Positions 1 through 37,176 of a DNA stretch of 37,176 nucleotides are shown in pieces. The position numbers were made by a program, and so were the translations under genes. The notes below the pieces were generated by a model, which saw only the letters and a program-made list of their open reading frames with translations, searched no databases and was not told the DNA's origin. Source of the DNA: a virus. Location of the stretch: the IMG/VR virus record IMGVR_UViG_3300023174_000368, positions 1-37,176 of that record; one strand, written 5' to 3'. Position 1 is the stretch's first letter. The number at the start of each line of letters is the position of its first letter.

Positions 1-40
1 GACAGAATTCTCCTTCGTTTAATTCGTGTATGTGTTTCAA

Positions 41-403
41 TTAATGTAAGAATTTAAGCTTATATTTAGTTGATTCTATCAATGCTACAACGTTATCTAT
101 CTCGTTTTGAATATAACTGTCTTGAGGTAGATTCTTTCTCATTGTCTCTACGTATTGGCATAGTGCTTCGAAGTAAGTCAATGGTTGATTGTCTTCTTTG
201 AATTGAGCAGGACTAGTATATCCTGAAATGATACCATATCTGCCTTGAAAAGTCTCTACTAATCCATCTGTAAGATCTACTATTTCATCGTAATATGTTC
301 CTAATGCCATGTGAGTGGCAAAAGAATCTGTTTGAAGATGGAAGATGTGAGCTTGAGTACGACTAGCAAACAAGGTCGATATAAACTTTACATATTGTTC
401 CAT
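41..403 (-). CDS. Ferritin/Dps-like helical phage protein (DUF5856-like)
   Basis: A 120-residue, probably all-helical protein. An early helix carries H19, H22 and H31, followed by a Y-x-E-I-V-D-x-x-D pattern near residues 38-46 and E50. This arrangement of His/Asp/Glu on two helices, with the 'H-x8-H...Y-E..D..D...E' spacing, resembles ferritin/Dps-like four-helix proteins and the phage DUF5856 family as I remember it. Metal binding or DNA protection is therefore plausible but not shown. It starts immediately next to the stop of the upstream gene (their ends touch at 403), so it is probably co-transcribed with the whole minus-strand block. The stop is at 41-43. No clear ribosome-binding site is visible, as with most genes here. 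Alternative: an unrelated helical bundle. Gene call sure, function moderate. Confidence 0.7.
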   Translation of the reverse strand: MEQYVKFISTLFASRTQAHIFHLQTDSFATHMALGTYYDEIVDLTDGLVETFQGRYGIISGYTSPAQFKEDNQPLTYFEALCQYVETMRKNLPQDSYIQNEIDNVVALIESTKYKLKFLH

Positions 404-1065
404 TATTTTTTATTTTTTAATGATTGTTTTAATTTTTTAAAGAAACTCTCGTCTAATTTTTCTTCGATAGGTTTTTTAGATTTCTCTATTTTCTCTAACT
501 TAGTCATTAGATCATCTAATTTACCAGTAATTATCGCAATTTGTTCTCTGTGTTTGCTTGCATTTTTAGGATCTTCTTTTGCCATATCCATGTGCTCTTT
601 TCTTTTCTTCTCTATAGCATCGATAGCAGATTTTATTTTTTTAGTCGTGACTTCTTTTTTCTCTTCAAGCGCATGCTGTCCTTCCATATGTGTTTCATAC
701 ATCTCAGTAGCTATTTTTTGCGCAGTTGGTTCATCTGCAAATACAGCGTGTATTTGATCTGGTACAAGATTATATGCTCCCAATCCTACTAATGGATCTA
801 TTGGTTTTACAAGGGAGGTCATTTCACAACCTGAGTATGGTTTTTGAATTGCGTAAACTTGGTTTAACGATCCATCTATTGGATCTTTTAATTCGTCTTG
901 TTCTTTAAGAGATTTTTTCGTTGATTTTTTATTTTCAGCGTGTATCTGTAGTGCTGCAACATAATCTTTTAGGCTTCCCTTAGTGCATCCTACTTTTTCA
1001 CCACGAGAACCATCTGATTTCTTTTTGTAAACGCACTTATTTTTGTGATCTATTGAATATGGCAT
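403..1065 (-). CDS. Lys-rich coiled-coil protein of unknown function
   Basis: A 220-residue, very charged protein. The first ~45 residues form a compact Lys/Cys motif (MPYSIDHKNKCVYKK... then GCTKG and a helix ending near AALQIH), a leader I associate with uncharacterised marine T4-like phage proteins. The rest is mainly charged and predicted helical; residues ~130-215 are almost all K/E/I/L/D with heptad-like spacing, i.e. coiled coil. A hydrophobic-poor middle section mentions no catalytic motif. It could be a virion-internal, scaffold or nucleic-acid-binding protein; I cannot choose. Upstream of its ATG lies a copy of the recurrent ATATTTATTAA motif. It overlaps the next gene by one base. 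Function unknown. Confidence 0.65.
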   Translation of the reverse strand: MPYSIDHKNKCVYKKKSDGSRGEKVGCTKGSLKDYVAALQIHAENKKSTKKSLKEQDELKDPIDGSLNQVYAIQKPYSGCEMTSLVKPIDPLVGLGAYNLVPDQIHAVFADEPTAQKIATEMYETHMEGQHALEEKKEVTTKKIKSAIDAIEKKRKEHMDMAKEDPKNASKHREQIAIITGKLDDLMTKLEKIEKSKKPIEEKLDESFFKKLKQSLKNKK

Positions 1066-1075
1066 ATCTTTTTTA

Positions 1076-1086
1076 TTAATAAATAT
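1076..1086 (-). promoter_or_regulatory. ATATTTATTAA motif upstream of coiled-coil gene
   Basis: Reading on the minus strand, ATATTTATTAATA lies about 10 bases before the ATG at 1065. It is one of a set of near-identical elements placed before starts throughout the window. Candidate phage promoter or leader element; role inferred. Confidence 0.4.
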
Positions 1087-1087
1087 T

Positions 1088-1657
1088 TTAAATATCGATC
1101 TGTTTGAGTTTTTCTATATTTGATTTTATTTCTTCGTACATTTTTGTTTTGTCTACCTTTCCCCAACTCTCTACGTCTCCTGATTCAGTCACAAAAGAAT
1201 CATTTTCTTTAAGCCAAGCCTCTAATCCCATTTCAAACTCTTCCAAACTTGCATTTTTGTTTTGATTTAGAAAACTTTTTTCGTATTGTTCGTATTTGCC
1301 TTCTATTTTTAGCTTAGTTTCCATTTCTGTTACGCAATCCAAGCACATTCCGTGTATAGAATACATTTTTTTGTTAACATCGTGAATTTTAAACGCTTTT
1401 TTGCATTCAGGACAAGTCAATGGAAGAACTACCAATTTTTTTAGATTGTCTAATTTAGTAATTGTTTGTTTAATTCCATTTTTTATTGTCCATCTTTTAC
1501 CGCTTTCTTCCCAAATATCGCCTTCTTGATAATCTGTATTTCTTTTTTCCCATCCCGTTTGTACTTGAGTTCTATCACCAGCATTGTTACTGATAATATT
1601 TCTCATTCTTTGTACAGTGCTTTGAGAAAATTCTTTTTTTAGTGTTGATTGATTCAT
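1088..1657 (-). CDS. Zinc-finger protein of unknown function
   Basis: A 189-residue protein with one clear zinc-ribbon-like site: CPECKK near residues 79-84 and CLDC near 106-109, with a 24-residue spacing typical of four-Cys treble-clef or ribbon knuckles. The N-terminal ~70 residues are Asn/Gln/Thr-rich and contain a W-x-E/W-T-I pattern. The C-terminal ~75 residues are Glu/Lys-rich and helical. Its start overlaps the stop of the upstream zincin-HAD gene by four bases (ATGA type), so the two are probably translationally coupled. Nothing identifies a partner. It could bind nucleic acid or be a small adapter. No family name recognised. Confidence 0.65.
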   Translation of the reverse strand: MNQSTLKKEFSQSTVQRMRNIISNNAGDRTQVQTGWEKRNTDYQEGDIWEESGKRWTIKNGIKQTITKLDNLKKLVVLPLTCPECKKAFKIHDVNKKMYSIHGMCLDCVTEMETKLKIEGKYEQYEKSFLNQNKNASLEEFEMGLEAWLKENDSFVTESGDVESWGKVDKTKMYEEIKSNIEKLKQIDI

Positions 1658-2547
1658 AGTCGAAACTTTTTTAATATATTAATTGTTTGTTGTGCTGATT
1701 TGTGAGTGATTCCGATAGCTCCCAGCTCTTTCCAGGGTGCTAGGTTTCTGTAGTAATCGTCTATCAGAATAGAGTGCTTTATTTCAGACTCTGGAAGTCC
1801 CTGGATAGCTTCTTCTTTGTGGCCTGTCTGTTTATACATGATATCGCTTGGACCAGGCTTTAAATTTTTTGCAATCCAAATGTCTTTTCCTTTTTTAGCG
1901 TATTTAAATGTACTCGGACTAGATAAAATTATTGGTTGATATTGAGATATATAGGCCCATAATTCAAGTGCTCCAGGAAATAGTGGCATTTTCGCCCAAT
2001 AATCTAATCCAACATCGTCAACTGCTTTTTTCATGAGTTCTGGTCCTTTTAATTGAGCATATTCTCTTGGATTCATTCCATAATAGTGATCGAATTGCGC
2101 TTCAAAGTCAGTTAAAACACCGTCCATATCGCAATATATAGTGAATCTAGATTTTACTATGGACTCTGCCATAGAAGTTAACTTAGATTCATATATCAAT
2201 TCGTTAGACTTGCCATAATTTCTCATTAAAATACCTGATATTGAATTTGCTTGATTCTCTATCTCTGATCCAGTTTGCCCAGAATTTGATTTTATCATTC
2301 CCAATTCATTTTGTCTGTGATGAACAAGTTCGTGAGAAAGAGTTCTAAGTATATCAGCTAAATTTCTATTGCCTATATAAACTTTTAAGAAATTATTCGA
2401 AGGAATATAGTGTCCAAAACTTCTTGAATTGGTAGCCCAGGATTTATCTTCGGTAAATTCTATTTGCGGAAGACGATCTATTTCTAAATTAGTCTTGCAA
2501 TAGTCTATAAAATCTTTTATTATCTCTAATCTCTCTTGGGTTTGCAT
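1654..2547 (-). CDS. Fusion: zincin-like metallopeptidase + HAD 5'(3')-deoxyribonucleotidase-like domain
   Basis: A 297-residue two-domain protein. Residues ~1-125 form a minimal zincin: H71-E-L-V-H75 is a textbook HExxH zinc site, preceded by a helix and followed by E-I-E-N-Q-A-N near 94-100, where the third ligand of gluzincin/SprT-like proteins would lie. Residues ~133-297 form a HAD-superfamily domain: the nucleophile/acid pair is in CDMDGVLTDFE (D139, D141), a Ser/Thr motif in ILSSP, and an acidic motif in ILIDDYYRNL. This is the layout of 5'(3')-deoxyribonucleotidases, which remove phosphate from dNMPs. The fusion is odd because peptidase and nucleotidase acts are unrelated. The gene ends one base before the nucleotidyltransferase gene. 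Domain calls are strong, joint role unknown. Confidence 0.8.
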   Translation of the reverse strand: MQTQERLEIIKDFIDYCKTNLEIDRLPQIEFTEDKSWATNSRSFGHYIPSNNFLKVYIGNRNLADILRTLSHELVHHRQNELGMIKSNSGQTGSEIENQANSISGILMRNYGKSNELIYESKLTSMAESIVKSRFTIYCDMDGVLTDFEAQFDHYYGMNPREYAQLKGPELMKKAVDDVGLDYWAKMPLFPGALELWAYISQYQPIILSSPSTFKYAKKGKDIWIAKNLKPGPSDIMYKQTGHKEEAIQGLPESEIKHSILIDDYYRNLAPWKELGAIGITHKSAQQTINILKKFRL

Positions 2548-3138
2548 TTATTTCTCCAATATTTTTGTTAATAAACCAAAAACCTCTTTTGCTTTGCCTT
2601 TATTGTATGCTGAAGTAGGGACAAATTTAGCGAATTCATCAAAATTTCCATTTTTTATAGCTTGTCTCATTTGAGTTGCTGATATTCTACCAAATTGATC
2701 TGGAATAACTTCTTTTTTTATGTTAGGAAATTTCTCTTGAAGCTTATCGAAATATCCTAAATCATCGGCTTCTTCTTTTGCTGACGCAACATAGATGCTT
2801 TTTAAGTCTTCGTTTTGAGCTGCGAATCTAAATATGTCTTTTATAGGCGTGCCTTCTGTTGAAATCTTAACTTCTATCTTATTATTTGGTTCTGCGGCTA
2901 AATACGCTTGCCAAATTGTTAAACTGTCTTTAGGAGTTATTCCAAACTTAGTAACGTTACTAATAATAACATATACTTTATTTATGTATGGTCTCTCAGT
3001 AAGATATTTAGCTGCTTCGAAGTGTCCTTTGTGAGGAGGTTTAAATTTCCCAGGAAAGAAACATGGACCAGTAGTATCATTTACTTCTTTTAAAAGCTCT
3101 TGAATTATTTCTACTCCTATTTGGCTATAATCACGCAT
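2548..3138 (-). CDS. HxGH-type nucleotidyltransferase (cytidylyltransferase/NMNAT-like), possible capsid-targeted
   Basis: A 196-residue nucleotidyltransferase of the HxGH superfamily. The signature PGKFKPPHKGH is near residues 29-39, and the second signature ISATQMRQAIKNG is near 153-165; together they bind the nucleotide triphosphate. Members join NMP or AMP to small molecules (NMN adenylyltransferase, FAD synthetase, phosphopantetheine adenylyltransferase, glycerol-3-P cytidylyltransferase); the substrate cannot be told. The first ~27 residues precede the fold and include an IIQELLKE/V stretch, matching the (L/I)-x-E prohead-protease cleavage pattern of T4. It overlaps the upstream kinase by eight bases, suggesting coupled expression and perhaps joint function, for example in NAD or nucleotide metabolism. 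Confidence 0.85.
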   Translation of the reverse strand: MRDYSQIGVEIIQELLKEVNDTTGPCFFPGKFKPPHKGHFEAAKYLTERPYINKVYVIISNVTKFGITPKDSLTIWQAYLAAEPNNKIEVKISTEGTPIKDIFRFAAQNEDLKSIYVASAKEEADDLGYFDKLQEKFPNIKKEVIPDQFGRISATQMRQAIKNGNFDEFAKFVPTSAYNKGKAKEVFGLLTKILEK

Positions 3139-3931
3139 TTGCTAATCTATTTATTTTTGCTCTTATCTCTGATGGATCATCAAAATCTATATCTTTCATC
3201 ATCTGTATTTGAGTAGATATTGTGCTATTTAGATCTTTTATTTTTTGATTCATTTTCTCTCTTTCCTCAGGAGTTTTTTCTTTGCCTTTTACTTTAAATG
3301 GTTCAAAAAACTTTTGTTTTACTTCTGGATGTGATGGATCAAAATCAGGAAATACAATGTCTTCTGGTTTGAATGCTTTGTATAATATGAAATCTTCTCC
3401 GAATGATTTTCTATATATTTCTATATTATCGAACATAGCAGACCAACTTCTCAATATAATAGATGGCATAAGAGTCCTTCCTCCTTCGTCTCCTCTTTTG
3501 ATATTTCTACTAAGAGATATATCCGGTGGTACAAATATTAATACCATAGCTGTTTTGTAACCTAACTCTTCTAATTCTTTTTTCTTTTTTAATACTTCAT
3601 TAGATGATGCGCCCGTTCCGTCTATTATAATATGACTCATGTCTGATTTTGATTTCTCATATTTCGATTTATGAGTTTTTTGAGCTTTCGCCATAGCACT
3701 TCCAGCTGCTGATAGATCTTCGGGACCTTTAAATTTTCTAAAATCTAATGGGAGACCAGCTTTTTGTAACAGAGGTTCATATTCATCATCTATATTCAAG
3801 ATAGTGAAATCTGCTATAGAATCTAAAAACTCTTTTCTGAATGTAGATTTCCCTGCGCCAGCAGAACCCGCTAAAAATATAGCTATAGGTTGATTCATTG
3901 CTTCCAATAATAAACTAGAAAGTCTTATCAT
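3131..3931 (-). CDS. Zeta-toxin-like P-loop kinase with probable capsid-targeting leader
   Basis: A 266-residue P-loop kinase. The Walker A motif GSAGAGKST is near residues 22-30, an ID-D substrate-binding acid pair follows at ~47-49, IIIDGTGA is near 101-108, and R-x-I-K-R-G-D-E-G-G-R near 143-153 supplies the arginine-rich lid and catalytic side. This matches the zeta toxin/AAA_33 group, which phosphorylates UDP-N-acetylglucosamine or other small molecules or polynucleotide ends. The C-terminal ~60 residues are a charged helix. The N-terminus reads MIRLSSLLLE|AMNQ, fitting the T4 (L/I)-x-E cleavage consensus exactly before the first beta strand. ATATTTATAA sits two bases upstream of the start. 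The kinase call is strong; substrate and packaging are inference. Confidence 0.85.
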   Translation of the reverse strand: MIRLSSLLLEAMNQPIAIFLAGSAGAGKSTFRKEFLDSIADFTILNIDDEYEPLLQKAGLPLDFRKFKGPEDLSAAGSAMAKAQKTHKSKYEKSKSDMSHIIIDGTGASSNEVLKKKKELEELGYKTAMVLIFVPPDISLSRNIKRGDEGGRTLMPSIILRSWSAMFDNIEIYRKSFGEDFILYKAFKPEDIVFPDFDPSHPEVKQKFFEPFKVKGKEKTPEEREKMNQKIKDLNSTISTQIQMMKDIDFDDPSEIRAKINRLANA

Positions 3932-3933
3932 GC

Positions 3934-3943
3934 TTATAAATAT
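3934..3943 (-). promoter_or_regulatory. ATATTTATAA motif upstream of zeta-like kinase
   Basis: On the minus strand ATATTTATAA is followed by GC and the ATG at 3931. Such close placement would give an almost leaderless transcript if this were a -10 element. Candidate promoter or translation-linked element. Confidence 0.4.
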
Positions 3944-3949
3944 TTGTAT

Positions 3950-4738
3950 TTAGAGCTTTATAGAGTTAGGCAGTGTTAACATTTCGATTTCTTGTTCAGG
4001 GTGCATCATTTTATATGTCTCGTATGTGTGTAAAAACATATCAAAATATTGATCGATAGATTTATCGCCTTCTTTTAATTCCCAACCAGCGCCTTGAATT
4101 CTTTTTCCTGTCTTATCAGGACCTTTTTTTGATGATTTTAACCACAATATTCCTACGTTATCAACTTTTTGCATATATCTTTCTTCATACGCTTTTACGT
4201 AAGCCGACATCTGTAAAAAGTGACTTGTATGAATAGCTGTAGATGTTTTTATGTCTATTATCCATTTTTTTCCATTTAACTCGACTAAAAGATCAAGTGT
4301 TCCTGAATATTTGTGTGTATCTGAGAACATAAATTCTTCTGATAACAATAGAGTTGGTTTATACATACTCCAAAAATCATAAAAGCTAAGAACCATTCTC
4401 CAAACATGAGTATTATAATTTACGTGTCCATCTGATTCTATCCAACGAATTTCTTCTCCTTTTAGTATCTTCTCTGCTGCATTATGTACCTGTGTGCCCT
4501 CGTCTCCAGCTCGTCTCATTATAAAATCTGCGTTGTGACCAGAATCTTTTAACCAAGTTTCGAAGAATGAGCCTTTTGGGAAATAACCGAGGATAGTTGT
4601 TACAGAAGGATAATAGATTCCGGGAGATCTTTGATAGTATCTAGCATCAGGAAGAGTTATTTGTCTTAATTCAGGATCTGTTTCTACGATCATTTTTAAA
4701 CGTTTATCTCGAAAGATATTGTTTGCTTTGTTTATCAT
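3950..4738 (-). CDS. PD-(D/E)XK nuclease (RecB/Cas4-like exonuclease)
   Basis: A 262-residue nuclease of the PD-(D/E)XK fold. The core reads YSGTLDLLVEL (about residues 144-154; the Asp is a metal ligand), then KKWIIDIKTS (about 157-166, the (D/E)xK element) and HFLQMSAYVKAYE (about 174-186, the Q-x3-Y helix typical of RecB/Cas4/AddB nucleases). An upstream Glu/His in the N-terminal helices (GDEGTQVHNAAEKILKG region) matches motif I. These enzymes degrade or process DNA ends in replication and recombination. The gene overlaps the primase gene by four bases, which fits a replication role. No four-Cys iron-sulphur cluster is seen, so it is not a canonical Cas4. Confidence 0.85.
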   Translation of the reverse strand: MINKANNIFRDKRLKMIVETDPELRQITLPDARYYQRSPGIYYPSVTTILGYFPKGSFFETWLKDSGHNADFIMRRAGDEGTQVHNAAEKILKGEEIRWIESDGHVNYNTHVWRMVLSFYDFWSMYKPTLLLSEEFMFSDTHKYSGTLDLLVELNGKKWIIDIKTSTAIHTSHFLQMSAYVKAYEERYMQKVDNVGILWLKSSKKGPDKTGKRIQGAGWELKEGDKSIDQYFDMFLHTYETYKMMHPEQEIEMLTLPNSIKL

Positions 4739-5670
4739 GCTAATTGCATTTTTTTAATGAAGAAATTTGTGAATGTGAGCTGTTCGGCTCTATGTAAAAG
4801 GCTCGTAATTGCTTCGAAACCCATATCTGATGGATCTTTTCCGTTTAATTCTATTAAATACACTTCTTTTCCCATATTAATTAAGCTTTCTGCGTATGTT
4901 AATGACTCTTTTAGTGCATCATTATCTAATGCTATATAAACAGTTTTGACTTCAGACTCTACTAATTTCATCATAAGAGCCTTTGGGATCGTTTTTCCAA
5001 ATAGAGGAATGGCATTTCTTTTAATTGCTATGGCATCGAAAGATCCTTCGCATAAAATAACAGGTACTTTCCAATTTATGAGATGCTCAAAGCCTATAAT
5101 TTCAGTTTTGGAGCAGCTTGGAGCGTCGTATTTAAGTCTTGGTTCCTTTTCAAATGATCTAGCAATGAAATAATTGAGCTGTCCATTTTTATCGTATGAA
5201 GGCACCACTATTCTATTTCTATATCGGCCTGATGCACAATATCCCATGTTGTACTTCTTTATATCGCTTTCATTAATATTTCTCTTTTTTAAATAGGCCA
5301 TAGCATGACGATATTCTAGATTTACGCATTTTGGCATTATGCTAAGCGGTATAAACTCTTCTGGTAATGTTACTTTAATTGGATTATAATCTTCAAGAGA
5401 AGTTCTATCATTTTTGAAATATTGTTTCATCTCCTGTATCTTGTCTATAGGTGCTTCTAATTTTTTTAGAAGAGTCACTGGAGATTTGCCTTTGGTTGCT
5501 GGATGGCAAGTCCAACAGTTATATTGCCCAGTAACTATATTGACAACGAGCTTTGGATTCTTGTGTTTGCAAATGGGACAATAAAACATGTGATCTGCTT
5601 TGTTTTTATCTGGTTTTGCTTTACCAAGAACAGATTCCAGTAGTCCAAGTATGTATTTACTATTTTCCAT
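4735..5670 (-). CDS. DNA primase (DnaG/T4 gp61-like)
   Basis: A 311-residue primase that would synthesise RNA primers for lagging-strand replication. The N-terminus has a zinc ribbon with C31-P-I-C34 and C52-W-T-C55, used in template recognition. A middle section resembles the RNA-polymerase-like subdomain (the NRIVVPSYD stretch). A TOPRIM domain follows: the catalytic Glu is in VILCEGSFDAIAI (about residue 204 onward), the acidic pair in YIALDNDA, and a further KDPSDMG motif. The protein is about the length of T4 gp61 and lacks a fused helicase, so it would need a separate gp41-like helicase outside this window. It is the first gene of the minus-strand block and reads away from the structured RNA region. 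Confidence 0.9.
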   Translation of the reverse strand: MENSKYILGLLESVLGKAKPDKNKADHMFYCPICKHKNPKLVVNIVTGQYNCWTCHPATKGKSPVTLLKKLEAPIDKIQEMKQYFKNDRTSLEDYNPIKVTLPEEFIPLSIMPKCVNLEYRHAMAYLKKRNINESDIKKYNMGYCASGRYRNRIVVPSYDKNGQLNYFIARSFEKEPRLKYDAPSCSKTEIIGFEHLINWKVPVILCEGSFDAIAIKRNAIPLFGKTIPKALMMKLVESEVKTVYIALDNDALKESLTYAESLINMGKEVYLIELNGKDPSDMGFEAITSLLHRAEQLTFTNFFIKKMQLA

Positions 5671-5780
5671 AATACTAATATACTAATATTTTTTCGAAAT
5701 TAAAAAGTTTTTTTTCTATGTACTTCTAAAATAATTTTTTTTTATCAAATAATTGTTGTATATTAGTTGTAATAATGCGA
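5671..5780. other. AT-rich intergenic segment between primase and structured RNA
   Basis: This divergent spacer has long T runs and TTGTTGTATATTAGTTG around 5754-5770. TATATTAG is one base from the Bacteroidota -7 consensus TAnnTTTG, so it may hold a rightward promoter for the RNA; no convincing -33 element is seen. The leftward primase promoter should also lie here, but I cannot place it. Confidence 0.3.
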
Positions 5781-5965
5781 AACTTTAAGCTCTATACCGT
5801 AGCTTGGTGTGATTCCATGAACGAGTCTTAGATTGAAGAGAACATTCGCTACCAGGTGCTAAGATCAAGGTAACAATGCATCAGGTATACAAAAATAGTT
5901 TTAAACGAAAAGCTAATTGAGTATCGATATAATATTAAATCGACGGGGTAATTTCCGCAGGGCAT
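5778..5965 (+). ncRNA. Candidate structured RNA with three-way junction (unknown family)
   Basis: No credible gene covers this stretch, and it is visibly richer in G+C than its flanks. I can fold it by hand into a tight three-way junction. P1 is TATACC 5793-5798 with GGTATA 5884-5889. P2 is GTAGC 5799-5803 with GCTAC 5848-5852. P3 is GGTGC 5855-5859 with GCATC 5878-5882. Linkers are zero, two and one bases. P1 is extended outward by ACT/TT/AGCT (5782-5791) pairing with AGCT/AA/AGT (5911-5922). P3 uses one G-T pair, which is a legal G.U pair only if the plus strand is transcribed. A further hairpin, TCGAT 5924-5928 with ATCGA 5939-5943, follows. I recognise no known family. Regulatory RNA, replication-origin structure or 5' leader of the next operon are all possible. 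Confidence 0.55.
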
Positions 5966-6028
5966 TAGTAATAAATCTAAAATGAAAAACAAAGTCAATA
6001 AAAAAAGCTTAACACCCTGATTATATTT
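5966..6028. other. Leader between structured RNA and first plus-strand gene
   Basis: A-rich spacer. CCCTG at 6015-6019 could pair with CAGGG at 5958-5962, extending the RNA structure to the start of the next gene. ATATTTATG overlaps the first start codon and resembles the recurrent motif, but is too close to act as a -10 for it. Confidence 0.25.
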
Positions 6029-6187
6029 ATGTCTATGCAACAAGAAAATCTATCAGAAACTCAAATAGAGGCAATATATAAATATCTTTCTATTTCGTAC
6101 GATGAAATGAGTGAAGATGAGCAAAAAATGTGGGTTTTATTGCTTTCTATACATGATCCTGAATTTGAGGACACCGGAGAAGAATAA
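6029..6187 (+). CDS. Small acidic helical protein
   Basis: A 52-residue open frame beginning MSMQQENLSETQIEAIYKYL and ending PEFEDTGEE. It is acidic, helical and rich in Met/Glu/Asp, with a second possible ATG at 6035. A DEMSEDEQKMW stretch is reminiscent of small proteins found in T4-like phages, but I know no function. It ends ten bases before the thioredoxin-like gene, so both probably share a transcript. Coding is supported by the clean spacing and by the absence of another credible gene here. Confidence 0.55.
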   Translation: MSMQQENLSETQIEAIYKYLSISYDEMSEDEQKMWVLLLSIHDPEFEDTGEE

Positions 6188-6197
6188 AATTAATACT

Positions 6198-6509
6198 ATG
6201 AAAATAATAATCTATTCAGTAGATGGATGCGCAGTATGTGAGTCTTTAAGAAATAAATTAAAAGAACTTTCTTTGACTTTTACCGATATCAAATGTAATG
6301 GAAATATCTCTATATGTGATACTATAGAGAGTATGACTGGTTGCGAAATGTATCCAATGATTAAAATAGAAACAGCAGCTCTAGAAAATCTAGTAATGTG
6401 TATAGCAAAAGATCATAATCAATTGGGAAAGAATTTTAAATACCAAAATAGCATAGTATATTATGTACACTCGATAAATAATATGTTAGATGCGATAAAA
6501 AAATTGTAG
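6198..6509 (+). CDS. Thioredoxin/glutaredoxin-like protein (CxxC)
   Basis: A 103-residue protein starting with the beta strand MKIIIYSVDG followed at once by the redox motif C-A-V-C (residues 11-14) and a helix, exactly the start of a glutaredoxin or thioredoxin fold. A cis-Pro-like site lies at MYPMIKIE (about 54-61), after a Cys-rich insertion (KCNGNISICD and GCEMYP). I chose the ATG at 6198 because the fold begins there; an upstream in-frame ATG at 6111 would overlap the small acidic gene and add an unrelated N-terminus. In T4-like phages such proteins reduce ribonucleotide reductase or keep cytosolic enzymes reduced; the partner here is not in the window. Confidence 0.75.
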   Translation: MKIIIYSVDGCAVCESLRNKLKELSLTFTDIKCNGNISICDTIESMTGCEMYPMIKIETAALENLVMCIAKDHNQLGKNFKYQNSIVYYVHSINNMLDAIKKL

Positions 6510-6528
6510 ATTAAATAAAAGATTAGTT

Positions 6529-7167
6529 ATGAAATTTAAATTAACAGCAGAACAGATGGTTGAAAATGTAAATAAATTCTATGAATATATTGACAAATAT
6601 ATAACTGGGAATAGGAAGGAACAGCTTAGAGATTTTTATAAATCAATTGAACAAACGCTTGTTGAATCTCCTGCATCTACAAAAGAAGCTCATCATAATT
6701 GTTTTCCAGGAGGATATTTAGATCATATACTTAGAGTTACTGAAATGGCTTTGGTTTTAGATAGAGTCTGGGATAAATTCAATCAAAAGAAAAATTACAC
6801 ATTAGAAGAGTTGGTATTCTCTTGTCTTAATCATGATCTTGGAAAATTAGGAACTAACGATCAACCATTTTATATTCCTAATGATTCAGATTGGCATATT
6901 AAAAACCAAGGAGCTCATTATAAGTACAATAATAAGATGACTCATATGAGAATTGCAGACAGAAGTCTATATTATCTGCAACAAGCTAATATTCCAGTAT
7001 CAGAAAATGAATTTTTAACAATTAAATTGCATGATGGGCTCTATGAAGAATCTAATAAAGCTTACTATATAACGTATTCCCCAGAAGCAGAATTAAAAAC
7101 AAATCTTCCATATATAGTACACCAAGCAGATCTAGCTGCATCACGAATAGAAAATCAAAACAAATAA
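6529..7167 (+). CDS. HD-domain phosphohydrolase
   Basis: A 212-residue HD-superfamily protein. Metal ligands are visible: H-H near residues 55-56 followed by GGYLDH (H66) and the HD dyad in CLNHDLGKLG (H102-D103), then HDGLYEE (about 169) and HQADLAA (about 198-204). HD enzymes hydrolyse phosphoesters of nucleotides or nucleic acids; the spacing and the GGYLDHILRV stretch recall the YhaM/CMP-binding nuclease-type HD domain. No separate OB or other domain is attached. It lies between the thioredoxin-like gene and a membrane protein, just upstream of the late sigma factor, so a part in nucleotide pools or RNA turnover during the early-late shift is possible. Substrate unknown. Confidence 0.8.
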   Translation: MKFKLTAEQMVENVNKFYEYIDKYITGNRKEQLRDFYKSIEQTLVESPASTKEAHHNCFPGGYLDHILRVTEMALVLDRVWDKFNQKKNYTLEELVFSCLNHDLGKLGTNDQPFYIPNDSDWHIKNQGAHYKYNNKMTHMRIADRSLYYLQQANIPVSENEFLTIKLHDGLYEESNKAYYITYSPEAELKTNLPYIVHQADLAASRIENQNK

Positions 7168-7171
7168 TAAT

Positions 7172-7444
7172 ATGCTTACAACAATTATGTTAATACTTTG
7201 GCCAACAACAATAATAGGCTATGTAGTTTATAATCTTTTTAGTAAAAATAAAAAGTTAGAAAATGTAATTATAAAACAAAATAATTTTATAGAATCTATG
7301 GTAGCTAATATAAAAGATTTAGATAAGATTGTAGAAAAAATAGACGCAACAATCTGGGTGCAATCAGATCAAGAATTGCTAAATCTTTTCGAATCTGTAA
7401 AACAAATCCAATCAAAAATAAAAGATTTCATATCTAATGAGTAA
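7172..7444 (+). CDS. Membrane-anchored coiled-coil protein
   Basis: A 90-residue protein with an N-terminal hydrophobic segment (residues ~2-24, LTTIMLILW through VVYNLF) followed by a Lys patch and a helical, heptad-rich tail. The Lys-rich side after the membrane segment suggests N-out/C-in or a signal anchor by the positive-inside rule. It is four bases after the HD gene and overlaps the sigma-factor gene by eight bases. It could be a spanin- or anti-host-type factor, but nothing specific supports that. Confidence 0.65.
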   Translation: MLTTIMLILWPTTIIGYVVYNLFSKNKKLENVIIKQNNFIESMVANIKDLDKIVEKIDATIWVQSDQELLNLFESVKQIQSKIKDFISNE

Positions 7445-8189
7445 TATATCAGAATCTTCTGAGGTAATACAACTTACTAAAAAAGGAGAACCGAGAAAAA
7501 GAAAACCCAAAACTAAAAATGTATACTTTACTGAAGATACTGAAGCTGCTATATTAGCTTATCGTATTGCCAAAACGTACGATGAAAAGAATAGAATATA
7601 TAATGAAAAGATTCATAATGCTTTTTATAAATTAGCCGAGAATATTATACACACATTTAAGTTTTATTATACTGATGTTGACAATATAGAAGATTTAAAA
7701 TATGAAGTAATATCTTTTCTTTTACAGAAAATAAATCTATACGATCAATCAAAAGGTAAAGCGTATTCGTATTTTGGAACTATCGTGAAAAGGTATTTGA
7801 TTCTATATAATCAAAAAAATTATAAGAAGATATTATCTAAAACTGATTTTCAAGAAATTCATAACGAAGAAAAAACAATATCTAAATTAATCGAAGAACC
7901 AGAATCTTCTGATATTGATAGATTACATGTTTTAGAAATGTTTATTAAAGAAGTTGAAGATAATCTCTTTGACATGTTTGATAAATCAGAAGATCTTAGA
8001 ACAGCTGATGCAATACTTGAAATATTTAAAAAGAGAGATAACATAGATATATTCAATAAAAAAGCTATTTTTATATATGTTAAAGAGATAACAGATGTAC
8101 AATCTATTACTATCACTAGAGTTATCAAAAAATTGAAAAGCGTATACAAACGAATATTAGAGTATTATATAAAAAATATAGACAATTGA
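7437..8189 (+). CDS. Late-transcription sigma factor (T4 gp55-like)
   Basis: A 250-residue divergent sigma factor. After a basic N-terminal tail (KKGEPRKRKPKTK), helices around residues 60-130 include YDQSKGKAYSYFGTIVKRYL, the core-binding and -10-recognising region 2 signature seen in sigma-70 family members and T4 gp55. A C-terminal section (about 205-245, KAIFIYVKEITD then SITITRVIKKLK) looks like a helix-turn-helix. gp55 directs host RNA polymerase to late promoters with an extended -10-type octamer, together with the sliding clamp and gp33. It is placed directly upstream of the baseplate module it would switch on. A candidate target motif is reported separately. Confidence 0.75.
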   Translation: MSNISESSEVIQLTKKGEPRKRKPKTKNVYFTEDTEAAILAYRIAKTYDEKNRIYNEKIHNAFYKLAENIIHTFKFYYTDVDNIEDLKYEVISFLLQKINLYDQSKGKAYSYFGTIVKRYLILYNQKNYKKILSKTDFQEIHNEEKTISKLIEEPESSDIDRLHVLEMFIKEVEDNLFDMFDKSEDLRTADAILEIFKKRDNIDIFNKKAIFIYVKEITDVQSITITRVIKKLKSVYKRILEYYIKNIDN

Positions 8190-8200
8190 TATTTATTTAA
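8189..8200 (+). promoter_or_regulatory. ATATTTATTTAA motif
   Basis: A variant of the recurrent element, right after the sigma-factor stop and seven bases before the next ATG at 8207. Confidence 0.3.
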
Positions 8201-8206
8201 AAATAT

Positions 8207-8569
8207 ATGGATCTCGATAAAGAAATATTTAAGGGTAAAAAAATATCTGATCTTGTCAAAGAAGTCTACGAAAAACAAAAGAATCAAGATAATAAGATCT
8301 CTGGAGAAATAGAAAGATTATCTGAGTTAATATCTTCTCCTGGAGATGCTATAATCATCGTGCCTTTACTTAAGGGATTTTTTGATTCTAGTTTAAAAAA
8401 TGACGAAGTTCTAATGAAGATACTTCAGTTATTTCAAAAAGCTGCAGAGAAAACTCAAAGCGCTGATGGTGATTCAAGTATTCTGTCTGAAAAGGATATT
8501 GCTCAATTATTTAGCGAAGTAAATTCAGTCATTGTAAAAGATCAGAAAAAATTAATCGACAATGTTTAA
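8207..8569 (+). CDS. Helical protein preceding baseplate genes
   Basis: A 120-residue protein, predicted helical throughout, with Lys/Glu/Asp-rich ends and a hydrophobic centre (IIIVPLLKGFFDSSLKNDE near residues 50-68). No catalytic motif. It overlaps the hub gene by eight bases (ATGTTTAA) and is the first gene of the structural run, so a role in baseplate assembly or as a minor structural protein is likely. Family not recognised. Confidence 0.6.
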   Translation: MDLDKEIFKGKKISDLVKEVYEKQKNQDNKISGEIERLSELISSPGDAIIIVPLLKGFFDSSLKNDEVLMKILQLFQKAAEKTQSADGDSSILSEKDIAQLFSEVNSVIVKDQKKLIDNV

Positions 8570-9461
8570 TCAATTTGATTCTTTACTTTCTCATAGCGGC
8601 GGTAGTCCATTCACTATAGCTAGAGTAAAAAAAGTTGTATTAGGAGAATATCTAGTTGATAAAAAACCTAATCCAAATTACTATTCAGAAAAATCAATGG
8701 GGGCTATATATTTTGAACCTCTATACAAAAACAAATCAGAGTCTACAGGAGATTCTGCATTTTCAAAGCCAGCTTATCCAATGTTTTCTTTTATAAGACA
8801 ATACCCAAATATTGGAGAGATTGTTTTAGTATTCCCTGGCCCATCATCAGATTTAAATGATGGCAAAGACAAACAAGATCTTTGGTACATTCCAGCTTAC
8901 TCTATTTGGAATTCTCCCCATCAAAACGTGTTTCCAGATTTAAGAGAATACGCTGAATATTTAAATACTAAGTTATCGCAACCTGGATATTCAAACTCAG
9001 GAAAAGATTATCCAGATATTCCTCAAGGCTATACTTTTACAGAAAGATCAAATATAAAATTTCTTAGACCTTTCGAAGGCGATACAATACTACAAGGTCG
9101 TTGGGGACAATCTATTAGATTTGGATCTACTGTATCTACTCTAAAATCTATAAATCCGTGGTCTAAAAGTGGATTAGATGGAGATCCAATTACGATGATA
9201 GTAAATTCCCAAAAAGATTTTACTACTGCGGAAATAAATTCTCCTGTTACAGTAGAAGATATAAATAGAGACGGATCATCAATATATCTGACATCTGGTC
9301 AAGAAATTTCTATTCTGGATTTAAACTTATTTCCAAACAGATCCTATAGTCAAGGAAAAGCTTTTAATCCTCAAGTTCAAGAAGTTATAACAATAGAAGA
9401 AATTCCTAATTCAATAGATTATGTTTCACCATTAGATCAAGACAAAAATACTTATGCTTAA
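8562..9461 (+). CDS. Baseplate hub/spike protein, N-terminal part (gp5-like OB domain)
   Basis: A 299-residue structural protein. Its central part carries FEGDTILQGRWGQSIRFGST (near residues 168-187), a pattern I associate with gp5/VgrG-like hub proteins of large myophages, where an OB-fold leads into the needle. An N-terminal beta-rich section (FTIARVKKVVLGEYL, then YFEPLY) fits an OB-fold. No lysozyme domain is visible, unlike T4 gp5. The protein stops at DKNTYA and the next gene starts eight bases earlier in another frame, with sequence that reads as a direct continuation (LNPEFPYKGNQIIISSGRV). The two probably make one spike together. Confidence 0.7.
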   Translation: MFNQFDSLLSHSGGSPFTIARVKKVVLGEYLVDKKPNPNYYSEKSMGAIYFEPLYKNKSESTGDSAFSKPAYPMFSFIRQYPNIGEIVLVFPGPSSDLNDGKDKQDLWYIPAYSIWNSPHQNVFPDLREYAEYLNTKLSQPGYSNSGKDYPDIPQGYTFTERSNIKFLRPFEGDTILQGRWGQSIRFGSTVSTLKSINPWSKSGLDGDPITMIVNSQKDFTTAEINSPVTVEDINRDGSSIYLTSGQEISILDLNLFPNRSYSQGKAFNPQVQEVITIEEIPNSIDYVSPLDQDKNTYA

Positions 9462-9897
9462 TCCTGAATTTCCATATAAAGGTAATCAAATAATAATTTC
9501 TTCTGGTAGAGTTCTAATAAATTCTAAAGAAGATGCAATTTTTTTATTTGGAAAACAAATGGTAGCATTATCATCTACACAAACAATAAATCTAGACGCG
9601 AAAGAAAAAATATTAATAGATTGTGATAAGATAGAATTGGGCAATAGAGCTGAAATATTTGGTTCACCTATAATAAAGGGAACTCCATTAATAGATCAAT
9701 TAAAAATACTATTTATAGATCTACAAAGAGCCGCAAGTCTATTACAAACGGTTGCTGAAACAGATCCAGGAGGATCTTTTCAAAATATCTCTGATGCGGG
9801 TAACGCTATATTTACTTCATGTCAAAGAATTGTAGAAGTATTTGAAAATAAAGATCATCCACAAAATCCTCTTTCAAAAAATACATACACTAGATAA
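9454..9897 (+). CDS. Baseplate spike, C-terminal beta-helix-like part (gp5 C-like)
   Basis: A 147-residue protein. Residues 10-75 are a series of short beta strands with polar turns (IIISSGRVLINSKEDAI, then TINLDAKEKILIDCDKIELG), typical of the beta-prism needle that follows the OB-fold in gp5/VgrG. The second half is helical, so the tip differs from a plain needle. The ATG overlaps the upstream stop (ATGCTTAA), so translation by reinitiation, or a +1 frameshift producing a fused form, would both work. It ends in TAATG with the next gene. Confidence 0.65.
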   Translation: MLNPEFPYKGNQIIISSGRVLINSKEDAIFLFGKQMVALSSTQTINLDAKEKILIDCDKIELGNRAEIFGSPIIKGTPLIDQLKILFIDLQRAASLLQTVAETDPGGSFQNISDAGNAIFTSCQRIVEVFENKDHPQNPLSKNTYTR

Positions 9898-12245
9898 TGG
9901 CTTTTAAATATAAATTCACTAAATTATCGTCTAACACTCCTCCTGTTTATATAATAAAAGTATTTAGAGATGGTCAATATGTTTATAGATATAGCGATTA
10001 TTTAGGAAGTCCTATAAATATAATAGTAGATCACGCAAAAGAATACTTAAAAAGCAAATATGGAGAAGAGGCAAATACTCTATCACCAGATCCTACAATA
10101 AATTTATTGGCTGTTTCAAGTGATCCTGAATTTGCAGAGGAATCAAAAAAATTACCTAAAGCTGAAAAAAATTTACAAACAACTACTCAAGCACCTCCAA
10201 GTCAAGCAAGCGGTGCATCTACAACAGTTACAGCCGGTAGCAATCAACCACCAGCAAAAGTAGAGCAAAAATCAAATAAACCGGCTGAAGGTAAAAGTTT
10301 AGCACAGGGTTTTGGAAAAATAAGTGCAAGTATAAGTAAAATAATAAATAAAATTAGAGTTTCTGTAAATAATTTTTATTACGGAAAAACTAATATATCT
10401 ACGAATAGTAAACTTGCTAATCCTTTAGATTATGGATTGATTAATGTGCTAAATTTATTAGCATCTATAGATTTGTGTGCTATATTTAGTTTCTCGGCAA
10501 ACAAATTAGGCAATCAATTTGGTACTAAGCCTTTCAATCCAAAAGACAAGTCAAGTACTAATACCCCTTTAGGAAATACAAAATATCAAATACAATACGC
10601 TGCGTATCAAATACAAACAATTATAGATGGTTACTATACTAGTTATGGTGATCTTAGAACTAATGAATCTAAAACGGCTTTAGGACAAGTTGTAACGAAT
10701 CTTTCTAACTATTTAGAAATATTAAATTCACCCGCAGGTAATAATCCTTTCCAAAATCCAGAATTGCGAACAGCATTTCCTATGATTTCTATATTTGACA
10801 ATTATTTACAAAACGCTTCAAAATTTTTATCTGTAAATCAAAATATAGGTGGTTTAAAACCCACACAAATTGATAAAGTTTTAAGTTATATAGATAAAAC
10901 TAGACAAGTTTGTATTTCAATTCAATCATTGAATAATCCTGCGAATTTAATATCTTTTGCTGATACTTTCTTAGGAGCTGGGGTAGCAGATGCCTTAAAA
11001 AAATTAGATAAATTAGTTGATCCAAAAAAGATCATTCCACTAATAAAAAAAATTGTTGAAGTATGTAAAAAGATACAATCTGCGTGTAATCAAATATTGG
11101 GTTTTATAAATACAGCAAGAACTATTATTCAAATCGCCACTCTTCTAATAAAAATATTCAGAATAATAGTAAAATTCTTTCTTGTTTTGCCGGCACCTAA
11201 TTTATTTACTACTGTCGGTATTACGACTGCTATGTCTTCAGCAGAAAATAAATTAACCAAGGCGGCAGACAATTTGATAAAAAGACTATCAGAGATAAAT
11301 TCTATATTAAGTAATATATACTATTTGGTTCAAGACATTTCTATCAAGATAGGTAATATCATAGACATAATAAATCTAATAAAACTTAATTTAGAAAGTT
11401 GCGAACCTGGTGTTGTAGATCCACAAATAATTGTTGATCTTTCAACCATCGCCTCTTCTTTACAAGCAACTAAAAAATCTTTCGATGATTTTATTAAGAA
11501 TTATGATGATAATAAAAAGAGTAAAGATACCTCATATGGTGGATATACGATAGTGATCTTAAAAGAAGAGGTGGTTGATGAAGGAATATCATTACGACGT
11601 AGATACGGCGTAGCATTAGATAAATCACAAGTTAAAATAGTACAGTCTACACCAACTTTTGCATCCGACGATCAAATTATTATCCAAGAAGTAAAATTAT
11701 TATTAAGATCTAAAAATCTCGTACAAGATAGTAAATTATCTTTAACTCCTGAAGAAATATCAATTCTAGAAGAATCTTTAAATTTTTTAGAACAACCAAG
11801 TATAGACATAAATGAAGAACCTCAATTTGAAGACGGAATGGATGATCCAGACAATGAAGATACAGAAGGAGATAATTTAGGATTAAACGCATTCGTAAGT
11901 AAATTAAAAGGCGGTCGTAAATTAAGAAGAAGAATGAGAAAAAAAATGTCAGAAGCTAAAAATAAACTCGCCGCTGAATTAGCCAAATCTGATAAAGGCG
12001 GTAAATTCTCTAATGCGCTTGTTAAAAAACAAAGAATAGGCGCTATCGAAGATGCAATTAAAGCTGAAAAAGAGTTGATCAATATAAAAAAAGAAGATAT
12101 ATCTAGGTTGACATTATTGCTGTCATCAATTGCATTAGCACCTATTGCTATAATTAAAATAAGAAAATTAAAACAAGAAATTATAGATATACAAAAAAAT
12201 ATAAGAAATTTACAAAAACAACTATCACAAGTAAAATCGAGATAA
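9897..12245 (+). CDS. Large virion structural protein with hydrophobic core segment
   Basis: A 782-residue protein in the baseplate run. Domains by eye: residues 1-75 a small globular start with a VFRDGQYVYRYSDYL strand pair; ~80-140 a Pro/Ser/Thr/Gln-rich disordered linker; ~140-400 helical with Asn-rich loops; ~400-445 a very hydrophobic stretch (two membrane-spanning-length segments, IIQIATLLIKIF and IVKFFLVLPAP); ~445-520 heptad-rich helices; ~580-680 acidic; then a strongly basic tail (GGRKLRRRMRKKM near 675-690) and a helical end. It might be a membrane-penetrating or pilot protein ejected with DNA, or a hub-associated ruler. No family recognised; start overlaps the upstream stop. Confidence 0.6.
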   Translation: MAFKYKFTKLSSNTPPVYIIKVFRDGQYVYRYSDYLGSPINIIVDHAKEYLKSKYGEEANTLSPDPTINLLAVSSDPEFAEESKKLPKAEKNLQTTTQAPPSQASGASTTVTAGSNQPPAKVEQKSNKPAEGKSLAQGFGKISASISKIINKIRVSVNNFYYGKTNISTNSKLANPLDYGLINVLNLLASIDLCAIFSFSANKLGNQFGTKPFNPKDKSSTNTPLGNTKYQIQYAAYQIQTIIDGYYTSYGDLRTNESKTALGQVVTNLSNYLEILNSPAGNNPFQNPELRTAFPMISIFDNYLQNASKFLSVNQNIGGLKPTQIDKVLSYIDKTRQVCISIQSLNNPANLISFADTFLGAGVADALKKLDKLVDPKKIIPLIKKIVEVCKKIQSACNQILGFINTARTIIQIATLLIKIFRIIVKFFLVLPAPNLFTTVGITTAMSSAENKLTKAADNLIKRLSEINSILSNIYYLVQDISIKIGNIIDIINLIKLNLESCEPGVVDPQIIVDLSTIASSLQATKKSFDDFIKNYDDNKKSKDTSYGGYTIVILKEEVVDEGISLRRRYGVALDKSQVKIVQSTPTFASDDQIIIQEVKLLLRSKNLVQDSKLSLTPEEISILEESLNFLEQPSIDINEEPQFEDGMDDPDNEDTEGDNLGLNAFVSKLKGGRKLRRRMRKKMSEAKNKLAAELAKSDKGGKFSNALVKKQRIGAIEDAIKAEKELINIKKEDISRLTLLLSSIALAPIAIIKIRKLKQEIIDIQKNIRNLQKQLSQVKSR

Positions 12246-12280
12246 ACAAAATAAAATAGTAAAGTAAATTAAATAAAATA

Positions 12281-12290
12281 ATATTTATAA
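12281..12290 (+). promoter_or_regulatory. ATATTTATAA motif upstream of gp25 region
   Basis: Exact copy of the recurrent element, three bases before the ATG at 12294, inside a 48-base A-rich gap, one of few gaps in the tail block. Candidate internal late promoter. Confidence 0.45.
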
Positions 12291-12293
12291 CAT

Positions 12294-12752
12294 ATGGCAA
12301 AAGTAGATTTATTAAGAAAACTAATAAGAGAAGAAGTAAAAGCAGCTCTTAGAGAAGAACTTCCTAGATTGATGAACGAAATAAAGTCTTCTAATACAGG
12401 AGTTGATAATGTAATAAAAGAAATGAAAAAACAACAGTTTCCAATTACTCTAAATACTGTTGATACATATAAAAAGAAACAAGATACCCAATTCACTAAA
12501 TCATCTCATTTAAATGCTTTATTGAATGAAACAGCAATGTCTATGCAACCAGAAGACGTAGAAACGCTAAGTTACACATCTGATATGGTAAATCCAACTA
12601 CTTTTTTTCAACCTAAAGAAGTAGCAGTGGGAGATATAAATGGAATGTTATCTACAGCACGACCAAGCTCAGATATATCTATGGTACAAATCAATGAAGT
12701 GCCCGATTACTCAGGACTTATGAAAAACTTAATAAATAAGGGAGCAATTTAG
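12294..12752 (+). CDS. Virion-associated protein with N-terminal coiled coil
   Basis: A 152-residue protein. The first ~35 residues (MAKVDLLRKLIREEVKAALR and onward) form an amphipathic charged helix, a start I have the impression of seeing in uncharacterised proteins next to gp25 in marine T4-like phages. The remainder is Ser/Thr/Asn-rich without motif and ends with a short helix. Two bases separate it from the gp25 gene. Likely a small baseplate or assembly protein (gp53-like position), but homology is not shown. Confidence 0.55.
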   Translation: MAKVDLLRKLIREEVKAALREELPRLMNEIKSSNTGVDNVIKEMKKQQFPITLNTVDTYKKKQDTQFTKSSHLNALLNETAMSMQPEDVETLSYTSDMVNPTTFFQPKEVAVGDINGMLSTARPSSDISMVQINEVPDYSGLMKNLINKGAI

Positions 12753-12754
12753 AT

Positions 12755-13168
12755 ATGGCTTATAACTTAAAAAAAATATCTCCGCTAGATCAAAAGCCTT
12801 CTACCGCTATTGGAGTAAAACTTCCATTTAGCTATCCCAGTGCTTTTCAATCGGTATACACTACGAAAGAACAGACTAAGTATAATATAATAAATTATCT
12901 GCTAACGGATAAAAGAGAGAGACCTTTTAATCCTTCTTTTGGTGCTGGATTAAGATCTAAAATATTCGAACAAATTAGTTCTGACACTTTAGATAGTTTA
13001 AAAACTAGTTTAAGATCTCAGATAGAAGCTAATTTCCCTAATATCGAAATAAGCACTTTAAATATAAAAGGAGATCCAAATAATAATTCAATAATCATAG
13101 AATTTAGTTATATATTATTAAATACAGCTGAAACAGATACTGCTGTTATAGCGATACAAAATGCATAA
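12755..13168 (+). CDS. 25: Baseplate wedge protein gp25 (GPW_gp25 family)
   Basis: A 137-residue gp25/lysozyme-like wedge protein. The family core is clear: an N-terminal beta strand, then TTKEQTKYNIINYLLTDKRERPFNP (split here, residues ~41-65), G-A-G-L-R (about 68-72), a helix IFEQISSDTLDSLKTSLRS and the strand IEISTLNIKG (about 97-106), ending in the strand IIIEFSYIL. T4 gp25 (132 residues) and the P2 gpW homologue nucleate sheath assembly at the wedge, in contact with gp6 and gp53. Despite the family's old name it is not expected to be an active lysozyme. It is directly followed by gp6. Confidence 0.9.
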   Translation: MAYNLKKISPLDQKPSTAIGVKLPFSYPSAFQSVYTTKEQTKYNIINYLLTDKRERPFNPSFGAGLRSKIFEQISSDTLDSLKTSLRSQIEANFPNIEISTLNIKGDPNNNSIIIEFSYILLNTAETDTAVIAIQNA

Positions 13169-13170
13169 AA

Positions 13171-14544
13171 ATGGCAGAAAAAAAAGACATAAAATATTTA
13201 AATAAAGATTTTAATACATTTAAATCTGATTTGATAGAATACGCAAAAGCGTACTATCCAACGGTCTACAATGATTTCAATCAAGCTTCCCCAGGCTCTA
13301 TGTTTATAGAAATGGCTGCTTATATTGGAGATGTTCTTTCTTTTTATCTAGATAATCAGTTACAAGAGACTTTTTTACAATATGCTAAGCAGCCAAATAA
13401 TCTATATACGATGGCTTATATGCTTGGATATAGACCTAAAGTAACTTCTGCAGCAATTGCAGACGTAAATGTTTATCAAACAATACTTGCAAATACAGCA
13501 GGAGGTTTAAATTATCCAGATTTTTCTACAGCTATTACTATTCAAGGTGGAATGCAAATACAATCGAATGTAGATAGCTCAGTTTATTTTTATATCCCAG
13601 AAAAAGTAGATTTCACCACTTCATCTTCTTATGATCCCACTACTATAGAAGTCTATCAATCAATATCTGGAGTACCACAAACCTATTTATTGACAAAGAA
13701 AGCAAAGGCAATCTCAGGTCAAGTAAAAACTGCGACTTATGATTTCACTAATGCTCAAAGATTTTCATCTATAACTATAAATGATCCGAATATAATTTCA
13801 ATAGTTGATATAACTGATAGCAGTGGAAATAAATGGTATGAAGTACCATATTTAGCTCAAGACTATATTATAAATTCAGTAGCCAATACGAATCCATCTA
13901 CTACTGATCAAGTTCCTTATCTAATTCAAAAATTATCTGTCCCAAGAAGATTTACTTCTAGATTTCAATCTAATGAATCTTTGGTAATAGAATTTGGATC
14001 AGGAATAAATTCGGTTGCGGATTCAGCAATAATTCCAGATCCTAATTCAATAAGCGTGGGTAAAACAGTCGGTCTAAGTACGTTTACTCAATCTTTTGAT
14101 CCAACTAATTTTGTAACAACTCAAACTTATGGATTAGCTCCAAAAAACACTACACTAACAATACAATATTTAGTTGGAGGAGGAGCTGTTTCTAACGCTC
14201 AAGCAAATCAATTAACAATTCCTATATCTTTTACCGCTACTGGAATAAATCTAACAAGACAGAACACTGTCGCTGTTAATAATCCAACAGCAGCAACAGG
14301 CGGAGGAGATGGAGATACTGTACAGGAGTTGCGAATGAATACTTTAGCTCAATTTCCTACTCAGATGAGGGCAGTTACCCAACAAGACTATATGGCAAGA
14401 ACTTTAAGCATGCCAGCAAAATTTGGAAAAATATCTAAAGCGTATGTTACTAAGGACGATTCTACATTTATGAATTCTGTAGGTCAAGACATGACTCAAA
14501 GAGATCAAGTTTTAGTGAGTCTATATATTAAGTTTAGACAGTAA
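13171..14544 (+). CDS. 6: Baseplate wedge protein gp6 (gpJ-like), N-terminal part
   Basis: A 457-residue fragment of the gp6/gpJ baseplate wedge protein. The N-terminus (YLNKDFNTFKSDLIEYAKAY, then ASPGSMFIEMAAYIGDVLSFYLDN, split here) is typical of gp6: a helical start that binds gp25 and gp53. The centre is beta-rich, and a GGGDGDTVQELRMNTLAQFPTQ stretch near 374-396 matches the J/gp47 family core. It ends FRQ-stop at 14542-14544, yet the next frame carries the missing remainder. Together they would be about 600-620 residues, near T4 gp6 (660). The break is therefore most likely a frameshift, real or an assembly error. gp6 forms the inner ring that joins the wedges. Confidence 0.85.
   Translation: MAEKKDIKYLNKDFNTFKSDLIEYAKAYYPTVYNDFNQASPGSMFIEMAAYIGDVLSFYLDNQLQETFLQYAKQPNNLYTMAYMLGYRPKVTSAAIADVNVYQTILANTAGGLNYPDFSTAITIQGGMQIQSNVDSSVYFYIPEKVDFTTSSSYDPTTIEVYQSISGVPQTYLLTKKAKAISGQVKTATYDFTNAQRFSSITINDPNIISIVDITDSSGNKWYEVPYLAQDYIINSVANTNPSTTDQVPYLIQKLSVPRRFTSRFQSNESLVIEFGSGINSVADSAIIPDPNSISVGKTVGLSTFTQSFDPTNFVTTQTYGLAPKNTTLTIQYLVGGGAVSNAQANQLTIPISFTATGINLTRQNTVAVNNPTAATGGGDGDTVQELRMNTLAQFPTQMRAVTQQDYMARTLSMPAKFGKISKAYVTKDDSTFMNSVGQDMTQRDQVLVSLYIKFRQ
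14519..14544 (+). other. Frameshift window inside gp6
   Basis: The first frame is open to the stop at 14542-14544; the second frame is open from 14519, after a stop at 14516-14518. The crossover must lie between them. It contains CTATATATT at 14521-14529, a TA run where loss of one TA unit or a -2 slip (TAT 14524-14526 re-pairing on TAT 14522-14524) restores SLYILSLDSNGNLSKPSTLL, a smooth continuation. Confidence 0.65.
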
Positions 14545-14575
14545 TGGAAATTTATCAAAACCTTCGACTTTATTA

Positions 14576-15004
14576 ATGCAGAATCTTCAATCATATTTAA
14601 ATGATTATAGATTAATGACAGATGCAGTTAATATAAAATCTGCATATATAGTCAATATAGGTTGTAACTTCAACGTCATAATAAACCCAAATTTCTCAGG
14701 TCAAGATGTGATAGCTCGATGTATATTAAAAGTTCAAGATTACTTTAATATTGGTAATTATCAAATAAATCAACCTATAAATTTATCTAATATATATTCT
14801 TTATTAGATCAAGTTGAAGGAGTACAAACAGTTAAGAATGTTGAAATAGTAAACAAATCAGGCACTAGCAACGGATACTCTAATTATTCATATGATGTCG
14901 TAGGCGCAACGCTAAACGGAGTTGTGTATCCATCATTAGATCCATGCATATTTGAATTAAAATATCCAAATACTGATATTCAAGGTCGTGTAGTAACATT
15001 TTAA
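14576..15004 (+). CDS. 6: Baseplate wedge protein gp6, C-terminal part (out of frame)
   Basis: A 142-residue frame from the first ATG, but the same frame is open back to 14519 and already reads as protein (LDSNGNLSKPSTLLMQNLQS), so the true unit is longer than the ATG suggests. It contains SYLNDYRLMTDAVNIKSAYI, GCNFNVIINPNF, a QDVIARCI helix, QVEGVQTVKNVEIVN and YPNTDIQGRVV, the pattern of the C-terminal dimerisation half of gp6-type wedge proteins. Standing alone it would lack the gp25-binding half. Either the window has a sequencing error or mutation, or the phage fuses the halves by programmed frameshifting. Confidence 0.75.
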   Translation: MQNLQSYLNDYRLMTDAVNIKSAYIVNIGCNFNVIINPNFSGQDVIARCILKVQDYFNIGNYQINQPINLSNIYSLLDQVEGVQTVKNVEIVNKSGTSNGYSNYSYDVVGATLNGVVYPSLDPCIFELKYPNTDIQGRVVTF

Positions 15005-15016
15005 AAATTAATATAA

Positions 15017-16084
15017 ATGTCAATATATAAAATATTTCCAGAGGCAGACGTAACTCTATATTCCGCGTACCCTAAACAAAATACTGGACTTGATGAAATC
15101 CTAGAGGTATCAGTAAAAAATTCAACAACATCAGCTCCTGACGACATAAGAAGATCTATAATTCAATTTAATAGCTCAGATTTACAAACCTTGCAGACTC
15201 TTAGGGGCACAAAAAATTACGATGTTTACTTAAGAGCTTACTTAGCAAATGCTGAGAATTTAGATACAACATACGGTCTAAACTTTAATCAAGTAGACAC
15301 AGTTTGGGCAATGGGAGTTGGAAAATTTTCTGATGATCCTATAACAGTTAAAGGAGCGAGTTGGTATAATACCGGATCATACACTAGTTCGATAAATACT
15401 TGGCCAAATTCATCTTACTACGTAACCCCCGGTGGAGGTTCTTGGACAGGCACAACAATATCTCAAAGTTTTTCTTATAAAGATAACAAAGATATTAACG
15501 TAAAAGTAACTTCATTTTTTTCTAATTGGATTGCAAATAATACAAACGCGGGTATAATAATAAGACATTCTAGTAGCGTAGAAAATAACTCTAATAGTTA
15601 TAAAGTTTTAAACTTTTTTAGCGCCGATACACATACTATATTCCCTCCGTGTTTAGAAATGCGTTGGGACGATGCTATTTTCAACACGGGCAGTCTATCT
15701 GTTATAAGCAATAGTGATACTGAGTTATCAGTAACTAACAACCCATACACTCTAAAATCAACTACAGATAAGTATCAATTTAGATTATCTGCAAGAGATA
15801 AATATCCAGCAAGAACTTTCTCTACCTCATCAATATATTTAGTTAATAAAGCTCTGCCTTCTTCATCATTTTGGGCTATTCAAGATGTAAAAACAGAAGA
15901 CATGATAATAGATTTCAATGAGCCATATACTAGAATAAGTTGCGATGCAACAAGTAGTTTTTTTAATGCATATATGAGCGGTCTTGAACCTGAAAGATAT
16001 TATAAGATATTGATAAAATATGTATTAAATTCTGGAGAATCAATTGTTGTTGATAACGATTCTATTTTTAAAATTGTAAGATAA
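15017..16084 (+). CDS. Beta-rich virion protein (probable baseplate wedge component)
   Basis: A 355-residue beta-strand-rich protein with Ser/Thr/Asn/Tyr-rich loops. The first half reads like a DNRLRE-type jelly roll: RRSIIQFNSSDLQTL, YDVYLRAYLANAEN, W-A-M-G-V-G-K-F near 100-107 and the KDINVKVTSFFSNWI helix-strand unit near 160-174. Such domains assemble into surface or adhesive structures. The second half contains SARDKYPARTF and ends with a fibronectin-like strand pair. Position between gp6 and the gp7-like gene suggests a role like gp8/gp10 of T4, though I see no homology to those. It joins the next gene by TAATG. Confidence 0.6.
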   Translation: MSIYKIFPEADVTLYSAYPKQNTGLDEILEVSVKNSTTSAPDDIRRSIIQFNSSDLQTLQTLRGTKNYDVYLRAYLANAENLDTTYGLNFNQVDTVWAMGVGKFSDDPITVKGASWYNTGSYTSSINTWPNSSYYVTPGGGSWTGTTISQSFSYKDNKDINVKVTSFFSNWIANNTNAGIIIRHSSSVENNSNSYKVLNFFSADTHTIFPPCLEMRWDDAIFNTGSLSVISNSDTELSVTNNPYTLKSTTDKYQFRLSARDKYPARTFSTSSIYLVNKALPSSSFWAIQDVKTEDMIIDFNEPYTRISCDATSSFFNAYMSGLEPERYYKILIKYVLNSGESIVVDNDSIFKIVR

Positions 16085-16425
16085 TGTCGACTAATATAGA
16101 TTTTATAAAAAAAGTAAATGGTATAAGTACGTATAAAAACGTTATTGATACTAATTTCCACGAATTTATAATAGAACCACCTGTTGCCGCAGAAAATCCA
16201 GTAACAGTTGATCAATTTTTCTCTTATTACGATCAATTATTTTACGACATTCCAATAACAGGCGAACAATCTCATACCACTCTTGTGCAAAGAAGTACTC
16301 AATATATTGGAGGTAATGTTATGGATGAAGAGAAAGCAGCACTAATAGAAGAGATTAATACACTAAAGCAACAAATAATTGAACTGTCTCAAACATACCT
16401 TACTGTGGGAGATATAACGAAATAA
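16084..16425 (+). CDS. Small tail/baseplate-associated protein with C-terminal coiled coil
   Basis: A 113-residue protein. The N-terminal part includes VDQFFSYYDQLFYDIP (about residues 42-57); the C-terminal 30 residues (DEEKAALIEEINTLKQQIIE) are a textbook coiled coil. Start and upstream stop overlap (TAATG), and the next large gene follows after 14 bases. Probably a connector or trimerisation-type accessory protein of the wedge. No family recognised. Confidence 0.55.
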   Translation: MSTNIDFIKKVNGISTYKNVIDTNFHEFIIEPPVAAENPVTVDQFFSYYDQLFYDIPITGEQSHTTLVQRSTQYIGGNVMDEEKAALIEEINTLKQQIIELSQTYLTVGDITK

Positions 16426-16439
16426 AAATAATTTAATAG

Positions 16440-19400
16440 ATGGAAATAGTTAACGTATTATATAATGGAACAGGGAAATCTATTCAAAACTATTCTGATA
16501 GGGATTTATCTCTAATAAATAGTACATATATTAATACTACTTTTGGAGATCCCAATGATTATATAGAAGCGTTTATATCAGACGAAGCAGGATCTATATT
16601 GAGTTATGATTATAACCTTCAAAGTTATTTTAAAACGTCTGAGGTAAACTCTGGGACTAATAAATTCACATCTATATTAGTAGATCCTCAAAAAGATGTG
16701 GCTGACAAAGGGTTTAATAGGGGATCTGTTACTATTCAATATAATGTACTAAAAAATCTTTTTAATTCAAAATACGGGGTTTTTTATTGGATAAAAGAAA
16801 TTTCTCCTAGTAAATTAGAATTGAAATTATCCTCTCAACAATTGAGTGGAGATACCATGAGATCTGGATTCGGCGCTTATCAAAATTACATATCTCAAAA
16901 AAATTATTATTCTGATTTCTATCTTAACTTTGGAGATAATAATTTAATATTAGCCATAAATGCTGCATATGTAAACGATGACCAGGGTAGTTATATACTT
17001 GTAAAACTATATGAACCATTACCGACTGACTTCGATATAAAATCTCAGTTGTGGATAGTTGATAAATTATCAGAACCTGTTTCTTTTGCTGTTAGTATTT
17101 CTATTGAAGCAGAACAAATAGACACAACAGAAAAATTAAGAGGGCCTAATTTTAAAATTGAAGTAGCTGAAAAAATAGGTCAATCGACTCCGTATTATTC
17201 ATATAATAATTTATTTTCAGCGCAAGTATCGTCTTCAGTTAGGCAATTGATGTCTTATTATGAAGACAAAGCTGTCGCAATAAATACAGATTATACAGAT
17301 TTTAATAATTTTATACACTTTTCAAGCGCCACTGAAAGAATTAGCAATTTTGCATATAAAGTTGGACTCATAGAGAATTATAATATTCAAATTGTATCGC
17401 AATCTGCAATAACAGGAAATTCTCAAGTAGGATCTATTGCTACAGCTTCTATAAATGTTTTACAAAACAATATAGATTCTATAATAGAAAAATTTGATAA
17501 TTACGAATATTATTTATATTACGTCTCAGGAACTTACGCTTGGCCAAAATCAGGTTCCGCTAAGCCATACAATCTGTACTCCGCAACATCTTCTCAAGCT
17601 ATAAATTGGTTGGGTACACCAACAACTGTTCCAACATCTACCAAATTATCAATACTATATTCAGCATCATTATATGATCAAACTAATAAAGATTTATTAA
17701 GCGTTAGTATACCACAGTACTTATTAGATGATCCAAACAATCAGCCGTACGTTACCTTCTTGGATATGATAGGTCAACACTTCGATAATATTTGGATCTA
17801 TTATAAAGATGTGAGTAATAGATTTAATGCGACAAATGATCCTAATACTGGAATATCTTTAGATTTGGTTTCTGATGCTTTGAAAGGATTGGGAATAGAG
17901 CTATATACAAATACAAATTTATCTGACACTGCGTATTACAGTTTATTCGGAATAAACGATAAAGGAACAAGTACTTATCCTACGGGCTCTGAAAAAAATA
18001 TAACGATAATATCTTCTAGCTTGACAAGTTTACCTTACGACCAAATTCAAAAAGAGATATATAAAAGAATTTATCACAATCTCCCGTACTTACTAAAAAC
18101 AAGAGGTACAGAAAGAGGAGTAAAAGCGCTAATCGCATGTTACGGTATACCAGATTCTATTCTAACCGTAAATGAATTTGGAGGAACAGCTTTAGGAGGA
18201 GAAGATATATTCGAATTGAGTGATACTAAAATTAATATAGTGACTCCAACTGAGTTGAGTCAATCTGTATTGTCTCCAAAATCTACCCTTCAACAATATA
18301 GTAGCAATTACAGAAAAAATTCATTGAGTGTAGAAGTTGGATTTTCTCCAGCTGATATTCTGAATGCTAATATCACGTCTTCTTTAGTTTATTCAATAGA
18401 TCAATTAATAGGAAATCCATCACTAAGATATTCTAGTTCTTATGATAGCTTAGATACATACAGAAATAATTATTTCTCTTCTTCGTATAATAAACCACAC
18501 AGTATAGCAGAATACGTAAGACTTATAAAGTTTTATAACAACTCTTTATTTAAAATGATTAAAGATTTTGTACCGGCTAGATCTAATATATCTACTGGGA
18601 TAATTGTCAAACCTCACGTTTTAGAGAGAAATAAATACGCTAGAAACGAACCTCAAACAAGTATCCATAACAATTACAGCGAATCTATAGATATGATTTC
18701 TATAACAGGTTCTGCTGCTACCAGCTACACTTTTGATACCACTAAAAATAGAAATATAACATCTTCCTTAGGATATATTACTGTGACTGATTCTTTTGGA
18801 TTCGAGAAATATACGGGCGAATACCAAGGTACAGAATTAACGGCTACAAGCTTATATAGTGTAGGAGATCAAACAGAATTATCCCAAAATTCAATGCTGA
18901 GTTCGAGTAGGATAAATTATGGAGCCATTTATCAAAATGTTACAGGATCAGTTAGATCCCAAAGAAGATTGGATTTGGATTACGCTTACAATTCTAGAGT
19001 TCCGGTTAATTTTGGAATAGTTACAAAATCTATAAAAGATTCTACTATAGATAATTTTGCGACATACAATAATCCTATGAATCCTTTTGCGGAATTGCAA
19101 GATTTCAATTACAACATTCAAAGAAGTACGATACCTAGATATTATGGATCAAAAACGATTAGTCTAAAATACAATACATATACAACAGCATCAGATAGCT
19201 GGTCTGGGGATTCTTCATACGGTAGTACTGCTGCTATTGATAGAAATTCTTTTAAAGTAGGTTGGGTAAAAAATATACCAGTCAAAGCTTTGAATTTTCC
19301 AGACAAAACAACAGTCTATTTAAAGTACTTAATAGATTCGACTCAAAATATAACTGATTTGTCTTTAGAAAATAATAATATCTTTGAGGTACAAAATACA

Positions 19401-21482
19401 TTTAAATCTGGAGATACTGTAAATTTATCAGTATCAGATGTCAATAAACCGAGCAATCAAAAATCATTAGATGGAACAAAAACTATTTGGAAAGGAGGAT
19501 TTTCTTTCGATCCTATATTATTTAGAGAGAACGGAGAAGCTCTATATTTTCAATATTTAGACTACTATAAAAAATACACTAGTTACGAAGGCTTTTATAC
19601 AGAAAATAGAGCATATAGAAACTTTTTTAGCCAACCAGGAGTTAATACAAGTTATGTAAATAATGTTAACCAATTTGATCCAAATCAAATTCTCGCAAAT
19701 GATCCTAATGGACCTGGAATTAGCGGATATTATTCAAACTATTATGATAGACCAGCTGTACCTCAGAGATATTTAGATCCTGCTACAGATCCCATACTAT
19801 CAGATACAGCATATACTTATGACGAATGGAATACTTTTATTACTAGTAATATATGGTTCTCAACTCGAGCGCCTAAATATGATAATAGCAATCCATACGC
19901 AGCAAGTTTTGCAACAACTCCATATCCATATATGAGAAAAACATGGAGACTACCCGTTTATATGAACGAGTTTACTAAACCATGGACACAATTGAATGAT
20001 CCAGATGATAGCGTAAATCAAGATCCTGCAATATTTGTAGCTCCCACTAATGCAACATATGAAATCGGATCTGGTATTTCTTTTGAGATGCTTATAACTG
20101 TAAACGCTTCGGCAGGTACTAATACGACAAGTGGACAATTAACAAATCAAATCTTATCTCAAGGCACGGCTTTTAAAATATTTGGACTTTTAGAAAAAAG
20201 TACAGATGGAGGTAATACTTGGTCAGTAATATCTGCAGGTAATTTATCAGCTCAATTTTATACTTATACTAATAATACACTTCGTATAAATGCTTCTAAT
20301 TTAAGCCAATGGATTCCTGTTACTATTAAACTAAATAATACTGGAACTAATAGCGTTACTTTACAAAGAGGAGATCGGATTAAATATAATATATTTATCG
20401 TTGATCTATTGGCTTCATTTAGACACTGTAGTACGTATTCTATTCGTTTTAATAACGGTTCCAATAGTTCATATTTACAACAGATACCTTATAGTCAATT
20501 AACATATACGGATTTTTATGGAAATTTCGTTAATCAAAACTCAATAATTGGTACTCCACCTTTTAATTTCTTTGGTTGTTATAATACACAAGATCCAAGA
20601 TATACTTTTGACACTAGCGCAGTAATTGATCAAAATGCAAATTTTTTTGGAATCAATAATAATATTCTAACAATTAATGACCCTTTACTGTCTTTATTTG
20701 TAACGTCTTCACAATTTTTACCTGACACGTCTTCAGCCGTAGGAACATATGAAAATTACTCGCCCGTTATAAATCCTTTATCTATACAACCAGGAGATAT
20801 AATAAGATTTGGATCTTTTAATTCTCCACAGATCAAGTACGCCACTGTGATATCTTCTACTCCGCCAAATACGACAGTTTTTACACCAACAACAAGTCAA
20901 TTTTCTTTTAATAATGTACCAGTTACTTTCTTTACTAACAATAGCTATTATAATTCAGTTGTTCCAGGAGGAGGAAATTCTTCTATTATAAGAGTTTCAA
21001 ATGTCAGCTCTTTTGGATATGGATCTCTAAATAGTTGGCTAAATCAAACTCCGACTTTTGGCTCAATAAAAGTATCTTTAAGTAATTCTCTAAATGATAA
21101 TGCTGTTCTGAATCTTAAACCAACCAAAGCCTATTATGATGGCACATATATTTATATATTCATATCAGAAGCTGTGATACCAGAAACACTAACTCAAGCA
21201 ACTATAATATTAATTGGAGGTAATGCTGTTACAAGTACAAATCTTACTTTTACGCTTAACTCATATATAGATGCTACTGCTATAAATGTAAATAAAGATT
21301 TTGCAATTTTGCGTCAAAAACCTGATGAAACTTCGGTGATAGTAGATTTTAAAAAAGTAGATGGAGAAGTATCTCAAACTATTTTAGTACCGCAAGATGC
21401 TAATATAGCAATAAAATCTAAAGTGGGAGAATTATTTAGAAACTTTAATACAGATTTACAAAATACTACAACAACAAATTAA
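16440..21482 (+). CDS. Giant baseplate wedge protein (gp7-like, with gpI/P2-tail-like segment)
   Basis: At 1680 residues this is the largest gene here. Beta-rich N-terminal repeats (~1-330, many short strands with Asp/Ser loops) are followed by a helical centre (~430-600). The centre includes VTFLDMIGQHFDNIWIYYKD and YHNLPYLLKTRGTERG plus VKALIACYGIPDS (about 545-572), the 'LLKTKGT-x-x-G-v' pattern of gpI/P2-type tail proteins, which join gpJ/gp6 in the wedge. T4 gp7 (1032 residues) fills the equivalent place. From ~720 on the protein is Tyr/Asn/Ser-rich with repeated FNYNIQ and YYDRP-type loops, and from ~1180 a series of Ig- or carbohydrate-binding-like beta domains. The C-terminal half may present fibre-like or receptor-contacting modules. 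Assignment to gp7 rests on order and size. Confidence 0.65.
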   Translation: MEIVNVLYNGTGKSIQNYSDRDLSLINSTYINTTFGDPNDYIEAFISDEAGSILSYDYNLQSYFKTSEVNSGTNKFTSILVDPQKDVADKGFNRGSVTIQYNVLKNLFNSKYGVFYWIKEISPSKLELKLSSQQLSGDTMRSGFGAYQNYISQKNYYSDFYLNFGDNNLILAINAAYVNDDQGSYILVKLYEPLPTDFDIKSQLWIVDKLSEPVSFAVSISIEAEQIDTTEKLRGPNFKIEVAEKIGQSTPYYSYNNLFSAQVSSSVRQLMSYYEDKAVAINTDYTDFNNFIHFSSATERISNFAYKVGLIENYNIQIVSQSAITGNSQVGSIATASINVLQNNIDSIIEKFDNYEYYLYYVSGTYAWPKSGSAKPYNLYSATSSQAINWLGTPTTVPTSTKLSILYSASLYDQTNKDLLSVSIPQYLLDDPNNQPYVTFLDMIGQHFDNIWIYYKDVSNRFNATNDPNTGISLDLVSDALKGLGIELYTNTNLSDTAYYSLFGINDKGTSTYPTGSEKNITIISSSLTSLPYDQIQKEIYKRIYHNLPYLLKTRGTERGVKALIACYGIPDSILTVNEFGGTALGGEDIFELSDTKINIVTPTELSQSVLSPKSTLQQYSSNYRKNSLSVEVGFSPADILNANITSSLVYSIDQLIGNPSLRYSSSYDSLDTYRNNYFSSSYNKPHSIAEYVRLIKFYNNSLFKMIKDFVPARSNISTGIIVKPHVLERNKYARNEPQTSIHNNYSESIDMISITGSAATSYTFDTTKNRNITSSLGYITVTDSFGFEKYTGEYQGTELTATSLYSVGDQTELSQNSMLSSSRINYGAIYQNVTGSVRSQRRLDLDYAYNSRVPVNFGIVTKSIKDSTIDNFATYNNPMNPFAELQDFNYNIQRSTIPRYYGSKTISLKYNTYTTASDSWSGDSSYGSTAAIDRNSFKVGWVKNIPVKALNFPDKTTVYLKYLIDSTQNITDLSLENNNIFEVQNTFKSGDTVNLSVSDVNKPSNQKSLDGTKTIWKGGFSFDPILFRENGEALYFQYLDYYKKYTSYEGFYTENRAYRNFFSQPGVNTSYVNNVNQFDPNQILANDPNGPGISGYYSNYYDRPAVPQRYLDPATDPILSDTAYTYDEWNTFITSNIWFSTRAPKYDNSNPYAASFATTPYPYMRKTWRLPVYMNEFTKPWTQLNDPDDSVNQDPAIFVAPTNATYEIGSGISFEMLITVNASAGTNTTSGQLTNQILSQGTAFKIFGLLEKSTDGGNTWSVISAGNLSAQFYTYTNNTLRINASNLSQWIPVTIKLNNTGTNSVTLQRGDRIKYNIFIVDLLASFRHCSTYSIRFNNGSNSSYLQQIPYSQLTYTDFYGNFVNQNSIIGTPPFNFFGCYNTQDPRYTFDTSAVIDQNANFFGINNNILTINDPLLSLFVTSSQFLPDTSSAVGTYENYSPVINPLSIQPGDIIRFGSFNSPQIKYATVISSTPPNTTVFTPTTSQFSFNNVPVTFFTNNSYYNSVVPGGGNSSIIRVSNVSSFGYGSLNSWLNQTPTFGSIKVSLSNSLNDNAVLNLKPTKAYYDGTYIYIFISEAVIPETLTQATIILIGGNAVTSTNLTFTLNSYIDATAINVNKDFAILRQKPDETSVIVDFKKVDGEVSQTILVPQDANIAIKSKVGELFRNFNTDLQNTTTTN

Positions 21483-21485
21483 AAA

Positions 21486-23312
21486 ATGATTAATTTATAT
21501 TATACGCCATCGTCAGGATCTTTATCCTCGAGTATATTAATAATTCCAGATAATACTAATATAAGTCAATCTTCATATCGAGATATAACTTTAGATATAA
21601 CTTCTAGCCAATATAAAGTATCAGGATCATCTAATTTTTTAAATTATACTAGAGTATATATTAAAAGTGGTAGTACGACTTACGCGTCTTTCCCTGTAGA
21701 TGAAACAAATATATACTACTTAACTCCATACGAATACATATATTATCCTGATCCTAATAAAATTATAACTTCTTCTGCATCTGATGTTTTTGTAGATTTC
21801 CAAGTTAATTCTCCAGTCACATCTTCATTAAATAAATTCGAAATTGTGAATTTGTTATCGTCTTCTTATTCATCGTCTACATTTATGACAAGTTTTGTAT
21901 CTGGAACTTTGTATAACTTACAATTGTCAAGTAGTGGATTATTTTCTTCAAGAAGTATACTAATAGTTAACACTACTAACAATCAATTTGAGTATTATAC
22001 AAGTTCTTTTAGTAGTAATATATCCACTTATTTTTCTTCTAGCAATAATTTTAACGATTATTCGATATCAGCTTCTGTCAGTGAATATCCTTACGTAAAA
22101 TTATCATATACAGAATCGTACTATCCAGTTACTAACACCAGCAGTTTGAGTGATTGGAACGCTTATTTAAATATCACTGCTTCCTTTTTATCGACTTCAT
22201 TAAATTCATTTTATTTAGGTGGAGGAAATTTGTCAAACGTAACCAATATTGGTGATATTAATAATAGCATAAGTTACGTTACCTTATCAGATTTCGACTC
22301 TTCAGGTTTAAATAGTCTAACCACACTTAAAGCTATCGCAAGCGATCTTACTAATTTTCCAGATGCTTCGAAATTACCAAATCTTACTACTTTAGAATTA
22401 TATGATAACGCGATAACCGGTAGCATATTGTCACTAAATAATTTAAGTAGTTCCTTTATTAACACCTTTACTATTGGTAATAATAATATATCAGGAAGTA
22501 TTAACGATTTGTTATCAATTTTACCTCAATCAATTAGTACTGTAGAGTGCTCTATAAATAATTTCACTGGTAGCGTGCCTGATTTATCTTCGTATTTGCA
22601 ATTGTCATCTTTTGATTGTTCGTATAATCGACTATCAGGAAGTATAGCTCCACAAACAAAACAGTTCTCTTTGAACACTCTTAATTGTAATAACAATTAT
22701 CTTAATGGATATATACCAGATTTAAGTAGTTCATATGCTTTACAATATTTTGATTGCTGCTGCAATAATTTATCGGGTAGTACTCCTGATTTATATCCTA
22801 ATTATATAATGCAATCTTTTAAGTGCTCTAATAATAAAATGTCGGGTAGTATATCTAATATATCAAGTTCTTATTTGCATCCATCTGAATTATCGTATTT
22901 CGATTGCAGCTATAATGCTTTAACTGGTAATATACCATCAATGGAGACATACGTTACAAAGATGACGGTTTTTAATTGTTCTAATAATAAATTATCAGGG
23001 AAAATTCCTTCTACATACAATACATTAATGACCACATTTATATGTAGCAACAATCAATTAACCAGTTATCGTGGATTAGATGGAGATTATCCTATATCTA
23101 CGTATATGACGTATTTTGATGCTCAAAATAATCTACTATCACAAGCAGCTGTAGATCGAATACTGCTTGAAATAGACACCTATTGCGCTTTACCCTCAGA
23201 GGGTGTAGGAGAAGTATATCTAGGAGGAACTGGAAATTCTGCGCCTTCTGCGGCTGGCATAGTCAGCAAGAATTCATTGATAGCTAAAGGTTGGACGGTT
23301 TCAACTAATTAG
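21486..23312 (+). CDS. Leucine-rich-repeat tail protein, candidate adhesin
   Basis: A 608-residue protein. Residues ~1-250 are extremely Ser/Thr/Tyr-rich beta strands, probably an attachment domain. From ~296 to ~555 there are about ten leucine-rich repeats of ~22-26 residues. The consensus is close to L-x-x-F-x-C-S-x-N-x-L-S-G-S-I-P-D-L, e.g. LSSFDCSYNRLSGS, LQYFDCCCNNLSGS and MTVFNCSNNKLSGK. A Cys recurs in the position of the inner strand, forming a ladder. The end (VDRILLEIDTY, then GTGNSAPSAAG and GWTVSTN) is the cap I know from Bacteroidota-type LRR proteins. LRRs bind proteins or sugars, so a receptor-binding or host-recognition part of the virion is the best guess. It lies four bases after the wedge gene. 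Confidence 0.75.
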   Translation: MINLYYTPSSGSLSSSILIIPDNTNISQSSYRDITLDITSSQYKVSGSSNFLNYTRVYIKSGSTTYASFPVDETNIYYLTPYEYIYYPDPNKIITSSASDVFVDFQVNSPVTSSLNKFEIVNLLSSSYSSSTFMTSFVSGTLYNLQLSSSGLFSSRSILIVNTTNNQFEYYTSSFSSNISTYFSSSNNFNDYSISASVSEYPYVKLSYTESYYPVTNTSSLSDWNAYLNITASFLSTSLNSFYLGGGNLSNVTNIGDINNSISYVTLSDFDSSGLNSLTTLKAIASDLTNFPDASKLPNLTTLELYDNAITGSILSLNNLSSSFINTFTIGNNNISGSINDLLSILPQSISTVECSINNFTGSVPDLSSYLQLSSFDCSYNRLSGSIAPQTKQFSLNTLNCNNNYLNGYIPDLSSSYALQYFDCCCNNLSGSTPDLYPNYIMQSFKCSNNKMSGSISNISSSYLHPSELSYFDCSYNALTGNIPSMETYVTKMTVFNCSNNKLSGKIPSTYNTLMTTFICSNNQLTSYRGLDGDYPISTYMTYFDAQNNLLSQAAVDRILLEIDTYCALPSEGVGEVYLGGTGNSAPSAAGIVSKNSLIAKGWTVSTN

Positions 23313-23355
23313 TGAACCAAAAAGATAATAAACAAACTTAAAACAATAAAGCATT

Positions 23356-23366
23356 ATATTTATTAA
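23356..23366 (+). promoter_or_regulatory. ATATTTATTAA motif before distal virion genes
   Basis: Located in the 74-base gap after the LRR gene, 20 bases before the ATG at 23387. The A-rich gap is otherwise plain. Of all copies this one has the most ordinary promoter-to-start spacing. Candidate promoter for 23387-25956. Confidence 0.45.
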
Positions 23367-23386
23367 TAGTAAAATTTACCAATAAT

Positions 23387-24046
23387 ATGTCATATTTAAG
23401 TAGTACATCAGTCGTAGTAGACGCAATACTAACAAAGAAAGGAAGAGAATTATTAGCAAGAAACGATGGCTCTTTCCAAATTACGCAATTCTCATTATCA
23501 GATGATGAAGTCGATTATAGTTTATATAATCCAAACCATCCTTCAGGATCAGCTTTCTATGGAGAAGCTATAGAGAACATGCCAATATTACAAGCGTATC
23601 CAAATGATCAAGAGATAATGAGATACAAGTTATTGACTCTTCCAAGAGGAACAGCGAAATTACCTGTATTGGATTTAGGGTACAGCAGTATCACAATAAA
23701 ACAAGGATCGTCTCTATCGGTAACTCCTCAAACATTAAATTACTTAGGAGCAAATACAACTTTCGAGCAATCAGGATACGTTGCTACTATAGGAGACGTT
23801 CGTACTATGTCAACATTCACGGGAGTGGGTATAAATACGGCTGAAGCTAATGCATTAAATACAACAACTACTATAGGAACGAATGTGAGTTCTACAGTAA
23901 TAGGCACAACAATAAACTTAACTGCAACAACAATAAATACTTTATTCGGAAGCAACACAACTCTATACACGACTCTTACAGTTATAGGAAGAGATTCAGG
24001 AGCTAGAATATCAATCCCAGTACAAATCACAAAAGTAACATCATAA
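23387..24046 (+). CDS. Virion structural protein
   Basis: A 219-residue protein with a conserved-looking N-terminal half: SSTSVVVDAILTKKGRELLA, then NDGSFQITQFSLSDDEVDY and ENMPILQAYPNDQEIMRYKL (residues ~5-90). The second half is Thr/Asn/Gly-rich beta sequence ending in an Ig-like strand set (ARISIPVQITKV). I recognise the N-terminal pattern as a recurrent uncharacterised structural protein of large T4-like phages of marine and freshwater origin. It is one base from the next structural gene. It may be a tail-tip, collar or decoration protein; the exact place is unknown. Confidence 0.6.
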   Translation: MSYLSSTSVVVDAILTKKGRELLARNDGSFQITQFSLSDDEVDYSLYNPNHPSGSAFYGEAIENMPILQAYPNDQEIMRYKLLTLPRGTAKLPVLDLGYSSITIKQGSSLSVTPQTLNYLGANTTFEQSGYVATIGDVRTMSTFTGVGINTAEANALNTTTTIGTNVSSTVIGTTINLTATTINTLFGSNTTLYTTLTVIGRDSGARISIPVQITKVTS

Positions 24047-24047
24047 T

Positions 24048-25085
24048 ATGTCATTTACAAAATTCGATCCAACAGATCTAGTAGTATCATCAGATTCGGT
24101 AACTGCTCCAGCATGGAGTAGTAATTTACCTACATTAAGTCAATTTTATACGGGTTCAACAGGCATAAGTGCGAATAATTATTATGTGGACGTATATAAT
24201 ACTTCTTCAGCTGACATTTCGGCAGCAATTCAATTTTCTATAGCGTATGGACATATAAATGGAACTGGTTCCGCGCCTCTTAATAGTCTCATTCCAAGTA
24301 AAACTCCAACAAGAATTAACTACGGTCAATTTAGAAATATAATATATGGAGATAATGAAATTAATGTTTCATTTGGTACCGGAATGACGTCTTCTCTAGA
24401 TTTAATTGCTATAGCTATCGATAGAAATAGATATAAAGAAAGTTTATTTCCTGGTACTTTTAATTTAACTTTAACATCAGGATCTACAACCATTAAATTA
24501 ACTGATAATTCTAACGATATAAGTACTGTAACGTATTTAGACTGCGGAAGAGCTTACGATATTGTTTCTGGATCTTACGGATCTGCCGCCAGTTCTCCAC
24601 TAATCACAGGAGCACCGGCTGTTGGATACACTGCAACAGGATCTTACGGATTATTTTTGCCCGATGTTGGACTTATAATTTTGAATCCTTACGCGTTAAG
24701 AGCGCCAACTAATAGGGGAGGATTAGGAATGGGTTCTTATAACGTTGTGGGATCTACTGCTAATGGATGGTATCCTGCGGGAGAAATACTTAAAACTATA
24801 CAATCTGGTAGCAATTTCCAATTAAATTCTCAAGAGACCATCTCTTCTGATTATATATTCGTTAGAATAAAAAATGCTGAATACAACTACACAACTAATC
24901 CTTCTTTTATTTCAGGATCAGGAAATTTGATCTATTCTAATTACATATATAATCCTCAAACATACATTACTACAGTTGGTATGTACAACAACAATAACGA
25001 ATTATTAGCAGTAGCTAAGTTATCTAAACCACTCGTAAAAGATTTTACCAAAGAAGCTTTGATTAGGGTTAAATTAGATTGGTAA
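24048..25085 (+). CDS. Virion structural protein (paralogue A)
   Basis: A 345-residue beta-rich protein. The C-terminus carries AEYNYTTNPSF, then PQTYITTVGMYNNNNELLAV and AKLSKPLVKDFTKEALIRVK (residues ~275-345), a strongly conserved block that I associate with T4-like cyanophage virion proteins. A FGTGMTSSLDLIAIAIDR segment lies near 107-124. The following gene ends in a related block, so the pair look like diverged duplicates. Likely a fibre-base or baseplate-periphery protein (T4 gp9/gp10-like place). Function inferred from position only. Confidence 0.65.
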   Translation: MSFTKFDPTDLVVSSDSVTAPAWSSNLPTLSQFYTGSTGISANNYYVDVYNTSSADISAAIQFSIAYGHINGTGSAPLNSLIPSKTPTRINYGQFRNIIYGDNEINVSFGTGMTSSLDLIAIAIDRNRYKESLFPGTFNLTLTSGSTTIKLTDNSNDISTVTYLDCGRAYDIVSGSYGSAASSPLITGAPAVGYTATGSYGLFLPDVGLIILNPYALRAPTNRGGLGMGSYNVVGSTANGWYPAGEILKTIQSGSNFQLNSQETISSDYIFVRIKNAEYNYTTNPSFISGSGNLIYSNYIYNPQTYITTVGMYNNNNELLAVAKLSKPLVKDFTKEALIRVKLDW

Positions 25086-25098
25086 TACAAGATAAAAA

Positions 25099-25956
25099 AT
25101 GAGTAGAGCATCAAATACACTAAAGGCGTCAGATATATCAACTACTCCTATAAAATTGAGATATGCTTTCACTGCGTCAAGTGTAGACTATAGCACTTAC
25201 GGTATAACAGTTATTAGCGGATCTAATGGATCAGTGACAATTACGGGTTCTGTAAATCAAAACATTGTTAACTATCGTACAATACGACAACTATATTATC
25301 AAAATTGGTTAACAGGATCTTTAATACCATCTGCTAGTTATTGGAACTCTAATCAACAATCTACTGCTTGTTCAGGATCTCCCGAATACGAAAATAGATA
25401 CTTTCCAACAGAATCAAATGCACGCATACAATGTATAGCAATTCCTCCAACAGTTTTTGGTGAGCAAATATCTAGAAATTCATTGTTTATAAGAGCAACA
25501 GCAGGAGGAAGTAATCCGTATACTTTTACTTTTTATGATGATGGAAATGGAAACATATCTGGTTCGGTAAATTCTACTAATTACGGACAAGTAGGAAACG
25601 TAATATACTCTCAGGGAATAGTTATTATGACCGATAGCGCAAGTGTTGTATTAGATTGCATAACCGGATCGTATACAACATGTTCATTCTTAGCAGAGAC
25701 TACAATATATCAAAACGAGTATAGGTGTCACGTAAGCGAAAACGATTTTAATTACACACAAAATCCGAGCGCAACTAAATCAACTACTACGGGATCTTAT
25801 ATAGATGCTATAACGGGCTCTGATTTTAGACCTTACGCAACAAGCGTTGGATTATATAATGCAAGAAATGAATTACTTATTGTAGGTAAACTATCTACTG
25901 CGTATCCCATTCCTCCAAACACCGATATGACTTTTGTCATCAGAAACGATAGCTAG
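25099..25956 (+). CDS. Virion structural protein (paralogue B)
   Basis: A 285-residue protein sharing with its upstream neighbour a terminal block: NDFNYTQNPSATK, then PYATSVGLYNARNELLIVGK and a Pro-rich end (AYPIPPNTDMTFVIR). N-terminal residues 1-110 include a helix around NYRTIRQLYYQNWLTGS and four Cys residues. The centre has an FTFYDDGNGNISGS beta hairpin. Probably assembles with paralogue A or occupies an equivalent site. Last structural gene before the nuclease. Confidence 0.6.
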   Translation: MSRASNTLKASDISTTPIKLRYAFTASSVDYSTYGITVISGSNGSVTITGSVNQNIVNYRTIRQLYYQNWLTGSLIPSASYWNSNQQSTACSGSPEYENRYFPTESNARIQCIAIPPTVFGEQISRNSLFIRATAGGSNPYTFTFYDDGNGNISGSVNSTNYGQVGNVIYSQGIVIMTDSASVVLDCITGSYTTCSFLAETTIYQNEYRCHVSENDFNYTQNPSATKSTTTGSYIDAITGSDFRPYATSVGLYNARNELLIVGKLSTAYPIPPNTDMTFVIRNDS

Positions 25957-25970
25957 ATATTTATAATAAA
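25957..25970 (+). promoter_or_regulatory. ATATTTATAATAAA motif before GIY-YIG gene
   Basis: This extended copy of the recurrent element lies four bases before the ATG at 25975, with an AAAGG that could serve as a ribosome-binding site. Two other GIY-YIG genes have almost the same leader. Confidence 0.45.
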
Positions 25971-25974
25971 GGCT

Positions 25975-26433
25975 ATGACAAATTGGTTGTATCAAGGTCA
26001 AGAGTACCTCGCTCTAGAAGACTTTCCAGAAAACTGTATCGGATTCGTTTACAAGATCTATAATGCAGACACAGGCAAGATCTACATCGGTAAAAAAATC
26101 TTAAGAAACTTACTTACAAAGAAACTGACTCTCAAAGAGAAATCGGAGTGGAGCAAACCAGGAAAAGTTCCTAGTAAAACCAAGATTGTAAAAGAGTCGG
26201 ATTGGGCCAAATACTACGGCAGTTGTAAACCTCTATTGGAAGACGTTAAAGTTTTGGGTCCACACAAATTCAAGAGAGAGATCATAGAGTTCTGCTTTAA
26301 CAAAAAACAATTGGGATATTACGAAGTGTACTATCAAATGGTATACGAAGTACTCGCTACCGACTCATATAATGAAAATATATTAGGTCGTTATTTTAGA
26401 AAAGACGTCAAGCAACAGATTGAAAATCAATAA
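25975..26433 (+). CDS. GIY-YIG-type endonuclease
   Basis: A 152-residue protein with a GIY-YIG-like core. GFVYKIYNADTGKIYIGKK (residues ~23-41) has the two Tyr-centred strands (the GIY is replaced by GFVY). DWAKYYGSCKPL with KREIIEFCFNK gives the Arg-containing helix, and the E in YYEVYYQMVYEVL (about 122-134) fits the catalytic Glu. Unlike the other two GIY-YIG genes here it lacks NUMOD3 repeats, so it is closer to short phage nucleases of the T4 Seg/DenA type than to a modular homing enzyme. It may cut host or competitor DNA. It ends the plus-strand block. Confidence 0.7.
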   Translation: MTNWLYQGQEYLALEDFPENCIGFVYKIYNADTGKIYIGKKILRNLLTKKLTLKEKSEWSKPGKVPSKTKIVKESDWAKYYGSCKPLLEDVKVLGPHKFKREIIEFCFNKKQLGYYEVYYQMVYEVLATDSYNENILGRYFRKDVKQQIENQ

Positions 26434-26438
26434 GTTGC

Positions 26439-26461
26439 AACTCGTTGATTACCAATGAGTT
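26439..26461 (+). terminator. Hairpin after plus-strand block
   Basis: AACTCGTTG (26439-26447) pairs with CAATGAGTT (26453-26461) over nine positions with one G.T pair and an ATTAC loop, six bases after the stop of the last plus-strand gene. The downstream sequence is only moderately T-rich, so termination may be weak or factor-dependent, or the hairpin may protect the mRNA end. Confidence 0.45.
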
Positions 26462-26530
26462 ACCTAATTCATTTGGAGCTCACCCGTGATCTATGGACAA
26501 ATCAAAAAAAGCCGTTAATAGTAACCATAG

Positions 26531-26562
26531 GACAAAAAGAAAGGGAGCTACCATGAGCTCCC
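26531..26562 (-). terminator. Intrinsic terminator of right-hand minus block
   Basis: GGGAGCT (26543-26549) and AGCTCCC (26556-26562) form a seven-pair stem with a six-base loop. On the minus strand it is followed by TTTCTTTTTG, a good U-tract, 26 bases past the stop of the ParB-like gene. It fits rho-independent termination of leftward transcripts facing the plus-strand block. Confidence 0.75.
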
Positions 26563-26587
26563 CATCAATTATGTGATAGTTTCTTTA

Positions 26588-27520
26588 TTACTTCTTATTG
26601 ATTCCCGCTAATTTTGCCATTCTACGAGCTTCGTTCTTAACGTCATCGTTTGATGGCTCTTTAAAATTAACTACTCCTTTTTGTAACAGAGCTAATTTTG
26701 TGGTAGCTGGTTGCTTATCAGCATCTGTCTGTGGCATGTTTATTCTGCCTGGAGCTCCTGCAACTGGTTTGTTTTTTCTTATCAGTTGTTGAAGGTTTCC
26801 GAATATAAATTTAGCAATAGCTTCTTTGCTATCCAATTTATTTTTCTCTTTGTATAAAGCTTCTGCCTCAGGAGTTAGGTTTTTATTTACTGCGTCTTGA
26901 ACTTGCTTCAAATTTATGCCAGCTAAAATGTTAATGCCTTTTGGATTAGCGGCAGGAACTTTACCCATTTTTGCGGCAATAGCAGCGTGAACTAGTTTTA
27001 AGATCTCTGTAGGTTTCAAATCTCCTTGAATATTAAGAGCTTCCATTTTAGCTTTAGGATTCGCAGCGTATACTTGACTCCATCTGTGGTGACCATCAAT
27101 GATATACTTGTTGTTATAGGTAACAATTGGTCCACCAACATTAGCATTGCCATCTAATATGCTTGCTAAACTTTTATATTGATCAGTTAGAATGTTCATG
27201 ATACTCTGATCGAATCCTATTTCACTTTGAGTAGGAAGAAGATTCAATACCGGAAGAGTTATCTTTGCATAATTTACTTTCTCGTCGTTAGGATCCCCAT
27301 CAGTTAAACCAGCTTTTAAAATGGCTTGAACTTTTGGATCTGATGCGATCTTTTTGAATTGAGCTACAAAATCTGAAACTTTGGTTGCTTTGAACGCAGC
27401 TCCTAATTTTTTAGCCGCTTGCGCTCTATTCATCGTTTGCTTCATAGGATTATCGTTAGGCAATCCTTTTTTCTCTTCGCTTAAGCTCTCTATTATGAGC
27501 TTTAAAATTTCTAATTCCAT
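26588..27520 (-). CDS. ParB/Srx-like DGHHR-domain protein, possible capsid cargo
   Basis: A 310-residue protein. IVTYNNKYIIDGHHRWSQVY (residues ~131-150) is the DGHHR element of the ParB/sulfiredoxin-like superfamily, whose members bind or hydrolyse nucleotides (CTP in ParB) or act as nucleases. The surrounding ~90-175 region would be that domain. The rest is Lys/Ala/Asn-rich and helical. The N-terminus MELEILKLIIE|SLSEE again fits an (L/I)-x-E cleavage site. Start and upstream stop overlap by one base. ParB-like nucleases in phages have been linked to DNA handling; a packaged, injected version would be new to me. Role inferred. Confidence 0.65.
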   Translation of the reverse strand: MELEILKLIIESLSEEKKGLPNDNPMKQTMNRAQAAKKLGAAFKATKVSDFVAQFKKIASDPKVQAILKAGLTDGDPNDEKVNYAKITLPVLNLLPTQSEIGFDQSIMNILTDQYKSLASILDGNANVGGPIVTYNNKYIIDGHHRWSQVYAANPKAKMEALNIQGDLKPTEILKLVHAAIAAKMGKVPAANPKGINILAGINLKQVQDAVNKNLTPEAEALYKEKNKLDSKEAIAKFIFGNLQQLIRKNKPVAGAPGRINMPQTDADKQPATTKLALLQKGVVNFKEPSNDDVKNEARRMAKLAGINKK

Positions 27521-28077
27521 TATGATAATAATTTAGATATGTATGTTTTAATTTCTCCGCCTTTAACAGCTGCTAATGCAGTTTCTAAAGTAGCAAGAGA
27601 TATTTCTTTAGATTGAAGCGCTTTGATAGCAGTAGCGCCTGATGCTATTAACATAATGGCAACTATAACGTGAAACAAGAAGTGAGAAACCTTTTTAGCT
27701 TTAGCAGGATCTTTTACAAACTTAGCTACAACTTTCTCTAAAGGAGCTTGGTACAAGTGATGTAAATCATCTGCAATCTTTCCAAGTTTAGCAAACCAAT
27801 TCTCTTCTTGTTCTTTCTCTGTAGGTTTTTTACCCATAATTTTATTGATAACTGTTGAAGCAGCTTTTCCAAATTTAGATACTAAACCTAAAATTGCAGG
27901 CATCGCTACAGCTAAACCAGCTACAGTTAAAAGACCTTCGTTTTGTTCGTCTGATTTATCTTCTAAAGTAGAATCTATATTGCCGATTAAAGAGCTCATT
28001 TGAGATTTGAGTTGCGCTACAACATCAGCCTCTTGTTTTTCAGCTTCTGCTTCTAATAATAAGTTCATTAATTTCAT
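27520..28077 (-). CDS. Membrane-segment protein with capsid-targeting-like leader
   Basis: A 185-residue protein beginning MKLMNLLLE|AEAEKQE, the closest match in the window to the T4 internal-protein leader. It then has an acidic helix, a hydrophobic segment (about residues 50-70, LTVAGLAVAMPAILGLV), a Lys/Glu middle and a second hydrophobic segment (about 131-152, FLFHVIVAIMLIASGA). Two membrane-length helices in a packaged protein would suit an ejected pore or membrane-acting protein, or a virion-internal helper. No family recognised. ATATTTATA lies just upstream of its start. Confidence 0.6.
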   Translation of the reverse strand: MKLMNLLLEAEAEKQEADVVAQLKSQMSSLIGNIDSTLEDKSDEQNEGLLTVAGLAVAMPAILGLVSKFGKAASTVINKIMGKKPTEKEQEENWFAKLGKIADDLHHLYQAPLEKVVAKFVKDPAKAKKVSHFLFHVIVAIMLIASGATAIKALQSKEISLATLETALAAVKGGEIKTYISKLLS

Positions 28078-28080
28078 ACC

Positions 28081-28090
28081 TATAAATATT
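28081..28090 (-). promoter_or_regulatory. AATATTTATA motif
   Basis: Minus-strand copy of the recurrent element, three bases before the ATG at 28077. It overlaps the stop codon of the upstream homing-endonuclease gene. Confidence 0.4.
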
Positions 28091-28742
28091 AACTATTTTC
28101 TAATATCCAAGTTCCTCCAAGGATTTTAGTTTTTTTGTGGACTAATCCAACAATATTATGTCTTGCTATATTATATTTTTCTGAAAATGCTTTACGAGTG
28201 CCTTCGAATGTTTCTTTAGTTTCAATATTAAAGAATTTATAAACGGCATTGTCTGATGTTCTTTCTCTAATAGATTGTTTAAATTCTTCTGAAGCTTTTT
28301 TACCTTTATTTTTATTTGGTTTTCTTAAATTCGATAAATGATTTTCTGAAAAAACCCTATCTTTATGAGCAATACTTAATTTTAATTTTGTCTCTTTTGA
28401 ATGTTTTTTTCCTAGCATTCCGCTAGGCTTTCCCAAATGGTGATTTTTTATTTTATCTCTAACTTCTTGAGTAAATATTATTTCTGCACCTCTAGCATTA
28501 TTATACCATTCATCGCTCGATATATCTATAGATTTTAAATAATCTTGTTCATACTTTAAACACTCGTCTCTAGTGCCCTCAAAAAGTATCTCTCTTTCGA
28601 ATTGATCTGTTTCAAAATCTTTCCAAAAATTATCGTTAGAAGTTGACGAAATATATCCATCGTCTAAAGTTCCTTTGTGGTAACCTACGTATTTTTTGCA
28701 TTTGGTTTTATTTATCCACAAATATACAAATGAGTCTTTCAT
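28089..28742 (-). CDS. GIY-YIG homing endonuclease with NUMOD3/NUMOD1-like modules
   Basis: About 217 residues from the ATG at 28742. I prefer this start because MKDSFVYLWINKTKCKKYVG begins the GIY-YIG domain directly; a start at 28781 would add 13 residues read through the promoter-like motif. After the nuclease domain (~1-90) comes a NUMOD3-type DNA-binding repeat with GKPSGMLGKKHSKETKLKLS (about 114-133) and a second, weaker copy (GKKASEEFKQSI). The C-terminal module (VYKFFNIETKETFEGTRKAF) resembles NUMOD1. It belongs with I-TevI/Seg-type free-standing homing enzymes, which cut alleles lacking them and spread by repair. It lies next to the base-modification genes. Confidence 0.8.
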   Translation of the reverse strand: MKDSFVYLWINKTKCKKYVGYHKGTLDDGYISSTSNDNFWKDFETDQFEREILFEGTRDECLKYEQDYLKSIDISSDEWYNNARGAEIIFTQEVRDKIKNHHLGKPSGMLGKKHSKETKLKLSIAHKDRVFSENHLSNLRKPNKNKGKKASEEFKQSIRERTSDNAVYKFFNIETKETFEGTRKAFSEKYNIARHNIVGLVHKKTKILGGTWILENS

Positions 28743-28745
28743 ATC

Positions 28746-28759
28746 TTTATTATAAATAT
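28746..28759 (-). promoter_or_regulatory. ATATTTATAATAAA motif before homing endonuclease
   Basis: On the minus strand ATATTTATAATAAAGAT leads directly into the ATG at 28742. It is nearly identical to the leader of the GIY-YIG genes at 25975 and 31606. Confidence 0.5.
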
Positions 28760-28797
28760 ATGCTTTTATTGTAAAAAACACTTATGATAAAAACATG

Positions 28798-29799
28798 TTA
28801 ATCTGTCAATAAATTTTTCTCCTGTAAATTCTCTAAAAAATCAGGGTGATTACCTAAATTATATGTAATAGGAAAAATCCATCCATAAGGAATATTTTTT
28901 GTTGGTTTTTTTGCTCCATGATTTATTGCTACATGTTTAAAATACAGGCATGATTTATCTTCCACGTTCAAATACTTCTGACTTGTCATAGGATTCCTCG
29001 CGTCATTTACGAGAATGTCCATTTGATAAAGCCAAGTTTCCGCTTGCTTGTTTTCTGGGATGAACAAACCATTTTCGTTTATAGAATATTTAACTTTACC
29101 ATTAAGATTGTGTCCACCAAAAATCTGATGTAAACCATCGAAGTGACCAGTACCTCCAAAAAGAACAGATTCAGGATCTACTAAGTGAGGATATGCCATC
29201 GCAATATATCTCGCTGTGTTTTTACACGGATATAGAGGACTTCTAAAGTTTTGATGTTCTTTAAAATAAGACTCTAGAGCTTTAGCAAATTCCATCATTG
29301 TCCATTTCGTTCTATCACCTCTTTCAACAGATCCTAATAAATCGTCAGCAAGAAATTTAGCAGCCTTGTAAGGACCGCTCAGGAGCCACTCCTTTACGTT
29401 TGTGCCTTTAGGATAATATATCTGAAACAAATCATTACGAGCGTGCCTATTGTTTTGAAAATGACTCTCAGCACCACTTGTGCCTTCGTTCATCAATTTA
29501 TTTAGAGTTCCCCAATGTTCGTTAGAAAAACTAAATACTAAAGTATAGAATAATCTTAATTCGTTATCTGTAATAGATTGCATAAGATCACAGAAAGGAT
29601 GTTCATGCCAATGTAGTCGATGACTAAATATTTGATATTCGTCTTTTAATAAAGAATCTTGTCTGTCGTCAAACACTCTACAGAACTCGAAAAATTTATC
29701 TAAACGTTGATCTAAAGACCAATTTGCCATCCAACTATCTTTTGGTTTCTTACCTTTAAATTCTACTTCGCAAGTATTGATGTATTGTATATCGCTCAT
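28798..29799 (-). CDS. Probable DNA base-hypermodification enzyme (aGPT-PPlase/ADDT group, tentative)
   Basis: A 333-residue, helix-rich protein without a textbook motif. It has strongly patterned blocks: FSHRLHWHEHPFCDL (~58-72), GPYKAAKFLADDLL (~141-154), LYPCKNTARYIAMAYPHLVDP (shortened here to key residues C, N, R; ~192-212), FGGTGHFDGLHQIFGG (~216-231), and DKSCLYFKHVAINHG. I associate these with phage proteins predicted by Iyer and Aravind to work in alpha-glutamyl/putrescinyl-thymine synthesis, alongside the 392-residue neighbour. Such enzymes convert 5-hydroxymethyl-dU in DNA to hypermodified thymines that block host restriction. Which step this one performs is unknown to me, and the family recall is from memory. 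Confidence 0.5.
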   Translation of the reverse strand: MSDIQYINTCEVEFKGKKPKDSWMANWSLDQRLDKFFEFCRVFDDRQDSLLKDEYQIFSHRLHWHEHPFCDLMQSITDNELRLFYTLVFSFSNEHWGTLNKLMNEGTSGAESHFQNNRHARNDLFQIYYPKGTNVKEWLLSGPYKAAKFLADDLLGSVERGDRTKWTMMEFAKALESYFKEHQNFRSPLYPCKNTARYIAMAYPHLVDPESVLFGGTGHFDGLHQIFGGHNLNGKVKYSINENGLFIPENKQAETWLYQMDILVNDARNPMTSQKYLNVEDKSCLYFKHVAINHGAKKPTKNIPYGWIFPITYNLGNHPDFLENLQEKNLLTD

Positions 29800-29808
29800 A
29801 AATTATTT

Positions 29809-30987
29809 TTATAGGAAAATTCCTGTGTTATATAAAACTTGTACTTTCTCTTTGTAGTCTGTTTCTGTCATGCCTATAGACTTTAAAATCTTATCGTCTG
29901 ATGGATGATCTGTCATGTCTTTAAAAGTAGGAACTAGATTAAGATCTAGCATCGCTTTTTGCCTACCATACGGATGATTCCTGATTCCACAACTATTCCA
30001 CAAATTATCGTAATCCAAGTGTCTATAATCGTTACCGGGTTTTACGTAGTTTTCTACATAACGAATAAAGTCACAGGTAACGTCTTCGCTATTGTAAGGA
30101 TAAGCTCCAGTATCTTCGTAGATCTTTCTTGTTATTAGATCTAAAAGAGCTTCTTGAGGAACTCCTTTAATTTTTTTTGCTAGATAGTTTAAACATTCGA
30201 TAGCATTAGTGCCGTAATAGAAAGGGCTCTCTTTGTTTATGTATTCAGGAAACCAATCTGCTATATCGGCAATAAACGCTGCGTATTGAAATTTGAATGC
30301 TCTGAATCCTCTCTCTTTATTCCAAGCAAACATAAAGTCTCCTATTTGTCTGAAGTTTTTCTTTGTTCCTCCTTGCTCTAAGAATGCAAGCACGTCTGTA
30401 GCCAATTGAGGAACCCATTCGCAGATAAAATAATCACCTCCTCTTTTGTAGTTGCCTTCGGGTTTTGGAAATGCAGCTATCTGATAGCCGACTGATGTGT
30501 AAAACGGAGAGATACGATTCTTTATCTTTTCTACCATTTGAGGAATGCTATCGCACTCGTGTAGATCGAATAGAATGCTATTGTGATAACCGCTTGGCTT
30601 CCTTGAGTAATTGATAGCAGAACCAGTTAAACGATGAACCAAAAATAAAAAGAACCAAGCTTCGATATTTAACTTGCTCTTTTTTCCTGTCCATAGCGGA
30701 GCAATCTTTTTTCTTGGCTCGCTTGCCAAACCAGCTTCCATGCGTTTCCAATAAGGATGCTCATCCGTCCAACCATAGAATATATCGTTAACAATCTGAG
30801 AGAATCCTGCGTACTTTCTTTCGACTACATCATAAAGCTCTACGTGCTTCATAAGTTCGTCTTGAATTGAGGATTCTGCGTGAGGAATGAGGCCTAAATT
30901 GCACTCTTCTTGTTGGATTTTTGCTAACTGATAGTACCGCAGAAATTCTGAGTAGTACTCAGTCATCGATAACAATTTTGTGTTCAT
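29809..30987 (-). CDS. Probable DNA base-hypermodification partner (ADDT-like, tentative)
   Basis: A 392-residue protein with highly patterned sequence: WFFLFLVHRLTGSAINYSRK (~112-131), GYHNSILFDL, a FYTSVGYQIAAFPKP segment (~162-176), GGDYFICEW, then IGDFMFAWN, FKFQYAAFIADIADWFPEY (~233-251) and SEDVTCDFIRYVENYVKPG (about 303-321). No nucleotide-binding loop is visible. HRLTGS and the aromatic, helical character recall the amino-acid:DNA transferase or thymine-pyrophosphorylase clades of phage DNA hypermodification systems. It is nine bases from the 333-residue gene, so they are expressed together. If the system is complete, a thymidylate hydroxymethylase and a 5-hmdU kinase should lie elsewhere in the genome. 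Identification is from pattern memory, not search. Confidence 0.5.
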   Translation of the reverse strand: MNTKLLSMTEYYSEFLRYYQLAKIQQEECNLGLIPHAESSIQDELMKHVELYDVVERKYAGFSQIVNDIFYGWTDEHPYWKRMEAGLASEPRKKIAPLWTGKKSKLNIEAWFFLFLVHRLTGSAINYSRKPSGYHNSILFDLHECDSIPQMVEKIKNRISPFYTSVGYQIAAFPKPEGNYKRGGDYFICEWVPQLATDVLAFLEQGGTKKNFRQIGDFMFAWNKERGFRAFKFQYAAFIADIADWFPEYINKESPFYYGTNAIECLNYLAKKIKGVPQEALLDLITRKIYEDTGAYPYNSEDVTCDFIRYVENYVKPGNDYRHLDYDNLWNSCGIRNHPYGRQKAMLDLNLVPTFKDMTDHPSDDKILKSIGMTETDYKEKVQVLYNTGIFL

Positions 30988-31009
30988 GAACTGTTTTTTA
31001 TTTTTTAAA

Positions 31010-31606
31010 TTATACTTTTCTTTTTTTAGCTGCGTTACGAATTTTTTCTATTGTTTCTTGAGAATGCTTTTTTCCAAAAAATGGATGATTAGATCCAGTT
31101 TTTATTTCACTCATTTTTTTCAATGTTTCCTCAGAATGTTTTTTTCCTTTTTTAACTTCGCTCATATTCTTTCTATGAGAATCTGAAAATATACGACCAT
31201 TAGGAAAACATATTTTTCCTAAATGAGATAGTCTATTTTTCTCTTTTGATTCTTCTGAATTAACTCTTCCTAAGCTTGATTCTCTCATTTTTTGTTTTGT
31301 TTCCAATGAGTGTTTGCCTTTACTTCCAGGTTCTCTAACATTTAACATATCGTATCCGCAATCTTTATGTTGTTGCCAATAATATGTTTCATACTCATTT
31401 AATATGTCTTGGGATATATCAATAGGTAATTCATGAACTATTTCAAATTTATGAGATTCCCAACCATATTTTTTTAAAGAATAAAAAAGTTTTCTCTGTC
31501 CTTCGCATGTAATTTTTTCATACGATCTAATTCTAGACTCTATAGTCCAACTTTGACCAATATATACTTTATTTATAGGAGATGTTATTTTATATATACC
31601 AACCAT
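31010..31606 (-). CDS. GIY-YIG homing endonuclease with NUMOD3 repeats
   Basis: A 198-residue protein. MVGIYKITSPINKVYIGQSW is a canonical GIY-YIG start (G3-I-Y, Y15-I-G), with R26 and R28 in the SRIRSY helix and the catalytic Glu probably E72-type in LNEYETYYWQQH. Four NUMOD3-like repeats follow (GKHSLETKQKMRESSLG, the SEESKEKNRLSHLG copy, GKKHSEETLKKMSEIKTG, GKKHSQETIEKIRNAAK), each a short helix that reads the minor groove. Like I-TevI and Seg enzymes it probably moves as a free-standing element. It has inserted between the ADDT-like and MBD4-like genes, splitting what looks like one operon. Confidence 0.9.
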   Translation of the reverse strand: MVGIYKITSPINKVYIGQSWTIESRIRSYEKITCEGQRKLFYSLKKYGWESHKFEIVHELPIDISQDILNEYETYYWQQHKDCGYDMLNVREPGSKGKHSLETKQKMRESSLGRVNSEESKEKNRLSHLGKICFPNGRIFSDSHRKNMSEVKKGKKHSEETLKKMSEIKTGSNHPFFGKKHSQETIEKIRNAAKKRKV

Positions 31607-31608
31607 GT

Positions 31609-31622
31609 TTTATTATAAATAT
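31609..31622 (-). promoter_or_regulatory. ATATTTATAATAAA motif before homing endonuclease
   Basis: Minus-strand ATATTTATAATAAAAC leads into the ATG at 31606, in the 23-base gap after the glycosylase gene. Confidence 0.5.
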
Positions 31623-31629
31623 GTAAATT

Positions 31630-32385
31630 CTAACTTTTTGCATAAATCCTTTCAAACATTGCGTCTAGTTGTTCGCGCATTCGCATTTCGTCGGTTCTCA
31701 TCGGTTGTTCGTAATCCGTCCACTCTTCTTTACAGTGTCCTATGCCGAGAATTTTAACGTGCTTTGCTTTCTTTTGGTCGAGAGCAATGTACTTTGTAAC
31801 CTCTATCGCTTCGTTCTGAGTTCTAGCCATAACGCAGCAAACGTAATCTTGACACTTCATCCAATTAGGCTCAACTTCTCTTGCGTCATTAAAGTGTAAA
31901 TAATAAACTGTCATGGGTTTCCAAGGCAAACTCTCTCTGATCAGCCTCTCTTTTTCTACTCTTGCCCAATTCACGTACCAATTTAGAACGTGATCGTCAA
32001 CATCTATGTCGTAATCGTACAACTGAAACACTTTCCAAGAATCTAAAGCATATTTTCCTATGCCTCTCATTTTTTCTAATTCATAAACGGGTATATTAGT
32101 TCCACCGAACTTATCGACTGCGTCTATCCACTCTTGGCTAAATTGCTTCCAAGCTTTTGCTCTTTTGTTGTAGAAGCCTAATATTTTTATTTCCTGAGCT
32201 ATTTCTGTTTCGCTGGCTGAGATCAAACTTTCTGGATTGGGAAATATATTAAAGAAGTCTTCACGTATCTGGTCGACTTGTTTGTGACTCGTTTGATTCA
32301 ACATGAAACATATTATGAGCATCTTCCATGGCTCGTCTCTATATTGCTCTTGTCGTGTGTTGTAAGGGGAAATACCTAATCTCAT
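31630..32385 (-). CDS. HhH-GPD DNA glycosylase, MBD4-like
   Basis: A 251-residue glycosylase. EPWKMLIICFMLNQTSHKQV (residues 18-37) and the block around AQEIKILGFYNKRAK (about 63-76) match the helical domain of human MBD4. The helix-hairpin-helix LEKMRGIGKYALDSWKVF (103-120) is followed by DVDDHVLNWY (128-137), where D131 aligns with the catalytic Asp of MBD4 (PEDHKLNKY). MBD4-type enzymes excise thymine or modified uracils opposite G. A phage version next to hypermodification genes might act on 5-hydroxymethyl-dU or be a recruited base-transfer enzyme; Iyer and Aravind proposed glycosylase-related pyrophosphorylases for such systems. The ~80-residue C-terminus (with a CQDYVCCVMARTQ stretch) is extra. 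Confidence 0.75.
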   Translation of the reverse strand: MRLGISPYNTRQEQYRDEPWKMLIICFMLNQTSHKQVDQIREDFFNIFPNPESLISASETEIAQEIKILGFYNKRAKAWKQFSQEWIDAVDKFGGTNIPVYELEKMRGIGKYALDSWKVFQLYDYDIDVDDHVLNWYVNWARVEKERLIRESLPWKPMTVYYLHFNDAREVEPNWMKCQDYVCCVMARTQNEAIEVTKYIALDQKKAKHVKILGIGHCKEEWTDYEQPMRTDEMRMREQLDAMFERIYAKS

Positions 32386-32409
32386 AACTTTTATTTAATT
32401 AAATATAAT

Positions 32410-32430
32410 AAAAAACCCCCAAAAAGGGGG
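32410..32430 (-). terminator. Strong intrinsic terminator after holin-like gene
   Basis: CCCCC (32416-32420) and GGGGG (32426-32430) form a perfect GC stem with a five-base loop; on the minus strand it is followed by TTTTTT. It is 26 bases past the holin-like stop and sits between that gene and the glycosylase, so the holin-like gene is isolated from the modification operon. Confidence 0.85.
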
Positions 32431-32455
32431 CTTTAAAAATAGAGTGAGGAGTTAA

Positions 32456-32617
32456 TTATTTGTTTTTAATAACTGACCATACAGCACCTACTGCAGTCAT
32501 AACTGCGCCAATTACTTCGTTAGATACTGCTTCTGTAGTAATGCCTTTGATTACTAAGATACCACCTACGAAAGTCAACGCGTGACGGATGATACCTAAT
32601 ACTTGTTCTTTGTTCAT
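32456..32617 (-). CDS. Holin-like small membrane protein (Pam3-gp28-like)
   Basis: A 53-residue protein, MNKEQVLGIIRHALTFVGGI at the start, with two hydrophobic helices (about residues 8-25 and 33-49) joined by a polar turn (ITTEAVSNEV) and a basic end (VIKNK). The R-H-A-L-T-x-x-G-G-I-L-V-x-K-G pattern is the one I know from small phage proteins annotated as Pam3-gp28-family putative holins. Holins form inner-membrane lesions that let endolysin out. No endolysin or spanin is adjacent. The gene has its own leader containing the recurrent motif and a strong terminator, so it is a single-gene unit. Role as holin is likely but not certain. Confidence 0.65.
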   Translation of the reverse strand: MNKEQVLGIIRHALTFVGGILVIKGITTEAVSNEVIGAVMTAVGAVWSVIKNK

Positions 32618-32669
32618 GTTTTTTTGTTTTTTGTTATTTAATAGTAGTTTATATAACTACGATTATCTA

Positions 32670-32679
32670 TTATAAATAT
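32670..32679 (-). promoter_or_regulatory. ATATTTATAA motif upstream of holin-like gene
   Basis: Minus-strand copy 52 bases before the holin-like ATG at 32617, in an 88-base gap. TAGTTATATAAACTA around 32645-32659 in between forms a small inverted repeat. The longest leader of the set. Confidence 0.45.
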
Positions 32680-32705
32680 TTTAAAATCTCTCTAGTTATG
32701 ATGTA

Positions 32706-33740
32706 TTATGCAATAATCATATCATCAAGCTTGTCTTTCAACAACTTCTTGATGTCTACAGCATCGAATCCTTCGTCGTCCAAATCTTGGGCGATCATCA
32801 TAACAGCTTCTGCAAATTTAGCTAACTGTCTCTGATCTACAAGACCTTCAATTCTGCTTGGCATTTCTTCATCATCCCTTCTACGATCGAAATAATCGTT
32901 CTCCATCAAATTCGCGTCATCGAGATCTTCTACATCAGGATTCATAGTTATCATGTAATATACATCGCTTGGATTCATTCCATATTCATCAGCAAGCATC
33001 TCTTCGATCTCTTCTGATTGCATCTCTTGAGGTATCATCTTAGAAAACATTTTACCTGATTGGTAGTCCATTACGAATAGCGTGGCCATTCCCATTCCAG
33101 CTTCTCTTACGCCAGTTTTAACCATATCTACCGCCATATCTTCAGAAGAATCGTATGGAGTTTCCATGTATCCTTCGTGTACGCCTTGAAATTCACCCAT
33201 TCCCGGAGCTTTTATAGGACTCTTCTCGTAATCAGTGCTTGTAGGATTGAGATTTGCATCTTCAACCATATCAAGGAAAGGAGCGATTGCAGCGATGTAA
33301 GCTTTGATATTTGGAAATACATCTTGATCAAGAACTTTTAACATTTGTGTTGAACCTGCTTTAGATTGAAATTCTACTGGGGTACCGTGACCGTCCCATC
33401 CTGGAGTTGCAACAACTACTGCGCTATCAATATCTGGATGAGACCAAACGATCAAACCAGGGTGTTCCCAACTTGCCATCCAATCTCCGTGACGCGGTTG
33501 TAAGCGATCAATATCTGCGATCCACTTGTTTGGTTGTGTTTGCTCATCGTAATCAGCGGTATCAGTTGGATCCCAGCCAAAATCTTTATCTTGTTTGCGA
33601 ACTCCATCGCCAACTACTGATGGATCTTTAACGCCTCCGAAACCTTCGAATGCTTCGTTTATTTTGCCTTTAGACAATTTCTTTGTTTGATTAGTAAGAG
33701 GATTGTCTCTAAGGTATTTGTGTAAATTGAAATCTTTCAT
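32706..33740 (-). CDS. Acidic probable capsid-interior protein
   Basis: A 344-residue, strongly acidic protein (many D/E, e.g. SSEDMAVDMV, then DDANLMENDYFDRRRDDEE). The N-terminus reads NLHKYLRDNPLTNQTKKLSK and then GKINE|AFEGF, with a (L/I)-x-E/A site at residues 27-30. The motif KYLRDNPL recurs in two downstream neighbours. A W-rich middle (FGWDP, then GDWMASWEHPGLIVWSHPD, ~85-103) suggests a folded domain, and the C-terminal helix ends with KKLLKDKLDD. Codon use looks slightly GC-richer than average here. No family recognised; a packaged or scaffold-associated protein is inferred from the leader. Confidence 0.6.
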   Translation of the reverse strand: MKDFNLHKYLRDNPLTNQTKKLSKGKINEAFEGFGGVKDPSVVGDGVRKQDKDFGWDPTDTADYDEQTQPNKWIADIDRLQPRHGDWMASWEHPGLIVWSHPDIDSAVVVATPGWDGHGTPVEFQSKAGSTQMLKVLDQDVFPNIKAYIAAIAPFLDMVEDANLNPTSTDYEKSPIKAPGMGEFQGVHEGYMETPYDSSEDMAVDMVKTGVREAGMGMATLFVMDYQSGKMFSKMIPQEMQSEEIEEMLADEYGMNPSDVYYMITMNPDVEDLDDANLMENDYFDRRRDDEEMPSRIEGLVDQRQLAKFAEAVMMIAQDLDDEGFDAVDIKKLLKDKLDDMIIA

Positions 33741-33769
33741 TTTTTGTTTTTGTATAGTTTATAAATTTT

Positions 33770-34138
33770 TTATCTAAAATCGTTGTACCAAGTTTTTGTC
33801 TTATAGAGATTATCAAATGCTATTAAGAAAGTCTTCAACGCTCTTGCTTTATTTAAAGCATCTACTTCGCTTCCTCCAAAGTACGTTCTATTTATCTGCG
33901 CTTCTAATTTACCGGTACGAATATCGTCTATTTTAAAACTGTCTCTTGGAAACAAGCTAGCAAAAGTGAATATATCTTTTGATAACAATCCAGATGCTTT
34001 AACCGCAGACATAGCCGCCATAATTTCTGGTTCTTCTTGATATACGGATTCTGCGTTTTTCTTTAGGTGAACTAAAGCATTCGCTAATTTAGAATTTGCT
34101 GCGAACGCTTCGTTCAATAAATCCTTTAACTGTATCAT
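33770..34138 (-). CDS. Small protein with capsid-targeting-like leader
   Basis: A 122-residue helical protein. MIQLKDLLNE|AFAAN is almost the same as the T4 internal-protein leader, with (L)-x-E/A at residues 8-10. After cleavage a ~112-residue basic helical protein remains, reminiscent in size of T4 IPI-IPIII. No enzyme motif is seen. Two bases separate it from the upstream gene, so the two are coupled. Confidence 0.65.
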   Translation of the reverse strand: MIQLKDLLNEAFAANSKLANALVHLKKNAESVYQEEPEIMAAMSAVKASGLLSKDIFTFASLFPRDSFKIDDIRTGKLEAQINRTYFGGSEVDALNKARALKTFLIAFDNLYKTKTWYNDFR

Positions 34139-34140
34139 GA

Positions 34141-34518
34141 TTAGTCTAACTTGTTTACGGTATCAACAAATTCATCGTAGTTATTGTTATCGCTAGAAGA
34201 ACTACCATCGTACTTACTTGTATTGTTATTCTCTATCTCGTCTTTAACCATAGAATCAACGAATTTTTTAAAAGCTGCTACAGTTGCTGGAGTGTAGAAA
34301 CCATCTTCTTCAGGACTTGGTCTACCAGCATTTATCATATTAACATCAATCATTGCAGCAACTTCAGGTAGTCCATATTGCAATAAGTTCTCTCCGTTTC
34401 CTCCACCTTCAAAACATCTTTCAGATGCAGCTTTAACGTAATCAACTAAAGCTCCGTCTAATGATTCTTTCAAAAGAGGATTGTTCTTTCTGTATTGTGT
34501 GTAGTTAAAATCTCCCAT
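34141..34518 (-). CDS. Small acidic protein with NPL-type leader
   Basis: A 125-residue protein starting MGDFNYTQYRKNNPLLKE|SL; LLKE fits the (L/I)-x-E cleavage pattern, and Y-R-x-N-P-L resembles the leaders at 32706 and 34556. The middle is helical with a GGGNGENLLQYGLPE turn; the end is an Asn/Ser/Asp-rich low-complexity tail (SKYDGSSSSDNNNYDE). ATATTTATTAA lies upstream. Function unknown. Confidence 0.6.
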   Translation of the reverse strand: MGDFNYTQYRKNNPLLKESLDGALVDYVKAASERCFEGGGNGENLLQYGLPEVAAMIDVNMINAGRPSPEEDGFYTPATVAAFKKFVDSMVKDEIENNNTSKYDGSSSSDNNNYDEFVDTVNKLD

Positions 34519-34533
34519 TAGTATATTTTTTTA

Positions 34534-34544
34534 TTAATAAATAT
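34534..34544 (-). promoter_or_regulatory. ATATTTATTAA motif
   Basis: Minus-strand copy, 15 bases before the ATG at 34518, in the 37-base gap. It would serve the two small leader-bearing genes downstream. Confidence 0.4.
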
Positions 34545-34555
34545 GTGTAGTTTAA

Positions 34556-34774
34556 TTATAAGTGTACTCTCTTGCCATCTACGACTACTGATATAATAGG
34601 CAAACGTCTTTCGTTGCTTTCATTTATTTTTCTGATGAAAGCAGTGGGATATTTCACCTTATCATAAGTCTGAGAAAATCCATCTGAATATGTAACTGTA
34701 ACATCGTGACCGCCTGGTTGTAATGATAGTGGATTCGTTCTGTATTTGTCTTTTACGTGAATATGTTGTTTCAT
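34556..34774 (-). CDS. Small beta-rich protein of unknown function
   Basis: A 72-residue protein. KDKYRTNPLSLQPGG at residues 8-22 shares the Y-R-x-N-P-L element with two downstream neighbours. The rest (DVTVTYSDGFSQTYDKV, then ISVVVDGKRVHL) is a set of short beta strands, like a small Tudor- or SH3-type barrel. It is three bases from the 451-residue gene. Function unknown. Confidence 0.5.
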   Translation of the reverse strand: MKQHIHVKDKYRTNPLSLQPGGHDVTVTYSDGFSQTYDKVKYPTAFIRKINESNERRLPIISVVVDGKRVHL

Positions 34775-34777
34775 AAC

Positions 34778-36133
34778 TTATTTTTTTATAGTGAATGTTG
34801 TTGTTACTTTCTTTTCAAGAGTTATCATATTACCAGCTTCAATTATCATATACTCTTCTGGATCTTTCTCTGTAAAAAATTCTTCTAATTCAGAAGCTGT
34901 GAATAATCCTTCATGATAATTATCAGATATCGATATAACCACATACTTCTCATATTTTACTTGTGGCTTATCTTCAGCGACCATACGATCAGCTAATGCG
35001 TCTATTTCTTTTTGTAATTCTTTAGTGGTATCTGATATGCCTCCAGCTTTTTCTAACAAATCATAATAAGCCCAATGGTAAGCTGAAGTACCATCGCACT
35101 GTTTTTCTACGTAGTACCTAGTAGCAAGATCGTCTAATTGATCAGGTGTCACGTTATATGTTTTCAATACATCACACATTGAATCGTACTCTCCATCGTC
35201 TAATATGTTTGTGCTTTTTGATTTTGGAATCAATACGCAATTTAGACTATAGAAATAAGCAGGTCGATTCGTTTTAGGGTTGATATCGAGCTCTCTTACT
35301 ACTGTGCCTTTGTCAATCATTTTCTTTAATAGCTGATTAGTATTTCCCCAATCGTATCCAATCTTTCTGCAAGACACTATATAAGGTTTTAAATGAGAAA
35401 CTATATCACGCTCTACAACTGATTTACCATCGCTCAGAAACTTCTCTATGCGAATTTCGTAAGTTTCGCAGTTAGCTTCGCTGCGTGTCCAACCTACGGG
35501 ACGTACAACACTCCAAAGACCGTTTGGTAATTTTACTAATTGACCGCTATTTGTTTTTTTAACGAAGTGACCTTTTGGCGTACCAACTTTGCTGGCTAAA
35601 AACGCTGCACTATAATTAGAATGAAATGCGAATGCGTCTGAATAGAAACCGCGATTTTCTTTCTTATCGAATGTGCCTGCGCCGTTCTTGTCTTCGTAAG
35701 CAAATTTGATAATGTCTGTGTAACGCATTGCGTTTCCATTGTCTTCGATGTGTCTGAATGTTTTTTCTCTTCTTGTCATAACTTGTTTATTTTCGTTTTT
35801 AATATTGTTAGATTGTTCTTTAATATTGTCTGATTGTAAGAATGTAGCTATGTTTTGTTTGTTAACGCGATAATAATATCGACCCCAATTGTCTTTACTT
35901 GAAGTCAAGAATCCGCTGTTTATCAACCAATAACGAATAGGATCGTATTGCTGACTTTTATAAAGAGTTGTGTTTTTCTGAATGAGATCGTGAGTGCGTT
36001 TTAAATAGGGAAATTTAACTAATTCGATTTTTTTATCAAGAGTAGCACGAGTGATAATCATGTCTACGTTAGAATCTAAGATTTGTTTTAATACTTGTTT
36101 TGCTTGAGATAAACTGCGATTAGATAGTGCCAT
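34778..36133 (-). CDS. Large protein with winged-helix-like repeats, unknown function
   Basis: A 451-residue, Lys/Asn/Tyr-rich protein. The N-terminal ~100 residues (LSQAKQVLKQILDSNVDMII through NWGRYYYRVNKQNIATFL) look like a winged helix: helices followed by a Tyr-rich beta wing. A second helical unit follows at ~118-150 (TRREKTFRHIEDNGNAMRYT), and a third at ~230-290. An 'F-Y-S-D-A-F-A-F-H-S-N-Y-S' segment near 160-175 is distinctive. The C-terminal 60 residues are acidic then basic. DNA binding is plausible, as in phage transcription or replication accessory proteins, but there is no known-family match. Confidence 0.55.
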   Translation of the reverse strand: MALSNRSLSQAKQVLKQILDSNVDMIITRATLDKKIELVKFPYLKRTHDLIQKNTTLYKSQQYDPIRYWLINSGFLTSSKDNWGRYYYRVNKQNIATFLQSDNIKEQSNNIKNENKQVMTRREKTFRHIEDNGNAMRYTDIIKFAYEDKNGAGTFDKKENRGFYSDAFAFHSNYSAAFLASKVGTPKGHFVKKTNSGQLVKLPNGLWSVVRPVGWTRSEANCETYEIRIEKFLSDGKSVVERDIVSHLKPYIVSCRKIGYDWGNTNQLLKKMIDKGTVVRELDINPKTNRPAYFYSLNCVLIPKSKSTNILDDGEYDSMCDVLKTYNVTPDQLDDLATRYYVEKQCDGTSAYHWAYYDLLEKAGGISDTTKELQKEIDALADRMVAEDKPQVKYEKYVVISISDNYHEGLFTASELEEFFTEKDPEEYMIIEAGNMITLEKKVTTTFTIKK

Positions 36134-36310
36134 AACTTATTAATTTTTTTTATTATATGCCGACCGATATTGGTCGATTAGGGTAAAAGTACTAAACAGC
36201 CACGACATGGTAAAGCAATATAGCAACTATTTTTGAAAATACTTCAGGGAGAACCAAAGAGTTACATATATGTTTTATTATTATATATAACTTGTTGATC
36301 TAATGCGCAT
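36134..36310. other. Intergenic region with inverted repeat
   Basis: No gene seen. CGACC (36161-36165) and GGTCG (36172-36176) flank GATATT, a near-palindrome 28 bases upstream of the 451-residue gene that could be an operator or a 5' hairpin. The sequence up to ~36275 is richer in G+C than usual for gaps here (e.g. CAGCCACGACATGG and TTCAGGGAGAACC), so a second small RNA is possible; I could not fold it convincingly. Confidence 0.3.
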
Positions 36311-36337
36311 AAAAAAAGGAGATATTATGTCTCCTTT
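36311..36337 (-). terminator. Intrinsic terminator overlapping small gene stop
   Basis: AAAGGAGA (36315-36322) and TCTCCTTT (36330-36337) form an eight-pair stem with a seven-base loop. On the minus strand the stem runs into a T tract (TTTTTTT in all at 36317-36311). The stem overlaps the stop codon of the 41-residue gene. Confidence 0.85.
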
Positions 36338-36461
36338 ATATAAGTCCATTCATTTTAGCAATGCCTTCGCCTTTATTTTTAAATGCTTTATGCAGCATCA
36401 ATAGTAACTTTGTTTTAGCGTGTTTTCTCTTTAGTTTGAAGTTTCTTTTTGTTTTTTTCAT
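36336..36461 (-). CDS. Small highly basic protein
   Basis: A 41-residue open frame: MKKTKRNFKLKRKHAKTKLL, then LMLHKAFKNKGEGIAKMNGLI. It is strongly basic with an amphipathic helix, so nucleic-acid or RNA-polymerase binding is conceivable. Support for coding: a good AAAGGA ribosome-binding site seven bases upstream, the recurrent ATATTTATAA motif just before it, and an intrinsic terminator exactly at its end, i.e. a complete single-gene unit. No similarity recognised. Confidence 0.65.
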   Translation of the reverse strand: MKKTKRNFKLKRKHAKTKLLLMLHKAFKNKGEGIAKMNGLI

Positions 36462-36469
36462 ATTGTCCT

Positions 36470-36479
36470 TTATAAATAT
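36470..36479 (-). promoter_or_regulatory. ATATTTATAA motif before small basic gene
   Basis: Minus-strand ATATTTATAAAGGACAAT leads into the ATG at 36461. The last A residues merge with the AAAGGA ribosome-binding site, so motif and RBS overlap. Confidence 0.5.
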
Positions 36480-36516
36480 AGGAGAATAGATTTTCAATTT
36501 TATTTTTTGAGAATTT

Positions 36517-36714
36517 TTATTTATTGATATCGAATGTTAGATTTTTGTAAATTCTTATCTGATCCGAGCGATAGTGTCTGACGATTCCTCCGACGCAATG
36601 AACAACGCACCAAATATCGTTCTCAAAAGTTCCACTATTAGTAACGTAAATAGCATAACCGTCTATACCATCTTCAACAACTACTGGAATCGGGTTTTGA
36701 AATTCTAACATCAT
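36517..36714 (-). CDS. Small phage protein of unknown function
   Basis: A 65-residue beta-rich protein. VVEDGIDGYAIYVTNSG and then WCVVHCVGGIVRHYRSDQI plus KNLTFDI form a compact set of strands with two Cys. The 'G-G-x-V-R-H-Y-x-S-D-Q-I' pattern recurs, in my memory, in short uncharacterised proteins of T4-like phages. An extra ATG (M1-M2) makes the exact start ambiguous by one codon. Function unknown. Confidence 0.55.
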   Translation of the reverse strand: MMLEFQNPIPVVVEDGIDGYAIYVTNSGTFENDIWCVVHCVGGIVRHYRSDQIRIYKNLTFDINK

Positions 36715-36746
36715 TATATGTAATCTTTTTAATTTCCAATAATTTA

Positions 36747-37176
36747 TTAATGATAATATATTGTTACATTATTATTATGATCTATTAATATAGCGGTTCT
36801 ATTTTCAACCCAATCTCCGGAATTAAGATAATGGTGATTATTTATTATCAAATCTGCTAGTTGATGTATATGTCCGCATATCACTCCATTGCAGTTATGT
36901 TTATTTGCCATTTTAATAGCTGCGTTTTCAAAGTCATTAATATAACTAACTGCTGATTTAACTTTAGCTTTGATTTGTTGAGATATAGATTGGTAGGGTA
37001 ATTTTCTCCATGCTCTATATTTGTTATACCATCTATTAAGCCACAAGGCTAAATCGTATCCAATTGATCCTATCTTTGCTAACCACTTATATTTTGTAAT
37101 GAATACATCTATTACATCTCCATGAAATACAAAATACTTTTTATCTCCTACATCTAATACATAATCCTCTACTATT
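36747..37176 (-). CDS. LpxH-like metallophosphatase (5' end beyond window)
   Basis: The frame is open to the right edge, giving 142 residues of a longer protein. HGDVIDVF (about the 23rd residue of the visible part) is the calcineurin-type GDxxD metal motif, and CGHIHQL near residue 100 is the late GHxH metal motif, followed by LNSGDWVENRTAIL. Order, spacing and the NSGDWVE-type end match the bacterial LpxH/UDP-2,3-diacylglucosamine pyrophosphatase family, which acts in lipid A synthesis. An internal TTG at 37044-37046 is not the real start. In a phage it might alter lipid A precursors or hydrolyse another nucleotide-linked substrate. The catalytic N-terminal DxH motif is outside the window. 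Confidence 0.8.
   Translation of the reverse strand, partial: IVEDYVLDVGDKKYFVFHGDVIDVFITKYKWLAKIGSIGYDLALWLNRWYNKYRAWRKLPYQSISQQIKAKVKSAVSYINDFENAAIKMANKHNCNGVICGHIHQLADLIINNHHYLNSGDWVENRTAILIDHNNNVTIYYH

What the first reader, a model, noticed from the sequence alone, without database searches (positions are those of the whole stretch)
21486..23312. Leucine-rich-repeat protein with a cysteine ladder inside the tail module
About ten repeats L-x-x-F-x-C-S-x-N-x-L-S-G-S-I-P lie in a protein placed between the wedge and other virion genes. LRRs are unusual in characterised phage tails. They are common in Bacteroidota surface proteins, so acquisition from a host and use as receptor-binding module is plausible. 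Repeat number could vary and change host range.
Basis: partly seen in the sequence, partly recalled or inferred. Interest (0 to 1): 0.7.

Follow-up and report, generated by a model that had tools for sequence, protein, structure and literature searches.

The report
Leucine-rich-repeat protein on phage tail
A gene for a spring-shaped leucine-rich-repeat protein, of the kind plants use as cell-surface receptors, sits as an optional extra among the tail genes of an uncultured phage; it probably works as a removable, length-variable gripping arm, and similar arms turn up in many unrelated phages although the published literature hardly mentions them.

Summary
ORF 21486-23312 (608 aa) holds 10-11 leucine-rich repeats of 23 residues with one Cys per turn (seven strict CxxNxLxG; shuffles average 0.02). 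AlphaFold2 gives a confident LRR solenoid (residues 300-608), closest to plant receptor ectodomains. The protein is modular: a conserved N-terminal region (69% identical to an ortholog), a spacer, the LRR array, and an alpha/beta C-terminal cap ending PSxxG...L...GW. The gene lies in a tail module syntenic with Flavobacterium phage immuto, directly behind a large wedge-linked protein. Among 68 readable relatives the junction is usually empty (53). One carries a 22-repeat LRR protein and one an LRR-less protein with the same N-terminus; a separate search found a ~10-repeat ortholog. So the gene is an optional extra whose LRR part is gained, lost and resized. The cap recurs in about 30 viral contigs, often behind LRRs and beside tail genes, including a tail protein of cultured Nonlabens phage P12024S, and rarely in Bacteroidota genomes. 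Best explanation: an accessory, swappable tail adhesin. Virion presence, receptor binding, and repeat variation between strains are not shown. A vibriophage precedent exists, so this is a new variant of a known kind.

The parts
21486..23312 (+). LRR protein gene, 608 aa
   Evidence: ORF; Pfam LRR_4/LRR_1; AlphaFold2 model m6dabcd52f207
21486..21734 (+). N-terminal region, residues 1-83, shared with L093, L012 and the LRR-less L043; proposed attachment domain
   Evidence: 69% identity to L093, the best conserved part of the protein; L012/L043 share it; structure not confident
21735..22121 (+). Spacer, residues 84-212, predicted beta-rich, most divergent part
   Evidence: 34-39% identity to L093; second-half similarity to L012 residues ~303-390; low pLDDT
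22122..22382 (+). Pre-LRR segment, residues 213-299, probably the N-terminal cap of the solenoid
   Evidence: 57% identity to L093; conserved NTSSLSxWNxYLN-like stretch in L093, L012
22383..23105 (+). LRR array, residues 300-540, about 10 repeats LxxFxCSxNxLSGSIPxLSSxxx with one Cys per turn
   Evidence: core positions 80% and inner-surface positions 26% identical between ortholog repeats
23106..23309 (+). C-terminal cap, residues 541-608 (last repeat strand, then helix, strand, helix, strand; ends PSAAGIVSKNSLIAKGWTV)
   Evidence: pLDDT mostly 80-95; recurs in 29 viral contigs and in P12024S gp10
16440..21482 (+). Protein A, 1680 aa, immediately upstream (3-nt gap to the LRR ATG); wedge-linked protein conserved in relatives
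   Evidence: 33% identity to immuto gp109
12755..13168 (+). gp25-like baseplate assembly protein
   Evidence: 42% identity to immuto gp113
13171..15004 (+). gp6-like baseplate wedge gene, read as two ORFs (13171-14544 and 14576-15004)
   Evidence: phrog_219 baseplate wedge 2.2e-18; both halves match immuto gp112
23387..24046 (+). Protein B, 219 aa, highly conserved, marks the downstream edge of the insertion point
   Evidence: 73% identity to immuto gp107; used to collect 80 relatives
24048..25085 (+). Protein C, 345 aa, tail-module protein present in several diverged copies in relatives
   Evidence: 49% identity to immuto gp106; similar C-termini in gp105 and five Mel-JY01 proteins
25099..25956 (+). 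Protein D, 285 aa, related to the C family and to immuto gp105
23357..23363 (+). TATTTAT element upstream of B; the LRR gene itself has none in the 50 nt before its ATG

Best explanation
The gene encodes an accessory tail adhesin. SHOWN: a modular protein (conserved N-terminal region, spacer, about 10-turn LRR solenoid, alpha/beta cap) is encoded directly behind the large wedge-linked protein A in a tail operon. Most close relatives have no gene there; two relatives have an LRR protein with the same N-terminal region, and a third has that region without LRRs. The solenoid core is conserved while its surface diverges. INFERRED: the N-terminal region fastens the protein to the tail periphery, the spacer holds the LRR solenoid outward, the cap closes its hydrophobic end, and the exposed LRR face binds a surface molecule of the host (glycan or outer-membrane protein). 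The number of turns sets arm length and binding area. Because the gene is optional, it would be a supplementary or reversible binder rather than the essential receptor-binding protein. The Cys ladder replaces the third Leu of each repeat and packs inside the solenoid as free thiols; it is not read as a disulfide ladder.
For: Synteny with the immuto tail module. Position between A and B in three LRR phages: window, L093, L012. Slot empty in 53 of 68 relatives with both neighbours readable. LRR-less protein with the same N-terminus in L043. N-terminal region is the best conserved part, 69% against 50% LRR and 36% cap. Core positions 39/49 against inner-surface positions 11/42 identical. LRR fold confident, like ligand-binding plant receptor ectodomains. 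The same cap sits at the C-terminus of a tail protein of cultured phage P12024S and of LRR proteins next to tail/neck/head genes in other contigs. Precedent: in vibriophage P. lipares a tail-module insertion with an LRR-like protein is the main strain difference and accompanies host-range differences (PMC10945359).
Against: No virion proteomics. N-terminal region not modelled with confidence and not detectably related to A, C or gp108-like proteins by profile, so attachment to the tail is inference. Surface divergence is also what unconstrained surface would show. Only three LRR members of this slot are known. No population data.
Confidence: 0.62

Rival explanations
1. The protein is in the virion but binds something other than the host receptor: mucus, algal polysaccharide, particles or other surfaces, keeping the phage where hosts are.
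For: Optional gene, as expected of an environmental binder; LRRs bind many ligands; the P. lipares authors invoke mucus adherence (PMC10945359).
Against: No habitat or ligand evidence here.
Confidence: 0.15
2. The protein is a structural or assembly accessory of the tail (spacer, wedge stabiliser), and the LRR is a passive scaffold.
For: Directly coupled to protein A (3-nt gap; overlapping in L093 and L012).
Against: Absent in most relatives that keep A and B; tandem repeat number differs two-fold; surface positions poorly conserved.
Confidence: 0.12
3. A late-expressed non-virion gene (moron): intracellular effector, counter-defence or superinfection factor that happens to lie between tail genes.
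For: Optional extra at a gene junction; no direct virion evidence.
Against: Shares its N-terminal region with an LRR-less protein at the same place; the cap occurs at the end of a tail protein of P12024S; other capped LRR genes lie beside head, neck or tail genes.
Confidence: 0.09
4. Assembly chimera: a bacterial or eukaryotic LRR gene wrongly joined into a phage contig.
For: Sequence resembles plant LRRs.
Against: Ortholog in the same gene order in an independent metagenome (L093); L012 and L092 agree at 99.99% over 7.8 kb from two metagenomes and include the A-LRR junction.
Confidence: 0.02

Closest known systems
LRR-like protein in the tail-module insertion of vibriophage Planavibriovirus lipares (PMC10945359)
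   Same: Optional insertion in the tail module; LRR signature; proposed phage-host interaction; differs between strains with different host range
   Different: There the LRR call is weak (10% HHpred) and no cap is described; here the LRR is unambiguous, about 10-22 turns, with defined N-terminal region and cap, in a different phage group
P12024S gp10 (Nonlabens phage, tail-type protein)
   Same: Same C-terminal cap (36-40% identity over ~60 aa) behind repeats, in a cultured marine Bacteroidota phage
   Different: Repeats are LTSFPxxDTS-type, not plant-type LRRs; N-terminal part matches known tail-protein families
crAss-like phage tail-associated BACON tandem repeats (PMC6949934)
   Same: Tandem domain array shared with Bacteroidota proteins, associated with phage tail proteins, proposed host binding
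   Different: BACON is a different, beta-sandwich-type domain, not an LRR solenoid; no sequence relation implied
Plant LRR receptor ectodomains (GSO1, ERL1, BRI1, MIK2)
   Same: Fold and LxGxIP repeat class; best PDB sequence and structure matches
   Different: Third Leu replaced by Cys; no kinase or transmembrane part; about 20% identity, so fold likeness and not a transfer claim
Bacteroidota LRR proteins
   Same: LRR part alignable, best hit 34% identity; a few genomes carry the cap
   Different: Mostly longer proteins; matches confined to the repeats; cap rare

Membership tests
Leucine-rich-repeat proteins (Pfam LRR clan, plant-specific LxGxIP class) | Tandem 20-30 residue repeats with LxxLxLxxNxL signature above curated cut-off | tested here: met
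   LRR_4 32.3 bits (cut-off 27), LRR_1 22.7 (20.6); 10-11 repeats of ~23 aa; C replaces the third L
Leucine-rich-repeat proteins (Pfam LRR clan, plant-specific LxGxIP class) | Solenoid fold | tested here: met
   AlphaFold2 pLDDT mostly 75-95 for residues 300-608; Foldseek hits to plant LRR ectodomains E 7.6e-12
Phage tail / virion proteins | Encoded in the tail module in conserved gene order | tested here: met
   Synteny with immuto and L093/L012
Phage tail / virion proteins | Present in purified virions | not testable with these tools
   No proteome found for any LRR-carrying relative; no MS data in the Flavobacterium phage paper
Phage tail / virion proteins | Sequence match to a known tail-protein family | tested here: not met
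   No PHROG match at E 0.001
Phage receptor-binding proteins | Binds host surface / determines host range | not testable with these tools
   Needs binding or adsorption assays
Phage receptor-binding proteins | Conserved attachment region plus variable distal region | tested here: met
   69% N-terminal region against 50% LRR, 36% cap; L043 keeps the N-terminal region and lacks the LRR
Diversity-generating retroelement target | Near-identical template repeat elsewhere plus reverse transcriptase | tested here: inconclusive
   No near-identical copy of any LRR-gene stretch elsewhere in the window; the window is a 37 kb fragment
Recently expanding tandem array | Near-identical units at DNA level | tested here: not met
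   Window units ~51% identical; contrast L101 (4.9 x 69 bp, 91% matches) and L106 (2 x 138 bp, 99%)

The most novel reading that the evidence does not exclude
LRR array plus PSxxG/GW cap is a mobile adhesin cassette of tailed phages: it is fitted onto different tail-attachment regions, grows and shrinks by tandem duplication of 69-bp units, and is shared between unrelated phages, prophages and secreted proteins of Bacteroidota. This would make LRRs a phage counterpart of Ig-like, BACON and C-type-lectin display domains.
Probability: 0.4. Interest if true: 0.62.

Novelty: new variant of a known kind. Interest (0 to 1): 0.48.

Why it matters
LRRs are a versatile protein-recognition scaffold, known best from plant and animal immunity. 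If phages use them as optional, length-variable tail arms, host-range change could come from adding or removing turns rather than from point mutation, and the C-terminal cap gives a simple marker to find such arms in metagenomes. It also gives a concrete test case: three phages with the same tail module that differ by having about 10, about 10 or 22 turns, and many with none.

Tried and rejected
Close relatives by single-protein scan of viral contigs: none, and no match in 50,697 phage records; solved by using neighbour B and the N-terminal alignment. Immuto gp108 was first taken as a non-homologous occupant of the same slot; rejected, because in phages with gp108-like proteins A is mostly short (962-1141 aa, and 1265 aa in immuto) and gp108-related segments match inside longer A proteins of other phages, so it is more likely a detached part of A. 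Homology of the N-terminal region to A, C or gp108-like proteins: none. PDB relatives of A, C and B by profile: none useful. Confident structure of the N-terminal 299 residues: failed, pLDDT 37. Cap alignment of eight sequences too divergent for a contig scan; four used instead. DGR template in the window: none seen. Antifreeze function (weak PDB hit 6w78): rejected, because it ranks far below plant receptors and nothing else points to ice binding. L105/L106 copy-number comparison not done: both contigs start inside the array.

Full report
WHAT IS THERE. The window is a 37,176-base IMG/VR virus record with 32% G+C. ORF 21486-23312 encodes 608 aa. Its second half is an LRR array: repeats start at residues 300, 325, 350, 373, 396, 419, 442, 469, 493, 515 and 541, with consensus LxxFxCSxNxLSGSIPxLSSxxx and one Cys per turn. 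Strict CxxNxLxG occurs seven times; 2000 shuffles average 0.0185. Pfam LRR_4 and LRR_1 pass their cut-offs. The nearest solved sequences and folds are plant LRR receptor ectodomains. AlphaFold2 is confident for residues 300-608, poor for 1-299, and poor again when the N-terminus is folded alone.

ANATOMY. Comparison with orthologs gives an N-terminal region (1-83), a predicted beta-rich spacer (84-212), a pre-LRR segment (213-299), the LRR array (300-540) and a cap (541-608) with helices at 553-566 and 589-600 and strands at 576-578 and 604-606. Identity to ortholog L093 is 69, 34-39, 57, 50 and 36% respectively. At equivalent repeats, buried or signature positions (1, 4, 6, 9, 11, 13, 15) are identical in 39 of 49 cases and inner-surface positions (2, 3, 5, 7, 8, 10) in 11 of 42 (summed by hand; the repeat register was set by eye). 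The Cys takes the place of the third Leu of each repeat, a core position; free thiols in the core are more likely than disulfides in a protein made in the cytoplasm (general knowledge, not tested).

SETTING. Upstream lie gp25-like (12755-13168) and gp6-like baseplate wedge genes (13171-15004; phrog_219, E 2.2e-18), a 355-aa and a 113-aa protein, and the 1680-aa protein A. Downstream lie B, C, D and a SegE-like GIY-YIG gene. Flavobacterium phage immuto has the same order (gp113, gp112, gp111, gp110, gp109, gp108, gp107, gp106, gp105). The LRR ATG follows the A stop after 3 nt and has no TATTTAT element in the 50 nt before it, whereas B does.

THE SLOT. Using B as bait, 80 relatives were fetched. 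In 68 of them the A-B junction can be read: 53 have nothing between A and B, 15 have something (the tally also counts the window as filled). Ten of the 15 carry a gp108-like protein, which looks like a detached C-terminal part of A, because A is shorter there and gp108-related segments match inside longer A proteins. Two more, L087 and L090, share part of that gp108 core; L033 is an intein-like interruption of A. Real extra genes behind a full-length A were seen in L012 (1019 aa, about 22 LRR turns, same type and cap) and L043 (202 aa, same N-terminal region, no LRR). A search with the N-terminal alignment found L093 (595 aa, about 10 turns) in the same position. L092 from another metagenome repeats the L012 arrangement at 99.99% identity over 7.8 kb. 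So the gene is optional and the LRR part is gained, lost or resized on a common N-terminal region.

WIDER OCCURRENCE. The cap is found in 29 viral contigs by pattern scan (some of these were already found). Those read include plant-type LRRs with Cys (L101, L102, L105, L106), plant-type without the ladder (L104), Bacteroidota-type LRRs (L121, L124, L125) and irregular LRR-like repeats (L110, L114, L115, L117). Neighbours in several are head, neck, tail or tail-fibre genes (L101, L107, L113, L120, L124). In cultured Nonlabens phage P12024S the cap ends gp10, whose body matches a tail-protein PHROG at 1.8e-52. L101 and L106 have near-identical 69- or 138-bp units, which points to recent tandem duplication in this class; the window array itself is old (units ~51% identical).

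ORIGIN. In Bacteroidota, 66 of 296 sampled genomes have matches to the LRR-to-cap query, the best 34% identical and nearly all confined to the repeats. The cap occurs in 7 of 395. One of these has secreted-looking proteins with an apparent signal peptide (L138/L142), others look like prophage tail regions by eye (L136, L139, L140). Sharing is shown; direction of transfer is not.

HOW IT MOST LIKELY WORKS. An accessory adhesin: N-terminal region on the tail, LRR arm outward, cap closing the end, exposed LRR face binding a host-surface molecule. Shown: anatomy, position, optionality, size variation between relatives. Inferred: virion presence, attachment, ligand. The nearest published precedent is vibriophage P. 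lipares, where a tail-module insertion including an LRR-like protein accompanies host-range differences (PMC10945359). A catalogue of LRRs in dsDNA viruses is cited there (Matsushima 2021, Arch Virol 166:43-64), but it is not held and I could not read it. BACON arrays of crAss-like phages are the analogous case with another fold (PMC6949934).

VERDICT. Observation confirmed; interpretation partly supported; a new variant of a known kind.

Noticed in passing
window: upstream of genes starting at 8207+, 12294+, 23387+, 25975+, 1065-, 3931-, 28077-, 31606-, 34518-: TATTTAT lies 11-30 nt before the start codon, same strand, in 9 of 40 genes (about 0.95 expected), and TATTTAT or a close variant lies upstream of B in the relatives printed. 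Probably a phage-specific promoter or start element.
   Followed up: partly
window 13171-15004: The gp6-like wedge gene is read as two ORFs in different frames (457 + 142 aa) that match one immuto protein of 607 aa: a frameshift or split in the phage or the assembly.
   Followed up: no
window 8562-9897: Two ORFs (299 and 147 aa, 8-nt overlap) both match immuto gp116: another gene split relative to that phage.
   Followed up: no
window 25975-26433, 28089-28781, 31010-31606: One SegE-type GIY-YIG gene (PF19835, 8.9e-28) and, by eye, two more GIY-YIG-like genes on the other strand.
   Followed up: no
L033 7412-8188 and L071 1-312: Intein-like (Hint) sequence interrupting the C-terminal part of protein A in L033; a similar stretch lies before the slot in L071 (38% identity).
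   Followed up: no
L101 2885-4180; L106 3-512: Capped LRR genes with near-identical 69-bp or 138-bp tandem units, encoding a Cys-ladder LRR like the window's; good places to look for repeat-number change.
   Followed up: partly
L104 2699-4186 and 4511-6622: Capped LRR gene two genes upstream of a protein with a pectate-lyase-like PHROG match (1.5e-25), possibly a tail depolymerase near an LRR arm.
   Followed up: no
G001 (Bacteroidetes groundwater MAG; L128-L135): Fourteen matches to the cap in one genome, mostly in ~400-aa open frames: a lineage-specific expansion of unknown function.
   Followed up: no
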